A stretch of DNA of 64,000 bases from Ruegeria sp. HKCCA6707 (GTDB taxonomy: Bacteria; Pseudomonadota; Alphaproteobacteria; Rhodobacterales; Rhodobacteraceae). This document shows positions 1 through 64,000 of the stretch, in pieces (within the stretch, counting starts at the first letter, position 1; the number at the start of each line of letters is the position of its first letter). The position numbers and the translations under genes are program-made. The notes under the pieces are model-generated. The model made no database searches, had not been told where the DNA came from, and saw only the letters and a list, made by a program, of their open reading frames with translations. The stretch covers positions 744,001-808,000 of the forward strand of contig NZ_WQEG01000001.1 in NCBI RefSeq assembly GCF_013033515.1. Reading direction: 5' to 3'.

Positions 1-2
1 GG

Positions 3-560
3 ATCAGCGTTCATCTTGTCGATCTTGTGCCAGATAATCGTGTCAACGCCTTTGCAGACATTGAGGTGGATTTCGCGTTGCTCCCCGAAACGCCGTTGCC
101 TGACTGGGCGGAAGCGCAAGAGATGTTCGCTTCTTCGTTCTCCGTCATTGCGCGTAAGGATCACCCAAAGGCAGTTGAAAGAGGGCTTGTACATGGCGAT
201 ACCCTGCCGCTCGATCTTTTTTGCGAGCTAGGGCACGTTCTGTTTTCGACAACGGGCACTCCGAATGGTCTTGGGGATGAGGCGCTTGCGCGCGTCGGAC
301 GTCGGCGCAATGTGGTGATGACACTTCCCGTATTTTCCGGTGTTTACCGCGCGGTCGCCGGGTCCGACCTCATCGCCTTGCTTCCATCGGCTTTGGCGCA
401 TCGTGTTGCCGAATCCGCCGGTCTGAACGTGTTTGTCCCGCCGATCTCGGTTGACCCCGCCCGTTTGATTCTGGTCTGGCACCGGCGGGTTTCAGACAGC
501 GCGCCTCATCAATGGTTGAGAGAAAGGACCGCTGAGATATTGCACCCCCTCAATGCATGA
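3..560 (+). CDS. LysR-family transcriptional regulator, C-terminal part only
   Basis: The open frame enters from the left edge of the window with no start, so only the effector-binding half is present (about 185 residues). The text around VDFALLPETPLPDW, then a stretch resembling the central beta-alpha units (SSFSVIARKDHP) and a C-terminal LILVWHRR strand before the stop, is typical of the type-2 periplasmic-binding fold of NodD/LysR-like regulators. The DNA-binding helix-turn-helix must lie upstream of the window. It converges on the tcuB gene. It could regulate genes off the left edge; nothing ties it to the tricarboxylate island. Family call is fairly safe, specific role unknown. Confidence 0.75.
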   Translation: MSVHLVDLVPDNRVNAFADIEVDFALLPETPLPDWAEAQEMFASSFSVIARKDHPKAVERGLVHGDTLPLDLFCELGHVLFSTTGTPNGLGDEALARVGRRRNVVMTLPVFSGVYRAVAGSDLIALLPSALAHRVAESAGLNVFVPPISVDPARLILVWHRRVSDSAPHQWLRERTAEILHPLNA

Positions 561-684
561 AGAGCGCGCACAACGGCCCGCTCCGGACATTGACGGCCAC
601 TCGAGGTGCTTTAACGCAGAGTTCTTCAAAACCATCGTTCGTCCCATTGCATCTTCTTTCTGCTCGCACAGGCGCAACGGGCTG

Positions 685-1764
685 TTAAAGGACTGCGGAC
701 GCATATCTTTTTCGCTGAGCATCCCTAACAAGTGCAGCTAGCCGATAGAACCCATGAGCCATTTTTGTGTAAGGCATCAGCAGGAAAAAGGTCAGAACCG
801 ATCCGAGGTGAATGGCCAAAAGCGCAGGCATCAGCGGCGTTGCTCCGAGGGCATAAAGAACCAGCCCGCTGAACCCGACAAACCCGAGCAACAGGATAAA
901 GCCGATATCCCCACCCCATGCCGACGGATCGCCGAGGTCTCGGTCTGACTTTAGCTTGAGCAGCGCCATCGCACCGCACCCTACCGTCAGCAAAATACCT
1001 CCGGAGATTCCGAACAGTTTCGGCAGCGACCAGAACCCATACGGCGCGTGCAATCCGAAGACATAGTGCAGGACGGTCGCCACCGAGGTCGACGCAAAGC
1101 ACAACAGGAACCCATACATGATGGCGTGGTGGATGTGGCGTCGGCCCTGACTGAACCGGTCTTCGTCCTCAAAGTTGCAGCCTTCGCCATGGCCTGCGGC
1201 CAAATCCTGCATCTTGCCTGCGCGTTTGAGCGCAGCCGTCAGATCAGACATCTGGATGGGCTTGCCCTCCACCTCGGCCCAGTAGCGCCGAAGACTGATG
1301 GCAATGCTGAACAGAGGCAGCAAGAAGGCGGGTGCGAAGATCGCAACCATCGCGTTGTGCGACAGGACAGCGTAGAACCCCTCGCCTCCACTGGAGCCGA
1401 TGGCGCGGATGGCCCAGAACAACAGGGCAAATCCGATCACAAGTGCCAACGCGATCGCGCCGCCATGGGTGTGGAACCGGCGCGCTATCGGCTGCGGCCA
1501 CGCAAAGCTTTCCCAGCTATCGCGCCGCACTTCGGCCAGCGCCTTGGGCAGATTCAGATCGAACTCATGTGGGGCGGTGTACTGACAGGCGTAATAACAT
1601 CCCCGGCAGTTGTGGCATAGGTTGGCCAATTGCGTGATGTCTCCGTCCGAGAACGCCCGTTTCGTATGAAGCGACGGAAACACCGAACAATATCCCTCGC
1701 AATAACGGCAAGCGTTGCAGATCTCGGCCTGACGGCGGGCTTCCTGAATTAGATCAGTTTGCAT
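685..1764 (-). CDS. tcuB: TcuB-like iron-sulfur/membrane electron-transfer protein
   Basis: Partner of TcuA in tricarballylate oxidation: it takes electrons from the reduced flavin of TcuA and passes them to the membrane. Two cysteine clusters near the N-terminus (CNACRYCEGYC, then CHNCRGCYYAC) are ferredoxin-type 4Fe-4S ligands. They are followed by a long hydrophobic region with several membrane segments, as in the TcuB/CitB family. I chose the ATG at 1764, which overlaps the end of tcuA by 11 bases and gives an N-terminus of usual length; an in-frame start at 1797 is possible. It is the last gene of a GntR-tcuA-tcuB unit. The true substrate may be another tricarboxylate. Confidence 0.85.
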   Translation of the reverse strand: MQTDLIQEARRQAEICNACRYCEGYCSVFPSLHTKRAFSDGDITQLANLCHNCRGCYYACQYTAPHEFDLNLPKALAEVRRDSWESFAWPQPIARRFHTHGGAIALALVIGFALLFWAIRAIGSSGGEGFYAVLSHNAMVAIFAPAFLLPLFSIAISLRRYWAEVEGKPIQMSDLTAALKRAGKMQDLAAGHGEGCNFEDEDRFSQGRRHIHHAIMYGFLLCFASTSVATVLHYVFGLHAPYGFWSLPKLFGISGGILLTVGCGAMALLKLKSDRDLGDPSAWGGDIGFILLLGFVGFSGLVLYALGATPLMPALLAIHLGSVLTFFLLMPYTKMAHGFYRLAALVRDAQRKRYASAVL

Positions 1765-3148
1765 AAGCGGCTGCCTCACGTCCTGCGATGCGTCCAAACA
1801 CGGTTCCGATGGTCATTCCGAAACCGGCCAGATAACCCTGCCCAAGGATCGAACCGGCCATGGTCTCGCCTGCGGCCCACAGGTTTTTGATCTTTCCATT
1901 TTGGGTCGAGCACTGGGCCTGCGCGTCGACCTTCAACCCAAGATAGGTAAAGGTCACACCGGTGCGCAGTGAATAGCCATAGAACGGTGGTTCGGTAATT
2001 GGGCGCGCCCAGTTGGTCTTGGGAGGTGTCAGGCCCGAGGTCGCGACCCCGTCCAGCTCGGTCGGATGAAACCCGCTGGTGTCACCGCAAGCGGCGTTGA
2101 ATTCGCTGATCGTCGCTTTCAACTTGTTTGCAGGCAGGTCCATCAACCCGGCCAATTCCTCCAACGTGTCCGCCTTTAGCGGGGGGAATACGGACGGCAT
2201 GAACAGATTCAGCGACTTGGCGTCGATGATCACATAACCTACCTGATCCGGCTGCGCCGCGACCAGTCGCCCCCAGATCGCGTAGCGCTTGGGCCAGACA
2301 TCCTCACCTTCGTCATAGAACCGCTGGGCATCCTTGTTCACGACGATGGAAAACGGCACGCAGTCCAGACGGGTGACGATGCCGCCGTCGTATTTAGGCG
2401 CACGCCCGTCAATAGCAACAGCGTGGCATTGGGTCGGGTCACCGACGCTATCGACGCCTTGGCCCAACAGATCGGCCAGCACGACGCCCCTGTTGTAAGG
2501 TGTGCCGCGTATCAGGAAGTTTTTGGCTGGTTCACCCCAGGCCCGCGTGAGCCAATCCGTATCCGCCTGAAACCCGCCGGAGGCAACGATCACCGCCTTG
2601 GGTCTAATGCGATGGGACTGACCTTCGTAGGTGTAATCGACCCAATCGATCCGATCACCATTCAGCTCCAAATGTGTGACCGCGGCTTCATACAGCACAT
2701 CAGCGCCCAGCCCAGCCGCCGTCCGATAATACGCGTTTACCAGAGACTTACCGCCCCCCATAAAGAACGCATTGGTCCGCGCCAATGACAAAGTTCCCGA
2801 CAAAGACGGCTGAAACCGAACCCCGCGCTCTTCCATCCAGGGCAAGCATTCCTCCGAGGTACGGATTGCAAGGCGGGCAAGATACTCATCGGTTTTACCA
2901 CCAGTGACTTTCAGCAGATCCGAGAGATATTCGTCTTCGCCATACTCCTCGATCAGAGGACCCAGGGGAGATTTGTGCATGCAGCGAAAATTACGCGTGT
3001 GGCGCGAGTTTCCACCGCGATAAGGTTTTGGCGCCGTTTCAAGTATCAGAACCCGGGCGCCTGACTCGGCAGCGGTCATAGCGGCACAAAGGGCCGCGTT
3101 CCCGCCCCCAATCACAGCGATATCGTAAGCTTCCTTTGGGGTGGCCAT
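1754..3148 (-). CDS. tcuA: FAD-dependent tricarballylate dehydrogenase TcuA
   Basis: Flavoprotein of the succinate dehydrogenase/fumarate reductase family (464 residues), expected to oxidise tricarballylate to cis-aconitate in the cytoplasm. The N-terminus has the FAD-binding dinucleotide fold (IAVIGGGNAALCAAMTA). The ending LWAAGETMAGSILGQGYLAGFG matches the FAD-binding C-terminal pattern of the family. The start lies 11 bases after the GntR stop and the end overlaps tcuB, so the three genes look like one transcript. Neighbouring TctABC-type transporter and PrpF genes support a role in tricarboxylate use. A related 3-ketosteroid dehydrogenase-like function is the main alternative. Confidence 0.87.
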   Translation of the reverse strand: MATPKEAYDIAVIGGGNAALCAAMTAAESGARVLILETAPKPYRGGNSRHTRNFRCMHKSPLGPLIEEYGEDEYLSDLLKVTGGKTDEYLARLAIRTSEECLPWMEERGVRFQPSLSGTLSLARTNAFFMGGGKSLVNAYYRTAAGLGADVLYEAAVTHLELNGDRIDWVDYTYEGQSHRIRPKAVIVASGGFQADTDWLTRAWGEPAKNFLIRGTPYNRGVVLADLLGQGVDSVGDPTQCHAVAIDGRAPKYDGGIVTRLDCVPFSIVVNKDAQRFYDEGEDVWPKRYAIWGRLVAAQPDQVGYVIIDAKSLNLFMPSVFPPLKADTLEELAGLMDLPANKLKATISEFNAACGDTSGFHPTELDGVATSGLTPPKTNWARPITEPPFYGYSLRTGVTFTYLGLKVDAQAQCSTQNGKIKNLWAAGETMAGSILGQGYLAGFGMTIGTVFGRIAGREAAAYAN

Positions 3149-3159
3149 ATCCTGTTTAC

Positions 3160-3843
3160 CTACTGGCTTTCTTCGATTGAACGGTCGCGGTCCTGCAATG
3201 CGCGGATTCGCATACGCTGCGCAGCCTGAATATGCGCCCGCATCTCTGTTTCAGCCGCTCCGCCGTCGCGGGTCTTCAAAGCGGCCATGATGCGCCGATG
3301 TTCCGCCACCGCTGCCTCAGCCCGGTCGCCATCCAGCAACTGAGACGGTCCGAGGATCAACAGCGCCTTTTGCAAGGACAGCATGGATTTCGCGAGAAAC
3401 CGGTTCTTAGCCGCGTCCAGAAGCGTTGCGTGAAAGACCCTGTTGATTTGCGCCGCGTCCGCACCCGTACCTGCCTCTGCCAGCCGGTCATTCAGAACCT
3501 CGAGCTCATCCAGCTCGACATCCGACGCCGCGCGGGCTGCCAGACGGGCCGCCGTCCCTTCAAGCACCGCGCGCATCTCATAAAGTTCCATAACCTCGGC
3601 GTAATCCAGACTGCGCACAGTCGCGCCTTGCCGCGGGATATGCGTGACCAACCCGTCGGCCTCCAATTGCCGGATCGCTTCGCGCACCGGGGTACGGCTG
3701 ACGCCCAACCGTTCCGAAAGCTCAATTTCACGCAGCCGGTCACCGGGCAGAAGAGTGCCTTCGCGAATCTCGTCCAGCAGGCGCTGATACGCAGAATTGC
3801 CTTGCGGGCCGGGGTGTTGCAGGTCGTTTTGAAAGGTCATCAT
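3160..3843 (-). CDS. GntR-family (FCD) transcriptional regulator
   Basis: A winged helix-turn-helix N-terminus (LGVSRTPVREAIRQLEADGL) is followed by an all-helical FCD ligand-binding domain with the His-containing segment INRVFHATLLDAA, as in the FadR/VanR branch of GntR. The ATG at 3843 follows an AAAGAAG ribosome-binding site; an upstream in-frame start at 3879 would run through the direct repeats that look like its operator. First gene of the tcu unit. Ligands of this branch are often carboxylates, so control of the tricarboxylate genes is likely but inferred. Confidence 0.88.
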   Translation of the reverse strand: MMTFQNDLQHPGPQGNSAYQRLLDEIREGTLLPGDRLREIELSERLGVSRTPVREAIRQLEADGLVTHIPRQGATVRSLDYAEVMELYEMRAVLEGTAARLAARAASDVELDELEVLNDRLAEAGTGADAAQINRVFHATLLDAAKNRFLAKSMLSLQKALLILGPSQLLDGDRAEAAVAEHRRIMAALKTRDGGAAETEMRAHIQAAQRMRIRALQDRDRSIEESQ

Positions 3844-3869
3844 GCTCGCGCTTCTTTCATTGCGACCAC

Positions 3870-3888
3870 TTGGATACATTTGGATACA
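3870..3888 (-). promoter_or_regulatory. Direct-repeat operator candidate upstream of the GntR gene
   Basis: The 9-base word TTGGATACA occurs at 3870-3878 and 3880-3888, a 10-base (one helical turn) spacing, 27-45 bases upstream of the GntR start. On the coding strand it reads TGTATCCAA twice, resembling the TTGTATAC half-site of the palindrome at 5417-5444. Autoregulation by the GntR protein is the simplest reading. Confidence 0.45.
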
Positions 3889-3929
3889 CTTCGAGTCAAC
3901 CGCATCGGAACCACCCCTTGCCCACTAAG

Positions 3930-4197
3930 TTGATCGCATCGCCACTTTGGAAAAAGCGGGTTGCAGCCTTCAGCCTTGCGGTGCTGGGCACTGGAGTCTT
4001 TTGGGTACTGAACCTGCCGTTGCATTTCTTGTTCGGCCCAATGAGCGTCTGCCTATTTGCGGCCTTCGCGCCCGGCTGGCGGAGAGATGACGATTCTGGC
4101 TATCGTCTCGAGCGCAGATTTGAGCTTTGCAATCACCCATCATCTGACAAGGATCGCGTTGGTGATCATCGGTGAGCCCATCGCCAAATTTCTATCC
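3930..4197 (+). pseudogene. Remnant of an AbrB-family membrane protein (internal deletion and frameshift)
   Basis: From 3930 the frame reads a membrane segment with the signature LNLPLHFLFGPMSVCLFAAF, which resembles the first segment and LPLPxLLGPM motif of AbrB/ammonia monooxygenase-like permeases. From about 4087 another frame reads ADLSFAITHHLTRIALVIIG, which resembles the C-terminal D-x-x-F-x-x-x-HH-x-x-R motif of the same family. Roughly 300 residues between the two are missing and the frames differ, so this is a decayed gene keeping only its two ends. The similarity is by eye and needs a search. Genes of this family often sit beside TctABC transporters. Confidence 0.55.
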
Positions 4198-5172
4198 TGC
4201 GATGGTCCAAACCTCGGGGTTGATCATGTGGATCGGAGCACCTTTGGCAAAGGCGTTCACCTGATCGAAAATATCCGCGAATTGAAGGTCGAACTCATCC
4301 TCGGTGACGAAGCCGATATGCGGTGTCGCGATCAGGTTTGGATGCGACAACAAAGGATCGGTCGGATCGGTCAAAGGCTCGGTATCGAAAACATCAATCG
4401 CCGCTTTGCCCGGGCGACCGTCGTTCAGCGCCGCCAGCAAAGCACCCGGCACGATCAGCCCGGCCCGCGAGGTGTTCACAAACAACGCCCCCGGCTGCAT
4501 CTGTGCGAAATCCGATGCGGTAATAATCCCGCGCGTGTTCGGTTTCAGGCGCACATGGACTGAAACGACATCGCTTTCACCAAAGAACGCTTCTCGGCTG
4601 TGCGCGACCTGCACTCCATCCGCCTGCGCACGTGCCCGGCCTTCCTCAGACGACCACCAAACAACATTCATCCCGAACGCCTCGGCATAGCCCGCAACCG
4701 CGCGAGCAATCCGGCCATAGCCATAGAACCCCAGTTGACGGCCCCGTAGCGTCTTGCCCACGCCTGCTTGCCAGTGCCCCGCTTTGACCGAGGCCATTTG
4801 TGCGGGCAAGTCGCGCATCCCAGCCATGACCAACGCCCAAGTCAGTTCTGCTGCGGCATAAGACGGCGTCCCGCCATGCATATTCGAACACAGCAGCACT
4901 CCGTTGTCCGAGCATGCCTGCACATCGACATGCGGGTATACGCTACGTTGACTGATCAATTTCAGGTTTGGGAGTTTTTCAATCAAGTCACGGGTGATCT
5001 TGGTGCGTTCGCGAAACAGCACAAGCGCCTCAGCTCTCTGCAAGCGCGCGGCCAATTGGTCGGTATCCTCGACATGATCTGTCCAGACCTTCACGTCATG
5101 GCCGGATAGCTTTCCAAAACAGGGCAAGCGCTGCAGTGTATCAAACCAGTCATCAAGAATGTGGACCTTCAT
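4192..5172 (-). CDS. D-2-hydroxyacid dehydrogenase family protein
   Basis: NAD(P)-dependent oxidoreductase of the phosphoglycerate/glycerate dehydrogenase group, 326 residues. The Rossmann motif is GFYGYGRIARAV; the catalytic residues are Arg in NTSRAG, Glu in DVFDTEP and His in TPHIGF. The start overlaps the stop of the 78-residue ORF by 4 bases (ATGA), so the two are translated together behind the palindromic operator at 5417. Its substrate cannot be read from sequence; in this setting it may handle a keto or hydroxy acid linked to tricarboxylate degradation. Confidence 0.88.
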   Translation of the reverse strand: MKVHILDDWFDTLQRLPCFGKLSGHDVKVWTDHVEDTDQLAARLQRAEALVLFRERTKITRDLIEKLPNLKLISQRSVYPHVDVQACSDNGVLLCSNMHGGTPSYAAAELTWALVMAGMRDLPAQMASVKAGHWQAGVGKTLRGRQLGFYGYGRIARAVAGYAEAFGMNVVWWSSEEGRARAQADGVQVAHSREAFFGESDVVSVHVRLKPNTRGIITASDFAQMQPGALFVNTSRAGLIVPGALLAALNDGRPGKAAIDVFDTEPLTDPTDPLLSHPNLIATPHIGFVTEDEFDLQFADIFDQVNAFAKGAPIHMINPEVWTIAG

Positions 5173-5405
5173 CGGCTTTCTATTCCCTGCTCGGTGGTCA
5201 GTTTTCTTGGGGTCGGAACAAAATGACGTGTGTCGAGAGCGGCAAGCGCATTGCGGACCCGTTCGCTTTGATCCAGCAGATGGTTGAACTGCTCATCGCA
5301 GCCAGCAATCGGTGTCGGGTAGTCCGCGATGTCGCGCCGCAGGGCCGACTGCGCCAACCTGAGTTCCTGACGCGCGATATCGAGGCATTCGGAATAGTTG
5401 TCCAT
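5169..5405 (-). CDS. Small hypothetical protein (78 aa) in the tricarboxylate island
   Basis: A short, mostly helical and charged protein with no signal peptide or membrane segment; I do not recognise the family. Support for coding comes from a GGAG ribosome-binding site upstream of the ATG at 5405, the 4-base overlap with the downstream dehydrogenase, and the operator-like palindrome just in front. It may be an accessory or subunit-like protein for a neighbouring enzyme; no function can be claimed. Confidence 0.6.
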   Translation of the reverse strand: MDNYSECLDIARQELRLAQSALRRDIADYPTPIAGCDEQFNHLLDQSERVRNALAALDTRHFVPTPRKLTTEQGIESR

Positions 5406-5416
5406 CGTGGCATCTC

Positions 5417-5444
5417 CATATTGTATACCAAAGTATACAATATG
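5417..5444. promoter_or_regulatory. Perfect 12-bp inverted repeat, GntR-type operator candidate
   Basis: The arms CATATTGTATAC and GTATACAATATG are perfect complements separated by CAAA. The core TTGTATAC is a typical half-site of FCD-type GntR proteins. It lies 12-39 bases upstream of the 78-aa ORF start and just after the PrpF stop, so it probably drives a separate transcript for the dehydrogenase pair. The GntR protein encoded at 3160-3843 is the likely binder. Confidence 0.65.
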
Positions 5445-5456
5445 ATCATCACCACT

Positions 5457-6545
5457 TCAACTGCCGTTCCACACAGATTCCGGCACATAAACATGTCCAT
5501 CGGCCAACTTGCGCGCGGTTCGTACCAAACCTGCTGCAATAACGGTGAACCCGTCATCGCAGGAGAAATCCACCAGCACGTCGATTTTGCCCGAGGCGTG
5601 TTCCAACACGACCTCAGCCGGGCTTGTCGTGGGACGATCCAGCAATCCATCTGCAACTGTGCCGGGTGTCAAAGCGCAAGATGCCATGCATTGCGCGCCG
5701 GTGACCGCCATGGTCGGGTGGGTTTTCCACGGCATGAAATACCGCACTGCAAGCGTTCCACCCTCTCTGGCCGGCGCGACGAGGCCGAATTTGGGGGTAA
5801 CCGATTTGGACACATCCCCCATACCCATCCGCTGCCCTGCTTCGATCCGAACGGTCTCCATCTGGTCAAAGAACACGCGGTTAGCGTCCAACTCCTCGGC
5901 GCTTTCATAGCCCGTCAACCCGAAGTCGGCGGCGCGGGCAATAGCCATCGGCATGGCGACATCCATGCAGGTGAGTTCGAAGCCCTGAACTGTATCGCGC
6001 AGGTTACCCGTGGGTAGGAACGCTCCAGTAGCCGAGCCCACCACACCCATAAAACTCAGCTGCACCGGAGCAGAATGACCGGGCACGCCCGCGATCTCTG
6101 CATCGCCCTCGTAAGTCAATTCGCCCCCGGGCGTATTCACTTTGACGACAACCCGAGCTCCGGTGTTAACAGCCCGGATGCGAATTTCGGTTTCATCGCC
6201 CAGCGGTTGGAACAAACCCATTTCGATTGCAGCAGGAGCAACACCAGACAGGATATTGCCGCAAGTGGGTTTGAAATCGACCAGCTTGTCCTCGACCGAG
6301 ACCTGCGCGAAGAAATAGTCGATATCGGCCCAATCATCCTCACTGACTGACAGCATCGCGACCTTGGTCGTCACCGCCGCGCCTCCACCGATGCCGTCGA
6401 TATTTAGCGACTGCCCGGAACCAAGGGCGGCGATCAGCACCTCGGCCAGCGTCTCCAAATCCTCGGGTAAATCCGAGCGGCGGAAGTACGGGCCCTTCGA
6501 GGTGCCGCCGCGCATGAAAATGTAAGGAATTGCGGTTTGGGTCAT
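5457..6545 (-). CDS. prpF: PrpF-family isomerase (aconitate/4-oxalomesaconate type)
   Basis: The N-terminus IFMRGGTSKGPYF and the central block FKPTCGNILSGVAPAAIEMG are hallmarks of the PrpF/4-oxalomesaconate tautomerase family, which moves a double bond or isomerises cis/trans tricarboxylates. Length (362 residues) is normal. A GAGGAG ribosome-binding site precedes the ATG at 6545. It follows the fused tctAB gene by 10 bases and is in the transport operon. Together with TcuA it suggests a route from an imported tricarboxylate to an aconitate isomer. Whether it acts on aconitate, methylaconitate or oxalomesaconate is not visible. Confidence 0.85.
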   Translation of the reverse strand: MTQTAIPYIFMRGGTSKGPYFRRSDLPEDLETLAEVLIAALGSGQSLNIDGIGGGAAVTTKVAMLSVSEDDWADIDYFFAQVSVEDKLVDFKPTCGNILSGVAPAAIEMGLFQPLGDETEIRIRAVNTGARVVVKVNTPGGELTYEGDAEIAGVPGHSAPVQLSFMGVVGSATGAFLPTGNLRDTVQGFELTCMDVAMPMAIARAADFGLTGYESAEELDANRVFFDQMETVRIEAGQRMGMGDVSKSVTPKFGLVAPAREGGTLAVRYFMPWKTHPTMAVTGAQCMASCALTPGTVADGLLDRPTTSPAEVVLEHASGKIDVLVDFSCDDGFTVIAAGLVRTARKLADGHVYVPESVWNGS

Positions 6546-6555
6546 TTTGAACTCC

Positions 6556-8586
6556 TCACTTCAACGGCCAGGGCAGGCTGACCAGGTCCTGCAATAGCCC
6601 CGGTGGGAAATCGCGGTTGAGAGCACCCGCCATCAGGCACATGAAGCCGATGCCGCAGGCCGTCAGGATCAGCGTCATCTGCCAGCTTGCCCCGGCACGG
6701 ATGCGGAAAAACGCGATCAGGAAACCCAGCAGCGCAAGGATGAAACCCACCACCCAGGTTGCCGCAATCAGGCTGGCGAACCACGCCAGTGTGGACCAAA
6801 GTCCGTGAGGTGCAGTTGCGTCCTCACCAGCGATTTCCTTGTCGGCAAAGATCGCGTCGCCCTCGGGCCGCCGCATCATCTGGATTAGCAGGATCACACA
6901 GCAAAACAGCGAGACGCTGCCGATCACTAGCGGGATGATCTTGTCGGTCATATTGTAGTCGGGGATCATGTTGGCGTTGACCAAAGCAACAATCAGATAG
7001 GCCATGATCACCAGCAGGAAGATCAGAGGCGCGCGCTTTGTACCCGCCTGAACGTTACCTTCAGCCATGATCATCTTGGCCTGTCGGATGCCCAGAATAA
7101 CCGAGACGACTGTGACCAAGATCAGGACAATGACGATGGGGCTGAAGACGTATTCCATGCCTTCACCAAAGCTCTTGCGGAACCGGAACGAGGCGATCTG
7201 GAAGGCTTGGTTTGTGAATTTCTCGACCGGGTTCGACAATACGAAGCCAATCAAAAAGGCCGGGCGCGACCAGTCGAAACGGCGCAGGAAGATGCCGATC
7301 AGGCCAATCACGAACAGGGCCAGCAGGTCTTCGAAGTTCTGGCCGGACTGGAAGGCGGCGAAGCTGATCAGCATGAATAGGAACGGGGCCAGATAGGTAA
7401 AGCGGATCGTGGTCAGCTTGGCGATGCCGCCCGAGGCTGCGATGCACAGGATGGTGCCTACGACATTGGCAAGCGCGAGCAGCCAGACGATCGAATAGGT
7501 GATGTCGAGATTGTCCTTAAGCATGCTAGGACCGACCTCGATATCACCCGACCCTAGCAGCGCCACCGCGCCGATGAAGATCGCCATCGAGCCCGAACCG
7601 GGAATACCAAACAGCAGGGTCGGAACTAGCCCACCACCTTCTTTGGCGTTGTTTGAGCTTTCCGGGCCGATGACCCCGCGCACTTCACCCTTGCCGAAGT
7701 TGCTTTTGTCTTTTGTGGATTGAACCGAATGACCGTAAGCGATCCAGTCGACCACTGACCCCCCGAGGCCCGGAATGACACCGACAACCACGCCGATGAT
7801 AGAACAACGCACTGAAAGCCAGATGTTGGCGAACCAGTCTTTGACCCCGTCCAGCCAACCGGCCCCCAAAGATGCCCCTTTGGCGATCGAACGATCTTGC
7901 CGCAGCAGTGAGACGATCTCGGGAACGGCGAAGATACCCAGTCCCACGATGACCAGTTTCAGACCATCTGTCAGATACGGAATGTCATAAGTCGCCATAC
8001 GCAGCGAGCCGCCCGCGTCGGCCTCGCCAATCGTGCCGACCATCAGGCCCAAACCGGCAGCTGCGACGCCCTTCAGCGGGATGCGCCCCGCCAGAATGGC
8101 GACCATAGACAAACCGAGGATTGTGATCATCAGCATCTCGGGCAAGCCGAAGGCCAAAACGATAGGCCGCGCGATCAGGATGAACATGGTCAGGAAGGTT
8201 GCGCCGACCAGCCCACCGAACAGGGACGAGGAGAAGGCTGCCGACAGGGCCCGCGCAGCCTCGCCCTTTTTCGCCATGGGGAAGCCGTCCAGCACGGTTG
8301 CCTGCGACGCAGAACTACCGGGAATGCCCATCAGAACTGATGCGAAAGTGTCAGAGGTCGGAACCACCGCAACCATCCCGATCATCAGGGCCAGACCCAG
8401 AATCGGATCCATACCGAACATGAAAGGGAGCAACAGCGACAGGCCGGCAATGCCTCCGAGACCCGGGAAAACGCCCACTGCCAGCCCCATAACGACGCCA
8501 AGAACGAGATAGCCCAGAACGATAGGTTGAAGGATCAAACCCCACGCATCACCAAGCGCAGGTAGAGCTGTGGCGAAAACCTCCAT
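6556..8586 (-). CDS. tctA: Tripartite tricarboxylate transporter permease, TctA-TctB fusion
   Basis: Membrane core of a TctABC (TTT) importer, 676 residues. Residues 1 to about 500 are TctA: the N-terminal GVFPGLGGIAGLSLLLPF and the repeated-half motif VGVIPGLGGSVVDWIAYG are the family's conserved proline-glycine loops. Residues from about 530 to the end contain four hydrophobic segments and match a TctB small subunit, which is usually a separate protein of about 150 residues. The two subunits are therefore joined in one chain. It sits between tctC and prpF in one operon. Confidence 0.9.
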   Translation of the reverse strand: MEVFATALPALGDAWGLILQPIVLGYLVLGVVMGLAVGVFPGLGGIAGLSLLLPFMFGMDPILGLALMIGMVAVVPTSDTFASVLMGIPGSSASQATVLDGFPMAKKGEAARALSAAFSSSLFGGLVGATFLTMFILIARPIVLAFGLPEMLMITILGLSMVAILAGRIPLKGVAAAGLGLMVGTIGEADAGGSLRMATYDIPYLTDGLKLVIVGLGIFAVPEIVSLLRQDRSIAKGASLGAGWLDGVKDWFANIWLSVRCSIIGVVVGVIPGLGGSVVDWIAYGHSVQSTKDKSNFGKGEVRGVIGPESSNNAKEGGGLVPTLLFGIPGSGSMAIFIGAVALLGSGDIEVGPSMLKDNLDITYSIVWLLALANVVGTILCIAASGGIAKLTTIRFTYLAPFLFMLISFAAFQSGQNFEDLLALFVIGLIGIFLRRFDWSRPAFLIGFVLSNPVEKFTNQAFQIASFRFRKSFGEGMEYVFSPIVIVLILVTVVSVILGIRQAKMIMAEGNVQAGTKRAPLIFLLVIMAYLIVALVNANMIPDYNMTDKIIPLVIGSVSLFCCVILLIQMMRRPEGDAIFADKEIAGEDATAPHGLWSTLAWFASLIAATWVVGFILALLGFLIAFFRIRAGASWQMTLILTACGIGFMCLMAGALNRDFPPGLLQDLVSLPWPLK

Positions 8587-8620
8587 AGCGGCCGCCTTTC
8601 ATAAATTGTCTTGTAAGAAG

Positions 8621-8649
8621 AAAATTGCGCGCCCTTCATTGGGCGCGCG
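8621..8649 (-). terminator. Hairpin between tctC and tctAB
   Basis: GCGCGCCC and GGGCGCGC form a perfect 8-bp GC stem with a 6-base loop. On the minus strand it is followed by AATTTTC, a short U-containing tail. It could partly stop transcription or protect the tctC message, giving more binding protein than permease. Confidence 0.55.
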
Positions 8650-8662
8650 ACTAGGTGTCGGC

Positions 8663-9751
8663 TTAGTTTAGCTCGACACCGTAGGCCTCTTTCAGCCAAT
8701 TCAGGACATATTGCTTGGCATCATCGTCCACGTTGGTCGCTGTTTGCAGTGCAGCTTTCGAGCCGTCGCCGACGAATACCGGATACTTGCCTACGCGTTT
8801 GGACGAAATGTCCGCAAAGTCTCCACGCTCAGTTACGGTTTGGAACGCTGCGGTGTATGCGTCGACCACCTCTTGTGGTGTGTCTCCGGGCAGGAATGCC
8901 AGTTTCTGAACCGGGAAACCCGCCACGAAGAAGGCTTTCCATGCATCCCAAGCTTCGCCGCTCGTTTCGCATCCATCGGTGGCCTCGCAGACCTCTTTAA
9001 AGGTCGGAATGTCCGGAAAGGTCGGGTCACGAACGATATTGCCATCAGCATCCAATGCGCCCCAAGTCATCATGGGAACGGCCTGACCGGCTTCGACCAG
9101 CGGGACCGAACCACCCAGATAGCCCGAGGACGTCTGGTAATCGATATTGGCTTCGCCACGTTCAAACATCAGCCGACCATCCCCGCGGCCTTTGATCCCA
9201 AATACCGGTTCCACATTCATACCCAACATCTGCCAGGCCAGCAGAGGTACAAGGTCCAAACGGGTTGCACCTTGCGAGCCGTAGATGAAATTGGTGTCCT
9301 TCAACGCATTTGCAGAGCCGTCGAACTTGGCTCCGTCCTCGGCGTTCAGATAAGCAACACCACCCGTTCCGGATGCCATGACCGGAATCCAATCGTTGTA
9401 TTCATAGCGTACGCGAGGATCGCTCAGCAGATACGGGAACTGAGTAGACCCGGACGTGCCAAACAACAGGGTACCGTCATCATGACTTTGTTCCTGAAAC
9501 CAGTTCGCGCCTTTGGTTGATCCCGCGCCCGGCATGAACTTGACTACCACAGTCGGCTGACCGGGCAATGCCTCGGATAGCAGTGGCGCGAAGAAATTGG
9601 CCCATTTAGCCGACCCGCCCGTTTCCGAGAACGGAATGACCCATTCGATGGTCTTGCCCGAGAAATCGACCTCGGCAGCGGCAGGTGCAGCGAGTCCGGC
9701 AGCGGCGATCAGCCCCACGACGGTACGACGAGTGAAGTTGGAAATGGCCAT
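8663..9751 (-). CDS. tctC: TctC/Bug-family tricarboxylate-binding protein
   Basis: Periplasmic solute-binding protein of the tripartite tricarboxylate transporter, 362 residues. The N-terminus has a twin-arginine-like TRRTVVGLIAAAGLAAPAAA leader with a probable cut after AAA. The mature part has the family's loops, including the MPGAGSTKGANW segment near the ligand-binding glycine/serine region. A GGAGG ribosome-binding site precedes the ATG at 9751. It is first in the tct operon, divergent from tctDE, with a 139-bp shared promoter region. Ligand: a di- or tricarboxylate, not defined by sequence. Confidence 0.9.
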   Translation of the reverse strand: MAISNFTRRTVVGLIAAAGLAAPAAAEVDFSGKTIEWVIPFSETGGSAKWANFFAPLLSEALPGQPTVVVKFMPGAGSTKGANWFQEQSHDDGTLLFGTSGSTQFPYLLSDPRVRYEYNDWIPVMASGTGGVAYLNAEDGAKFDGSANALKDTNFIYGSQGATRLDLVPLLAWQMLGMNVEPVFGIKGRGDGRLMFERGEANIDYQTSSGYLGGSVPLVEAGQAVPMMTWGALDADGNIVRDPTFPDIPTFKEVCEATDGCETSGEAWDAWKAFFVAGFPVQKLAFLPGDTPQEVVDAYTAAFQTVTERGDFADISSKRVGKYPVFVGDGSKAALQTATNVDDDAKQYVLNWLKEAYGVELN

Positions 9752-9890
9752 TGGTTCCTCCCTGTTGACCAGACAACCACGTCAGCGCCCTCCGCGCCAC
9801 CGTGATTGCAATTAGAACTGCGGGGTTGATTCCCCCTCCCATCTGGCAATCATGGGGCGCCAACCTTGCGCGAAACTTGCAGGAGCCCGA

Positions 9891-10559
9891 ATGCGGATCG
9901 TCATCGTCGAGGATAATGAGACCCTTGCGAACGCTATTGCCTATCGCCTGCGGGATCGGGGCCATGCCGCTGACGTGCTGACAGATGGTGGCGCGGCCGA
10001 TTTGTATTTGGAGCAAGAAGGCGCAGACCTGATCGTTCTGGACATCAACCTGCCGGGTCGGTCAGGGCTTGAGATCCTGCGGTCTTTGCGCAACCGGGGT
10101 GACAGCGCACCCGTCATCTTGCTGACCGCACGCACCGAGACGAGCGACCGCGTTTCGGGTCTTGATATGGGTGCCGACGATTACTTGGTGAAACCCTTCG
10201 AGATGGATGAACTTGAGGCCCGTATCCGCGCGCTATCCCGCCGCAAACAACTGAACTACGGCACGCGAGAAACCATCGGAGACCTCGAGTTCGACCGCAC
10301 CGCCCGGCAGGTTAGCGCGAAGGGTCAAGTGCTCGATGTGCCGCGACGGGAGATGGCTGTGCTTGAATGTCTGTTGGAACGACGCGGCAGGATCGTCCCC
10401 AAAGGTCAGTTGACCGACTATGTCTACGGCGTCGGAGCCGATGTCGACGATTCAGCTGTCGAACCACATGTCTCGAGACTGCGGAAGCGCCTTCAGAGTT
10501 TTGGCCTCCGGATCAAGACGGCCCGTGGCCTCGGATATCTGCTTGAGGTGGAAAAGTGA
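9891..10559 (+). CDS. tctD: TctD-like two-component response regulator
   Basis: OmpR-type regulator: a receiver domain (acidic VEDNE pocket, phospho-acceptor Asp in LIVLDINLPG, conserved Lys in YLVKPFEMDEL) and a C-terminal winged helix ending VKTARGLGYLLE-like (here IKTARGLGYLLEV). I chose the ATG at 9891, which follows AGGAG; an in-frame extension to 9852 adds non-family residues. It overlaps tctE by 4 bases and is divergent from tctC, which is the classic layout for tricarboxylate-induced activation of the tct transporter. Confidence 0.9.
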   Translation: MRIVIVEDNETLANAIAYRLRDRGHAADVLTDGGAADLYLEQEGADLIVLDINLPGRSGLEILRSLRNRGDSAPVILLTARTETSDRVSGLDMGADDYLVKPFEMDELEARIRALSRRKQLNYGTRETIGDLEFDRTARQVSAKGQVLDVPRREMAVLECLLERRGRIVPKGQLTDYVYGVGADVDDSAVEPHVSRLRKRLQSFGLRIKTARGLGYLLEVEK

Positions 10560-11923
10560 TCCGGCACGGTTCGCTCAGGCTTCGGCTCTTCATTCTAATC
10601 CTGACGCCACTGGTGTTACTCGCAATCCTGCTTGGATACTGGCGCTACACGGTCGCTCAACAAACGGCACAGGAGCTTTTTGACGACAGCCTGTTGTCCG
10701 CTGGCCTGGCCATTTCGCGCGATGTAGCGGTGTCAGAAGGCGATGCTCTTTCGCCGACTACACGCAGCCTGATCCGCGATGCATCGGGCGGAGAGATTTT
10801 TTATCACGTGACCGGACCCGGTGGAATTTACGTCACTGGGTATGCATATCCTCCGGCCGCTGCAAACCCGACTGAGCAAGACGCGTACGAGCCGCAGTTT
10901 TTCGAAGCAGTTTATCGGGATGAGTCGGTGCGTGTCCTGAAAATGACCGAGCGGGTCACACTCGATAACCTCGTGGGCGATGCGACGGTAACAGCTTGGC
11001 AGCGCGTTGCAGACCGCAACGCTTTTGCCAACGAACTGTCGATCCGCGCCGCGATCCTGATGGGCATCCTGCTGGCCACACTTTCTGTAGTCGTGTGGTT
11101 CGGGGTCGCACGTGGTCTGCGGCCCTTGCTGGATTTGCAGGATGCGATCGACCTACGCTCACCCGACGACCTCAGCGAGATCAAACGCCCGGTTCCAGTC
11201 GAGGTTTTTGGCATTGTTCAGACCTTGAACCGGCTGTTTGGACAGGTCGAGCAAAGCATCAACGCCCATCAAGTGTTTATCTCAGAAGCCGCGCATCAAC
11301 TGCGAAATCCAGCGGCAGCGGTTCAATCCATGGCCGAGGCGTTGCGAGACGCAAAAACGGATGAAGACAAGGACAAACGGCTTATCGAGCTTGTGGCGGC
11401 AGCGAAAAACTCCGCCACGGTAGCCGAGCAGCTTTTGTCTTTGGAGCGGTTACGGCAGCCCACGCATCAGGATCAGATGGACAAGATTGATTTCCGTGCG
11501 GTTGTGGAAGAGGCCTGCGCTGACATGGGCGTTCATATCCTCGCAAAAGGGATCGAATTTGAAGTCACAATGCCAGAACCAACAGTCTGGGTGTCCGGAG
11601 ATCGGGTTTTTTTGGCAGAGGCTATTAAAAACCTTCTGGACAACGCAGTTAAGCACGGCGGCGCCGAACTCAGCCGAATTTCTGTAGTGCTGCGCTACGA
11701 CGAAGGGTGGGTCAAACTAACTGTATCCGATGACGGAACCGGCCTTTCACCCGACCAAAGCGAAGCCGTGTTCGGTCGATTTTCACAGCTGGAGTATTCC
11801 GAAGGTAGCGGTTTAGGGTTGTCGATTGTCTTAGCTGTAGCGAAGCGCCACGGGGGAATGGTCTCAATCAACCAAGTCGAAAACGGCGCTAGTGTTACGC
11901 TTGAGCTTCCCATTGCGCCATAG
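10556..11923 (+). CDS. tctE: TctE-like sensor histidine kinase
   Basis: Membrane sensor kinase, 455 residues, starting at a GTG that overlaps the tctD stop. It has an N-terminal membrane segment, a periplasmic part of about 130 residues, a second membrane segment near residue 165, a HAMP-like linker, the phospho-acceptor H box (ISEAAHQLRNPAAA), an N box (NLLDNAVKHG) and glycine boxes (DDGTGL, GSGLGLSIV). It should sense extracytoplasmic tri- or dicarboxylates and phosphorylate TctD. Confidence 0.9.
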   Translation: MIRHGSLRLRLFILILTPLVLLAILLGYWRYTVAQQTAQELFDDSLLSAGLAISRDVAVSEGDALSPTTRSLIRDASGGEIFYHVTGPGGIYVTGYAYPPAAANPTEQDAYEPQFFEAVYRDESVRVLKMTERVTLDNLVGDATVTAWQRVADRNAFANELSIRAAILMGILLATLSVVVWFGVARGLRPLLDLQDAIDLRSPDDLSEIKRPVPVEVFGIVQTLNRLFGQVEQSINAHQVFISEAAHQLRNPAAAVQSMAEALRDAKTDEDKDKRLIELVAAAKNSATVAEQLLSLERLRQPTHQDQMDKIDFRAVVEEACADMGVHILAKGIEFEVTMPEPTVWVSGDRVFLAEAIKNLLDNAVKHGGAELSRISVVLRYDEGWVKLTVSDDGTGLSPDQSEAVFGRFSQLEYSEGSGLGLSIVLAVAKRHGGMVSINQVENGASVTLELPIAP

Positions 11924-11934
11924 TTCGTTTCTAA

Positions 11935-12145
11935 GGTGCTGCCAGACGAATTCGAACATGTCTCTGGTGGGCAAGTGATACTGCCCTTTATCCCGCGCCA
12001 AGTTCAAGCCACTCGGCACGAGCGGCAGCGCGTTTCTGCTTGAAGATGACGCTGCTGGTGAGCGAACCTTCCTGGTTGCAGTGATTGTAGACCGAGGAAT
12101 GGACGGTGGCGAATTTCTGTAAACTTCGCATGGGCCTGAGGCGAC
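11935..12145 (-). mobile_element. IS6-family remnant A (transposase C-terminus and right end)
   Basis: Read on the minus strand this encodes the IS6 transposase C-terminus RPMRSLQKFATVHSSVYNH, continuing to a FKQKRAAARAEWLEL-like end. The outer edge has GGTGCTGCCAGAC followed by GAATTCGAAC, matching remnant B (22553) and remnant C (40600). The rest of the element is absent. It lies directly after tctE; the stretch to the next gene (12146-12266) shows nothing recognisable. Confidence 0.75.
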
Positions 12146-12266
12146 CCGCATAGCCGACATTCGCCGCGACCGAAATGTTTTAGGGATTGCGAAGGGTACG
12201 AACAAGCGACAACGTGGCCGCTCGCTGCGACTTTGGCTTTTTAGAATATTCACAACAAACGAGTGT

Positions 12267-13601
12267 CTAGAGATGAACGGAATAGATCGACCACTTCTCG
12301 GAAAACCCCTTGAGCCTATGCTCTCCCTCATCCCTTAGAGTATGGCCTGAACCGGCAACAAGGTCCCGCACGGTTCGGGAGACAAGCAATTGATCTGCTC
12401 CTGCCAGTGCTGAAACGCGGGCGGTCAGATGGACAGCCACACCTGCTATTTCGTCGCCACGCAGTTCACACTCTCCTGTATGCAAGCCACAGCGGACAGA
12501 AAGCCCCAAACCACGAGCTATGGTAACGATTTTCTTTCCGCATGATATACCCCTTCCAGGACCGTCAAAGGTTGCCAGCAGTCCGTCGCCGGTTCCCTTT
12601 ACTAGCCGACCATTATGCTCAGTGATGGCCTGAGCACACAATTGGTCATGTTGGTTGAGCAGGTCTTTCCACGCGGCATCACCCAATCGATGGGCTAGAT
12701 CCGTAGAACCAACAATATCGGTAAACAAAATCGTCGCCAAAACGCGTTCACTCGGAGGGCTGGGTTTCTCACCGGTGACAAAAGCCTGAATTTCGTCAAG
12801 GATCGCGTCAGAGTCTCCAACCCACGGAAAATGATCGTCACCGGGCAGCTCCCTGAACTGGGCGCCTGAAATCCGATCTGCAATCCAACGCCCTTCTTCT
12901 ACATTCGCATCTCGATCACCACTGCGGTGCAACACGAGAGTTGGCACGTGGATGGCGGGGAGCACATTGGTCAAGTCTATCTCGGTATTCATCTTGAGCA
13001 GCGTTACAGCCGCACCGGGACTGGCGCTTCGCCTTAGGTAGGCGCACGTTCGTCGCATAAAAGCCTCATCATTGGCCTTGCTGGGCGCATAATGCTCCAG
13101 GTCCATCAGGTTACCCCACTCTCGTTCGACGAACTCGTAGTCTTTTTGACGTTCTTCCGGAGTGGGTGCCCAGGGATAGTCCGGGCTCCAAATGCGCTTG
13201 CCGAATGCGCCAAACATAATCAGCCCGGCCGTGCGTTCAGGGTGTGATGCGGCCAAGAAAGCCGCCAGGTTGCCACCTTCTGAAAACCCGATCAGCGCCG
13301 CGCGCGAAGAATTAGCTGCATCCATAACCGCAAGCAGATCGTCAGCGCGTTCTTCTAGCGTAGGCAGTTGATCGTTCGAAACCCGGTCTGACAGACCAGT
13401 TCCCCGCTTGTCAAAAATGATCAATCTCGCAAAAGACGCAATTCGGGACAGGAAACGGTTAAGCGTCGGCTCTTCCCAGCAAAGCTCTACATGAGAAACC
13501 CAACCGGGCACATAGACTACATCTAAATCGCCGTCACCGACCACCTGGTAAGCTATGTAAGTGTCCCCACTTTTGGCGTACTTGGTTTCAACTGGGTTCA
13601 T
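12267..13601 (-). CDS. Alpha/beta hydrolase - class III adenylyl cyclase fusion protein
   Basis: Residues 1 to about 280 are an alpha/beta hydrolase with a nucleophile elbow GFSEGG and a late His in GDDHFPWVG. Residues about 285-444 are a class III nucleotide cyclase: the first metal Asp in ILFTDIVGSTDLAHRLGD, the second in VKGTGDGLLATFDGP with Lys as purine-specificity residue, and the VHLTARVSALA region carrying the transition-state Arg. This predicts ATP as substrate. No signal peptide is visible, so it should be cytoplasmic. The hydrolase part may sense or process a small ligand that controls cAMP formation; its substrate is unknown. Confidence 0.85.
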   Translation of the reverse strand: MNPVETKYAKSGDTYIAYQVVGDGDLDVVYVPGWVSHVELCWEEPTLNRFLSRIASFARLIIFDKRGTGLSDRVSNDQLPTLEERADDLLAVMDAANSSRAALIGFSEGGNLAAFLAASHPERTAGLIMFGAFGKRIWSPDYPWAPTPEERQKDYEFVEREWGNLMDLEHYAPSKANDEAFMRRTCAYLRRSASPGAAVTLLKMNTEIDLTNVLPAIHVPTLVLHRSGDRDANVEEGRWIADRISGAQFRELPGDDHFPWVGDSDAILDEIQAFVTGEKPSPPSERVLATILFTDIVGSTDLAHRLGDAAWKDLLNQHDQLCAQAITEHNGRLVKGTGDGLLATFDGPGRGISCGKKIVTIARGLGLSVRCGLHTGECELRGDEIAGVAVHLTARVSALAGADQLLVSRTVRDLVAGSGHTLRDEGEHRLKGFSEKWSIYSVHL

Positions 13602-13895
13602 CTCAGTCTAGCGCCCTGCAGTTCGAAAAGGTTGATCCAACATATATACAGACATTGCGTCCGAGAAATTGAGTTTCTTGCCAGCAAATTTGGAGGAACA
13701 GTCTGGTTTGCCAATATTTACGCATTGGGCTCTATTCCGTCGATCGCCGGTCTACGTTTTCGTGATGCGGCGCCCTGCCCTGCCAAATCTCTCACAGCCC
13801 TTTGCAGATCTTGATCGGAAAATGGGAATGCCGCGTTCGCAACCCTTGTTGCCGGCATTCACTGCGGGTGCGAAGTTTTGATGCGGTTCTTCAAG
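13602..13895. other. Intergenic stretch, nothing recognised
   Basis: A 294-bp region between two minus-strand genes. Short open frames on the plus strand have no ribosome-binding site or family likeness. It should hold the promoter of the cyclase fusion gene, but no convincing site is seen. Confidence 0.4.
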
Positions 13896-14882
13896 CTACC
13901 TAGGGCGGTCTGGCTCGTTGGGGTTGCGCGTAATCAAGTTTTCAATCTCATTCATCGCTTCAACCGGCAAGGCACCAAAAGTCAGTGCGCCTGAAATGCC
14001 CTCAATTTGTTCTTCCGTCCGCGCGCCCGGAATCGGTACGTATGTCTCTGATTGGCCCCATATCCACCCGAGAGCGCCCTGCACGAGCGTCCGACCATCA
14101 GTTGTCAATAGATCCCGAACCGCTTCGAGTTTTCGCATGAAATCAGGGTTTACCCTTCCATCGGTATAGTACTCCATCCAGTTTTCGCCGGATGCGCGCA
14201 CGTCATTTCGCGACATAACGCTCTTTCGATCATACTTGCCGGTGAGCAACCCCATCGCAAGAGGCGAGCGGATAAGGGACAAAAGCCCCTCCTTTTTGAC
14301 AACCTGTTGCATGCGAGGTGCGTCGAAAAAGACGTTCATCACGTATTCGACCGCCCTGAAATTCTCCCTGGATGAGACGGCCAGTGTGCTTTGGGAATAA
14401 TCTGTGCTCCAACCGTAGGCACGTAGTTTCCCGACTTCTTTCAATTGCTCCAGCCTGTCAAACACAGCTTCGGCCTGGGCAACTGGCATATCGTTTACAT
14501 GCAACAGCAAAAGATCGATCCGATCACGTTCTAGCCTCGACAGACACCCATCGACGGCAGGGCCAACTTGATCCGCAGTGAAAGGGTCAAACGATATCTG
14601 CTTGCTTGCCTCATCAATCCCAACCCCGATCTTTGTGACAATCAGGGCGTCGGGCCGATGCTTTAGCGCCTTGCCCAACAAACGTTCCGAATGCCCTGCA
14701 CCATAGGCAGCGGCGGTGTCAAACAATGTGATCCCACCATCCAAAGCAGCGTGGATCGTGCGAATGGAAGTTCCGTCATCTGATCGTGTGTATCCAAGCG
14801 ACTGTTCGCCCCAATACATCTTGCCGCCGATCGGCCAGCATCCCATGCCAAGGGGTGCAATTTCGGTTTCGAGAAAGTTCAT
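13896..14882 (-). CDS. Aldo/keto reductase
   Basis: NADPH-dependent carbonyl reductase with a TIM-barrel fold, about 328 residues. The catalytic tetrad is visible: Asp and Tyr in LFDTAAAYGAGHSE, Lys in ALIVTKIG and His in LLLLHVND. The start at 14882 has an AGGAGG site 8 bases upstream; a longer open frame to 15125 would cross the divergent LysR gene and lacks family likeness. Divergent LysR (14964) is probably its regulator. Substrate not predictable; galactose/xylose-type dehydrogenase branch is possible. Confidence 0.88.
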   Translation of the reverse strand: MNFLETEIAPLGMGCWPIGGKMYWGEQSLGYTRSDDGTSIRTIHAALDGGITLFDTAAAYGAGHSERLLGKALKHRPDALIVTKIGVGIDEASKQISFDPFTADQVGPAVDGCLSRLERDRIDLLLLHVNDMPVAQAEAVFDRLEQLKEVGKLRAYGWSTDYSQSTLAVSSRENFRAVEYVMNVFFDAPRMQQVVKKEGLLSLIRSPLAMGLLTGKYDRKSVMSRNDVRASGENWMEYYTDGRVNPDFMRKLEAVRDLLTTDGRTLVQGALGWIWGQSETYVPIPGARTEEQIEGISGALTFGALPVEAMNEIENLITRNPNEPDRPR

Positions 14883-14963
14883 CTGTGGGCCTCCTGACTG
14901 ATCCTCAGGAAAAAACGTCATCACAGCCTTTTCATCAACAACACAGAATGCAATCTTCGTTTC

Positions 14964-15791
14964 ATGAATGAATGTAACTTTGACTGGGATAACCTGCGTC
15001 TTTTCCTTGCGGTTGCTCGAGCGGGCGGTCTTGGGCCAGCTGCCGAACAGACAGGCAAGAGCGCACCCACCTTGGGCCGGCGCATGATCGAGTTGGAGCG
15101 CAACCTGGGAAGCGAGCTGTTTCACCGGAAACCGCGAGGGTATGACCTGACCGAAGATGGGTTAGCGCTGTTGAAAAAGGTCGAAAGCATCGAAGCACGT
15201 GTCATACCTGTCACCGAAAGCAGCCTCGCCAGCGCGCCACCTTTGGTCAAAATCTCGGCCGGGACCTGGGTGACAAGGGTTTTGATCGGCGCCGTTGGAA
15301 GGCTTACCGGGTCGATGCCGGTTCGGTTGCGGTTCATCTCGTCGGAAGAGGTGTTGAAGATCGGACACCGGGAGGCCGCGATCGGCATTCGAAACCACCG
15401 GCCAGAGGAGATCGGCCTGGCGGGTCGCAAGATCGGGCGGGTTCGGTTTGCAGTCTATGCCACGGATGAAAGCGTTTCGACCTGGGCACGGGTAATGTCC
15501 AACACACCTTCGGCCAGATGGTTGAAGGCACACGCGCAAAAAGACGACGCCATCGAAGTGACCGCACCGCACAACGCGCTGGAGCTTGCAAATGCAGGAC
15601 TGGCCAAGGCGGTTCTGCCCACCTTTATCGGAAACACACAGCCGCGCCTGAATCCAGTGTCACCTTTGATTGATGATCTGGAACATGATCAGTGGCTGGT
15701 CACGCATCATGAAGACCGGTTTCTTGCAGAGGTGCGGCATGTCATTGACCGCACCTACGCAGTGATGTCGGAAGCCTGTGAAACCGGGTAA
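14964..15791 (+). CDS. LysR-family transcriptional regulator
   Basis: N-terminal winged helix (FDWDNLRLFLAVARAGGLG, then APTLGRRMIELERNLG recognition helix) followed by a shortened effector-binding domain; total 275 residues, a little below the usual 300. Divergent from the aldo/keto reductase with 81 bp between the starts, so it probably controls that gene and itself. Effector unknown. Confidence 0.85.
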   Translation: MNECNFDWDNLRLFLAVARAGGLGPAAEQTGKSAPTLGRRMIELERNLGSELFHRKPRGYDLTEDGLALLKKVESIEARVIPVTESSLASAPPLVKISAGTWVTRVLIGAVGRLTGSMPVRLRFISSEEVLKIGHREAAIGIRNHRPEEIGLAGRKIGRVRFAVYATDESVSTWARVMSNTPSARWLKAHAQKDDAIEVTAPHNALELANAGLAKAVLPTFIGNTQPRLNPVSPLIDDLEHDQWLVTHHEDRFLAEVRHVIDRTYAVMSEACETG

Positions 15792-15808
15792 AACGAGGCT
15801 GCAGCTAC

Positions 15809-17176
15809 CTATTCACCCAACCGTTCCATTAACCGTGCGTAGGCTGTTTGGCCGCGTCGGAATGTCGGCAGACGGAAGAACTCGTCCGGGGCGTGTTGGT
15901 TTTCATCCTCATGTCCGAAAGCAAACATGACGGCATGCAAACCCAGCTCGTCCAACAGGGTCGACATCACAGGAATCGAACCACCGACACGGGTTTTGTA
16001 CGCGGGTTTGCCGTATACCTCTTCGAGAACCTGTCCCGCGATCGCGGTTGCGTTGTGACCTGCCGGCACAAGAAACGGGTCCGCGCGCCCGGGGTTGCGC
16101 GATACCTGAGCGGTCACACCAGGCGGGCAGTGAGCTTCGACATGGGCTGAGATCAGGTCGAATATCTTTTCGGGATTCTGATTGGCGACCAGTCGACACG
16201 TTATCTTGGCCGAAGCCAAAGCTGGCAAGACTGTCTTTGTGCCTTCGCCCTGCCAACCGCTGGTCAAACCGTTGACTTCAAGCGTTGGACGCGCCCAGAG
16301 ATTTTCGCGCGTCGTGTATCCTGGCTCACCCAGCGTCGCCGGAGCGCCTGTCTGGGCCAGATAGGCTGCTTCGTCCCATGGCACCCGTGCAATTGCCGCG
16401 CGGTCTTCATCCGTCAACTCAACAACATCATCGTAGAAACCATCGACAGTGATCCGACCGTCAGGGGATTTCATGCTGGCCAGCAATTGGGCCAGCGCCA
16501 TTGCCGGATTTGCGACCCCGCCGCCATGCATCCCTGAATGCAAATCCGACTTTGCACCCTGAACCGAAATCTCAAGCGAGGTGAGCCCTTTAAGACCCAG
16601 AACCAGTTGCGGCGTCTCGGTATCCCACTGGCTACCATCGGCGGAAAAGATCATATCAGCCTGAAGCCGGTCGAGATTTGCCTCGATAAAGGGTGGCAGG
16701 TCAGGAGAGCCGATCTCTTCCTGGCCTTCAAAGAAAAACCGCACATTGACTGGCAATTTTCCGGCCTCAGCCAACAAAGCCTCGACCGCAAGGATCGGAA
16801 TAAACATCGCACCTTTGTCGTCAGTCGCGCCGCGCCCGTAGATCCGATCCCCGCGGATCGTCGGCTCGAACGGAGGCGAGGACCAGAGCTCGAACGGTTC
16901 AGCTGGTTGCACGTCAAAATGACCATAGATCAGGATTGTGGGCACATCGGACCCGGCATGCAGCCAATCGGCACACACCACCGGATGGCCTGCAGTCTCC
17001 ATCATCTGGACGTTTTCCATTCCCGCCGCGACCAAGCGATCAACGACCCACTGCCCGGCCTTCCGTACATCGCCCGCGTTCTCGGGTTTGGCTGAAACCG
17101 ATGGAATACGAATGAATTCGCACAATTCTTCGATAAAGCGCGACTGGTGTGTGTCGAGATATTCGGACCAGTTCAT
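15809..17176 (-). CDS. M20-family dipeptidase
   Basis: Metallopeptidase of the M20 family, 455 residues, cutting dipeptides or related amides in the cytoplasm. Metal and catalytic residues are visible: GHFDVQP, GATDDKGA (bridging Asp), EGQEEIGSPD (catalytic Glu and metal Glu), FSADGS and the late His in FAFGHEDENQHAPDE. A dimerisation domain lies between the two halves. It is alone on its strand and converges on the LysR gene with 17 bp between them. Confidence 0.9.
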   Translation of the reverse strand: MNWSEYLDTHQSRFIEELCEFIRIPSVSAKPENAGDVRKAGQWVVDRLVAAGMENVQMMETAGHPVVCADWLHAGSDVPTILIYGHFDVQPAEPFELWSSPPFEPTIRGDRIYGRGATDDKGAMFIPILAVEALLAEAGKLPVNVRFFFEGQEEIGSPDLPPFIEANLDRLQADMIFSADGSQWDTETPQLVLGLKGLTSLEISVQGAKSDLHSGMHGGGVANPAMALAQLLASMKSPDGRITVDGFYDDVVELTDEDRAAIARVPWDEAAYLAQTGAPATLGEPGYTTRENLWARPTLEVNGLTSGWQGEGTKTVLPALASAKITCRLVANQNPEKIFDLISAHVEAHCPPGVTAQVSRNPGRADPFLVPAGHNATAIAGQVLEEVYGKPAYKTRVGGSIPVMSTLLDELGLHAVMFAFGHEDENQHAPDEFFRLPTFRRGQTAYARLMERLGE

Positions 17177-17548
17177 TCCATGCCCTCTCTGATGTCGGCG
17201 CTTAACTTACGAATCTAAGCGTGGTCCGCAAGCCTGAGGTCAAAAACCTAATACTCGTAACAAACCAACATAGTCGAGCGATACGAGACCGGCCCGAAAC
17301 AGTCATTGAACACTAAATCCGGACGTCGCAGCCGCTCGCGCATAGCAGACATTTGTCAGCGGCAATCGAGGAACTCAATTTGACAGGGCGCCACCTTAGA
17401 CGAGGAGATCCAGCGATCTCAATCGAAACAACCAGAATCCGACAAATTTGCAGAAAACATCAGACATTCTACAGGTCTTCTGCAAGTTTCAAATCCCGAC
17501 TTTTGGCAAGAGTTGTTCCATTGAAAGCAAAATCAATGGAGACAGACA
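17177..17548. other. Intergenic region upstream of two divergent genes
   Basis: A 372-bp region between the dipeptidase (minus) and the methyltransferase (plus). It is slightly AT-richer than the flanks and must contain both promoters. A GGAG site stands 8 bases before the methyltransferase ATG. I see no clear palindrome, riboswitch or RNA gene. Confidence 0.4.
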
Positions 17549-18373
17549 ATGAATACAGCCACCTCACTTGCCGCCGCACCAGATCTGGCCGCGGTGAAGT
17601 CAAAACAACACGCTACATGGTCTTCAGGTGACTACGCCGCCGTAGGCACGACCTTGCAAATCGTTGGTGAAACCCTTGCAGAGGCGATGGATTTGAGACC
17701 CGACGCCCACGTTCTGGATGTTGCTGCCGGAAACGGCAACGCCACCCTGGCTGCAGCGCGGAGACACTGCAACGTCGTTTCCACAGACTATGTTACCAGT
17801 CTGTTGCGCGCGGGTGCCGCCCGCGCCAAAGCCGAGCAGTTAACCGTTGCATTTCAAGAAGCCGACGCAGAAGATCTGCCCTTTGAACGAGCGACTTTTG
17901 ATCACGTCACATCTACGTTTGGCGTCATGTTTACGGCCAATCAACGGGCGGCGGCCGATGAAATGCTGCGCGTCTGTCGCAGCGGAGGCACCATCGGTCT
18001 TGCCAATTGGACGCCAGAAAGCTTCATTGGCGAAGTTTTTCGAACCATAGGGCGGCATGTGCCACAGGTTTCGGGCGTTCGTTCTCCGTTGGAATGGGGT
18101 ACCGAGGCGCGTTTGCAAGAGCTCTTTGGGGCAAAAGCTCGAAAGATCGAAATCACAAAACGCCAATTCACCTTCCGTGAGCGTTCGCCTCAAGATTGGG
18201 TGGAAAGGTGGCGCGAGATTTACGGCCCAATGCACAAAGCCTTCGACGCCGTCGGCGAGCGCGCACCGCAACTCGCAGCAGATCTGATCGCAGTTGCACG
18301 AAATCACTCGACCGATACTCAGGCCATGATTGTTCCAGCAGAATACGCCGAGATCATCATTCACAGAGCATGA
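17549..18373 (+). CDS. Class I SAM-dependent methyltransferase
   Basis: Rossmann-type methyltransferase of 274 residues with the SAM-binding motif VLDVAAGNGNATLAAARR, the acidic post-motif STDY and the EADAEDLPF segment typical of UbiE-like enzymes. No membrane segment. First gene of a plus-strand row with a truncated haemoglobin (55 bp downstream) and a PAS/cyclase protein, suggesting one transcript. Substrate is not indicated by the sequence; a small molecule is more likely than nucleic acid. Confidence 0.8.
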   Translation: MNTATSLAAAPDLAAVKSKQHATWSSGDYAAVGTTLQIVGETLAEAMDLRPDAHVLDVAAGNGNATLAAARRHCNVVSTDYVTSLLRAGAARAKAEQLTVAFQEADAEDLPFERATFDHVTSTFGVMFTANQRAAADEMLRVCRSGGTIGLANWTPESFIGEVFRTIGRHVPQVSGVRSPLEWGTEARLQELFGAKARKIEITKRQFTFRERSPQDWVERWREIYGPMHKAFDAVGERAPQLAADLIAVARNHSTDTQAMIVPAEYAEIIIHRA

Positions 18374-18428
18374 ACAGCCATCGGCCCGGCGGCAATTCGC
18401 CGGGCAAGCCATTCTCAGGAGATATTCC

Positions 18429-18809
18429 ATGCTAGGGCAGACCGAATACCAAAGATCACTCCCGCTTTTTGACAAATATGGCGGCATGCGGGCTTTGCAT
18501 TCGGTGATCATCAATTTCTATGATCGCGTGCTGGACAGCGATATTGTGGGTCCTTTCTTCGACAACGTTGATATGGCCAAATTGATTGATCACCAGATGA
18601 AATTCTTCGCGTCGATATTGGGGGGACCCGCAAAGTACACAGATCAACGACTGGTGAGTGCACATCGTCACATGGCCCTAACAAACGCGCAATTCGATGA
18701 AGTTATCGCGCTTTTGAGTGAGACGCTTACCGAAGCGGGCTTTGCTCCAGACGATCTTTCCAAAACGCTATGCGCCGTTGAAGCGCGCCGTTCGCTGATA
18801 GTTAGGTAG
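18429..18809 (+). CDS. Group 1 truncated haemoglobin
   Basis: A 126-residue globin of the 2-over-2 fold: FDKYGGMRALHSVIINFYDRV at the start (with the B10 Tyr), PFFDNVD, then LGGP and the proximal His in SAHRHMALT. The ATG at 18429 follows AGGAG with 7-base spacing; an in-frame upstream start overlaps the methyltransferase and adds unrelated residues. It ends 4 bp before the cyclase start, so translation is probably coupled. Such globins bind O2 or NO; here it may detoxify NO or act as the gas-sensing partner of the cyclase. Confidence 0.9.
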   Translation: MLGQTEYQRSLPLFDKYGGMRALHSVIINFYDRVLDSDIVGPFFDNVDMAKLIDHQMKFFASILGGPAKYTDQRLVSAHRHMALTNAQFDEVIALLSETLTEAGFAPDDLSKTLCAVEARRSLIVR

Positions 18810-18813
18810 TTCC

Positions 18814-19842
18814 ATGCAAATCCAAGAAATTAGTGCAAGCCTGCTTGGCTCCATCAATGTTGGAATCTGCATCGTCGACGCTGACACCGGCGTCATCGTT
18901 TCGCTGAACCAAACGTTTGAGACATGGTTCAGCGACGCGGTACAGGGTCAAGTTTTGAATCTGGGTACATCGTTCACATTGAAAGACCTGCCAGACAGGG
19001 AACCGGTGGAGGTTCGCACAAAGGTCAAACATCGAACTCTGGTCGTTGAACTCAGTGCCCATGAAGCAGAATACGAGGGCAACACGCTGATTGTCATTGA
19101 AGGTCAAAACATTTCGCGCCTGCGCGAGACCGAAGCCATGATCGACAGCTATGCGTCCATGGTTGATAAGCGCACCCGCGAGTTGGAGCGAGAAAACCGG
19201 CGGGTTGAAAAACTGCTTTTGAATATGATGCCGAAATCGGTCTTTGAGGAATTCATGACATTTGGATGTGTGACGCCGCGATTGTTCGAGCCTGTGACCG
19301 TCATCATGCTGGATTTTGTCGGGTTTACCAAGATGGCCGCAGCTGGCGATCCGAATGTAACGGTTTCCGAACTGAACTCAATTTTCACAGCATTCGATCA
19401 GATTGGTGAGCATCACGGCTGCGAGAGGATCAAAACCATCGGAGACTGCTATATGGCGGTGACCGGGTTACCGCATTCCACGCCAGATCACGCGCTTTCA
19501 GCCGCGCGGGTCGCAGCCAAAATGATGCGCTTTCTGGAGAGACGCAATCAAACGCACCCGCACACATGGCACGCTCGTATCGGCATCGCCAGCGGCTCCG
19601 TTGTCGGCTCAGTGGTTGGTGTTCAGAAATACGTCTATGATGTCTTTGGCCCTGCGGTGAATATGGCCGCGCGTTTGCAGGCTCAGTCCAAACCCATGGA
19701 GATCACGGTATGCGACTCGATGCGCGACGAACTGATCGACGATTTCAAGCTCTGTGAGGCCGAGACAGTCTTCTTGCGTGGATTTGGCGATACGCGAATT
19801 GCGCGCATGAAACACTACCAACCAAACAGAAAGGTCGCTTGA
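18814..19842 (+). CDS. PAS - class III adenylyl cyclase
   Basis: Residues about 1-110 form a PAS-like sensor fold, residues 110-140 a charged coiled-coil linker (DKRTRELERENRRVEKLL), and residues 160-342 a class III cyclase. Metal Asp residues are in MLDFVGFTKM and KTIGDCYM. The specificity residues Lys (RIKTIGD) and Asp (YDVFGP) predict ATP, and NMAARL holds the transition-state Arg. No membrane segment. Being 4 bp after the globin gene it is a candidate gas- or redox-controlled cAMP source. PAS ligand (haem, flavin or none) cannot be seen. Confidence 0.88.
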   Translation: MQIQEISASLLGSINVGICIVDADTGVIVSLNQTFETWFSDAVQGQVLNLGTSFTLKDLPDREPVEVRTKVKHRTLVVELSAHEAEYEGNTLIVIEGQNISRLRETEAMIDSYASMVDKRTRELERENRRVEKLLLNMMPKSVFEEFMTFGCVTPRLFEPVTVIMLDFVGFTKMAAAGDPNVTVSELNSIFTAFDQIGEHHGCERIKTIGDCYMAVTGLPHSTPDHALSAARVAAKMMRFLERRNQTHPHTWHARIGIASGSVVGSVVGVQKYVYDVFGPAVNMAARLQAQSKPMEITVCDSMRDELIDDFKLCEAETVFLRGFGDTRIARMKHYQPNRKVA

Positions 19843-19865
19843 GCCGTCGGCGCGGGATCTGAGTT

Positions 19866-21554
19866 TCAAAAACCTGCCTTGCGAAACGAGTTGAGCATGC
19901 GATCACGGTATGCCTGATCTTTCACGACACTTGCTTCTACAAGTTTCTCGGCAGTGGCATCCGGCCTCACGCTACGAACTTTTGCGGCCATGGTATGCAT
20001 CCTGTCGGTCAGGTTAAGTTCGGCGGCACAGGCTAAGATCAATCGCGGCGCCCATGTCGAGCCGGGCGCTTCAATGTAACCTTGTTCCAGCAGAGATAAG
20101 GCATCTTCATATTCGCCCAATCCGTATCGGGCGGCGCCAATGCCAAAGTAATAGCTAAACCTCATCGGATCATGCGGGCTAAGACGTAAAGCTCTTTCAT
20201 AGTTTGCGACTGCTTCGTTCATGTTCCCAGCAAAGGTTTCCACGGCTCCCAACATGGCCCAGGCCCAAGCCAGACTTGGGTCCAGCGCAAGGGCCGACTC
20301 AAGGTGATGGCGCGAAGCAGTATGTTGCCCTGCAGCCACCTCGGCCGTGGCTACGAAAGTCAGAACCAGTGCATCGCGTGGCGCAAGGTCAAGTGCGCTT
20401 TTGCCATGTTCCATCGCCTCTGCAAGTGCAGCCGGTCCGTCAGGGGCCCAGTCGGACATCGCCTGTTGTCCCAGGCACCACGCAAGCATGGCATGTGACA
20501 AGGCATGTTCGGGATCTGATACCAATGCACGTCGCAAATGGACCACGGCCTGCCGATTGTCATCCGCGTCCATCCGCATGCAAAGCGGTGTCGCTCGCAG
20601 GAGTTCATGATAGGCATCCGTCAAGTCAGCCTCGGCTAAGGCGCGTTGCACTTCAACCATCATGATATTCGGGACGAGGCGGCCCAGAATGGCCGCAACC
20701 ACCAGGTCTTGCGCCTCAAAAGGGTTTTCAAGCTGCCCTTCAAAACGATCTGCCCAAACCTCTGCCTGCCGTCCGGCATGCAATAAAGAAGCATTTAGGC
20801 GAAACGCATTCCCCGCAAATCTCAGCTTGAGGCCAAGCACGTACCGAACGCCCAATTCTGCGGCGGCTTGCTTTGCGTCATTCTGGCCAGAGTAACGCGC
20901 GACATAAATCGTTCCCACCCGGCCAATGGCTGCGCTTATATCGTCCTCCAACCCTTCGCCAAAAGCCCGTTGAGCATCTGTTGGATGCACCATTGTGGTT
21001 GCCATGATGGCAATGGAAGGCTGCGATAAAACCGCTGCAGAGCTGGTCTTGTCATGCCTTTCCTCGACCGTGCCAACAAATTGGAACCCGTGCCCGTGCA
21101 CAGTTCGGACCAAGGCCTGCCGCGCGCCGTCATCACCAATTGCTGCTCTGACCGCTTTTACGCGGCTGCTGAGAGCTGCATCTGAAACGATCCTGCCTTT
21201 CCAGATTACCGAAAAAATCTCATCCTTCGACACAACACGTTCACGGTTTTCAATCAGATGTCGAAGCAGCGCAAACACTTGCGGCTCGGTAGCAATTGGA
21301 ACGTCTTCCTGCGTCAATTGCAGGCGACTTGCGTCCAGAACGTACTGATCAAATGCATATTTCACCGGGTAATTCTGCGCGAATTCAGTTTTTTCGTAAA
21401 GCGTGAACGCAAATCGCGGCACCCATATGGCGCTGATTTCGCACCCAAGCAATGCGCCTTGGCAGCGGATGGTCCGCATGATCGTCAAGTCTTCAGAAAA
21501 TAACCAGAAAACCTCCATGAAAGGATCAAGCATCGCATCATCCGGCTCGGGCAA
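19866..21554 (-). CDS. Winged-helix (CadC/OmpR-type) regulator with TPR domain
   Basis: An OmpR/CadC-like DNA-binding domain begins near residue 65 (YAFDQYVLDAS to VRTVHGHGFQFVG), followed by an unclassified middle domain with SIAIMATT, similar to the CyaA-associated/TolB-like region, and C-terminal TPR helices (for example SLAWAWAMLGAVETFAGNMNEA). There is no receiver domain and no clear membrane helix. The first 60 residues do not look like the family, so the true start may be an alternative codon further in. It converges on the PAS/cyclase gene and is divergent from mddA. Confidence 0.75.
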   Translation of the reverse strand: MPEPDDAMLDPFMEVFWLFSEDLTIMRTIRCQGALLGCEISAIWVPRFAFTLYEKTEFAQNYPVKYAFDQYVLDASRLQLTQEDVPIATEPQVFALLRHLIENRERVVSKDEIFSVIWKGRIVSDAALSSRVKAVRAAIGDDGARQALVRTVHGHGFQFVGTVEERHDKTSSAAVLSQPSIAIMATTMVHPTDAQRAFGEGLEDDISAAIGRVGTIYVARYSGQNDAKQAAAELGVRYVLGLKLRFAGNAFRLNASLLHAGRQAEVWADRFEGQLENPFEAQDLVVAAILGRLVPNIMMVEVQRALAEADLTDAYHELLRATPLCMRMDADDNRQAVVHLRRALVSDPEHALSHAMLAWCLGQQAMSDWAPDGPAALAEAMEHGKSALDLAPRDALVLTFVATAEVAAGQHTASRHHLESALALDPSLAWAWAMLGAVETFAGNMNEAVANYERALRLSPHDPMRFSYYFGIGAARYGLGEYEDALSLLEQGYIEAPGSTWAPRLILACAAELNLTDRMHTMAAKVRSVRPDATAEKLVEASVVKDQAYRDRMLNSFRKAGF

Positions 21555-21594
21555 ACAGGGATCATCTGAAACAAAATGAATTGGAGCGTGACCT

Positions 21595-22353
21595 ATGAAC
21601 CGCCCTGGCCTGATCTTATATGGCGCTGTTGCCTATGTTCTTTTCAATGTGGCCTTTCTGTACATGATCGGCTTTCTCCTGCAACTGCCTGTTCCGAAGG
21701 CGATCAACGATGGGACCACATCCGCTTGGCCCGTCGCCGTCGTCATCAATTTCGGGTTGATCTTCCTCTTCGGCTTTTTTCACAGCCTCATGGCGCGACA
21801 GGCGTTCAAATCCTGGTGGACGCGGATCATTCCTGCCGATGCAGAACGCAGCACCTATGTGTTGCAATCGGCCCTGTTTCTGATCCTGGCCATGTGGCAG
21901 TGGCGCCCGCTGCCCGAAACGATCTGGATCGTTGATGGCGCTTTGGCTTGGCTGACCTATGGCATCTGTGCACTTGGTGTCTTTCTGGTTTTGCTTTCGA
22001 CCTTTCTGATCGACCATTTCGAGTTGTTTGGCCTGCGACAGATTTGGACCGCGAACAGATCGCAACCTATGCCCAAACCACAATTCAGAACGCCCGGGCT
22101 TTATCGTTTCGTGCGTCACCCGATGCAGTTTGGCGTCATTCTAGTCTTGTTCGGCACTCCACACATGACTGTTGGTCACGCGCTCTTTGCCGGGCTGATG
22201 ATGGTTTACGTGATGATCGGCCTATGGTTCGAAGAAAGGTCTCTGGAACGCGAGTTTGGCGATACGTATCGCGCGTACCAGGCGATGGTTCCCATGCTGA
22301 TCCCGCGCCTGAAGCCCTTGCGTTCGAGTGATCTGGAAACGCAACACGGCTGA
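21595..22353 (+). CDS. mddA: Probable methanethiol S-methyltransferase (MddA-like, NnrU/ICMT fold)
   Basis: Integral membrane protein of 252 residues with about six hydrophobic segments and the isoprenylcysteine-methyltransferase-like C-terminus: GLYRFVRHPMQFGVI and EERSLEREFGDTYRAYQ bind SAM. The DHFELFGLRQIW segment is what I associate with MddA, which methylates methanethiol to dimethyl sulfide. This is recognition from memory; a general NnrU-family protein is the alternative. A hairpin terminator follows. Fits a marine sulfur-cycling organism. Confidence 0.7.
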   Translation: MNRPGLILYGAVAYVLFNVAFLYMIGFLLQLPVPKAINDGTTSAWPVAVVINFGLIFLFGFFHSLMARQAFKSWWTRIIPADAERSTYVLQSALFLILAMWQWRPLPETIWIVDGALAWLTYGICALGVFLVLLSTFLIDHFELFGLRQIWTANRSQPMPKPQFRTPGLYRFVRHPMQFGVILVLFGTPHMTVGHALFAGLMMVYVMIGLWFEERSLEREFGDTYRAYQAMVPMLIPRLKPLRSSDLETQHG

Positions 22354-22360
22354 GCCTTCC

Positions 22361-22400
22361 CGGACTCCTGATCGTTCTGTCGGAACACCGGGAGTCCTTT
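22361..22400 (+). terminator. Terminator hairpin after mddA
   Basis: GGACTCC and GGAGTCC pair, with an inner GTTC/GAAC stem, and the 3' arm is followed by TTTC. It starts 8 bases after the mddA stop. Confidence 0.6.
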
Positions 22401-22552
22401 CATTGGCAACTCACCACTATGCAAGCCAATTGCGCTACTTGCCCGTCGTCAAAGACACGTTGCATCTAGATTTGGCAATCAAGGGCACATAGTTGTTTCG
22501 CGACAAGATAGATGAGTACCTTCGTTCTGAAGCATTTGAAGGGCTCAGAGAA

Positions 22553-23369
22553 GGTGCTGTCAGACAATTTCGAACGAGTCTCAGCCAGGCCGGTAGCGCT
22601 GCCCTTTATGCCGCACCGAGTTCGCGCCACTCGGCGAGAGCTGCGCTGCGGGTCAGCTTGATGATGTCTCGTTTGGCCAGCGATCTTTCCCGGTTGAAGT
22701 GGTTGTAGACGGAGGAATGGACGGATGCGGATTTCTGTAGACTTCGCAAGCGCCTGAAACGCTACATCGCGCGTTCGCGTCGCCGGAACGGGAGGTGCGG
22801 GTTTTCAACGCGGTTATTGAGCCACCTGCCCGTCTGCTGTTTTTCGGGAGTTCTAAGCTCTCAAAGAACCGCCCGACACGATGCGAAGCGATCTGAGACA
22901 ACGGTTTTCGCTTTACCGTGCCGTTTCGTCAATTTCTTAAGAAATTTCAGTGCTACAGCTTTGTTTCGGCGTTTGGCAACAACGGCTTCCAGCACCTCAC
23001 CTTCGTGATCAACGGCCCGCCAAAGATAATGCAGCTTGCCATTCACCTTCACGAAAACTCGTCAAAATGCCACTTCCATTTTGAGCGTGCAGGCAATTGC
23101 TCGACTCGCCTTTTTTTGATCTCCGAGGCAAACATCGGGTCGAAACGGTTCCACAAATATCGGACGGAATGTGGCTCACCTCAATCCGCCGTTCGTGCAA
23201 TAAGCCTTCCACATTTCGAAGCGAAAGCGGAAAACGGATATACAGCATCATGGCGAGGCGGATGATCTCGGGACTGGTTTTGAAATACTCGAAGGCGGCA
23301 GGTTTGGTCATTCCCAGTCGCTACGCAACACCCCTGCCCTGCTCAAATAAAGTTAGTCTGACAAGTCCC
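22553..23369 (-). mobile_element. IS6-family element B, near full length but decayed
   Basis: About 817 bp, the usual size of IS6 elements. The right edge reads GGTGCTGTCAGAC (22553) and the left edge, read inward, GGGACTTGTCAGAC (complement of 23356-23369): imperfect terminal inverted repeats sharing TGTCAGAC. The transposase gene inside is broken. Same orientation as remnants A (11935) and C (40600). Confidence 0.8.
22606..23311 (-). pseudogene. IS6-family transposase, multiply frameshifted
   Basis: Fragments in different minus-strand frames align in order with IS6 transposases: FKTSPEIIRLAMMLYIRFPL (N-terminus), then LHYLWRAVDHEGEVLEAVV with the second catalytic Asp, FLKKLTKRHGKAKTVVSD, and the C-terminal RSAALAEWRELGAA ending at a TAA. 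The frames do not connect, and the part between VVSDR and the C-terminus is damaged, so no active enzyme can be made. Confidence 0.85.
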
Positions 23370-23639
23370 ATTCCTGCATTGCTTCGGCAGCGAAGCCCAG
23401 TCTTATGTCTGTCCGGATGTGTTCTGGCAAACTGTGCCTCAGGAGCAGCGGATAGATCGCTTCTAGGACATCTTCTGCTTCAGCCTTTGTCCGGCCGGTC
23501 ACAGCCAACGCCTGCTACCTGAACTTTTCAGATCCGTCAGCATCTTGTAGTTCCGCCCCCCCCACTGAGCTTAGCAAGCAATCGACGGATGCTGCAGACA
23601 CTGGGGCTGCATCCGCTGCGCTCGGTTTACCGCTTGCAC
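23370..23639. other. Intergenic stretch, nothing recognised
   Basis: 270 bp between the IS remnant and the LacI stop. Short frames have no support and there is no clear terminator; an 8-C run occurs near 23555. Confidence 0.35.
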
Positions 23640-24650
23640 CTAACCAGTCGTTTTGCGCACCAACAGACGCGGAGTCAGCGTTTCGATTACCGCGTCTTGC
23701 GCACTTATTCCCGACAGGATCTCGTTTGCACATCTGCCTGTCAGTGTTCCGATCTCTTGCGCGCCCACATCCAGCGTTGTGATACTTGGTCGGCTGATGC
23801 GCGAAATCTCGAAATTGCCAAACCCGGTCACCGCGATATCCCCCGGGATTGTCAGGCCGAGGCATTCGAGCGCCATCATGGCGCCAAAGGCAACCGGGTC
23901 GGACACACAGACAAGCGCATCAAGTCCCCGAATTCGGTCGATTTCGCGCATGACCAGTTCCAAGCCAGAAGACATGGTCGCAGGCGCGGGTCCGATCTGA
24001 AGGTCAAGCACCTCGGCCAAACCACGCTCACGGGCAGCTTTGATCGTGCCCAGACGGCGCTCGTGGCCCCGTGCGTCGGTGTCCGCTGACGCGCCAACAA
24101 AACCCAATCGCTGACGCCCGCTCTGCGCCAGATGGTCAACAATCAACCCCATCGCGTCCGAGTTGGAAAACCCGATCACATGTCCAATCGGCGCCTCGGG
24201 GATGTCCCAGATTTCAAAGACCGGGATCGAGGCTGATTCCAAAAGCCTTCGCGTGGTATCGGTATGGGTGCCACCGGTCAGGATCATCGCATCAGGCCGA
24301 CGCGCCAGCAGTTGACGCACCATCTGTTCTTCCCGGACCACATCGTAATTGGTGATCCCCTGCAGCAATTGCAGATCGGTTTCGGCCAGAGATTCGGTCA
24401 GTGCTTTGTGGGTCGTCGCGAAATTCGCGTTGTTGATCGACGGCAGTGTCAGCGCCAAAAAGCCGCTGCGCTGTGCCCGAAAGGCCTGCGCAGTGGTGTC
24501 ATAAACATAGCCAAGCTTGTCGGCCACATCCTGAACCATTTGGCGGGTCTTGGCATTGACCGAGCCATCGGATTTGAGCGCACGCGAGACCGTCATCGGA
24601 GAAACGCCCGCCTCTTTTGCGATATCCCGCATTGTAACGCGCACGCTCAA
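23640..24650 (-). CDS. LacI-family regulator of gluconate/idonate genes
   Basis: N-terminal LacI helix-turn-helix (TMRDIAKEAGVSPMTVSRAL) and a periplasmic-binding-type effector domain, 336 residues, similar to GntR/IdnR-type LacI proteins. It is the distal gene of the minus-strand unit that begins at 27153. Two identical 16-bp near-palindromes at 27193 and 29695, with the central CCGG expected for LacI proteins, are the likely binding sites. Effector probably gluconate, 6-phosphogluconate or a keto-gluconate (inferred from neighbours). Confidence 0.88.
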   Translation of the reverse strand: MSVRVTMRDIAKEAGVSPMTVSRALKSDGSVNAKTRQMVQDVADKLGYVYDTTAQAFRAQRSGFLALTLPSINNANFATTHKALTESLAETDLQLLQGITNYDVVREEQMVRQLLARRPDAMILTGGTHTDTTRRLLESASIPVFEIWDIPEAPIGHVIGFSNSDAMGLIVDHLAQSGRQRLGFVGASADTDARGHERRLGTIKAARERGLAEVLDLQIGPAPATMSSGLELVMREIDRIRGLDALVCVSDPVAFGAMMALECLGLTIPGDIAVTGFGNFEISRISRPSITTLDVGAQEIGTLTGRCANEILSGISAQDAVIETLTPRLLVRKTTG

Positions 24651-24657
24651 TGAAACC

Positions 24658-24990
24658 TCACTCGTTATAAGCGTTCAGTTCGGTGACATGATGGTGGATT
24701 TTCCCCATAAAGAATTCGGACACGATGTCACCGGTAACATCCTTTGACTGGTAACGGGCTGGAGATTCAAGGGCTTCTTCCATCGTTTTCTGATCAGGAT
24801 AGGATATCGCAAGGATCAAAGGAAACTCGGGCGCGCCCGCGTCGCGGTCTTCGCCGAACATCACGCGCACGCCCAGATTGCCAGTGAACTGTGTCCAAAG
24901 CGGAACAAGCCGGTCCTGCACCGCTTGCCGAAAGGCTGCGGTCTGGCCGTCCTTCACGGACCCCTCAAAAAGAGCAAAGCGCGTGATCAT
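24658..24990 (-). CDS. Small dimeric alpha/beta-barrel-like protein (110 aa)
   Basis: A ferredoxin-like alpha/beta protein by its pattern: a first strand MITRFALFEGS, a helix, a central strand, then YPDQKTMEEALESPAR, as in EthD/monooxygenase-like small proteins. It starts inside the end of the dehydrogenase gene (4-base overlap) and lies 7 bp from the LacI stop side, so it is co-transcribed. Enzyme or accessory role is unknown. Confidence 0.65.
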   Translation of the reverse strand: MITRFALFEGSVKDGQTAAFRQAVQDRLVPLWTQFTGNLGVRVMFGEDRDAGAPEFPLILAISYPDQKTMEEALESPARYQSKDVTGDIVSEFFMGKIHHHVTELNAYNE

Positions 24991-25874
24991 TCCGATGTCT
25001 CCTGTTTTGCACCGCTGAAAAATTCCATCACCGCGGCCTGATCCTCTCCTCCCAGACCGGCAGCGGTCAGCATCCGGTGGATTTCGGTGCAGAGCGCCGT
25101 CATTGGCATCGATGTACCCGTGCGCCGCACAAGATCGTTCACCATGTTCAAATCTTTGACCATGTTGTCGATCCGCCCCGTGCGGCGGTAATCTTTGGTG
25201 GCAAAGCGTGGCATATACTCCTGCAACAGAGCACTGTCCGCACGCCCGCCCTTGAGGGCCACGGGGATCTTGGTCGCGTCAACGCCCGCGTCCAGTGCAA
25301 GCTGCGTCGCCTCGGCAACGGCAAGAAATCCTAGCCCACAAAGCACCTGGTTGATCATCTTGGTGGTCTGCCCCGCCCCAGGACCGCCCATATGGGTCAT
25401 ATTGGCGGCAACATCCGACAGGATTGCCATCGCGCGGTCCACATGATCGGACGCACCGCCCAGCATCAAGGTCAGCTCTCCGATCAACGCCTTTGGGGCG
25501 CCGCCGGACAGAGGACTGTCCACCCATCCCAACCCTTGCTCATCGGCCATATTGGCAAATTTGCGCGTCGCTTCGGGGTCGATGGACGACATATCGATAA
25601 TCAAAGCGCCGGTATCCGCGCCTTCCGCGATCCCGTCTTTGCCAAAGGCCGCCAGACCCACGATCTTTGAGGCATTCAGGCTGGTGATCGTGGCAGCCGC
25701 ACCGCTGGCGGCCTCGGCAGCGCTTGCCGCAGCCGTTGCGCCTTTCTCGACCAATGCGGCGACCTTATCCGGGTCGAGGTCAAAAACCGCAAGCTGATTG
25801 CCCGTCTCCAAAAGTCGAGTGCCGATGGCACCCCCCATGGCTCCGGCACCAACCAGGGCCAGTTTCCGTGTCAT
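24987..25874 (-). CDS. NAD(P)-dependent beta-hydroxyacid dehydrogenase
   Basis: Member of the 3-hydroxyisobutyrate dehydrogenase/tartronate semialdehyde reductase family, 295 residues. N-terminal LVGAGAMGGAIGTRL binds the nucleotide, DSPLSGGAPKA is the substrate-binding glycine motif and GQTTKMINQ carries the catalytic Lys. Overlaps gntK and the 110-aa gene by 4 bases each. Likely reduces or oxidises a short hydroxy or semialdehyde acid made from the sugar acids handled here. Confidence 0.87.
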   Translation of the reverse strand: MTRKLALVGAGAMGGAIGTRLLETGNQLAVFDLDPDKVAALVEKGATAAASAAEAASGAAATITSLNASKIVGLAAFGKDGIAEGADTGALIIDMSSIDPEATRKFANMADEQGLGWVDSPLSGGAPKALIGELTLMLGGASDHVDRAMAILSDVAANMTHMGGPGAGQTTKMINQVLCGLGFLAVAEATQLALDAGVDATKIPVALKGGRADSALLQEYMPRFATKDYRRTGRIDNMVKDLNMVNDLVRRTGTSMPMTALCTEIHRMLTAAGLGGEDQAAVMEFFSGAKQETSE

Positions 25875-26374
25875 ATCAATGTCTCCCTAATGTAGGATTC
25901 TGATTGCCCCACCACCGCTGGGAACGGGCGGGCAATACTGATCCGCGTACCAAGCTCACCTGCGGCCAGCCCTTCCAGCGCGTCAAACTGGCTTTGCAGC
26001 AAAGACGGCGGCATGAAATGCCCCGCCCGCGCACTGACCCGCGCCAGCATCACCCGTTCGGCCGCATCCAGGTGCAGAAACCGGACCGGTTCGGCCACGC
26101 GTGCGCGGATAATGTCGCGATAGGATCGCCTAAGCGCAGAGCACCCGACAACAACCGGGCCCGGAGTCTGTGCAAGCACGTCCCCGACCTGTTCCAGCCA
26201 GGGCGCGCGATCGGCATCGTCCAAAACCAGGCCACTTGCCATTTTGTCGATATTGGCCTGTGGATGCAGGTCGTCACCGTCGACAAACGTCATATCACAG
26301 GTGATCGACAACGCACGGCCAATGGATGATTTTCCGCATCCAGAGACCCCCATCAGAACATAACAACGCATCAC
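25871..26374 (-). CDS. gntK: Gluconokinase
   Basis: ATP-dependent kinase of 167 residues making 6-phosphogluconate from gluconate. P-loop GVSGCGKSSIG, then DGDDLHPQANIDKMASG, the substrate-binding signature of GntK, and CSALRRSYRD. The start overlaps the stop of the upstream SDR; the second Met at 26371 is an equal option. Feeds Gnd encoded at 29738. Confidence 0.93.
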   Translation of the reverse strand: MMRCYVLMGVSGCGKSSIGRALSITCDMTFVDGDDLHPQANIDKMASGLVLDDADRAPWLEQVGDVLAQTPGPVVVGCSALRRSYRDIIRARVAEPVRFLHLDAAERVMLARVSARAGHFMPPSLLQSQFDALEGLAAGELGTRISIARPFPAVVGQSESYIRETLI

Positions 26375-27153
26375 AGCGACGCCGTAATGCCGCCATCCAC
26401 AAACAGCGTATGGCCATTGACAAAGCTCGACGCCTCCGACGCCAAAAAGACCGCCGCGCCCACAAGTTCCTCGACCTTGCCCCAGCGTCCGGCAGGGGTG
26501 CGGTTTTCCAACCAGGCGCTGAACTCGGGGTCGCTCACCAATGCCGCGTTGAGCGGGGTGTCAAAATAGCCCGGCGCAATGGCGTTGCATTGCAACCCGT
26601 GTTTTGCCCAGTCGGTGGCCATCCCCTTGGTCAGGTTCGCAACCGCGCCTTTGGTGGCTGTGTAGGGTGCGATGCCCGGGCGGGCCAAGGCCGTCTGGAC
26701 GCTGGCGATATTGATGATCTTGCCCGCTTTGCGCCCAATCATGTGCCGCGCACAGGCCTGCCCAACGTGAAACACGCTGGCCACATTGGTCTGCAACAAC
26801 CTGTCAAACGCGTCTGCCGGAAAGTCCTCCAGCGGGGTGCGGTGCTGCATACCGGCATTGTTGATCAGGATGTCGATGGCACCCTGATCGGCCTCGAACC
26901 CGTCAATGGCCGCGCGCACCGCATCATGATCGGTGGCGTCAAAGGCAAGCGTGGCAGCCCCTTCGATCTGCTCAGCCGCAGCGCTCAGCTTGGACAGATC
27001 ACGCCCATTCAGGACGATCTGTGCGCCCGCGCGCGCCAATCCCTGCGCCAGGGCAAAGCCGATCCCCTGCGACGATCCGGTGATCAGTGCGCGCTTTCCC
27101 GCGAGTGAAAATAAGTTTGTATCAGGCACCCTGACCTCTCCTTCCTTGCGCAT
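26371..27153 (-). CDS. idnO: SDR oxidoreductase, gluconate 5-dehydrogenase-like
   Basis: Short-chain dehydrogenase, 260 residues: cofactor loop TGSSQGIGFALA, NNAG, catalytic Ser in NIASVQ, and Tyr/Lys in YTATKGA. The LFSLAGKRALITGSSQGIG start resembles 5-keto-D-gluconate reductase (IdnO), which would complete the path L-idonate to 5-ketogluconate to gluconate with IdnD (28189). A GTG at residue 9 could be the start. First gene of the minus-strand unit, right behind the operator at 27193. Confidence 0.82.
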   Translation of the reverse strand: MRKEGEVRVPDTNLFSLAGKRALITGSSQGIGFALAQGLARAGAQIVLNGRDLSKLSAAAEQIEGAATLAFDATDHDAVRAAIDGFEADQGAIDILINNAGMQHRTPLEDFPADAFDRLLQTNVASVFHVGQACARHMIGRKAGKIINIASVQTALARPGIAPYTATKGAVANLTKGMATDWAKHGLQCNAIAPGYFDTPLNAALVSDPEFSAWLENRTPAGRWGKVEELVGAAVFLASEASSFVNGHTLFVDGGITASL

Positions 27154-27192
27154 GTGGAATGCGCCTTGTCAGATCATGTTGTTACCGATACC

Positions 27193-27208
27193 ATGATACC
27201 GGTACCAT
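27193..27208. promoter_or_regulatory. LacI operator, copy 1
   Basis: ATGATACCGGTACCAT, a 16-bp palindrome with one mismatched pair, between the divergent idnO (27153, minus) and dehydrogenase (27233, plus) starts. The exact reverse complement occurs at 29695-29710. Central CCGG is typical of LacI-family sites. An extra GATACC half-site precedes it. Confidence 0.75.
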
Positions 27209-27232
27209 AGTTTGTCAATACAGGATTCTCAA

Positions 27233-28180
27233 ATGGCCAAACCCGTAATTCTGCAAGTCGGACCCTACCCGGATTGGGATCAAAACCCAATCGATACTGT
27301 CTTTGACGCAAAACGCCTGTTCGAAGCGCCAGACAAGGCCGCGTTCCTGGCCCAGCATGGCCCGAACGTGCGCGCCATCGCGACCCGGGGCGAGTTGGGC
27401 GCGGATGCCGACATGATTGCGACCTGCCCACAGCTGGAGCTGATCAGCGTCTATGGCGTGGGCTATGACGCCGTTGATCTGGACGCGGCCAAAGCCCGGA
27501 CTATCCGCGTGACAAATACGCCGGATGTTCTGACACAGGATGTGGCCGATCTGGGTGTGGCGATGATGCTGTGCCAGTCACGCGGGATGATCGGGGCCGA
27601 GGCCTGGGTGCGCGACGGGGATTGGGCCAAACAAGGGCTCTACCCGCTCAAACGTCGGGTCTTCGGGCGCAAAGCCGGTATCCTTGGGTTGGGGCGAATC
27701 GGGTTCGAAGTGGGCAAACGGCTGGCCGGGTTCGACATGGACATCGCTTACAGCGATATCGCGGCCAAGGACTATGCCCCCGATTGGACATTTGTGCCCG
27801 ACCCGGTTGAACTGGCCCGGCACAGCGACTTCCTCTTTGTCACCCTGGCCGCCTCTGCCCAAACACGCCATATCGTCGGCGCAGAGGTGATCGACGCCGT
27901 GGGGCCCGACGGCATGATCATCAATATCAGCCGCGCCTCGAATATTGATGAGGATGCTCTGATCGCCGCGCTGTCAGGGGGCCGTCTTGGCTCTGCCGCT
28001 TTGGACGTGTTCGAAGGCGAGCCCGCGCTTGATCCCCGTTTTCTTGATCTGCCCAATGTGTTGTTGCAACCCCACCACGCCAGCGGCACTATCGAGACAC
28101 GCAAGGCCATGGGGCAACTCTTGCGCGACAACCTGACGGCTCATTTCGCGGGCCAACCCCTTCCCACCCCGGTTATCTGA
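27233..28180 (+). CDS. 2-hydroxyacid dehydrogenase (2-ketogluconate/glyoxylate reductase type)
   Basis: D-isomer-specific 2-hydroxyacid dehydrogenase, 315 residues: cofactor motif GILGLGRIGFEVGKRL, Arg in NISRASN, Glu in DVFEGEPALD and His in LQPHHASGT. The ATG at 27233 follows AGGA with good spacing; an in-frame start at 27212 sits next to the operator. Likely reduces a 2-keto sugar acid such as 2-ketogluconate to gluconate, from context. Followed after 8 bp by idnD. Confidence 0.87.
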   Translation: MAKPVILQVGPYPDWDQNPIDTVFDAKRLFEAPDKAAFLAQHGPNVRAIATRGELGADADMIATCPQLELISVYGVGYDAVDLDAAKARTIRVTNTPDVLTQDVADLGVAMMLCQSRGMIGAEAWVRDGDWAKQGLYPLKRRVFGRKAGILGLGRIGFEVGKRLAGFDMDIAYSDIAAKDYAPDWTFVPDPVELARHSDFLFVTLAASAQTRHIVGAEVIDAVGPDGMIINISRASNIDEDALIAALSGGRLGSAALDVFEGEPALDPRFLDLPNVLLQPHHASGTIETRKAMGQLLRDNLTAHFAGQPLPTPVI

Positions 28181-28188
28181 GGTCGAAA

Positions 28189-29235
28189 ATGCCTGACATG
28201 ATGAAAGCCATCGTTGCCCATGCGGCCAAAGATCTGCGCATCGAAACGCGCGAAATCCCAAAGCCCGGCCCGGGCGAGGTTCTGATCCGAATGGCGCGCG
28301 GCGGCATTTGCGGGTCGGACCTGCACTATTACAACCACGGGGGTTTTGGCACGGTCCGCCTGAAAGAGCCGATGATCCTGGGCCATGAGGTTGCAGGCAC
28401 GGTGCAGGCTCTGGGCCCCGATGTTACGGGGCTGGCCACCGGAGATCTGGTGGCCATATCGCCGTCGCGCCCATGCTATCGCTGCGCATATTGTCTGGAC
28501 GGGGCCCATAACCACTGCTTGAACATGCGTTTTTACGGCTCGGCCATGCCCTTCCCGCATATTCAGGGCGCGTTTTGCGAATATATCGTGGCGGATGCCC
28601 GCCAATGCGCCGTCGCCACCGGTCTGACAGCAGGTGAAGCGGCGATGGCCGAACCGCTTTCCGTGGTGCTGCACGCGGCCAGACGCGCCGGCGACCTTAT
28701 GGGCAAAAAGGTCCTGATCACGGGATGCGGGCCAATCGGCCAGCTTGCGGTTCTTGTGGCCCGCGCCGCCGGGGCCGCTCGGATCGTGGCCACCGACATG
28801 ACCGGATTCACGCTGGACATGGCCAAGGCGGTGGGCGCCGACATCGTGCACAACATCGCAACCGACCCAAACGCGCTGGAGGCCTATACCGCTGACAAAG
28901 GCTATTTTGACCTGCTGTTTGAATGCTCGGGCGTCACCGCAGCGCTTGCGGGCGCGGTTCCGGTCCTGCGACCGGGCGGGGTGATCATGCAGCTTGGGCT
29001 GGGCGGCGACATGTCCTTGCCTGTTCAGGCCATGACCGCCAAAGAGCTTGAGTTGCGCGGATCCTTCCGGTTTCATGCCGAGTTCTTCACCGCTGTTGAG
29101 CTGATGCAAAACAAACGGCTGGATGTGACGCCCCTGATCACCCAGACCCTGCCCCTGGACGAGGCCATCGCCGCGTTCGATCTCGCCTCGGACCGAACCA
29201 AAGCCATCAAGGCGCAAATCGCGTTCCCGTCCTGA
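28189..29235 (+). CDS. idnD: L-idonate 5-dehydrogenase
   Basis: Zinc-dependent medium-chain dehydrogenase, 348 residues. Catalytic zinc ligands are in GGICGSDLHYY and LGHEVAG; the structural zinc cysteines are in PCYRCAYCLDGAHNHC. Cofactor motif GCGPIGQLAVLVA. The NHCLNMRFYGSAMPFPHIQG region is what I know from L-idonate 5-dehydrogenases. It oxidises L-idonate to 5-ketogluconate, the substrate of the SDR at 26371. Other polyol dehydrogenases are less likely. Confidence 0.87.
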   Translation: MPDMMKAIVAHAAKDLRIETREIPKPGPGEVLIRMARGGICGSDLHYYNHGGFGTVRLKEPMILGHEVAGTVQALGPDVTGLATGDLVAISPSRPCYRCAYCLDGAHNHCLNMRFYGSAMPFPHIQGAFCEYIVADARQCAVATGLTAGEAAMAEPLSVVLHAARRAGDLMGKKVLITGCGPIGQLAVLVARAAGAARIVATDMTGFTLDMAKAVGADIVHNIATDPNALEAYTADKGYFDLLFECSGVTAALAGAVPVLRPGGVIMQLGLGGDMSLPVQAMTAKELELRGSFRFHAEFFTAVELMQNKRLDVTPLITQTLPLDEAIAAFDLASDRTKAIKAQIAFPS

Positions 29236-29249
29236 CAGGACTGCCCGGT

Positions 29250-29669
29250 TCAGATATCCGCCCCCACCGCGCGCAGCGCCGCACGGGCGACATCGATATC
29301 CTGATCCGGGCTGCCCGAGCCAACGCCGATGCCACCCACCAACACGCCTCCCACACGGATCGGAAGCCCACCTCCCAGACCGGTCACAGCACCTTGCGTG
29401 GCCGCCGCGATATGGGGCCGGACCGCTTCGGGGATCACGTCCGACGGCGATCCAATGGACGCCGCCGTCCGGGCCTTAGCCCGCGCGCTCAGGCGGCTGA
29501 GATACTTGGCATCGGTCATGCGAATCTCACCCAGCGTCTCACCGCTGGCATCGACGACGATAATACATTGCGGTTGCCCGATCTCCTCGGCCCGTGCGAT
29601 AGCAGCGCCCAGCATTTTCATCACCGCGAAATGGCTTAGTTTCAGAGTTTCAACCGTCAGAGCATCCAT
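29250..29669 (-). CDS. GlcG/HbpS-family protein (DUF336)
   Basis: 139 residues with the family's AIARAEEIGQPQCIIVVDAS start and a glycine-rich end (GGLPIRVGGVLVGGIGVGSG). Members include GlcG of glycolate loci and the haem-binding HbpS; function is unclear in most. No signal peptide. Its promoter faces the operator at 29695 that also serves gnd, so it belongs to the same regulon. Confidence 0.85.
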   Translation of the reverse strand: MDALTVETLKLSHFAVMKMLGAAIARAEEIGQPQCIIVVDASGETLGEIRMTDAKYLSRLSARAKARTAASIGSPSDVIPEAVRPHIAAATQGAVTGLGGGLPIRVGGVLVGGIGVGSGSPDQDIDVARAALRAVGADI

Positions 29670-29694
29670 ACCGCTTTTCCTTTTCCATCAACAA

Positions 29695-29710
29695 TGGTAC
29701 CGGTATCATA
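29695..29710. promoter_or_regulatory. LacI operator, copy 2
   Basis: ATGGTACCGGTATCAT is the exact reverse complement of the site at 27193-27208. It lies between the divergent starts of the GlcG-like gene (29669) and gnd (29738), 28 bases before gnd. Confidence 0.75.
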
Positions 29711-29737
29711 ACTCACGTAACCAAGGAAAGAACACAG

Positions 29738-31162
29738 ATGACAGCGCATGCCGATTTCGGACTGATTGGGTTAGGAACAATGGGGGCGATGCTGTCGCTT
29801 AACATGGCCGATAACGGGTTCAGTGTCGCGGTCCACAATCGCACCACGTCGCGCATCGCAACCTTCATGGACGAGGCCGGAGAACTGGCCAGCAGCTTTG
29901 TGCCCTGTGACACACTTGAGGCTTTTGTCGCCGCGCTCAAATCGCCGCGCAACATCATCCTGATGGTGCCGGCTGGCGCGCCCGTGGATGACCAGATTGA
30001 AGCGCTGCGGCCCCTGCTGGACTCAGATGACCTTATCATTGACGCGGGCAACGCAAATTTCCACGACACCGTGCGCCGTGCCAACAAGGCGGAACAAGAC
30101 GGGCTGCCGTTTCTGGGCATCGGTGTATCCGGTGGGGCTGAGGGCGCGCGTTTTGGCCCGGCAATCATGGGCGGTGGCCCCAAAGCGGCCTGGGACCGGG
30201 TGGCGCCCATGCTTTCGGCCATTGCAGCACAATACGAGGAACAGCCCTGTGCCACCTGGATGGGTCAGGACGGCGCCGGGCATTTCGTGAAGACCGTGCA
30301 TAACGGGATCGAATATGGCGATATGCAGTTGATCGCCGAAACCTATGGGATTATGCGCGATGGGCTAAACCTGTCCTCCAGCGCCTGTGCCGAGATTTTC
30401 ACCGCCTGGAACGAAGGTGCGCTGCAAAGCTATCTGATCGAAATCTCTGGCAAGGTTGCAAACTCTGTCGATCCCGCCACCGGGCAACCGATGCTGGATG
30501 TGATCCTGGACAGCGCAGGGCAAAAAGGCACCGGTCGCTGGACCGCGATTGAGGCCCAGATGTTGGGTGCTCCGGTCACGGTAATCGAAGCTGCGGTTGC
30601 GGCACGCAATCTGTCGGCTGGTAAACCCCTGCGCCAACAAGGAGAACGCCTGTTCACCCCCGCCGAGCGCAGCTTGCCGACAGACACCACGCTGAATACG
30701 GATGATCTGCGTGATGCGCTGATTGCAGGGAAGATTCTATGCTATGCGCAAGGCTTTGATCTGCTTGAAAAGGCAAGCGATGACCGTAGTTGGAACCTGC
30801 CAATGCCCGACATCGCCAAAACCTGGCGCGAAGGCTGCATAATTCGGTCATCCATGCTGAACGACATGGCAACCGCGCTTGAAGCAAAGCCCGCCAACCT
30901 GATCTTTGCGCCCTATTTTGCCGATCTTGTCAGTCGCACCCTGCCCGCGCTGCGCAAGGTGGTGGTGACCGCCGCCGGGGCGGCCATTCCGGTGCCTGCA
31001 ATGGCGGCTGCGCTCACCTATTTCGACACGATCACCCAGTCACGCGGCACGGCCAACATGATCCAGGGTCAGCGTGACTTTTTCGGCGCACACGGGTTTC
31101 AGCGGACCGACCAAGAGGGTACGGATTTCCACGGACCCTGGTTGAACCAGCACCTGAAATGA
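29738..31162 (+). CDS. gnd: 6-phosphogluconate dehydrogenase, decarboxylating
   Basis: 474 residues, the length of the long-form enzyme. NADP fold GLIGLGTMGAMLSLNMADNG, substrate-binding GIGVSGGAEGARFGPAIMGG and the catalytic HFVKTVHNGIEYGDMQLI signature are clear. Converts 6-phosphogluconate to ribulose-5-phosphate, CO2 and NADPH. Regulated with the gluconate genes through the operator just upstream. The C-terminal GANMIQGQRDFFGAH-like end is also typical. Confidence 0.95.
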   Translation: MTAHADFGLIGLGTMGAMLSLNMADNGFSVAVHNRTTSRIATFMDEAGELASSFVPCDTLEAFVAALKSPRNIILMVPAGAPVDDQIEALRPLLDSDDLIIDAGNANFHDTVRRANKAEQDGLPFLGIGVSGGAEGARFGPAIMGGGPKAAWDRVAPMLSAIAAQYEEQPCATWMGQDGAGHFVKTVHNGIEYGDMQLIAETYGIMRDGLNLSSSACAEIFTAWNEGALQSYLIEISGKVANSVDPATGQPMLDVILDSAGQKGTGRWTAIEAQMLGAPVTVIEAAVAARNLSAGKPLRQQGERLFTPAERSLPTDTTLNTDDLRDALIAGKILCYAQGFDLLEKASDDRSWNLPMPDIAKTWREGCIIRSSMLNDMATALEAKPANLIFAPYFADLVSRTLPALRKVVVTAAGAAIPVPAMAAALTYFDTITQSRGTANMIQGQRDFFGAHGFQRTDQEGTDFHGPWLNQHLK

Positions 31163-31178
31163 GGTGCCTGGCGCCTCA

Positions 31179-32102
31179 TCAAACTGGCGAAACACCATTC
31201 ACGTTCAGGTAAACCGAATAAAGCGATGTGGTTCCGCAAATGAACAGCCGGTTCAGCTTTGCGCCACCAAAACAGACATTCCCGACCATTTCGGGGATCT
31301 CGACCTTGCCGATCAGCTGACCCTCGGGGCTTAGGCAGTGCACCCCGTCAGCGGCCGAACTCCAAATCCGGCCGTCAGTGTCCACACGGAACCCATCGAA
31401 CAGGCCTTCGGTGCATTCGGCAAATACCTCACCACCTGACAGCGTACCATCCGCGTTCACCGAGTGGCGACGAATGTGCCTGGGGCCACCTTCATCGTGG
31501 GTCACACCTGTGTCAGCAATATAGAGGCTGCTTTCGTCCGGCGAAAAGGCAAGCCCGTTAGGTTTGAGATAGTCGTCAGCAACACGCGCGATTTCCCCCT
31601 CGGGCGACACGCGATAAACATGGCACCCGTCCTGTTCAGGCTCTGCGCGGTCGCCCTCGTAATCCATCAGGATCCCGTAAGAGGGATCGGTGAACCAGAC
31701 TGAGCCATCGGATTTCACCACAACATCATTGGGTGAGTTCAGACGCCGCCCCTCAAACCGGTCGGCAATCACGGTGATCGACCCGTCATGTTCGGTGCGC
31801 GTGACGCGGCGGGTCAGATGCTCGCAGGTGACAAGGCGCCCCTGTCTGTCGACGGTCTGGCCGTTCGAATTGTTTGAAGGTTGCCGGAACACCGAAACCG
31901 ACCCATCCGTTTCATCCCAACGCAAAATGCGATTGTTTGGAATATCGGACCACAAAAGATAACGACCCGCCGCATGCCATACCGGCCCTTCTGACCAGCG
32001 CGCACCGGTCCATAGGCGCTCGACCCGGACGTGACCGACAAAGCAGGCCTCAAACGCCGGATCGATCACTTCGAACCCGGTTCCTTCGATAACACCAAAC
32101 AT
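31179..32102 (-). CDS. SMP-30/gluconolactonase-family protein
   Basis: Six-bladed beta-propeller lactonase of 307 residues. Metal-binding positions are visible in WSEGPVW, the Asn of NSPNDVVVKSDGSVWFTDP and the Asp of FSPDESSLYIADTG. Opens sugar lactones such as gluconolactone to the acid, feeding gluconokinase. No signal peptide. Converges on gnd with a 16-bp gap. It follows the ABC importers on the same strand after a 330-bp gap. Confidence 0.87.
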   Translation of the reverse strand: MFGVIEGTGFEVIDPAFEACFVGHVRVERLWTGARWSEGPVWHAAGRYLLWSDIPNNRILRWDETDGSVSVFRQPSNNSNGQTVDRQGRLVTCEHLTRRVTRTEHDGSITVIADRFEGRRLNSPNDVVVKSDGSVWFTDPSYGILMDYEGDRAEPEQDGCHVYRVSPEGEIARVADDYLKPNGLAFSPDESSLYIADTGVTHDEGGPRHIRRHSVNADGTLSGGEVFAECTEGLFDGFRVDTDGRIWSSAADGVHCLSPEGQLIGKVEIPEMVGNVCFGGAKLNRLFICGTTSLYSVYLNVNGVSPV

Positions 32103-32433
32103 TCAGTCTTCCTTCTCGTCCATTAAGGTGTTGCCGTAGCTAGGCTCGCCCCAACTGATTGATCTAGATGATTTCCCGGGCTGTTCGGGCCAGGCTTCCA
32201 AATGGCCTGATTTGTCTTCTTGGCCCAGCGGCAAGGTTGCGACAGGATACCGGCGATGATCGACCCGGCACGAAGACACTGACCAGGATCTGCGGCAGAC
32301 AATCTTCGTTCTGTCATCGTGGCTTCTTCATTGCTTCCAGTCCGGTTGCGAGCGGACAATTTACTGCACCCATCCCGCTCAGGTCACGCCATCAGACTTA
32401 ACCTGAAGGGAGGGGTGCTCCTGTTACACGAAC
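32103..32433. other. Gap between the ABC operon and the lactonase gene
   Basis: 331 bp without a supported gene; the minus-strand ORF at 32123-32359 has no recognisable product. On the minus strand, just after the binding-protein stop, TCAGGT and ACCTGA arms about 16 bases apart could form a weak hairpin. Nothing else seen. Confidence 0.35.
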
Positions 32434-33579
32434 TCAGCGTTCCAACGCTCCAATTCCTGAAAAGCGGAACGCTTCTTGTTGCAGCGCGTCAAGTTCCTCT
32501 GCCGACATCTGGTCATGAGCGACCGTAATCCGCCCGAGGAAGACAAGCGGCAACTCGCTTGCGCGATCCTCAAGATCAGCTTTGATCGCCTCGGCTGTCG
32601 CAGCGCCGACATCATCGCCCATGCGCATCGGTGTGGCGTCTAGCTCTCCGCGTCGGATCGCATCCAGCTCAAGCCCCGTGCCACCCCAACCGGTCGAGAA
32701 GATGTCTTTCTCTTTCCCTTGCGACAGTTGCGCCTCTACGCTGCCCATTGCCATCGCTGTGTTGGCGTTGTGGATGATAGTGGCCTCGGGATAGGCCTGC
32801 ATGATAAGTGATGTGCCTTCGAATCCGCCTTCACGCTGATACTCGCCATAATGCTCGTAAACGGTGGTCCAACCGGCTTTGTCTTCCACGCAGGCTTTGA
32901 AGTCACCCGAGCGTTGATTGTCAGTAATGCCCGGAATGCCACGGTTCATGGCCATGGTTACACCTTCTCCCAAGCGGTCAATCATGTAATCGCACATGGT
33001 CAGTGCGCCCGCAGCCGACGAGAAGTCGAACCACACATCGGGCTGGTTCGCCAAATCCTTCAGCGGTGTGTGGAATGCCCAGACAAAGGTGCTGAAACCA
33101 TCATTGCCCGCCAGCTTGTCGATATTGTCCGCCTGAATTTCCAGCTCGGAGGGCCCGAAGATCACATAGTCATACAGGTCCGCATCCTGTTCGACCTGGT
33201 TTGCGTAGGTCGACTGCAGCGAGTGTTCGATCTGACGCGACGCGAATTCGGTGGTCTCATAGGCGATGCCCAACTGATCCAGACGTTTGGTCAGCGCCAG
33301 ATAGTTGCGCGCCCAAAAGTCCGACGTATCCGCCGAGGGATAGATCAGCGCGATTTGAATTGGGTTGTCCAGCGCACCGCTGAACGGCACCGCCTCGGAA
33401 CCGACAACAGCTTGCAAGGCTTCCAGCTTGCCGTCCGCATTCACCTCATCCGGCACCCAATAGTTGCGCTCGGCGATATCTGGCAGCTCTTTCAGCGGCA
33501 GCTTACCATGGCCGTCCGCGATTGCCGCGGCAGACCATGCTACGCTTGTCATCAAGGATACAGTGGTTAAAAGTCTCAT
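32434..33579 (-). CDS. LuxP-like periplasmic binding protein of an ABC importer
   Basis: 381 residues with a signal peptide (MRLLTTVSLMTSVAWSAAA). Unusually it aligns by eye to Vibrio LuxP along its length: YPSADTSDFWARN against the LuxP YPGQQVSDYW region, a GWGG Trp motif, LDAIRRGELDATPMRMGDD and the EAFRFSG end. LuxP residues Ser79, Trp82, Arg215, Thr266, Trp289 and Arg310 have equivalents, while Gln77, Asn159 and Asp267 appear replaced, so AI-2 itself may not be the ligand. Start at 33579 follows GGAGG. Last gene of the second ABC system. Confidence 0.75.
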   Translation of the reverse strand: MRLLTTVSLMTSVAWSAAAIADGHGKLPLKELPDIAERNYWVPDEVNADGKLEALQAVVGSEAVPFSGALDNPIQIALIYPSADTSDFWARNYLALTKRLDQLGIAYETTEFASRQIEHSLQSTYANQVEQDADLYDYVIFGPSELEIQADNIDKLAGNDGFSTFVWAFHTPLKDLANQPDVWFDFSSAAGALTMCDYMIDRLGEGVTMAMNRGIPGITDNQRSGDFKACVEDKAGWTTVYEHYGEYQREGGFEGTSLIMQAYPEATIIHNANTAMAMGSVEAQLSQGKEKDIFSTGWGGTGLELDAIRRGELDATPMRMGDDVGAATAEAIKADLEDRASELPLVFLGRITVAHDQMSAEELDALQQEAFRFSGIGALER

Positions 33580-33663
33580 GATGGTTCCTCCCTTTGCATG
33601 AGAGCGGAGCCTAAGCCGGGCTCGGGGCTGCACCCCCGACCCGGCAACCCCGCATGATGCCGG

Positions 33664-34794
33664 TTAGCCGCTTGGTGCAGCCGATCCGGAAAACAGCGCC
33701 CCAATCGCCAACAGAGCGATCAGAATACCGATAAGAGCTGCAGAAAAACGCAGCATTTTCTGACCTTCAGGGGTTTGAAGACCGGCCAGCCAGCCCCCTG
33801 CCCCATCCCGATCTTTCTTCTGCATCCAGGCATACAGCGCCACTGAGCTGACGATCACAACGCCCGAAGCCACAGATTGCCAAAAGAACTCGATCCGAAG
33901 TGTGACCAATGCGTTGATCATCATGCTGAGCAGAAGAACACCCGCGAATGAGCCGAGCATAGACGCCCGGCCCCCGAACAGTGATGTGCCGCCTACAACC
34001 ACAGCCGCAATCACATGCAGGTTGAAATAGGGCGCAGATGTCGCCTGAATGGCGTTCAGCTTGCCTGTCAGCATAACACCCGCCAATGCAGCACAAGCCC
34101 CGCACAAAACATAGGCGTAAACCTTGTGACGGTTGACTGAAATGCCCGTCAGCTCTGCCGCTTCGGGGTTCGACCCTATTGCGATGGTGTATCGCCCGAA
34201 ATAGGTCCGCTTGAGCAGAATATAGCCCCCGATCATGGTCGCAATTCCCAGAACAACCGGAATCGGAATAAAGCCGGGGATCTGGCCGCGCCCAATCTCG
34301 GTCAGGAAATCGGGGAACCGGGCAAGCACCAGCCCCTTGGCAATCACCAGAGCAAATCCGCGATAGACCAGATCCATCGCCAGTGTCCCGATCAAGTCGG
34401 GCACATTGAAACGGGTGATGATCAAGCCGTTGATCAAGCCCATGATCGCACCCAAAGCAATCGCAATCGGAACCGCGATATAGACGCTGAACCCGTATTG
34501 CTTGATCAGAAAGGCCATAAGGATGCTGGACAAGGCAGCGATCGAGCCGATGGACAGATCAATGCCGCGCTGCGTGATGACAAAGGTCATCGCCATTGCC
34601 ATGGGCATATATAGGGCTGCATCGAGCAGTATGAGATTCAGGTTCGTTGCCCGGAAATACCGCGCAGGTTCGGCAATACCCATGAACATAAGGATTGCCA
34701 AAATCATCACCATCGGGCCGATGATGGCAATATAGGGCTCTAGCCGCTCGGTGAACGGTCGAGAGTCTGACATATGTGTATCTGTCTGAGCCAT
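33664..34794 (-). CDS. Sugar-type ABC transporter permease (RbsC-like)
   Basis: 376 residues with 8-10 membrane segments and the EAA-like/RbsC signature FGRYTIAIGSNPEAAELTGI. The GIDLSIGSIAALSSI segment is typical of branched sugar permeases. It overlaps the ATPase stop by one base (34794) and precedes the LuxP-like binding protein, so it forms the second importer of the tandem. Membrane protein; substrate set by the binding protein. Confidence 0.88.
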   Translation of the reverse strand: MAQTDTHMSDSRPFTERLEPYIAIIGPMVMILAILMFMGIAEPARYFRATNLNLILLDAALYMPMAMAMTFVITQRGIDLSIGSIAALSSILMAFLIKQYGFSVYIAVPIAIALGAIMGLINGLIITRFNVPDLIGTLAMDLVYRGFALVIAKGLVLARFPDFLTEIGRGQIPGFIPIPVVLGIATMIGGYILLKRTYFGRYTIAIGSNPEAAELTGISVNRHKVYAYVLCGACAALAGVMLTGKLNAIQATSAPYFNLHVIAAVVVGGTSLFGGRASMLGSFAGVLLLSMMINALVTLRIEFFWQSVASGVVIVSSVALYAWMQKKDRDGAGGWLAGLQTPEGQKMLRFSAALIGILIALLAIGALFSGSAAPSG

Positions 34795-35549
34795 CAGGCT
34801 GCCTCCTCAGCGCCGACGATCATGCCCAGCACTTCCTGTGTGTTGCTTTCACTGGTTTTTACGACGCCAACCCGCCGCCCGCGCCGCTGAACATGGACTC
34901 GATCGGAAACCTGAAACACGTCATCCAGCGAGTGGCTAATAAGGATAACGGCGATGCCTTGGGCTTTGACCGTTTCGATCAGTTTCAAAGTTCGGGCCGT
35001 TTCCTGCGGGCCCAGAGCCGCAGTCGGCTCATCCATCACAAGCACACGCAGGTCGTCATGATAGACCGCGCGCGCAATCGCCACCGCCTGACGCTGACCA
35101 CCCGAAAGGCTTTCGGTGGGCGCATCCATGGATTTGAGCCGCACGCCCAACCGCTCCATTAACACCCTCTCGGTTTCCGAGCGCATGCGCTTGTTGTCCA
35201 GAAACGTGATCCCTGCGACTTTGCGGGTCAGCTCATTGCCCAGGAACATGTTTGCAGCAGGATCAAGGTGATCGGCCAATGCCAACGTTTGATAAACCGC
35301 ATCGATCCCCATCGCAGTGGCCTCGGCATGGCTGGAAAACCGCACCGGCTTATCATCAAGAAAGATATCGCCCTCGGTGGGTTGATAAACACCGGTCAGA
35401 ACCTTGATTAGCGTTGATTTGCCGGCACCGTTGTCCCCTACGATGGCAAGCACTTCCCCGGCATAGGCGTCCAGATCAACATTGCTCAGCGCTGTCACGC
35501 CGCCAAATCGCTTGGTTATTCCGCGCATCTTTATAAGTGGCTCGGCCAT
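34794..35549 (-). CDS. ABC transporter ATPase, single domain
   Basis: One nucleotide-binding domain of about 251 residues: Walker A GDNGAGKSTLIK, ABC signature SLSGGQRQAVAIARAVYH, Walker B VLVMDEPTAALG. Sugar ABC systems of this type usually have a double-domain ATPase (like the one at 37802); this one is single, as in FrcA-type systems, and should work as a homodimer. Start at 35549 chosen because earlier in-frame codons add non-family residues. Confidence 0.87.
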   Translation of the reverse strand: MAEPLIKMRGITKRFGGVTALSNVDLDAYAGEVLAIVGDNGAGKSTLIKVLTGVYQPTEGDIFLDDKPVRFSSHAEATAMGIDAVYQTLALADHLDPAANMFLGNELTRKVAGITFLDNKRMRSETERVLMERLGVRLKSMDAPTESLSGGQRQAVAIARAVYHDDLRVLVMDEPTAALGPQETARTLKLIETVKAQGIAVILISHSLDDVFQVSDRVHVQRRGRRVGVVKTSESNTQEVLGMIVGAEEAA

Positions 35550-35682
35550 AAGAAAGATACCCCTTCTGAAGGCGGTCGCCATCTGTAGGCCACCACCGGT
35601 TTCACTTGGCCAGCAGCCGCGTTTGCGCTGGCTGACCGTGTTTCTATGTGTATTGGTTCAAACCGGCCCCGATCCGTGGACC

Positions 35683-35693
35683 GGGGGGGGGGG
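35683..35693. repeat. Homopolymer of 11 G (11 C on the coding strand)
   Basis: An uninterrupted run 5 bases after the stop of the binding-protein gene on the minus strand, between it and the downstream ATPase. With the CCGG/GGGGCCGG around it, a GC hairpin could form. It may be a slippage-prone tract or an assembly error. Confidence 0.6.
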
Positions 35694-35698
35694 AGAAG

Positions 35699-36736
35699 CT
35701 ATTTGCCCCAGATCGCCTTGTAGGCTTCGCGATAGGGCGTATCGGGATCAAACGCATTGCCCTCGATCTTGTCCAATCCGGCCTTGGTCACCAGCGCAGG
35801 CGAGGTGACATAACCTGAACACGCCTCGCCCTGGATCGCGCGGTTCAGCTCATCCACCAGTTGCCACCCCTGCAGGTTCAGCGGCTCGGCCACAGTGATC
35901 GTCTGGTAATTGTCCGACCGGATCCGCTGGAACGAGGCCTCAGATCCGTCCCCCGCAGACCCCGCTTGCGGCCCGCTGGCGCTGTCGATCCCCGCCGATG
36001 CAAGCGCCGGGCCCATGAAGTCAAAATAGAGATCGTTGATCGCCAGCGCATGGGTCCAGCTGTCGCCGTATTTCTGCAACAGCGATGTGGTCAGCGGCCC
36101 CATCCGAGATGAAGTATCAGCAATGGGCGTGTCCACATATTCCAGCACCTTGCCGCCGCCAGCTTCGATCACCTCTTGCAACCGGTCCGCCTTGTCGATG
36201 GCAATCTGATAGGTCGAGTCGGTAAAGATCACCACACCGATATCGGTCCCGCCATCCTCAAGCGCCCATTCGGCGGCCACTTCGGACACCGTCATCGCGT
36301 CGGTCGACACGTTGGCAAAGATCCCGCCGGGCGCGTCGCAGCCGATCACGGGTCCAGAATGCCAGGCGACCATCGGAATGTTGGCACCGGTCACACCTTC
36401 CAGCGCGGCCTGCTGCTCGACAGCGTCAAAACCGTTGATGATGATCCCGTCGGGTTGCAGTGCCAACGCTTGACCGATTGCCGCCGTTCGCCCCTGGATA
36501 GAGCCCGCTCCATCCAGAACACGAACCTCCCAGCCAATGGCGGCTGCGGCTTCCTCAACACCGCTGGTGACCCCAAGGATACCACCGTTTTTCAGATCAC
36601 CCGCAAGCACCACGATCGATTTGCCATCAGCCGCCGCAGGGCCGGTTGTCGGACCATCCCAGGGAAGTTCGGCAAGGCTGGTCCCCGCCAACATTGTGCT
36701 GGCCAACAGACCCGCCATGAACGTTCTTTTTTGCAT
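35699..36736 (-). CDS. Sugar ABC transporter substrate-binding protein
   Basis: 345 residues with a clear signal peptide (MQKRTFMAGLLASTMLAGTS) and a type-1 periplasmic-binding fold (GIIINGFDAVEQQAAL in the first domain, HALAINDLYFDFMGPALASAG in the second). The start at 36736 follows GGGAGGA; the longer open frame to 37225 runs into the permease and is spurious. Belongs to the first importer of the tandem with the genes at 36793 and 37802. Ligand probably a sugar or sugar acid. Confidence 0.88.
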   Translation of the reverse strand: MQKRTFMAGLLASTMLAGTSLAELPWDGPTTGPAAADGKSIVVLAGDLKNGGILGVTSGVEEAAAAIGWEVRVLDGAGSIQGRTAAIGQALALQPDGIIINGFDAVEQQAALEGVTGANIPMVAWHSGPVIGCDAPGGIFANVSTDAMTVSEVAAEWALEDGGTDIGVVIFTDSTYQIAIDKADRLQEVIEAGGGKVLEYVDTPIADTSSRMGPLTTSLLQKYGDSWTHALAINDLYFDFMGPALASAGIDSASGPQAGSAGDGSEASFQRIRSDNYQTITVAEPLNLQGWQLVDELNRAIQGEACSGYVTSPALVTKAGLDKIEGNAFDPDTPYREAYKAIWGK

Positions 36737-36792
36737 CAGATTTCCTCCCTTTGCATAGATGTCGCCCACACCCCAAGGTGCGGCGGTTTGCT

Positions 36793-37815
36793 TCAGCGCT
36801 TGGCTGCACCCTTTCTGCGCTGTGCGTATCCTGCGATGCCGATGGCAATCAGCAGGGTAACCCCGTTGAACAGCGGCTCGACCCAGAAGGAGCCACCAAA
36901 TTGTTGAATACCGGAAATGCCCACGGCCAGAATGGCGACCCCGATAACGGTGCCCCAGACATTCACCCGACCAGGTTTGATCGTGGTCGAGCCCAGGAAG
37001 GCACCGACAAGAGCGGGCAACAGAAACTCCAACCCGACCGAGGCCTGACCGATCCGCAGTTTTGACGCCAGGATCACACCGGCCAGCGCCGTCATCGTGC
37101 CCGACGCCATGAACGCGCCGATGACATATTTGCGGGTCGGAATGCCGTTCAGCTGCGCTGCACGCTGGTTTGCACCAATGGCATAGAGATAGCGGCCCAC
37201 CGGCGTGTATTCGAGCACGATCCACAGCACTAATGTGATGGCCAGCAGATAAAACCCGGTAATCGGAAGCCCGAAGACAAAGGTTGTCGACAGATCATAG
37301 AACCCTTCGGGCAGTGCGCCCACCATCTGCCGTCCGCCGGTGTGCCATAGCGCCAGCGCATAAAGAACGGTGCCGGTGCCCAGCGTGGCAATGAAACTGT
37401 CGATCTTGGCAACTTCGACCAGCATGCCGTTCAGAAACCCGGTAAAGGCCCCCAGAACCAGAACAATCGCAACCGCGATTGGCCAGGGCAGACCAAGCAT
37501 GGTCTGCAAGCTGATGGCCAGGATGTGCCACAAAACGATGCCGTAGCCCACAGTCAAATCGATGCGCCCCGCCGCCATCGGGATCATCGCACCCAGCGAC
37601 AGCAAAGCGATGATCGCTTTGTCAGAAATAATCGCCCGCAGGTTCAGCATCGTCGGAAACGTGTTCGGCAAAAGAACCGAAAAGAGGCCAATCAGGAAGA
37701 CAGTCAAAATGACCAGACCGTAAACCGGTAGAAACCGCATCACCCGTTTGCCAAAGCTCAAACCTTTCAGTTCGGCCTTTGTGGGTTCCAAAGCGCTGCT
37801 TTCAAGCGACTGCAT
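36793..37815 (-). CDS. Sugar-type ABC transporter permease
   Basis: About 340 residues with multiple membrane helices, MAAGRIDLTVGYGIVLW and the RYLYAIGANQRAAQLNGI coupling motif of RbsC-like permeases. The start at 37815 lies inside the end of the ATPase gene (14-base overlap) after an AAGGA site; an open frame to 37893 is not used. Works with the ATPase at 37802 and the binding protein at 35699. Confidence 0.88.
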   Translation of the reverse strand: MQSLESSALEPTKAELKGLSFGKRVMRFLPVYGLVILTVFLIGLFSVLLPNTFPTMLNLRAIISDKAIIALLSLGAMIPMAAGRIDLTVGYGIVLWHILAISLQTMLGLPWPIAVAIVLVLGAFTGFLNGMLVEVAKIDSFIATLGTGTVLYALALWHTGGRQMVGALPEGFYDLSTTFVFGLPITGFYLLAITLVLWIVLEYTPVGRYLYAIGANQRAAQLNGIPTRKYVIGAFMASGTMTALAGVILASKLRIGQASVGLEFLLPALVGAFLGSTTIKPGRVNVWGTVIGVAILAVGISGIQQFGGSFWVEPLFNGVTLLIAIGIAGYAQRRKGAAKR

Positions 37816-39331
37816 GCGAGATATCCTTTCCTTGCCCGGCGTTGCTCGCCGATGCGGATTGAATGAGGTTTTCCGTCGATAGCCGGGTGCCACTCAGCTC
37901 TTCGACAATCTTGCCCTGGCTGAACACAATGGCGCGGTGGCAGATCGTGGCGATCTCTTCGAAATCGGTCGAGACGACCAGAATGCCCACCCCCTGCCCT
38001 AACGCCTTGTTCAAAAGCGCATAGATTTCCGCCTTGGCCCCCACATCAACTCCAGCGGTCGGGTCTTCGCAGATCAACAGCTTGCGTTGGGTAGCCAACC
38101 AGCGCCCGATCACCACCTTTTGCTGGTTTCCGCCCGACAAGGCTTCGATGGCCAGCGTCGGATCATTGGGCGACAGGCCCAGTTCAGCACCAATGGCTTC
38201 AGCCTGTTCAGCCTCGCGCGCCGGGGTCATGAAACTCAGCAATCGGCGCCCCAACCCGTCAGGGTTCAGAAATGTGTTTTCCCGGATGCTCAGGCTCATT
38301 GCCACGGATTCTTCGGTTCGGTCCTTGGCCACCAGACCTATTCCGGCCTGCATGGCCGTTTGCGGCGATGTAAGATCCGGTACCTCACCGGCCAGCAGAA
38401 CCTGCCCGTCATGCGGCTCGACCCCGAACAGTGCGCGCGAAACCGCCTCGTGCCCAGCCCCGCGCAAACCGACAAGGCCAACGATCTCGCCTTGCCGCAG
38501 CTCGAAGTTCAGCGCGGTGACATCACCGGCCGAGAAATCCGTCAGCGACAGGATGACATCGCCCGGCGGGGTCTCGGACTTAACAGTGGCCCGCGTTTTG
38601 CGACCCACGATCTTCAGCACCAGCTCTTCCGGTGTCGTGTGTTCGATACTTCGGATCCCAACCATTTCGCCGTCACGCAAAACGGCCACACGGTCAGCGA
38701 TCTTGAAAATCTCGTCCAGGCGATGGCTGACATAGATCATCCCCACGCCTTTCTCCCGCAAGGGCCGGATAGCCGCGAAAAGCCGCTCGACCTCGTCCGC
38801 CGGCAACGACGCGGTCGGTTCATCAAGAACCAGAAACTCGCTGTCCACGGCCAATGCCCGCGCAATCGCCACCAGCGACTTTTCGGTCCGCGACAGATCC
38901 TCAACCCGGGTCGTGGGATCAAAATCACAATCTACCCGTGCCAGCGCATTTCGCGCGAACCGCTCAACATCCTTCCACTGGATCAGGCCCGACTGTTTCT
39001 TGAAGCCAAGCGCCAGCGCAATGTTCTCGGCAACTGTCATCCATTCGATCAACCCCAGATCCTGATGGATGAAAGCCACCTTCTGACGTTCACCAAATCC
39101 GGCAGGCCGATGATCATAGGGTTGGCCGTCAATCAGAACACGACCCGAGTCCGGTTTGTGGATACCACCCAGAACTTTGATTAGCGTCGACTTGCCCGCC
39201 CCGTTCTCGCCCAGAAGCGCAACAATCTCTCCGCGCTCGACGGCCAGCGACACGTCGCGCAGCGCATATGTCCCACCGAAATGCTTGTCGATGCTGTCAA
39301 ACAACAGACCACTATGACGCTGCTTGTTCAT
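37802..39331 (-). CDS. Sugar ABC transporter ATPase, double domain (MglA/RbsA-like)
   Basis: About 509 residues with two nucleotide-binding domains. The first has GENGAGKSTLIKVLGG and VLDEPTASLP; the second has a degenerate Walker A (GLRGAGHEAVSRAL) and the SGGNQQKVVIGRWLA signature, as in RbsA/MglA. The ATG at 39331 follows GGAGG; a GTG at 39349 is less likely. First gene of the importer operon, divergent from the LacI gene with both putative operators between. Confidence 0.9.
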   Translation of the reverse strand: MNKQRHSGLLFDSIDKHFGGTYALRDVSLAVERGEIVALLGENGAGKSTLIKVLGGIHKPDSGRVLIDGQPYDHRPAGFGERQKVAFIHQDLGLIEWMTVAENIALALGFKKQSGLIQWKDVERFARNALARVDCDFDPTTRVEDLSRTEKSLVAIARALAVDSEFLVLDEPTASLPADEVERLFAAIRPLREKGVGMIYVSHRLDEIFKIADRVAVLRDGEMVGIRSIEHTTPEELVLKIVGRKTRATVKSETPPGDVILSLTDFSAGDVTALNFELRQGEIVGLVGLRGAGHEAVSRALFGVEPHDGQVLLAGEVPDLTSPQTAMQAGIGLVAKDRTEESVAMSLSIRENTFLNPDGLGRRLLSFMTPAREAEQAEAIGAELGLSPNDPTLAIEALSGGNQQKVVIGRWLATQRKLLICEDPTAGVDVGAKAEIYALLNKALGQGVGILVVSTDFEEIATICHRAIVFSQGKIVEELSGTRLSTENLIQSASASNAGQGKDISHAVA

Positions 39332-39368
39332 TTGTCCTCCCCACGCCACGGCATTTGCTTTTCGACAG

Positions 39369-39382
39369 CGTTACCCGTAACG
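39369..39382. promoter_or_regulatory. Operator candidate for the second LacI protein, site 1
   Basis: CGTTACCCGTAACG: 6-bp arms CGTTAC/GTAACG around CC, 38 bases upstream of the importer ATPase start. Resembles the site at 39426. Confidence 0.65.
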
Positions 39383-39425
39383 TTCCGCTAGTGTTCGAGG
39401 AAAATTCGGCACAGTCAAGAAAAAA

Positions 39426-39437
39426 GTTACCGGTAAC
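39426..39437. promoter_or_regulatory. Operator candidate for the second LacI protein, site 2
   Basis: GTTACCGGTAAC is a perfect 12-bp palindrome with a central CCGG, 14 bases upstream of the LacI ATG, so it would also block the regulator's own expression. Confidence 0.7.
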
Positions 39438-39450
39438 GTATTTTGCGAAA

Positions 39451-40476
39451 ATGACAGAAAAACCAAGCAAGACCAACAAGGTAAGCCTAGCCAAAGTGGC
39501 CGAGGCGGCGGGCGTTTCAAAAATGACCGCCAGCCGAGTCATACGGGGTGAAGGGGGCTATTCGGAAAAAACCCGCGACAAAGTGATGGCCCAGGTGGAC
39601 GCTCTGGGCTACTTGCCGAATCGGCTTGCGACCGTTTTCGCCGGGGATCGTTCCTCGACTTTTGTAGGCGTCTCGATACCGGATCTGGGCAACGAGGTCT
39701 TTGCTCAGGTGCTTGAAGGCATCGACCAGAAACTGGGGTCACACGGCTATCAAACTGTCTTGGGGCTAACACAACATACGCTGGTTGAAGAAGAGAAATG
39801 GATCGAAACGGTCCTGTCCTGGCAACCCGCCGGGCTTATTCTGACAGGCCGGTCTCATTTGCCCCGCGCTACCGAGATGTTGCGCAATGCGGGAATTCCG
39901 ATCGTTGAATTATGGGACCTGAATTCTAGTCCCCTAGACATTAGCGTCGGGCTTGCGCATTTCGACAGCGGCTTCGAAATGGGGCGCCACTTGATCGGGC
40001 TGGGATACCGAAACTTTGGCTATGTCGGCACGTCGCATGATACAGCGAATGCGGCGTCCAGGCGTCTGGACGGGTTCACCAAAGCGATAACCGACGGGGG
40101 CGGAACTCTCACCCGGCAATTCTGTCTGCATGACACGGCCAGCTTCTACCCAGGGTACTACGGAACCGAACAGCTGATCGCCACCGGGGCCATTGTCGAA
40201 TGCGTCTTCTATCAAAATGACTCGATGGCTTTTGGCGGCATGCAGTATTGTGATCGAATTGGCCTGTCTGTCCCCCAAGATATTGGCATTGCCGGCTGGG
40301 GTGACATGCCGATTTCATCTGTGCTGAAAGCCAGACTGACGTCCATCCACGTCCCACACCTTCGGATCGGCCAGGCCGCCGCACAAGCGCTGGTTGCTCG
40401 GCTGAACGGAGAAGCGGTGAAGCCTTGCATCGACGTGGGTTTTCACCTCGTCCCTGGGCGGACTGTGCGATCTTAG
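39451..40476 (+). CDS. LacI-family regulator of the ABC importers
   Basis: 341 residues: helix-turn-helix LAKVAEAAGVSKMTASRVIR followed by a sugar-binding-type effector domain (YLPNRLATVFAGDRSSTFVG onward). The ATG at 39451 is chosen because the longer frame from 39268 overlaps the ATPase gene and the operators. Divergent from the importer operon. It is about as similar in layout to the LacI at 23640 as any two members of this branch, and both recognise ACCGGT-centred sites by the look of the DNA. Confidence 0.88.
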   Translation: MTEKPSKTNKVSLAKVAEAAGVSKMTASRVIRGEGGYSEKTRDKVMAQVDALGYLPNRLATVFAGDRSSTFVGVSIPDLGNEVFAQVLEGIDQKLGSHGYQTVLGLTQHTLVEEEKWIETVLSWQPAGLILTGRSHLPRATEMLRNAGIPIVELWDLNSSPLDISVGLAHFDSGFEMGRHLIGLGYRNFGYVGTSHDTANAASRRLDGFTKAITDGGGTLTRQFCLHDTASFYPGYYGTEQLIATGAIVECVFYQNDSMAFGGMQYCDRIGLSVPQDIGIAGWGDMPISSVLKARLTSIHVPHLRIGQAAAQALVARLNGEAVKPCIDVGFHLVPGRTVRS

Positions 40477-40599
40477 GTGTTGCTCTCTCCTAGAGAAACA
40501 CAACCAAGTTGGATACCTAACATTCCAGTTTGTTTTGCCGCGTGGGTCGATGTGCATCCGAAAACACCGCAGAGGCGGTCGTTACATAGGTCTGTGACG

Positions 40600-40815
40600 G
40601 GTGCTGTCAGTCGAATTCGAACCAGTCTCAGTTCGCCTTAGAAACCGCGAACCGGTCCAGAACAAAGCTGACGCCACTCGGCGAAGGCGGCGGCCAGGGT
40701 CAGCTTGAAGGAGTTTCGGCTAGTGAGCGATCTTTCCCGGTTGAAGTGGTTGTAGGCGGACGAATGAACGGTGGCGAATTTCTGCAAACTTCGCATGCGC
40801 CTGAAACCTTCCATT
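40600..40815 (-). mobile_element. IS6-family remnant C (transposase C-terminus and right end)
   Basis: GGTGCTGTCAGTCGAATTCGAACCAGTCTC at the edge matches remnants A and B in part. On the minus strand it reads the transposase C-terminus MRSLQKFATVHSSAYNHFN and the end of the gene; the N-terminal two thirds are missing. It lies just after the second LacI gene. Confidence 0.72.
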
Positions 40816-41135
40816 ACGCAATCAACCTATTCTGTCACATGGATGCTGATGGCAGACAATTGTCACCAATCTGGCCCGATGGTCTCGAGTATTCAGGGAT
40901 CGATTTTTTCGCCTGGATGCTGAAAGTAAGGTTGTCGAACACTTTGATATTCTTCAGGAAGTTCCGGCAAAACGCGCGAATGACAATGGCATGTTTCAAC
41001 CTAACCGTTCTGACGACAACGAAAGGAACTTTGAAAACTCTCATCGGCTGAGCCACGATGATGAAAGGGCACAAGTCTGATCCAAGAAACCCGCCGAACC
41101 ATATCTATCAAGAACCTTGTATCTAGGAGAAACGT
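40816..41135. other. Intergenic stretch, nothing firm
   Basis: About 320 bp between the IS remnant and the frameshifted gene. Short frames on both strands show no likeness to known proteins. The promoter of the next gene must be here. Confidence 0.35.
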
Positions 41136-41638
41136 ATGCTCCCGAAGAGCATTCTCGTGGCGACCCTCGGACTTTTGCAACCACCTCGCTTAAAGCCGGC
41201 GTTCAAATTCGTTTTTTGGCAGGCGCGACCAAGGGCCGATTTGTTTTGACAAACGTCGGAACGTGCGAATTAGCAGCATCGACCCTCAAAATTGACTTGT
41301 CGCTATCTGCCGGACGCCTGATCTTCGACGTTACCGAAAAAGGCGTGGGTGTGGAGGTCTTTCAACCGCTCGAATTCGTAGAGGGTGCTGAAGCTCGGCT
41401 TCAATTTCCATCGGTTGAGGACGCGCAAAGTACAATTGAGCTGGAGATTGCGTCCCTCGCCGCCGGGGACAGGCTAGCTTTTACCATCGATGTCGATGAC
41501 ATAATCGGACAACGCGAAATCACTGTAACAGGATCGGAGATCGAAGGCGCCACCGTATCTTATCCTGATGCGGATGAAACCAGTACTGGGACTTTCTCAT
41601 CCGAAGCACTTGTCAACGTGACGACGAAGGACTGCTGA
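41136..41638 (+). pseudogene. Exported hypothetical protein, frameshifted in its signal peptide
   Basis: An AGGAGA site precedes the ATG at 41136, which reads the signal-peptide start MLPKSILVATLGLL. At about 41179 the frame is lost: the mature part continues in another frame (ATTSLKAGVQIRFLAGATK to a stop at 41638). One missing G in CTTTTGCAACC would restore GLLATTS. The mature part, with two Cys residues and many acidic residues, resembles a Rhodobacteraceae exported family I have seen named aggregation factor core. Either a recent pseudogene or a sequencing error. The frame from 41117 alone would give an untypical N-terminus. Confidence 0.6.
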
Positions 41639-41997
41639 AGGCTGTCCCAGAATGTCGAATTGGTTCATACGCATAACTTACATCAAGCTTCGAATTTGGT
41701 AACACCAACGCAGAGGAACACTCGACGCCGGCAATGGTGACGCGACAAACTCTTCAATAGTTGTTGTTCGAGGCGGTGCCCCGGGTCTCGCTGCGATGCA
41801 AGAAACTGCTCCAGTTCTTCACCTTGGATTGCATTGCAGGAGAATTAGAACTCACGTGACCTGGCGCTGTTTTCTGACGTTCTGCGTCTCTTTTTAACGG
41901 AAGTGTGATGACCTCTGTTGTGAGGAGATATATCGTTCTTTGTATTGACGCGTCACGACACCGCCCCACTTTTCTAACTCAGCTAGGAGCATCCTGA
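41639..41997. other. Intergenic stretch, nothing recognised
   Basis: About 360 bp with short frames on the minus strand that look random. Holds the promoter of the next gene; an AGGAG site stands before its GTG start. Confidence 0.35.
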
Positions 41998-42765
41998 GTG
42001 TTTGTGAGGACCACCGCTTTATTGATTTTTGCCGTGTCGACCCCGGCCACGGCATTGCAGCTTCGCGAAACAGGGCGCTATGAGCTCGATCAACCCGCAA
42101 GTCTTGACTACGATCCGACGTTTTGTGGGTTGTGGATTGCGAACGAGGGCCCCGAGGCCATTCTCGTTACATTGCAGGGTGATGAGTTGCGCCGCATATC
42201 CAGTGATCTCTTCCGCATCAAAGCAATTGCTATTGAATGGGATCATTTGTTGCTGGGCGATGGTCTCGGAAGTCTTCAACGTGTTACAAAGGAAGGAATG
42301 CCGCTCGGAGCACCTTTCAAACTGGACGGCGGTTTCGCAGATACGGAGGGGATCGCGATCAATGCCAAGGGGCAGATCGTGACCGTTGAGGATGACCCGG
42401 AACGGTTGTCCTGGTTCACTTCAGAGGGTGCTTTGACGGCGAGGTTGGATACCATGAAGCTCTCTCCCCCCTTAAGCGAGGCACAGGGCATCGCGATTGA
42501 CGCACGCACCGGTCACATGTTGATTGTTGATGACTGGGAAGGGTCAAACAGCCTGTATGAGTTCACAGCGGATGGCCAATTGCTCGCCCAGCAAAGTCTG
42601 TTGGAATTCGGTACCGACCCGGAAGGCATCGCCATCAGACCGGGGTCTAACCAATTGTTCGTGGCATTCGACGGCGGCGCAGAGATTGTGACATTTGACT
42701 ACACACCCACGTTGCCTGAAGGATTACCGCTGCCTCCCCCGGGCGGAGATTGCATGATGTTTTAA
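41998..42765 (+). CDS. Exported beta-propeller protein (SdiA-regulated/YjiK-like)
   Basis: 255 residues, GTG start with AGGAG upstream, signal peptide ending TPATA. The rest repeats propeller-like units such as GLWIANEGPEAILV, EGIAINAKGQIVTVEDDPERL and GIAIDARTGHMLIVDD, as in YjiK/SdiA-regulated and lactonase-like propellers. It should be periplasmic. Converges on the MarR gene. Catalytic or binding role not clear. Confidence 0.7.
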   Translation: MFVRTTALLIFAVSTPATALQLRETGRYELDQPASLDYDPTFCGLWIANEGPEAILVTLQGDELRRISSDLFRIKAIAIEWDHLLLGDGLGSLQRVTKEGMPLGAPFKLDGGFADTEGIAINAKGQIVTVEDDPERLSWFTSEGALTARLDTMKLSPPLSEAQGIAIDARTGHMLIVDDWEGSNSLYEFTADGQLLAQQSLLEFGTDPEGIAIRPGSNQLFVAFDGGAEIVTFDYTPTLPEGLPLPPPGGDCMMF

Positions 42766-42802
42766 GAATTTGGCTAAGCGTTCTGGTTGGCTCTGGTTTT
42801 TC

Positions 42803-43252
42803 CTAATCCCGTTCGTTGTCCAAAGCTTCGCGTATGAGCGTCAGATTCGGCAGGGAATTACGAAATGGGCCCGACCCGAGTTCGGACAAAACTGGAGCCA
42901 GAGCTTCCGACATCCGCTCGTTACACGCTTTCAAAAACTCCGCGCCTTGTGGCGTAGACCGGGCGATTTTCGAACGCTTGTCATTCGAGTTGACTTCAAG
43001 GGTAATCAGAGCATGGTTTTCAAGACTTGAGAGCATATGCGTCATCGAAGTCTTGGGCACTTGAAACGCGTTAGAAAGTTGCAGAGGAGTTTCCCCTTCT
43101 GGGCGTCGAACCAGATGGCCCAATATTCCAAACTGTGTCGCTGTCATTCTACCGGGCAGGAATGCTTCCAGCTTGGTCGAGATCAACTGATTAATGATCC
43201 CGACTTCGGTGAAAAACCGGTAAACTTCGCTGGTCTCATCTTCAGGCTTCAT
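42803..43252 (-). CDS. MarR-family transcriptional regulator
   Basis: 149 residues with the winged helix LQLSNAFQVPKTSMTHMLSS and the DKRSKIARSTPQGAEFL wing typical of MarR. Its start lies inside the end of the nitroreductase-like gene (11-base overlap), so they form one transcript and the regulator probably represses the promoter at 44343-44400, where two palindromes are found. Confidence 0.88.
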   Translation of the reverse strand: MKPEDETSEVYRFFTEVGIINQLISTKLEAFLPGRMTATQFGILGHLVRRPEGETPLQLSNAFQVPKTSMTHMLSSLENHALITLEVNSNDKRSKIARSTPQGAEFLKACNERMSEALAPVLSELGSGPFRNSLPNLTLIREALDNERD

Positions 43253-44342
43253 TCAGAATTCGGGTCTCCAGCGGCCAGCGGGGTGTGGCAATTGGCTCGG
43301 GCCCATGTCCCAAGCGCAACAACATTTGCACTGTGTAGCCCGACGGTGCAAGAAGCTCATGCGCCAAAGCATACTCATCTGCCATCTCAGGATACTCCTG
43401 AAGTGCCTGACTGACGGGATGAACGCCCAGACCCATTTCGGTAGTCTTTAGATAGAAACGCATCAATCGACGTCCGGCATCGAGTTGATCGCTTCGCGTA
43501 TTTGTGGCTGTTGTGATGACTGCGTATTGCTGTGTCGAGTCTAGCATGGCGAAGTAGCCTCGCATATGTGACTGAGTGCCTGGGTGGTCAACATTCATAA
43601 GGGTCTCGTTGTCCAACAGACCGGTTAGTCGCAGCATTTCCAGCATGGGATCGCGCAACTCAATCCCGTCTGGGTTGGCGTTGATTTCTGCTTTACCGAT
43701 CCGCATCAAGTCGACGGATTCTTTCAGGGCCGGTGGGGTCCGCATTTCGATTTCAAAAGCACGTTTCGTGAGGCCTCGAATACGGGCCACCAGATCCTCA
43801 TCGGAAATCAGAGTGGCGTAGTTTTCAAGGACCGACACTTCCTCCTCGGAGAGCCGCTGTTCCGTGTATGGTTCTTTGTTTGAATGCCGGTTGAGGATTT
43901 GAGCTGAGAGTGGATCGGATGCCCCGCCTGGTACGAACACTGCTTCTGCGATGGGTCCGTCATCCCCATCTGGTAGTAACTTGACCTGGGCATCAAACCC
44001 GAGAGCCCCTGCTGCTAGAACCATCGTCTCAACAAATGCACCGAGGCCAATATAGAGTTGACGATGATAAGGATCGGTTTCTGGAAGCTCGCGATCTGTA
44101 TCGCGGTGGATGCGCACTTTGTCTTGCCCCACCAACTCGACAAGCCAAGGTTGCAGATTGTGCGGATTGGGCGCGAGTATTGCGTAAGACAATGCTGCTT
44201 TGCGGGGATCGTGATAGGGTTTTGGCATCCATGGAGCCAGAGCACTATGGGGCGTGCGTGTCGTAAGAAATCCAGCCGCGCCGGCTATCGCCACTATTGT
44301 GCCTCCGCTTAGAATTTTCAGAAAACGTCTTCGGTTTAGCAT
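43242..44342 (-). CDS. Tat-exported nitroreductase-like flavoprotein (Acg/TM1586-like)
   Basis: 366 residues starting with a twin-arginine leader (MLNRRRFLKILSGGTIVAI). The mature part has APNPHNLQPWLVEL near the N-terminus and a late GYTVQMLLRLGHGP, as in twin-arginine nitroreductase-family proteins, which bind FMN. Expected in the periplasm after folding with its cofactor. Substrate unknown; control by the overlapping MarR gene suggests a response to an aromatic or reactive compound. Confidence 0.8.
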   Translation of the reverse strand: MLNRRRFLKILSGGTIVAIAGAAGFLTTRTPHSALAPWMPKPYHDPRKAALSYAILAPNPHNLQPWLVELVGQDKVRIHRDTDRELPETDPYHRQLYIGLGAFVETMVLAAGALGFDAQVKLLPDGDDGPIAEAVFVPGGASDPLSAQILNRHSNKEPYTEQRLSEEEVSVLENYATLISDEDLVARIRGLTKRAFEIEMRTPPALKESVDLMRIGKAEINANPDGIELRDPMLEMLRLTGLLDNETLMNVDHPGTQSHMRGYFAMLDSTQQYAVITTATNTRSDQLDAGRRLMRFYLKTTEMGLGVHPVSQALQEYPEMADEYALAHELLAPSGYTVQMLLRLGHGPEPIATPRWPLETRILNEA

Positions 44343-44357
44343 TTTGAATCTCCATTA

Positions 44358-44371
44358 GTGCGATATCGTAC
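44358..44371. promoter_or_regulatory. MarR operator candidate, site 1
   Basis: GTGCGATATCGTAC is a 14-bp near-perfect palindrome 16 bases upstream of the nitroreductase start. Its centre is about 20 bp, two helical turns, from the next site. Confidence 0.55.
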
Positions 44372-44378
44372 TATTTAA

Positions 44379-44390
44379 TACGAAATCGTA
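44379..44390. promoter_or_regulatory. MarR operator candidate, site 2
   Basis: TACGAAATCGTA: 5-bp arms TACGA/TCGTA around AA; shares the CGAnATCGTAC core with site 1. The AT-rich stretch between the sites could hold the -10 region. Confidence 0.55.
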
Positions 44391-44531
44391 CCAAGTCAAT
44401 CCTGATCAATATTCGCAAACTATTGTTTTGGTGCATGCCGGCTCCATTCAGGCGTTGTTCTAATTCAGAGACGCCACGAGCATTCGCGTGTTATGTCTCA
44501 AGGCCTACCTAATTCAAAGCTAGATTTTGAA

Positions 44532-44610
44532 TGCCCGTTTTGGGCTAATGCGGTCGTTGCCATCTGAATTTCCAATGGCTGCTTCGTCCGCAGAGCAGAC
44601 GTTCGTTGTG
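44532..44610. repeat. Degenerate intergenic repeat, copy 1
   Basis: Contains GCCCGTTTTGGGC and, on the minus strand, GCGGACGAAGCAGCCATTGG. Related words occur at 56651-56790, 56985-57012 and 61050-61175, always between genes. The rest of the 44400-44755 gap shows nothing else. Confidence 0.45.
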
Positions 44611-44755
44611 GCTTGCTCCAATGACCGCCGGACAAAGCGTACTTTCGCCACAACTCCGCCAACGTCTGCTTTCAGCGCCAGACGCAGCAAGTTTGCGATT
44701 GGATATCAACCTAACTGGGTTGTGGCTTCACACAGGAATGAGCGACGCGGGGATG

Positions 44756-45547
44756 CTATTTTCGTCCTGTTACAACATTCACCGCGTCAGGATAGACAAG
44801 TCTATCTCCTACAACATATGCGTCGAGCTTTTCCGCGACCTCCTGGATCAAGGCATTTTGCGCCTCTTCTCCGAGTGCGAGAAACGCGCCTGCAATTGGC
44901 ATAGACGCCAGATGCATGGGCACAAATTCGGGCGCAAGCGGAACATCGATCATCAGTTCTTGCCGGTGAACGGCCACATCCGAAAACCCTTGATCCGCGA
45001 CCTGCTGTTTTAATTTTTTCGCTGTTGGCGTCTGCCGTTGAGCCCTTTGCTTTTCTGCAATCTCGGGGGAGATGTGGTGGGCAACAGCAGAGCATAGGGC
45101 TTCAGTGTAAGCGCTATGCCCATCCCAGATTGAGAAGGCCAGGCGCCCACCTGGAACCAGAAGCCGCAAGAACTCGCTTAGAGCTTTGGGCTTTTCCGGA
45201 AAGTAATGGTAGCCATGCTGCGAAAGAATGACATCGTAAGACCCTGAAGGCAGTCCGCTCCCGCATACATCGCTCTCAATCCATCGAATATCGAGATCAA
45301 CAGCTAATTCTTGTGCCTTGGTGAGCATTGGCGCGTTGATGTCCAAACCATCGACTTGGCCGCTAGTTCCAACCTTTGACTTCGCCAGTCGGGTCGTCAC
45401 ACCTGTTCCGCAAGCAACATCTAAGACACGTTCCGAAGAACCTAGTGAAGCCTGTTCAACAAGCGCTTCAGCCCACCGGCCAAACCAAAGGGGCACCATG
45501 ACTTCTTCGTAAATTTTGGGTCCGTTACCTGCCAATTGAAATGTCAT
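44756..45547 (-). CDS. SAM-dependent methyltransferase
   Basis: 263 residues with VLDVACGTGVTTRLAKSKVG (SAM-binding motif I), DGLDINAPML (acidic loop) and VILSQHGYHYFPEKPKALSE (post-motif typical of UbiE/COQ5-like enzymes). No signal or membrane segment. Stands alone on the minus strand. Substrate cannot be predicted; not closely similar to the methyltransferase at 17549 by eye beyond the shared fold. Confidence 0.82.
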   Translation of the reverse strand: MTFQLAGNGPKIYEEVMVPLWFGRWAEALVEQASLGSSERVLDVACGTGVTTRLAKSKVGTSGQVDGLDINAPMLTKAQELAVDLDIRWIESDVCGSGLPSGSYDVILSQHGYHYFPEKPKALSEFLRLLVPGGRLAFSIWDGHSAYTEALCSAVAHHISPEIAEKQRAQRQTPTAKKLKQQVADQGFSDVAVHRQELMIDVPLAPEFVPMHLASMPIAGAFLALGEEAQNALIQEVAEKLDAYVVGDRLVYPDAVNVVTGRK

Positions 45548-45889
45548 GAAAAAACCTTTGTCGCTTTTTTTGTCGACGACAGCGTATGCGCGTCCCGTTT
45601 CTCAGGTCAAACCGCCTTTAATTGTGTAGTGTTCAGGCTTGTCGCTTAATCCGGACATTCATGCGCCGTGCAGCATCCGTCAAAATGGGCTCACACCGGT
45701 CATCCGACGTTTTATGCGGGGCTTGCTAATTTACCAATAGCGGCTGCGCGTACCGAGCGGATTTTCCCTCAAAACAAGAGCCAATGGAACGTTTGAACAG
45801 CTATTCTGTCCAAGATCAGTAAAGCTAAGCTGACCTTGCCTCTATCTGAATGACATGCCCTTTCTGTACTGCACAGAGCGCGGAGCTTA

Positions 45890-45903
45890 TTGACTCAGAT
45901 CAA
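45890..45903 (+). promoter_or_regulatory. FNR/FnrL-type box
   Basis: TTGACTCAGATCAA fits TTGAY-N4-RTCAA, the FnrL consensus of alphaproteobacteria. It is about 95 bp upstream of the outer-membrane protein start, a possible activating position depending on the transcription start. Confidence 0.55.
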
Positions 45904-45997
45904 TGCTATAGATCTCATTCACATCAGATTGCTGGAATGCAAGTTCGGGCCTTCGCTGTCGAATGTCCTTGCAGTCGATGTTTGTTTGGAGGGTATA

Positions 45998-46741
45998 ATG
46001 CAACGGCTTCCCACATGGAGAACCGCACTCTTAAACTTGGTATTTTTGGCGGCACCTATGGCAGCGCATTCCAGCGACTGGAGTTTCGAAGCCACAATAT
46101 ACCTGTTCATGCCAGAAACCGAAACGTCGATGGACACTCCACGAGGCAACATCGATGCGACGCTCAGTTTTTCGGACGCGCTAAGCAATTTGGACCTTGC
46201 GTTTATGGGTACAATTGCTGCCAGAAATGGACGGTGGAGCTTGCTAGCTGACTACAACTACACCGACCTTTCTTTCGGAGATGACACGCCTGGCACCGCA
46301 TTTTCCGGGCTGGACACGTCGCTCAAGACGCAGTTTCTGAGCGGATATATTGGTTACCGGATCTATGAAGATCCAACTTTACAGTTAGACGTTGCAGGAG
46401 GTTTCAGGTGGTTTAGTACAGAAACCCGGTTCTCGCTGTCGCCCGGAGCGTTGCCAGGACGTACAACCACTGTGGACGCAGACTGGACTGACCCTGTTGT
46501 CGGAGCCCGTGCTCGGTTTAAATTCTCAGACAGGTGGACCGGCACGGCGTTTTTAGATTATGGCGGATTCAGCAGCGACAGCGAGACCTGGCAGGTGTTG
46601 TTGACCGCGGATTACTCAATAAACGAAAGCTGGATGATTAGAGGCGGATATCGCTACATCACGCTCGATCACGAGATCAACGGCAACGACTTTACATTCA
46701 GTCAGTCGGGGCCGGTTATCGGTGTGACATACCGCTTTTGA
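45998..46741 (+). CDS. Outer-membrane beta-barrel protein
   Basis: 247 residues from an ATG with GGAGG upstream. Signal peptide (LLNLVFLAAPMAAHS) followed by alternating strands rich in aromatic girdle residues (WSLLADYNYTDLSFG, GYIGYRIYEDPTLQLDVAGG) and a C-terminal VIGVTYRF with terminal Phe, the signal for barrel insertion. Resembles OmpW/OmpA-barrel-type proteins of eight strands. Longer in-frame start at 45890 is inside the FNR box and unlikely. Confidence 0.8.
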   Translation: MQRLPTWRTALLNLVFLAAPMAAHSSDWSFEATIYLFMPETETSMDTPRGNIDATLSFSDALSNLDLAFMGTIAARNGRWSLLADYNYTDLSFGDDTPGTAFSGLDTSLKTQFLSGYIGYRIYEDPTLQLDVAGGFRWFSTETRFSLSPGALPGRTTTVDADWTDPVVGARARFKFSDRWTGTAFLDYGGFSSDSETWQVLLTADYSINESWMIRGGYRYITLDHEINGNDFTFSQSGPVIGVTYRF

Positions 46742-47004
46742 TTAGCACTCGAAGAACTGTATGCAATTCTGCGTGCGTGACACGGATGCGATAGCGCTAC
46801 ACGAAACAATGGATTTGCAAAGATTGCTGTTTCCGCGAAAGCTTAATACAGGCATTTCTTGTTTGGGCTGGGAGCAGCTATTCTCTCGATCACGCTGGAT
46901 GTCCACTTTGTAGACGATACGATCATTTGCTCGGCAGGGCCCATAGTTTGCTATGCAATCGTAACCTCGAGCTCTTCTAAAGAGTGCCATTCAAACAAAT
47001 GATG

Positions 47005-47044
47005 GCCTCTTGGCGACGCCACTCACTCCACATCACCAAGAGGC
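47005..47044. repeat. 9-bp inverted repeat with 22-base loop
   Basis: GCCTCTTGG (47005-47013) and CCAAGAGGC (47036-47044) are perfect complements. No T tract follows. Could be a small stem-loop or chance. Confidence 0.4.
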
Positions 47045-47106
47045 AAACCAGACAACACTGGCGAATGCATGAGCAACAGAGGTAATACAAATTTGCCACG
47101 CATTCG

Positions 47107-47141
47107 AATACTTGAATCAAATATGCAATAATTCAAGTATT
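47107..47141. repeat. 11-bp inverted repeat, AT-rich, followed by a T run
   Basis: AATACTTGAAT and ATTCAAGTATT flank a 13-base AT-rich spacer; three further T residues follow. It could be an operator or a terminator reading to the right. Confidence 0.5.
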
Positions 47142-47524
47142 TTTACGCGCGGGAGAAATATTTTTATCGCGCGATCTATGCTTGCGTGAGTACTAGATCT
47201 CGCAATCCTGCTTTTGAAGGTAGGGGCAAACTATGATGGTGGTTGGTTACCAATTTGGACAACACTGTCTTGAAGCAGCGGCCACACCAATCTGGCTGAC
47301 TTCGCTTGCCCAAATACGCGTTCCAGATAGTCTGGGCAGTCCCATGACCAGACTATGGCCCGCGCTGTCTGTCATCCCAGATCATGACGGCGCGTGTATT
47401 TGGATCACCACTACATTCTGCCCTGCCTCGAGCGCACACTTGGCTATCAAGCGGTTGTAGAGCAGGCTTCATTAGTGCCTACGTTGCGCACAGCAGCCAC
47501 CTAAAAACCAGCTTAAGTGCCCTC

Positions 47525-48526
47525 TTACTCAGACGGCTCGATAGCAGGAAAGGACCAATTCCCGTTCAAGATCTCTTCACGAGGTTCGTACAGCCGAACA
47601 GTGTAGTTCCAGCCTGAAGTGATCGGTATGCAATTCACGCGCCCATCTTCGCAAGCTCCAAAATTGATGGTGATGCTACCGTCGGCATTCGCTTCTGCTG
47701 TAACGTTGTTGAGACTGTTTCGACCGAGATCGTTTGCTTCCAGATATCCGTCGGCATTGTAGATTGTAATAGACCAGAACGCGTTAACCGGGACTTCATT
47801 TACCGTCACCGAATGCGGTGTTTCGCCATCATTTGCATCGACGCTGTCGATTTCATAGAGCGCAGCCGTTCTCGGTAGTCCGCCCCAGCCGGCAGCGGTT
47901 CCAACCAAATGATCGATGGGCCTCGTCTCTTCTTCGGTGCCAAACGAGTAGAAGCTGCTGAATCCGAGCTCGGCAAGGTTGCTTAAGGCCATGCGCGCCT
48001 GTGTCAAATCATCCAGATCCCAATCTGGTGCCTCGAACGGACCTACTCCACCTCCAGTCAAGATAAGACTGTCCTGAGCGGCATGAGCCTCTGCCACATC
48101 CTCAGGGTCGTTGGCGTCCATGAAGATCCGCACAGTGACATAGCCGAAACGAGTACCAACGTTTTCTTCGGTCAGCTTGTAGGTCCCAGGCGCGGTTTCT
48201 ACGAACATGTAGTGATCCTGATTGATCACATGCATCGAGATGTATCGCTCGCCCAGATCAGGCAGAGTAAATTCAACCGGATCGGACAGGTCTAGGACGA
48301 TTCCGGAGTAGAGTGTGTCCTGGTTCATCCGGATAACTGGTTGATTGTCAGGGGTCGTCGGTTTGCGAACGTGAATCAATTCCCCAATACCCACGTCAAA
48401 AGCGGCCATGTTGGCACGGAACATATGATCCGTCTCCGCCCGGACAAAGGTGCCCAGCGTCACTGGTTCGGCAACACCCAGAGATGGGGCCAGCAGTGCA
48501 ATCGGAAACAATTTTTTCAACATCAT
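47525..48526 (-). CDS. Exported DUF1254/DUF1214 protein
   Basis: Start at 48526 or 48523 (MMLKKLFPIALLAPS) with a GAAGGA site; the longer frame overlaps the upstream gene. After the signal peptide come the DUF1254 block (IRMNQDTLYSGIVLDLS, then DHYMFVETAPG) and the DUF1214 block (VNAFWSITIYNADGYLEANDLG) ending with GRVNCIPITSGWNYTVRLY. These envelope proteins have no settled function. Paralogue of the gene immediately upstream (11-bp gap). Confidence 0.85.
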   Translation of the reverse strand: MMLKKLFPIALLAPSLGVAEPVTLGTFVRAETDHMFRANMAAFDVGIGELIHVRKPTTPDNQPVIRMNQDTLYSGIVLDLSDPVEFTLPDLGERYISMHVINQDHYMFVETAPGTYKLTEENVGTRFGYVTVRIFMDANDPEDVAEAHAAQDSLILTGGGVGPFEAPDWDLDDLTQARMALSNLAELGFSSFYSFGTEEETRPIDHLVGTAAGWGGLPRTAALYEIDSVDANDGETPHSVTVNEVPVNAFWSITIYNADGYLEANDLGRNSLNNVTAEANADGSITINFGACEDGRVNCIPITSGWNYTVRLYEPREEILNGNWSFPAIEPSE

Positions 48527-48537
48527 TGGCTTCCTTC

Positions 48538-49629
48538 TCAGTTCACAGGTTGCGCGGCGGGAAAAGTCCAGCTTCCATCTAGGACCTCCTGACGTGGGCG
48601 ATACAGGCGCACCACGTAGTTCCAGCCTTCGGTGATGGGCAGGCAATTCACCCGCCCGTCGTGGCAGTCTCCAAGATGGATGGTCATGCTTCCATCAGCA
48701 TTCTGCGCGCCGGTGACGGAGTTGATGCTGTAGGCGTTCAGAGCGTTCGGTTCATAGAAGCCGTCGGCATTATACATGCTCACCGACCAGAAAGCGTCCA
48801 CCGGTACGTTCTGCGGCACCTCGATCTTGTACGCGCCGACGGGCAGACCTGGGAAAAACGCAGGGTAGAACGCTTCCTTTTCCGGCAGCCCGCCCCAACC
48901 GGCAATCGTGCCGAGCATGTGACGTATAGGGTGGACGTCTTCTCGTTTACCGAACATGCGTGAGCTGTCTGGTACGAACCCGAGGGCACCGAGCGGCAGC
49001 AGCTGTTCGACTACCGCCTCAAAAGCTTCGTCATCGTAGTTCGGGGCCACGAACGGGTTCGATGCGTTGGCCTCAATTGTTATTGCGTTCTGGATCATAT
49101 TGACGGCCGCCACGTCATCTGGATCTGCGGCATCGACCAGCACGCGGAGATACACAATCACGTACGGGGTGTCGAAGGTTTCCATCTCGAGGGTATAGGT
49201 GCCGCCACCGAAGAACACCTCGTTTATGAAGTGGTCCTGATTAACGACCATTGCCGTCATGTACCGATCCGCGACTTCGGGAAGAATTAGCGTCGCACCC
49301 TCACTAATGTCAACGACCGCTGTACTGTAAAGCGTGTCGCGGTTCATCCGGATCGTCGGTTGGTTTTCGACGGGGGTCGGTTCCCGGAAGTGGTAGAAAC
49401 GATTTATCCCACCCGCGAGCTCCACATACTTTCTAAGCTCAAGATCATTCGCGGCGCGGACGAAGTTGTCAGCAGTGATCGGGATGTCGCGACTGTCCAA
49501 GAGCGCATCAAGCGTATAATCCAAAGCCTGAGCCCGCGCCGTTTCTGCCTTAGACAACAGACCACTTAGCACCATGAATAGCGCCAGCGAGGCGGCGTTA
49601 GCCAGTCGAACCAATGACGTTTCTCTCAT
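48538..49629 (-). CDS. Exported DUF1254/DUF1214 protein, paralogue
   Basis: 363 residues with an N-terminal hydrophobic leader (LALFMVLSGLLSKAETA). Same blocks as its neighbour: IRMNRDTLYSTAVVDIS, VDAFWSVSMYNADGFYEPNAL and GRVNCLPITEGWNYVVRLYRP. Probably a tandem duplication, now diverged in the middle. No strong ribosome-binding site is seen at 49629. It lies 12 bp after the DUF3604 gene. Confidence 0.85.
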   Translation of the reverse strand: MRETSLVRLANAASLALFMVLSGLLSKAETARAQALDYTLDALLDSRDIPITADNFVRAANDLELRKYVELAGGINRFYHFREPTPVENQPTIRMNRDTLYSTAVVDISEGATLILPEVADRYMTAMVVNQDHFINEVFFGGGTYTLEMETFDTPYVIVYLRVLVDAADPDDVAAVNMIQNAITIEANASNPFVAPNYDDEAFEAVVEQLLPLGALGFVPDSSRMFGKREDVHPIRHMLGTIAGWGGLPEKEAFYPAFFPGLPVGAYKIEVPQNVPVDAFWSVSMYNADGFYEPNALNAYSINSVTGAQNADGSMTIHLGDCHDGRVNCLPITEGWNYVVRLYRPRQEVLDGSWTFPAAQPVN

Positions 49630-49641
49630 GCCAAACTGACC

Positions 49642-51549
49642 CTACTGATATGGGGTGTACCAAATGGGGGACGTGTATGCGCGCTCCTGATGGACCATGA
49701 CAGCGTCATCCGGAAGGTTGAGATCACCGTAGTATGCCTCGTCATATGCCAGCCATGTCGGTGTGGGGATTTCGAGAACGCGGACATAGTAGTAAGCGCG
49801 TTGTCCCGGATCGAACTCCGGGTCCACCCAGTGCGCAGCAAGTGCGGCAGACCCGATCGTGTTGGTGTAGTCCGCGCCGTTTACTGTGTTACCGACCGGT
49901 GGCAGTTTACCTTCCGCATCGGGTGCACGGTCGCCTGCCCATCCGGCATCAAAGACCTTGGTTTGCGGTGCGCCGTCTGCATCGATCCAACCTTTGACAA
50001 TCTGGATACGGTCAAGGTTCGCGCCGTCCGGATCACGCAGCGCACGGACCATGAAGCTGGGCGCTGTACCCTCTGGCCCGGCGAAGAGGTCAGCCCCCAT
50101 CGGAACACCACGCGCATAGCCTTCCGCGGCGAAGTCCGGGCGATGCACCTCTTCGGGCTCAAAGTCCCATCCAGCGAAGACACGAACGGTCATCCTCGGA
50201 CCGGTCGTGGCGTAGACTTCTTTCCGCTTGAAAGCGTCCCAGATCGCTTCGCGTGTATTTTCACGCGCCCAGGCGGCGGCGAGGCCCGAGGAAATCACCT
50301 CGTAGTGTCTTACGGCAATTTCATCGCCCAGGAAGTCGGGCTGAATGATGTTCTCAAGATAACGTTCTTCGCCGGTACCTGGCTCACCCGGCGAAGCCTT
50401 TCCGAAGAAATTGTCCTCACGCGCCGTGGCCAATGATGTGTGGCTGTCGGTTGCGCCAATCATGCCAAATTTGAATGGGTTGGCACCGATGTCTTGTTCA
50501 TAGGCGAGCCCTCGTGCCAAAGCCGAGCGCGCCTACTCTTGCGGCAGCATCTCGGGTGTCTTGAGTTCGGTGCCAAAGTTGCCTCGATCCCATGTGCCGT
50601 AGTCAGCAAACTCGTCGTTCGGCGAAAGCATGGGATGGGTCTCCCCATCACCTTTGATTTGCGTAACCTCGTAGAGCGGCTCCCACCGCATCCGACGTTC
50701 AGCATATTCAGCGTCGATGGGCTCGCCGTTCTCCCGCACATCGTTGAACATCAAACCGTTCGAGAGGTTGCCGTTATGCGCGAAGGCCATCACCTTGCCG
50801 CCAGTTCGCGTCTCATAGGCATCCATCCAGTCCCAAAGGTCCTCCGGATCGGAGCTGTCATAATTGGAGAACGGAACCACATCGGCGACTTTGTCCGCGC
50901 CGTCACGGAACATGACAACGCGGTGCAGGTTGTTGGCGTTGGTGACAGATGTCCATTCAAACCCGTGCAGCGAGGTGAAGACGCCAGGCTGATTGTAGCG
51001 TTCTGCGATGTTTACAATCCGATTGTAGAAGGTGCGGGTCAAGTCATCATCATCGAGCGGATCGGAGTTGGCCATCATCGATTCACCCCATTGAACGTAA
51101 GCCGCAACCGAGTCGCCGGCTTTAACAAGCTCATGCACTCGTCTGCCCCATGAGTTGGCCAAAAGCTGAGGGTTTGACTCTGCAATCATCGGCGCGAGAC
51201 CGAGGTTCTCGGCGTGGTCAGCGACAACCAGAAAATCGAGAGGGCGCACAAGTTGCGCATATTCGCCAACGGATGCTCTGACTTTTTCGCCGCGCGCAAA
51301 ACGGAAAGCTTCATCCGGCCCAAGCGCATTTCCGACCATGCCTGCGTCAGTCGAGTATGACGTGTGTAAATGCGTGTCGCCCCAGAACACCCTGTTTGGA
51401 AAAGACTGATCGACGAAAGGAGAATAACCGCGTTGTCCAAGTCGGACATCTTCAGGATTGATGGCAAGTTCACCGGAATAGCCTTGGGCAAATGTCGCAC
51501 CGGCAAATATAAACGTCAGACCAACTCCCGTTAGAAACGCCTTTTTCAT
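49642..51549 (-). pseudogene. DUF3604 exported protein interrupted by one in-frame amber codon
   Basis: One frame of 635 codons, usual for DUF3604, broken by a TAG at 50533-50535. The N-part has a signal peptide (MKKAFLTGVGLTFIFAGATFA) and metal-site motifs FWGDTHLHTSYSTDAG, VADHAENLG and MAFAHNGNLSNG. The C-part in the same frame has FGMIGATDSHTSLATAREDN. The family likely carries Tyr at the stop (one base from TAC or TAT). Without readthrough the first fragment lacks the last metal ligands. Either a recent pseudogene, a sequencing error, or two pieces; the C-part has no convincing start. Confidence 0.75.
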
Positions 51550-51720
51550 CGCGTTGTACCCCTGTATCAGATCTCCAATCAGGTTCTAATTTAGCGAAGC
51601 ATTCTTCTTCACCGCTTTGATTTATGACAATTATGGCCGGTTACGCTTGAACAGGTCGCCCATGTATCCATTCGTTTCAAGCTCGAGGGTGATATCTGAG
51701 TATTTCGTAATGAGAGGCGT

Positions 51721-52587
51721 TTAGGTGCCCCCGTTTCTCTGCGCAAGCGCGACATCCATGTCATAAATTACCTCAAGCATGGGGTCGATGTTTTCGCGCA
51801 TACTGCCCTCCAAAGACCGGTCGAGATCGACAATCACAATAATCACGATGGAAAGAACGGCTGCAAATGTGAATGTACGCCACGTCAGCGGGCGTCCTTG
51901 CAAGGCCGATCTGTTGCCGACAATCGCAATAGCGACGATTGCAGCAGCAACGATCATAATCATTGCGGGTTTTGGAATGTGCTCTCCCGCTGCCGCAATG
52001 CGACGGGTATGAGCGTCGAACATATTCATCACACTACGTGCAACTAGCGCTTTTATCGGTTCTGATTCCTCTGTTGACAAAGCCTGCAAAGTAGCTGGCC
52101 AGATTTGCGCTTGTGCTTTGCGTGTGCGCACTAGAAAAGCGTCGAATGCCTGCTCAGTCTTTACGTCTTGCGGGCCAGCAATTCTTGTTTTCGCATACGC
52201 CAAAATAACTGGTTGCAGTTGATCGCGTGCTTCAGTCGCCAACAGATCGGCGCTCAAAAACGCGGATCCGATATCAGCCGCTTCCTCAATGAGTGCCGAT
52301 TTTCGTGCCTCACGCCAGTTGATCGACGAACTGAATGCGAAACCAAGCAAAAGCCCCAATAGTGCCAACATCGCGCCTAGAGATGTACCGCCCGGGATTT
52401 TGTCCGCAGGAACTTTGTCGTACCCCAATCTCCCGTGCTCCAGCACTCCAAAGCGGAAGCCCAAGAATGCTGCTACTGGTAATAAGATCAAAATAAGTAG
52501 AACCAGCACCGGGAAAGAAAAAAGTGGCTCGGAAAAACCCTCGTAGAAATCTGTTGCGTCTGTTCCCAAGCTCCCAACTCTCCGCAA
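51721..52587 (-). CDS. Bestrophin-like (DUF4239) membrane protein
   Basis: 288 residues with two membrane segments near the N-terminus (FPVLVLLILILLPVAAFLGF and SLGAMLALLGLLLGFAFSSS), a cytoplasmic-helical middle (WREARKSALIEEAADIGSAF), and two more near residues 208-250. The layout matches the bestrophin-like DUF4239 group. The start is a TTG at 52587; a later start is possible. In the same strand as the exported-protein cluster, with a 171-bp gap to the DUF3604 gene. Confidence 0.7.
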   Translation of the reverse strand: MRRVGSLGTDATDFYEGFSEPLFSFPVLVLLILILLPVAAFLGFRFGVLEHGRLGYDKVPADKIPGGTSLGAMLALLGLLLGFAFSSSINWREARKSALIEEAADIGSAFLSADLLATEARDQLQPVILAYAKTRIAGPQDVKTEQAFDAFLVRTRKAQAQIWPATLQALSTEESEPIKALVARSVMNMFDAHTRRIAAAGEHIPKPAMIMIVAAAIVAIAIVGNRSALQGRPLTWRTFTFAAVLSIVIIVIVDLDRSLEGSMRENIDPMLEVIYDMDVALAQRNGGT

Positions 52588-52871
52588 TCAATACCGTTAA
52601 CATAATGATCAGCGTAACCAGAGATGGCTATCCTGTATACCAAACACTAACGAAAGACATTGCGCAGGCATTTTGAGGTCTCATACGGGCTCGAAGCAGC
52701 CGTTCTACGAAACAGCGGTTGAGTTTCGACCGAGCATGATAAGCAGACATTGCCCACCAACCAATGATTTCGTCTATTCTGAGCTTTATGCGGCGAGGCA
52801 TTGAAAATGCTGACTCAGAGGTCTCCATGCGTAAATGCAATGGCACCAATCAATGCAAAAATTCTAGTTCT

Positions 52872-54575
52872 CTAACGCACGACTTCTTGAAGCACTTCGC
52901 CGCTTGCGCCATTTGGGCGCGCTGTGCTCAGCAAGGCGGACAGAGTAGATGCTATGGATGTTGTGCACACTCGGCGCGCGACACGTTGCGGCTCAATGCC
53001 TGGGCCGGAAAACAAGATGGGCACATGGGTGTCGCCTCTCCAAGGCGAACCATGTGTCGAGGTCACTGAAAGGCCATCGAAATCTGCAATAAACCAGCCA
53101 GGTTTGAAAACAACGTAGATATTGCCAGAACGCGCGGGGTTATGGTTGTTTCTGATCAATTTCATGATTTCAGTATCGGGCAGTTGGTTCGCTTCGATGG
53201 CAGTAGCCGGGATGGCGAAGGCCACATCCGGAAAAGACAATAATTCCTCGGCAATGGCAGCCTCAAGAGCGTTCAAATCAATGTCGGGGCGCGCCAGAAC
53301 CTCGGGATCAATATTGAGATAGGGATGGGCGTATCCCGCCAGCAACGGACCAGTGATCTCAAAACGCTGTTTCAAACGCGTAATTTGTTCGGTTGGGTCC
53401 CAAGTATCCGGAGCCACGAGGCCTGTTTGAATGCCAACGCTTTCCAAATAGGCGGGTGCATCCGTCGTTCCGTGATCCGCAGACAGAACGATCAAAACAT
53501 TCTCCAACCCAATACGTTCGTCGATAAACGCGAGAAGGTCCGAAAGAGTTTGATCCAACCTGAAAATCGTGTCCTCGGCTTCAAGACTGGACGGCCCGAA
53601 GACATGGTTGACGTAATCGACCGACGAAAAACTGATGGCCAAGTAGTCTGTAACGTCGTCCTGACCGATTGCTTCCGCATCGATCAAATGTTTGGCAAAC
53701 TGCGCTGTCAACTCATCACCGGCTGGGCTGAGCGTAAGGAAAGTTGTGAAATACGGGTTGTCAAGCGGATCGAAACTGGTCTGAGACACGCTGTAGTAGT
53801 GAGGAAATGTGATCCCGAACCCAGCGACATCTGTTTCCCAAGGTTGGTCATCTCGATCGCCAAAGACATATGCTTCCCGAGGGTGCATCAGCTCCCAAGT
53901 CGCGCCTTGATAGAATGAAGTCGGCGCCTGGTCGTTCCAAGCCGTGACCCAGTCGGGATAGGCATCGTAGTAGTAAGAGCTGGTGACAAAGCGGTTCGCA
54001 GATTTTGAGAACCAAAAAGCCTTGCCACTTTGCCCAGCCATTGTGATTGCGCCGCGGTCCTTGATCGAAACGCCAAAGACTTTTGCCGCTCCGGCTGTAG
54101 ATGCGCTTAATTCATCAGAGATTGTCGTAACCAACATCGCGCGGGGTGATCTACCATCTGTTCCCGCTGCAGCTTGTGTCGGATCGATTTCAATGTCTTC
54201 ATTCACGCCTGCGGCTTCATCAAGCAGTGGCGCAGTATCGTCCTCTACGTTGTACACAACGCGGTCCAACGATCTATCAAACCAGACATTTCCGATCATT
54301 CCGTGAACCGCTGGCGTCGCGCCCGTCGCCAAAGTGGCATGTCCTACAACGGTCTCCGTATTGGCGTGGCAGTGATGCGCATCGATGTAGTGCACCCCAG
54401 TTTCCAGCAGATGCCTAAGGCCACCTTCGCCAAGATTGTCCAAGTACTTGGTCGGCAAATCACCTCGAAGTGCATCAACAGTCAGCTGCAAAACAAGACG
54501 TGGAGCATCCTCGGCGTTAACAGGGTTAACAGCGGTAAGGCACAGTACCGCGCTGGCCATCAATGAAATTCTCAT
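52872..54575 (-). CDS. Exported alkaline phosphatase-superfamily enzyme (PafA-like)
   Basis: 567 residues with signal peptide (LMASAVLCLTAVNPVNA). Catalytic Thr likely in NTETVVGHATLATG, Asn in GNVWFD, and the SIKDRGAITMAG motif has the Lys and Arg that mark PafA-type phosphomonoesterases; metal ligands appear as DYVNHVFGPSS, LSADHGTTD and STHGSPW. Periplasmic or outer-surface phosphate release is expected. The ATG at 54575 follows GAGAG. Phosphodiesterase activity is the alternative. Confidence 0.87.
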   Translation of the reverse strand: MRISLMASAVLCLTAVNPVNAEDAPRLVLQLTVDALRGDLPTKYLDNLGEGGLRHLLETGVHYIDAHHCHANTETVVGHATLATGATPAVHGMIGNVWFDRSLDRVVYNVEDDTAPLLDEAAGVNEDIEIDPTQAAAGTDGRSPRAMLVTTISDELSASTAGAAKVFGVSIKDRGAITMAGQSGKAFWFSKSANRFVTSSYYYDAYPDWVTAWNDQAPTSFYQGATWELMHPREAYVFGDRDDQPWETDVAGFGITFPHYYSVSQTSFDPLDNPYFTTFLTLSPAGDELTAQFAKHLIDAEAIGQDDVTDYLAISFSSVDYVNHVFGPSSLEAEDTIFRLDQTLSDLLAFIDERIGLENVLIVLSADHGTTDAPAYLESVGIQTGLVAPDTWDPTEQITRLKQRFEITGPLLAGYAHPYLNIDPEVLARPDIDLNALEAAIAEELLSFPDVAFAIPATAIEANQLPDTEIMKLIRNNHNPARSGNIYVVFKPGWFIADFDGLSVTSTHGSPWRGDTHVPILFSGPGIEPQRVARRVCTTSIASTLSALLSTARPNGASGEVLQEVVR

Positions 54576-54590
54576 GGGATCTCTCTTCAC

Positions 54591-54978
54591 TACGATCGTG
54601 CGGATGGTGCCACGTCATCGTCCTAAAGTGCAACATTTCGGTCGAGACTACGAAACTCCAGACGGCGCCCGCACAGTACCATCTTCGTTGTCCGTGCCCG
54701 CGGTTTTGACAATGGGCAAAGGCGCGGCGAATGACTGGATTGGATTTCAAGCTTTTTGGCGGCTGTGAGCGTCCGCTCTCGGTAAACTCTGTTACGCTGA
54801 AAGAAGTAGTTCGGTGATAACGTCGAGCAAATAAGACACTTTTCGCTGCGCCAGCATCAGGCAGCTCTGTCCGCATGGCAGTCGTTCGGGTCATGTTCGC
54901 TATGTGGCTGCTTTTGCCCAAATCGGTCGATGCTGCTGCAAAAAACTACAAAGCACCGACCAAGTGTGTTTTTGCCAC
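54591..54978. other. Intergenic region between phosphatase and TPR gene
   Basis: 388 bp. A few plus-strand frames have no support. It should hold the phosphatase promoter; no phosphate-box-like direct repeat is evident. Confidence 0.35.
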
Positions 54979-56448
54979 TTATTGAAGTGCCGCGAGGCTT
55001 CTTGCTCTGTTTGGAGAAAGATCCAGCGTCGCCCGATAAGCGACCGCAGCTTCATTGGGTTTTCCAAGCTCCATCAGCATGTCCCCAAGAAGTTCTCGAG
55101 CCGGAAGGACGTGGCCGGGTGTGACCGGGCTTTTGCCAATCTTATCCTCGAGATCAGCCGCGGCTGCCTGCTTAGCAAATGCGGTCTCAGAGTCCCCACC
55201 CGCCAGTTCAATCCAGGCTTCCACCGACATGATCTGTGCTTCAGTCAACTGCGCCCAATAGCCCTGCTCACGCTCCTTCATCACAGCGTGCAAAGACTTG
55301 AGCTCGGCAAGCGCACTCTTCGCTGTATCGACATCACCGCTGCGGGCCGCTCCGATACCGATCGCGAACCACCGCATGGCAACAGTTTGTGGAAATTTCT
55401 CCCATGGAATGACCGGATGCATCTCAGGCGACAGTGCCGCCGCGACGTCCCATTGTCCCTGCTCAAGAGGCAGGCGAACGGGTGCAGCCGCTAACGCATA
55501 TGCGCTTCCGAAACTAGCCTGATGATTTTGAATTGCGAGCATTTCGTCGACCAGCCCTGCAGCTTCGTCTGTATTCCCAAGTTGTAGGTGGCCGTAAACC
55601 ATGTAGTCGATCGCATGCGCATAGTGGCTTTGTATCACGTCCTTTGATTGCTCGAGAGCTGCTTCAGCGGACCGGCTGTTCAGATCAATTGACTTTTCCC
55701 ATTCTCCTGTTCGTGTAAAGATATGAGCGGGCATATGCAGCGCATGTGGAGCGCTTGGAGCCGTTTTATCGTAAATCTCGGCGTACGGCCTGCCTCGCTC
55801 CTTGAGTGGCGGATTGTCATAGGCGTGGATCGCGTAGTGAATGACGCCAGGATGTTCTGGTGCCTTTTGGTGAAGCGCGTCGAGCGTATCTCCCACTTGC
55901 GACTTTACTTTGATTCCGTCGGCCCCTCGCGGCGCCGTTGCAAGGCGCGCCAGCGCCGCAAACGCCGCGGCCTCCAAGTCGTCTGCATGTTGGTCCGCAG
56001 CTGCAACCTGTTTTTCCGCCCACGATTTAAGCTGAGCGCGGTAGCCTTCCTGGCTTGAGGCGTAGAAAGCCACGGCGGCGTCGATCAATGCTTGTTCAAC
56101 GGCGCTTTCGGAGGACATTGACGCGAGTCTTTCCGCTGCAGCAGACCCCCTCTCTGTTTCGGCTTCACTGGGAGTGCCCGGCCAGAGAGGGTGAAAGTTC
56201 GACATCGCGATGCCCCACTGTGCAATGGCACAAGTTGGATCCGCAGACGCTGCTTTGTTGAACGCTTCTTCGGCTTGAATGTACATCATGTTGTGAATGA
56301 GATTCAGACCTTCGTTGAAAGCCTGGTCCGCTTTTGGGTTGCATGTCGTCTGGAAATTAGCCTCCGCTGAGACTGCGGGCACGAAAACAAAAAACGAGCT
56401 AATACAGGCGACAAAAGTATTGCGGGCTTTGGTTTGCAAATGCTGCAT
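54979..56448 (-). CDS. Exported TPR-repeat protein
   Basis: 489 residues: N-terminal signal (FVACISSFFVFVPAVSA) then helical repeats from AFNEGLNLIHNMMYIQAEEA through AAVAYRATLDLSPNRARSL. The HYAIHAYDNPPLKERG and PHALHMPAHIFTRTGEW stretches, rich in His, are typical of a conserved family of exported TPR proteins and may bind metal. Probable periplasmic scaffold or binding protein; partner unknown. Upstream end of the exported-protein cluster. Confidence 0.8.
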   Translation of the reverse strand: MQHLQTKARNTFVACISSFFVFVPAVSAEANFQTTCNPKADQAFNEGLNLIHNMMYIQAEEAFNKAASADPTCAIAQWGIAMSNFHPLWPGTPSEAETERGSAAAERLASMSSESAVEQALIDAAVAFYASSQEGYRAQLKSWAEKQVAAADQHADDLEAAAFAALARLATAPRGADGIKVKSQVGDTLDALHQKAPEHPGVIHYAIHAYDNPPLKERGRPYAEIYDKTAPSAPHALHMPAHIFTRTGEWEKSIDLNSRSAEAALEQSKDVIQSHYAHAIDYMVYGHLQLGNTDEAAGLVDEMLAIQNHQASFGSAYALAAAPVRLPLEQGQWDVAAALSPEMHPVIPWEKFPQTVAMRWFAIGIGAARSGDVDTAKSALAELKSLHAVMKEREQGYWAQLTEAQIMSVEAWIELAGGDSETAFAKQAAAADLEDKIGKSPVTPGHVLPARELLGDMLMELGKPNEAAVAYRATLDLSPNRARSLAALQ

Positions 56449-56650
56449 CTATCGTCTCCACATTAAATATTGTCCGAAATTGTTTGAGCGTATGGCTCGG
56501 CGGCATCATACACAAAATTGTGCGATATGTCCGAACAGTCAGCTGAGCGGCGATGCGCTCTGTTCGATCGAATATTTTCTTCCGCGGCGTATCCGCGTTA
56601 TCCGCTGAGCAGTCGTTCAAGAAAAGCAAACGTGCCGCAGCGCAGCTAAG

Positions 56651-56790
56651 GGCAGCTTAGTCCGCATAGCAGTCATTCAAGCCGAGTGCTGCGAATAGCT
56701 GCTTTGAGCCCTTTGCAGACTTCTTGCCGCAACCCAGTTGCTGCAACCGCATCAGGCCGCTCGCAGCCCAAAACGGACATTCGCAATTAG
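56651..56790. repeat. Degenerate intergenic repeat, copy 2
   Basis: GTCCGCATAGCAGTCATTCAAGCC followed by CTGCTTTGAGCCC and later GCCCAAAACGGACATTCGCA; similar in order to the copies at 44532 (other strand) and 61050. Confidence 0.45.
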
Positions 56791-56984
56791 ACTTTGCAAT
56801 TCCCGAGAAGCGTGGCAGATCAACCATTTGCTCGCGCCGCGAGTGCTTGCGCAGCATCAGTTCACCGGAGCGGCACGAATGTCGATGCGTTGCTGCTGAT
56901 GACGTCAGGCCAGTCATTCATAGCCACGAGGAAACCTTGATCACGTACCGCTCTGTCGCCGCACTCAGGCTCGACAAGAGAGAC

Positions 56985-57012
56985 GCGGACTTAAGCTGCC
57001 ATTCGCTGCTGC
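56985..57012. repeat. Degenerate intergenic repeat, copy 3 (short)
   Basis: GCGGACTTAAGCTGCCATTC and a following GCTGCTGC; partial copy of the same family. Confidence 0.4.
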
Positions 57013-57410
57013 TCCGCCCCCAAATCCCTACAACAACAGATTAATGCCAAGTAACTTCTTTCGGCGGTTCACCAGGCTACTTGGTCACGTGCTTGTTTCA
57101 CAAACACCTGCCTTAGCAGTACTAGCGTTGCGACGAGGGAAACTTCCTTGACTCTATTCTGGCAAAGGACCACAAACGTGCATTGGTGAAAATTAATCGT
57201 CGTCGCGATGCTGCCGGCCTCGATGATCCAATGGCCTTCAGACTAACTGTAGCATGTGCCCCAGCATAGGAACGGGTCGCGCTGGGGTCTTCGCGTTGAG
57301 CTCGTTCCTCGCAAGCATTCGCAACTGTCACCTGACATGCTCCAGTCATCGCGTGACCCATCAATGAAGGCGCCGTATGAACAGAACATGGCTTATAAAT
57401 CGCGTGCCCG

Positions 57411-58199
57411 ATGCCGGATAGATCAGGTCTCAGGCCCCGTTTCAATCAGTCACTCATCGTGTTTTCGCGCCGCGTTCTTTGTTTGATCCCGACACTCTTG
57501 GTGTTGCTCTCCGGAACGCAGCTTCCTGCCCAAGTCGCAGGCAATGCTGATGGATCGGTCTGTGACGAAGGCTTCGAAAACAAGAACGGATCGTGTCAAA
57601 GAGCAAACGCACCTGAAAATGCGCATTTTACCGGCAGTTCCTATGGTCCAGGTTGGGTATGCAACCATGGATTCAAGCGTGTTGGAGATTTTTGTGAGGA
57701 AATAGAAGTTCCTAAAAACGCATATCTTGCATCGACCGGAGATCGATGGGAGTGCAATCGGCTCTTCCGACAAGTCGGTGAAAGATGCGAAGAATTGATA
57801 GCGCCTCAAAATGGGTACGTCGGAACCCGGTTTGGCGCACAGGAAATACACTGCAACTGGGGATTTCGTAAGGAAAGCCAGACATGTGTTGCAATAGAAG
57901 TTCCAAAAAACGGTCGTCTGAGCGACAAAAGAAGCTCGGATGGGTGGGTATGCCTCAGAGGGTACAGGGCAGCGGAGAGCGGCTGTGAGCCTGTGGCCGT
58001 TCCACAGCATGCATACCTTGCGCCTGAAACCTACTCTGGATGGAAATGTGAACGTGGCTTTCGCGCAAACCAGGACAGTTGCGTTGCGATCCTAGTCCCT
58101 TCCAACGCTCATTTGAATCGAAGAGGTGATGGTTGGGAATGTAATCGGCCGTTCACAAGACAGAACGATAAGTGCGCCGAAAATATGCCGCGAAAATAG
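57411..58199 (+). CDS. Exported protein of Cys-pair repeats
   Basis: 262 residues: a hydrophobic leader (VLCLIPTLLVLLSG) and, from residue 51 on, six full and one partial repeat of 31-35 residues. The pattern per repeat is C-x2-G-[FY]-[KR]-x5-C, then a x-[AV]P-x-[NH]-[AG] turn and usually W-x-C opening the next, giving 14 Cys in pairs. It is probably periplasmic or surface-bound with disulfides. I recognise the pattern but no function. First of a plus-strand row with the small membrane protein 47 bp on. Confidence 0.75.
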   Translation: MPDRSGLRPRFNQSLIVFSRRVLCLIPTLLVLLSGTQLPAQVAGNADGSVCDEGFENKNGSCQRANAPENAHFTGSSYGPGWVCNHGFKRVGDFCEEIEVPKNAYLASTGDRWECNRLFRQVGERCEELIAPQNGYVGTRFGAQEIHCNWGFRKESQTCVAIEVPKNGRLSDKRSSDGWVCLRGYRAAESGCEPVAVPQHAYLAPETYSGWKCERGFRANQDSCVAILVPSNAHLNRRGDGWECNRPFTRQNDKCAENMPRK

Positions 58200-58246
58200 G
58201 TTCGCTGGAAATCAATATCGCCTGACAAATCCGGAAGGACCAAGCC

Positions 58247-58384
58247 GTGAACCATAACTCGATTGACGAAAACCTTGGCAAAATGCTCAAGGCCGAAAGG
58301 GCGCATTGCTGTTCCTACAGAGTAAAGATGTTTATCGCGTTATTGGTGTTTGTTGCGACCATAATTGTGGTGGTGTTTCTCTGA
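58247..58384 (+). CDS. Small membrane protein (45 aa)
   Basis: Starts with GTG at 58247 behind GGAAGGA. After a charged helix (DENLGKMLKAERAHCC) comes one membrane segment (MFIALLVFVATIIVVVFL) running to the stop. Its TGA overlaps the ATG of the next gene (TGATG), the usual mark of coupled translation. Too short to compare with families, but the site, the segment and the coupling together support a real gene. Confidence 0.65.
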   Translation: MNHNSIDENLGKMLKAERAHCCSYRVKMFIALLVFVATIIVVVFL

Positions 58385-59073
58385 TGCGCAAAAATGCCCC
58401 TCAAGTAACCCTTCACGGTTCAAAGATGTCAGCTCGTGGTCTGGAACAAAGAGCATTTCAGGATCGCAGTGTTCGTGAGTCGCGGAACGCTGACGTCGCA
58501 GGAGTGATTGAAGAAGAATTTGGAAAGTACTTGATTAAGGCCGGCATCCTGAGCGGTAACAGCGTTGCGCGCGCATTCCCCAAGCCACCGGCTAAAACGC
58601 AGACAATGATTGCTGATGCAGTCGGCGAAACACCAGCATTGGCCATCGAAGCATTAAAAGAAATTCTCGGTGAACGAGACAGGAAACGTAGCGGTCAACG
58701 CCGTTTGGAGAGAAACTCCGGCACCCTCGTTCCCAGTGAAAGAGAATATGCCGAGGCATTGCGACAGATTAGGCTCACCCCTGCGCAAGTCACTATGCTC
58801 AAAGCACTTACAATCGCAGGCAAGGACGGTCTGACCATTGGTCATTTGTCTCAGGCGGCCGGTTACAAATCGCGCGAGGCCTCCATCAAGGTTTTTAAGA
58901 AAATCGGACTATTGATCGCAGAATATCTGGAACTGGACCTACCCGAAGCCGGATCGGTGCAGCATGATGGCGCCGCTCAGGTCCTGGCGTTTTCTCACAT
59001 CGAAAGTGACGATCAGCCAGCCACTTGGGTTATGCATCAGGAACTGCGCGACGCTGTTCGTTCGGTTCTATGA
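58384..59073 (+). CDS. Unknown protein with a possible C-terminal winged-helix region
   Basis: 229 residues from the ATG that overlaps the small-membrane-protein stop. N-terminus basic (MRKNAPQVTLHGSKMSARGL), a middle rich in charged helices, and from residue 145 LTPAQVTMLKALTIAGKDGLTIGHLSQAAGYKS, which could be a winged-helix fold. No signal peptide. I do not recognise the family. May be a regulator or DNA-binding partner controlled by the small membrane protein upstream. Confidence 0.65.
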   Translation: MRKNAPQVTLHGSKMSARGLEQRAFQDRSVRESRNADVAGVIEEEFGKYLIKAGILSGNSVARAFPKPPAKTQTMIADAVGETPALAIEALKEILGERDRKRSGQRRLERNSGTLVPSEREYAEALRQIRLTPAQVTMLKALTIAGKDGLTIGHLSQAAGYKSREASIKVFKKIGLLIAEYLELDLPEAGSVQHDGAAQVLAFSHIESDDQPATWVMHQELRDAVRSVL

Positions 59074-59147
59074 CGCACGTTCCAGTCCCCGCTTTTGCAA
59101 CGAACTCTGAACCGGAACAATTGCACGAAAGGTTACTCACGTAGCTT

Positions 59148-59396
59148 ATGTTGGAGAAAAGACCATATCCGCTCGACCTGATCTATGTGCCTGTGAAACG
59201 GGCGAAAACGCTTGATCAACAAAAAGTTCTGACGCTGGCAGAAGATATCCTGAAGAACGGCCAGAAGACCCCGATCCAGATACGCTCGGACAACAAGAGG
59301 TTCGTGCTGATTGAAGGCCTTCACCGATTAGAGGCCATTCGCGCCCTGGGCGGTGATACGGTCGAAGCCTATCTGGTACGCGCCAGACTACACTAA
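59148..59396 (+). CDS. Small ParB N-terminal-like domain protein (82 aa)
   Basis: A minimal ParB/sulfiredoxin-superfamily domain: KVLTLAEDILKNGQKTPIQI followed by IEGLHRLEAIRALGGDTVEA, with the G-x-H-R core that binds nucleotide in this fold. No helix-turn-helix or C-terminal domain. Overlaps the desaturase gene on the other strand by 9 bases. The ribosome-binding site is poor, so expression is less certain. Roles include CTP-switch-like regulation or sulfiredoxin-like chemistry; neither is shown. Confidence 0.7.
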   Translation: MLEKRPYPLDLIYVPVKRAKTLDQQKVLTLAEDILKNGQKTPIQIRSDNKRFVLIEGLHRLEAIRALGGDTVEAYLVRARLH

Positions 59397-60401
59397 ATGC
59401 CTTTTGGAATTGGCGTTCGACAAAGCCTCGGAAAATGTCAGCAGACGTTGACTTTTTTCATCCCAAAGATGCAATCGTGCACAATGAAAGCTCTCATATA
59501 GAGTAATACGCTGGCAATTTTCTAACGCAGAATGGTCACGCAAAACTTCGTTTAGCCGGTAAAACGGTATGCGGCTGGCAAGGTGGTGAACATGGTGTAC
59601 GCCGATGTTAGCAGAGAACCACCGCAGGATGCCTGGTAGGGCATAGTGAGAACTTCCATAGAATGCGGCGTTCTGAAGGTTCCACCCCTCTTCCCGTTCC
59701 CAGGTCGTGTGTTCAAACTGGTGTTGAATATAGAAAAGCCAAATACCAATCGATGATGCGACAATCATGGTTGGTAGGAAAACATACGATAATACCTCAA
59801 TGCCTCCGGCCCAAAAAACTAGGGCCAATATCCCTGCAATTGCAGCGTTTGTTCCCATCGCACTTGCCCAGTACAGCCAGCCCGAACGCATGAAACCAAG
59901 AGGTAAACGGTTTTGAATAAAGAACGTATAGATCGGCGCAACACCGAACAGGAAGACGGGGTTCCGGGTCAGACGATAAGCGGCACGCCCGAACCACTTC
60001 CGCTTCAGGTATTCTTCAGTGGTCAATGTAGGGATGTCACCCATACCACGCCGATCAAGGTTACCGGTTGAAGCGTGGTGAATCGCATGGCTTTGCCGCC
60101 AAACGTCATAGGGTGTCAGGGCAAGAACACCCAGAACCCGACCGGTCCAATTGCAAACAGTGCGACTTCTAAAGAAAGATCCATGACCGCAATCATGCAT
60201 AATGATGAAGATACGGACCAGAAACGCGGCATTCAGGATGGCCAGTAGTATTGCGATCCAGACACTAAAAGATAACGCAAACCACGCTAGGGCCCATAGC
60301 GCAAATAAGGGAGCTACTGTGATCGCAAGTTCAAAAACACTGCGCTTCGCATCGGCAACACGGTATTGCGCGAGCACCCTCGTCCAGTCTTTAGGTTGCA
60401 A
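59388..60401 (-). CDS. Fatty acid desaturase
   Basis: Membrane di-iron desaturase, 337 residues. The three histidine boxes are present: HDCGHGSF, HAIHH (SHAIHHAS) and HVHH (GVHHVHHLAS). Two pairs of membrane segments lie before and between the boxes. It inserts a double bond in membrane acyl chains; neighbouring cold-shock gene makes a cold-membrane response plausible. Same strand as cspA, 74 bp downstream. Confidence 0.9.
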   Translation of the reverse strand: MQPKDWTRVLAQYRVADAKRSVFELAITVAPLFALWALAWFALSFSVWIAILLAILNAAFLVRIFIIMHDCGHGSFFRSRTVCNWTGRVLGVLALTPYDVWRQSHAIHHASTGNLDRRGMGDIPTLTTEEYLKRKWFGRAAYRLTRNPVFLFGVAPIYTFFIQNRLPLGFMRSGWLYWASAMGTNAAIAGILALVFWAGGIEVLSYVFLPTMIVASSIGIWLFYIQHQFEHTTWEREEGWNLQNAAFYGSSHYALPGILRWFSANIGVHHVHHLASRIPFYRLNEVLRDHSALENCQRITLYESFHCARLHLWDEKSQRLLTFSEALSNANSKRHLV

Positions 60402-60443
60402 GTTACTTGTTCTCCAATGGCTTATTGTAGCCCATTGTTCAAT

Positions 60444-60466
60444 AGGGCACCCGAAAAGGGTGCCCT
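60444..60466 (-). terminator. Hairpin after the cold-shock gene
   Basis: GGGCACCC and GGGTGCCC form an 8-bp stem with a GAAAA loop, between cspA and the desaturase. On the minus strand no T run follows, so it may stabilise the short cspA message rather than end transcription fully. Confidence 0.5.
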
Positions 60467-60475
60467 TAAAAAAGG

Positions 60476-60682
60476 TCAGGCGAGTGCCAGATTGGCGGCG
60501 CTTTCGCGTCCGTCACGGCCAGCTTCGACGTCAAAAGTAACCTTCTGACCGTCTTTCAATTCACTAAGGCCGGAACGTTCGATTGCTGAGATATGTACGA
60601 ACACATCGCGCTTGCCATCTTCAGGCTCGATAAAGCCAAAACCTTTGGTCGAGTTGAACCATTTTACTGTGCCTTTTGCCAT
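60476..60682 (-). CDS. cspA: Cold-shock protein (CspA family)
   Basis: 68 residues with RNP1 ([11 protein letters not shown]) and RNP2 ([10 protein letters not shown]) of the OB-fold, starting [17 protein letters not shown]. It binds single-stranded RNA/DNA and acts as an RNA chaperone. The longer frame to 61231 is a chance extension. Leader of about 100 bases before it could form structure but none is clear. Confidence 0.95.
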
Positions 60683-61311
60683 GGTGGAAATCTCCAAATA
60701 CTTGCCGCCCGCATTATTGCGGCGACTCGGCGTGGTCGGTCTGAATCGAAAGACTGAACGCCGAATTGGGGAGACAGCAGGTCGAAAAAGAAAAACGTAA
60801 GCCTTGTGTATATGGACTTCGAGTACGCACGATACAAGCCTTGATGCGGTGGAGGGCAACAGAGAAATCGAGCCTGCCTGGCTTAGAACTCTACAAGTTG
60901 AGAAGACGCTGTCGTTCTGCGATCCAAACGCGAAGTCGGCTTGGGAGGCCGTACAAAAGATCAATGACCGCTTTTGGGAATCTATCCCGCAACATCCGAG
61001 ACAGCTATAAGCGTCCGTTTTGATGCCGTAGCGAGACTTTGCAAAGTCCGGTCTCTGCGCATAACAGTCGTTGGCCCGGACTGCAGCATTCGGCGTTTTG
61101 GGCTCAAAGCGGCCGCTCGCAGAGTTTGGGCGAATTTCTGCTGTGCGCGGACAGAACAGCCATTGGCCCGCTTTCACCGGAGGACCGCACACAAGCGAAG
61201 GAGACGTTTGCGAGCAAAACTCTGAGAACAATAAATTACGATTTGATTATACAAAATGCTGAAGTATCCTTTGTTGAAGTAACCACATATAGATTGGCTG
61301 TTTAGGAGGGG
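60683..61311. other. Intergenic region between cspA and the L,D-transpeptidase
   Basis: 629 bp. No gene is supported. The part near 61050-61175 carries a degenerate repeat listed separately. It must contain the cspA and transpeptidase promoters. Confidence 0.4.
61050..61175. repeat. Degenerate intergenic repeat, copy 4
   Basis: TCTGCGCATAACAGTCGTTGG, CATTCGGCGTTTTGGGCTC and GCGCGGACAGAACAGCCATT occur in this order, like the words of the copies at 44532 and 56651. Confidence 0.45.
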
Positions 61312-62940
61312 ATGGTGAAAGTTCTTAGATCGGCGGTTGCAACGGCAATGATTGCAACGCTGATAACATGCCCTAATTTGGGCGCAGCAGACCAAGTCTC
61401 GGAGCAGATAGAAGCGCTGCTACGGTCAAATACGAATGCGAGTAATACACTTTCAAACAACAAGAGTTTGGACGCAGAAATCCTTCTACCTCGTTTCTAT
61501 GCGGAAAGAGAATTTGCGCCAGCCTGGACCAGTTCTGATTTGGTTGACGAGCTTTTTGAGGAGTTGGATGGAGCCATTGATCAGGGCTTTACGCCGAGGG
61601 ACTTCAAACTAGAAGAGCTTCGATCCGCATTCAAAGCCTCACAGGGTGGCGATGCCTCCAGTCGAGCTTCATTCGATATTCTGGCGACTGACGCGGCCGT
61701 AAAACTCGTACACCATTTGGTGTTTGGAAAAGTCGATCCAAATGCGCTAGACGACGATTGGAATTTCTCAAAACCAGTAATTCAACAAGACCCTTCCGTT
61801 GCATTGAGCCAATATCTTCAAGGTGAAGGTTTCAGCGCTTTAATTGAACGCATCGATATCGACAACGGGCAATACACGATGCTCGTTGATGCATTGCGCA
61901 AATACAGAGCTATCGCATCAAAGGGAGGCTGGAACACCGTTCCCGAAGAAACGGTTCTGAAGCCGGAAATGGTGGATCCTGCCGTCGCCGAACTGCGCAA
62001 AAGGCTAGCGACAGAAGGCTACGATGGAGCAAATGAATTTCCAGAAATCAGCCAAAACGGAATAAATCCAGCTTGGGTTTATGACGATTACTTGGTGCAA
62101 CAGGTAAAAACCTTTCAAAATCGTCACGGCTTGGAGGCAGATGGCGTCGTTGGTGGTAAGACCTTCGCGTCTCTCAACAAACCTGTCGAAGATCGCATAG
62201 ATAAATTGCGGCTCAGCCTGGAGCGAGGCCGCTGGCTCATGCGCGAAATCGACGAAGAGTTCGTGCTGGTAAACATTGCGGGCGCTCGTACTTACTTGGT
62301 CGCGTCCGATGGGACGCTTTGGACCACTCGGTCGATCACAGGATCAGCCTACAGAAAAACCCCAGTGTTCCGAGATGAAATTGAATACATGGAATTCAAT
62401 CCGACTTGGACTGTTCCCGCTTCGATTTTTCGGAAGGATAAGCTTTCGCGCATCCGCAAGGATCCAGACTATCTGGCGCGCAACAATTACGTAGTTCGGA
62501 ACAAAGACGGTCAGACGATTCCTGCCAACGCTGTGAACTGGGGAGCTAAGAACCCCGGCGTCACTTTGGTTCAGCAGCCGGGACCAGACAATGCGCTAGG
62601 TTTAGTCAAGTTCATGTTTCCAAATAAATACGCAGTGTACTTGCATGATACCAACGACCGCAGCCTTTTCGACCGAAATGAGCGGAACCTCAGTTCCGGC
62701 TGCGTTCGCCTTGAGTATCCGTTCGAATTTGCCAGCCTTTTGATGGAGGGAGATCCGGACTGGAGTCGGCAAAAAATGCAATCTATTCTGGATAGCGGGA
62801 AGACAACGCGAGTTGACCTACCCGAGCCCATGCCGGTCCTTTTGACCTATTGGACTGCATGGGTCGAAGATGAGGCCGTTCATTTCCGTGAGGACCCATA
62901 CGAACGAGACGCTCGAATACTTGCAGCTTTGGACCGATGA
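61312..62940 (+). CDS. L,D-transpeptidase (YcbB/LdtD-like)
   Basis: 542 residues with a signal peptide (AVATAMIATLITCPNLGA), an N-terminal scaffold, a peptidoglycan-binding-like segment (VKTFQNRHGLEADGVVGGKT) and a YkuD catalytic domain with His in YLHDTNDRSLF and the Cys in LSSGCVRLEYP. It makes 3-3 cross-links in peptidoglycan in the periplasm. ATG at 61312 follows AGGAGG. The order scaffold, PG-binding, YkuD matches the LdtD type. Confidence 0.93.
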   Translation: MVKVLRSAVATAMIATLITCPNLGAADQVSEQIEALLRSNTNASNTLSNNKSLDAEILLPRFYAEREFAPAWTSSDLVDELFEELDGAIDQGFTPRDFKLEELRSAFKASQGGDASSRASFDILATDAAVKLVHHLVFGKVDPNALDDDWNFSKPVIQQDPSVALSQYLQGEGFSALIERIDIDNGQYTMLVDALRKYRAIASKGGWNTVPEETVLKPEMVDPAVAELRKRLATEGYDGANEFPEISQNGINPAWVYDDYLVQQVKTFQNRHGLEADGVVGGKTFASLNKPVEDRIDKLRLSLERGRWLMREIDEEFVLVNIAGARTYLVASDGTLWTTRSITGSAYRKTPVFRDEIEYMEFNPTWTVPASIFRKDKLSRIRKDPDYLARNNYVVRNKDGQTIPANAVNWGAKNPGVTLVQQPGPDNALGLVKFMFPNKYAVYLHDTNDRSLFDRNERNLSSGCVRLEYPFEFASLLMEGDPDWSRQKMQSILDSGKTTRVDLPEPMPVLLTYWTAWVEDEAVHFREDPYERDARILAALDR

Positions 62941-63052
62941 ACACGTCATCCTAAAAGAGATGCGCAATTCTAAGCGTGCTAAATTGCTAGTAGGATTGGT
63001 GACTTCTTATTGGTGGAAATTCGAAGCAGTGTGAGCAGCAATAGGAGAGCAA

Positions 63053-64000
63053 ATGAGGGTTTGGCTCGCAAAAATAGTTGGGCTTGTTGCACTTCTCGCC
63101 TTCGCGGCAATCGCCTTTGTTTGGTTGTTGCTTGCTGCTCCGATGTTCTCGGACATGCGGCGCGACCTTTTAGAAAGAATTCTTTCGGAACAAATTGGTC
63201 GACCACTTCTTGTGAACGATGATGTAAGCGTCGCGCTTGGCCGTACGAGTTACATCTACGTCGGTGGTGTGGTCATCCCGAGCCTGACAATGCCGGAGTC
63301 AGCTCTTGTGGAATTGAACCTGCTGGAACTGGAGCTGGATATTGCCGCTTTGGCCAACAGGCGCCTGCACTTTGACAATCTCGTCGTGGAAGGCCTCCAA
63401 GCAAATCTTCTGACGACCGAAGACGGCACCACAAGCTGGCGAAAAGGCGAGCCAACACCCAATCTAATTTCAGAGGAAACAGTATCAGCGGATGATCAAA
63501 AAGAGGTTGCGAGCGCTGATGGTTCCGATGAGACCGACACAGAAAGCAGTGGAATCCTGAACTTCTTGAGCGACAAGAACGTCAGCTTCAAGTCAATCGG
63601 GCTAAACATCGACGACAAGGTCTCGGGCTTCTCATTTGTGTTTGACCTTCAGTCCCTCGCGCTCGAACAAGTAGATAATGGACAAAGAACAAAGGTCTCT
63701 GGTTCCGGCTCTGTCAACGGTCAGGTTTTCGAAATCGAAGGCGACTACCCCCGTGACGCACCATTTACGACACGCGCCAGTTTTGGCGAAATGACCGTAA
63801 GCTATGATGGCGAGCCCTTCTCAGCAGACGAAGGGGGCGGTTATCGCGCAGTCTTGGAGATGGACACCGGTGAATTCGGTGATTTTCTGGACGTCGTTGG
63901 GCTGGAACGTGTTCTGGAAGGCAATGGTCAACTGCAAGCAGAACTCGTGTCTCGGGACGCTCTGAAGATTGAGGCGTTTATAACAACTGTAAGCCTGGAG
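63053..64000 (+). CDS. AsmA-like membrane-envelope protein, 3' end cut by the window
   Basis: Open frame from the ATG at 63053 (AGGAGA upstream) to the window edge, at least 316 codons. One N-terminal membrane anchor (GLVALLAFAAIAFVWLLLA), then the AsmA-type start: DMRRDLLERILSEQIGRPLL, LNLLELELDIAALANRRLHF and NLVVEGLQANLLTTEDGTTSW. Family members span the periplasm as long beta-groove bridges for lipid transport. Acidic stretch near residues 140-160 is unusual. 112 bp after the transpeptidase. Confidence 0.8.
   Translation, partial: MRVWLAKIVGLVALLAFAAIAFVWLLLAAPMFSDMRRDLLERILSEQIGRPLLVNDDVSVALGRTSYIYVGGVVIPSLTMPESALVELNLLELELDIAALANRRLHFDNLVVEGLQANLLTTEDGTTSWRKGEPTPNLISEETVSADDQKEVASADGSDETDTESSGILNFLSDKNVSFKSIGLNIDDKVSGFSFVFDLQSLALEQVDNGQRTKVSGSGSVNGQVFEIEGDYPRDAPFTTRASFGEMTVSYDGEPFSADEGGGYRAVLEMDTGEFGDFLDVVGLERVLEGNGQLQAELVSRDALKIEAFITTVSLE

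Follow-up and report, generated by a model that had tools for sequence, protein, structure and literature searches.

A four-gene unit that moves between Ruegeria species and encodes a predicted winged-helix protein whose family accompanies accessory cold-shock and desaturase genes

Results

Layout of the locus

The window (the whole stretch of 64,000 nucleotides that was analysed) contains a block of four genes that is more than a chance arrangement. Together with a conserved 5' leader, the block moves as a whole between Ruegeria species, and the family of its third product, a predicted winged-helix protein, tends to occur with accessory cspA and desaturase genes. That the same gene set, in unchanged order, has moved as one unit among related species points to an accessory system not yet described, with ties to cold-shock and membrane-fluidity genes. 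No paper on this four-gene set was found in the literature; an earlier note, made from the DNA letters of the window, had likewise known of no described system with this set. The features of the locus are listed below (in the text, L-numbers denote loci and G-numbers genomes).

56679–61206, strand not applicable: segment bounded by the homology ends of the left and right neighbours, from comparison with other Ruegeria genomes
56763–61062, strand not applicable: approximate extent of the block common to close copies; the DNA outside is mostly unrelated on both sides
57145–57410, plus strand: conserved 5' leader of the operon, from the TTGACT box; core at 57193–57257
57377–57421, plus strand: possible upstream reading frame of 14 aa, overlapping the start of gene 1; found by script
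57411–58199, plus strand: gene 1 (CYS), exported protein of 262 aa; ATG start; seven C-x10-C pairs
58247–58384, plus strand: gene 2 (TM45), one-pass membrane peptide of 45 aa, from hydropathy; GTG start
58384–59073, plus strand: gene 3 (WH229), 229 aa, unnamed family; ATG within TGATG; predicted beta4-alpha domain (42–104) and winged helix (119–229)
59148–59396, plus strand: gene 4 (PARB), stand-alone ParB/sulfiredoxin-fold domain of 82 aa; ATG start; GLHR (GxxR) box
59388–60401, minus strand: fatty-acid desaturase (PF00487), convergent; adjoins 18 of 26 copies
60476–60682, minus strand: cold-shock protein CspA (PF00313); accompanies 18 of 26 copies
60683–60817, minus strand: conserved cspA leader, common to other genera; from the alignment across genera

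The four plus-strand frames lie in a row at 57411–59396, as the earlier note had described them, and genes 2 and 3 overlap by one base at the TGATG that it had pointed out (frames checked in the sequence). The first product is the exported repeat protein with 14 Cys that had been expected there. CYS contains 15 Cys: one falls in a signal-peptide-like segment, and the other 14 form seven C-x10-C pairs (51/62 to 244/255). In an alignment of 24 sequences (23 of the 26 Ruegeria copies plus L142, a locus of the second genus in G389), no more than one sequence lacks Cys at any of these 14 columns. An EGF-like domain was rejected: its match remained below the Pfam cut-off (EGF_MSP1_1, 21.7 bits against 27), and CYS has two Cys per repeat. 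The GTG start of TM45 is preceded by GGAAGGA, and the best 19-residue mean hydropathy of the peptide is 2.9.

Conservation of the operon and its leader

Conserved co-occurrence of all four genes in several genomes had been proposed as support for a system, and the block, with its order kept, was found in 26 copies in 25 of 54 Ruegeria species genomes. G067 contains two operon copies, and the gene 1 search across the 54 Ruegeria genomes revealed a further fragment in the genome with two copies. One copy lies on the 787-kb plasmid of R. conchae (gene 3 identity, 92.6%). Gene 3 stands behind gene 1 in all 26 copies, L051 ending inside gene 3 at a contig end. Gene 4 is recognisable in 25 copies and uninterrupted in 23, with breaks in L057 and L063; in L065 it is genes 1 and 2 that are broken, and in L059 the ATG of gene 3 is lost and a start codon lies one codon upstream. 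Gaps and dN/dS were tabulated for 22 of the 26 copies (L051, L057, L059 and L065 omitted). In these, the median dN/dS was 0.17, 0.32, 0.11 and 0.05 for genes 1, 2, 3 and 4, respectively, and genes 2 and 3 overlapped by one base in 22 of 22, with L054 reading TAATG and not TGATG. Order, overlap and leader persist in copies down to 65–76% DNA identity. Purifying selection (dN/dS 0.05–0.32) together with the broken genes of some copies indicates that the unit is selected yet dispensable.

With order, overlap and selection conserved, the operon proposed in the earlier note holds, and the leader and the four genes are most likely co-transcribed. Separate promoters between the genes had been named as evidence against it; a simple scan found no consensus promoter between the operon genes, but found none at the operon start either.

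The homology of divergent copies starts at the TTGACT box, at about 57145, and runs to the stop codon of gene 4 or a few nucleotides further. The block 57211–57260 obtained the top conservation score, 0.92, of all 50-nt blocks between 56711 and 59650 (20 of the 26 copies), and the runner-up (0.91) lies in gene 4; the alignment of the leader itself comprised 23 of the 26 copies. A leader peptide was considered and rejected, since the start of a 27-aa frame in the leader is broken in five of the 26 copies though the bases stay; an internal shift is also present in L056 and L064. The breakage of this frame while its bases are kept indicates that the leader is conserved as RNA or DNA. A second frame of 13–14 aa, overlapping the gene 1 start, was found by script in 25 of the 26 copies and is putatively coding. 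A riboswitch-like fold was also discarded, as the RNAalifold covariation was weak (-1.35; double changes in 5 of 40 pairs). In Rfam, searched with 56400–61400 at E 1, the sole match was cspA, outside the operon leader, and no motif common to the operon leader and the cspA leader was seen by eye. When the leader core was sought in other genera, the top-scoring site of L142, upstream of its gene 1, did not outscore the best chance hits elsewhere. The conserved leader is likely the site of operon control.

Mobility and boundaries of the unit

The genes flanking the operon differ in most Ruegeria genomes, and near-identical operons occur in species with distant reference genes; hence the unit is horizontally mobile. 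Operons 0.1–2.1% apart were found in species whose reference gene is 23–30% different, among them G021/G061 (operons 0.1% apart, reference gene 29%), G012/G021 (0.6% and 25%), G026/G062 (1.6% and 28%) and G000/G026 (1.0% and 30%). Operon distances did not track those of the reference gene, which is present in 54 of 54 genomes: the Spearman coefficient was -0.11 (300 pairs, codon-guided alignment) and, in a cruder comparison, -0.16 (263 pairs). Among themselves, the leader and genes 1, 3 and 4 have correlated pairwise distances (Spearman 0.68–0.86). Although the reference is a single gene, the contrast is marked. These data show that the unit moves as a whole.

The left end is identical in seven close copies, and the preceding DNA differs in six of them; L052 has about 60 further bases beyond this end in common with the window. 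Beyond the unit, a left flank is common to L044, L046, L047, L048 and L054, to 1.4–2.9 kb, and includes an extra gene of 261–315 aa with no Pfam match, and another left flank is common to L049 and L050, to 8.5 kb. The homology of the left neighbour ends at 56648–56678 in three stretches (96%) and at 56603 in a fourth (85%), and that of the right neighbour begins at 61207–61210 in six of the six stretches examined. These ends were mapped separately, in four and six stretches, and we infer an insertion of the unit between the two neighbours; the neighbours side by side were not found in the hit lists. Both neighbours are accessory genes themselves: relatives of the left one (54979–56448, minus strand) occur in 7 of 54 Ruegeria genomes, and relatives of 81–100% to the right one (61312–62940, plus strand) in 13 of 54, the own genome included in these counts. 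Short imperfect candidate inverted repeats lie near both unit ends. No transposase match was obtained for the six products tested (the four operon products, the desaturase and CspA). A high-copy repeat at the left end was rejected, since the own genome contains just one copy of the leftmost 127 bases of the segment.

Small tyrosine-recombinase-like genes were seen near operon copies or gene 3 relatives in L044, L046, L049, L050, L064, L141, L144, L146, L148 and L149; that of L044 was tested with PF00589, and L049 carries one on each side of the block. In L106, L107, L049, L050, L064, L137, L144 and L146–L149 a recurrent neighbourhood of Cys-repeat, DUF1611, alanine-racemase-like and small unnamed genes was observed, often including a Crp/Fnr gene. 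The DUF1611-racemase neighbourhood is present near 3 of the 26 operon copies.

WH229 and its neighbourhoods in other genera

WH229 had no match in Pfam or NCBIfam, and none of note was obtained for 31 of its relatives (best E 0.02 and 0.008); MarR_2 was touched by one of the 31 family members (E 0.09). AlphaFold2 with a diverse alignment (pLDDT 80.9) predicts a beta4-alpha domain at 42–104 and a winged helix at 119–229, whereas the model from Ruegeria sequences alone was poor (pLDDT 59). In the model, residues 119–229 superpose on MarR/ArsR-type regulators (VIA-align best Z 8.4, 83 residues, 3.2 A), from which WH229 differs by its extra N-terminal beta4-alpha domain. All Foldseek matches of the model to solved structures had E above 0.01, the best match in the viral fold library had E 0.014, and nothing in the phage records matched WH229. 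The N-terminal domain superposes on 6d7k (Z 7.8, 63 residues, 2.5 A), which we take to be MmoD, the inhibitory subunit of methane monooxygenase; Foldseek gave E 0.8–1 for this pair, there is no sequence link, and a Z below 8 may reflect a common arrangement. For this domain no solid relative was found, and MmoD is a lead only. The model and its middling fold matches thus support a two-domain winged-helix protein, which the earlier note had called possible.

The profile of the family detected at least 27 of 392 other Roseobacteraceae genera, one genome each, and at least 2 of 384 other genomes in a class-wide sample (E 1e-8). The searches for WH229 and PARB, and the class-wide one, scored limited candidates per genome, and the counts are lower bounds. 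Three distant relatives, in L151–L153, lie just downstream of valS, between it and an aminotransferase-like gene, the latter not seen in L153 (names given by eye).

In 21 of these 27 genera cspA lies upstream of the WH229 homologue on the same strand, against 2 of 40 control loci, and across the 21 the desaturase is either between the two or absent there. A desaturase adjoins the homologue in 12 of 27 genera against 1 of 40 controls; ten of these 12 are in one piece and two are broken, and that of L136 is downstream. A Cys-repeat gene occurs within 6 kb of the homologue in 14 of 27 genera and in 0 of 40 controls. The 40 control loci surround PARB genes from Roseobacteraceae and were searched at E 1e-4, against 1e-2 for the WH229 loci; among the latter, L155 begins right at the end of a contig, and others are short on one side. 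The association of the winged-helix family with accessory cspA and desaturase genes is firm. In Ruegeria, cspA and desaturase accompany 18 of the 26 operon copies, and neither is present in the stretch examined for the other 8. The clusters of the other Roseobacteraceae share with the window a WH229 homologue of 30–45% identity, but there the winged-helix gene follows cspA on its strand, whereas in Ruegeria it belongs to the four-gene operon, to which cspA and desaturase are convergent.

In the second genus, L142 keeps genes 1, 3 and 4 in the same order (50, 37 and 62% identity); the place of gene 2 is taken by only 86 bases, which leaves no room for TM45. This order dates the association to before Ruegeria or points to an ancient transfer. 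No PARB stands beside the WH229 homologue in 26 of the 27 other genera (L134 has a weak ParB-like match at 6.9 kb), and PARB is thus not needed for the role of the winged-helix protein there. The earlier note had regarded homologues of the 229-aa protein found alone as evidence against a system. In these 26 genera, some with loci short on one side, the link to PARB does not stand; L142 preserves it together with gene 1.

The cspA leader of the window is conserved at 21 other-genus loci (L129–L141 and L143–L150) and in Ruegeria (29 sequences aligned). RNAalifold gave two hairpins, three pairs with double changes, mostly between Ruegeria and the other sequences, and a structure in which the Shine-Dalgarno bases may be paired. 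The Rfam cspA thermoregulator matches this leader, but below its gathering score.

PARB, a stand-alone ParB-type domain

The ParB-type domain that had been recognised in the last gene was corroborated by PHROG 3264, the ParB N-terminal domain (E 1.5e-14), and by the NCBI annotation of the R. conchae protein as ParB-type; the Pfam ParB score of 17.5 bits was under the cut-off of 26.3. G57, H59 and R60 of the GxxR P motif (box II) are invariant across 19 sequences. A canonical ParB partition protein was rejected, given the 82 aa of PARB without HTH or dimerisation domains (TIGR00180, 21.6 bits against a cut-off of 58.45). Sulfiredoxins carry their catalytic Cys in a GCHR-type motif; PARB has GLHR and no Cys, and this assignment was dismissed despite a phmmer E of 1.1e-4 to 6ky4.

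According to a published survey of orphan ParB-like proteins (PMC12704722), the GxxR box of ParB contacts phosphates, the orphans are often found on mobile DNA, and nucleotide specificity is not predictable within the ParB-CTPase fold. PARB shares with these orphans the domain, by sequence, and the GxxR P motif, but it is a bare domain with no attached HTH or fusion, and the DNA-binding-type protein is separate and adjacent.

The PARB family was detected in at least 52 of 392 other Roseobacteraceae genera (E 1e-12). Of 54 other places, 40 were examined, plus L142: neither gene 1 nor gene 3 was near PARB in any of the 40 neighbourhoods, so that 40 of 41 loci lack both and L142 is the exception. 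On Microvirga plasmids (L101–L104) a divergent gene of about 67 aa lies at a constant spacing from the PARB relative in 4 of 4 plasmids, and 5 of 8 Microvirga records have two PARB places.

Discussion

The mobility of the unit, its leader and its link to cspA and desaturase are additions to the earlier note, whose proposal of a membrane-linked sensing unit stays putative. We tentatively read the unit, leader and four genes together, as an accessory regulatory switch tied to a cold-shock and membrane-desaturation module, the likeliest of the readings considered but somewhat short of even odds. In it, WH229 would be the DNA-binding regulator of that accessory module. PARB, a nucleotide-binding-type domain without a DNA-binding part of its own, may gate WH229 in trans as a split ParB switch. 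TM45 and CYS would form the envelope side, as either signal input or regulated product, and control of the operon would probably be exerted at the conserved leader. The fuller version, with a free ParB domain acting in trans on WH229, coupled to the envelope pair and to the leader RNA or DNA, and spread by way of a cassette of about 4.3 kb, lacking a transposase and carrying the cold-shock and desaturase genes as well, is more speculative and, in our estimation, rather unlikely in all its parts.

The main rival is a defence or conflict module, anti-phage or toxin-antitoxin-like, in which the membrane peptide or the exported protein would be the effector under the control of WH229 and PARB. Patchy occurrence, repeated transfer, the two copies of G067 and the broken copies would all fit it, as would the faster evolution of exported CYS relative to PARB. 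PARB also has a weak PADLOC match to PD-Lambda-5_A (E 4e-4), and single matches such as PifA, mads_2 and TnsB/TniQ occur among the flanking proteins. However, CYS, TM45 and WH229 had no PADLOC match at E 1, and the 93 flanking proteins gave eight PADLOC families at E 1e-10, of which seven were represented by a single protein, which indicates no clear defence islands. The winged-helix family is, moreover, linked to cspA elsewhere. We regard defence as doubtful. A similarly low probability is given to a mobile collection of modules that travel together by chance, with no common function: cspA-desaturase at just 18 of 26 copies, PARB separate from genes 1 and 3 in 40 of 41 other loci and the subgroup of five copies with an extra left gene point this way, but the persistence of order, overlap and leader down to 65–76% DNA identity, dN/dS well under 1 for genes 1–4 and the same order of genes 1, 3 and 4 in a second genus argue against it.

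Two further explanations are far less probable. A reduced partition system of PARB and WH229, maintaining plasmid or chromosome, would account for the ParB-type domain and for the copy on the 787-kb plasmid of R. conchae, but an 82-aa PARB with no HTH or dimerisation domain (and the TIGR00180 score given above) and the many unrelated contexts of the block make it very improbable. That the operon products themselves move the cassette, as a transposition system with no known transposase, is scarcely likely either: close copies do share their ends, short imperfect inverted repeats lie nearby and the six products tested gave no transposase match, but the four products have no nuclease or recombinase family match, and the tyrosine recombinase genes near some copies could act in trans.

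The accessory regulatory switch remains our preferred, tentative reading. The findings delineate a protein family that has no name and is linked to accessory cold-shock genes across a widespread family of marine bacteria. They also document clearly that a compact operon lacking its own transposase has passed between species, and they provide a natural setting in which to ask if a free ParB domain can act on a DNA-binding partner that is a separate protein.
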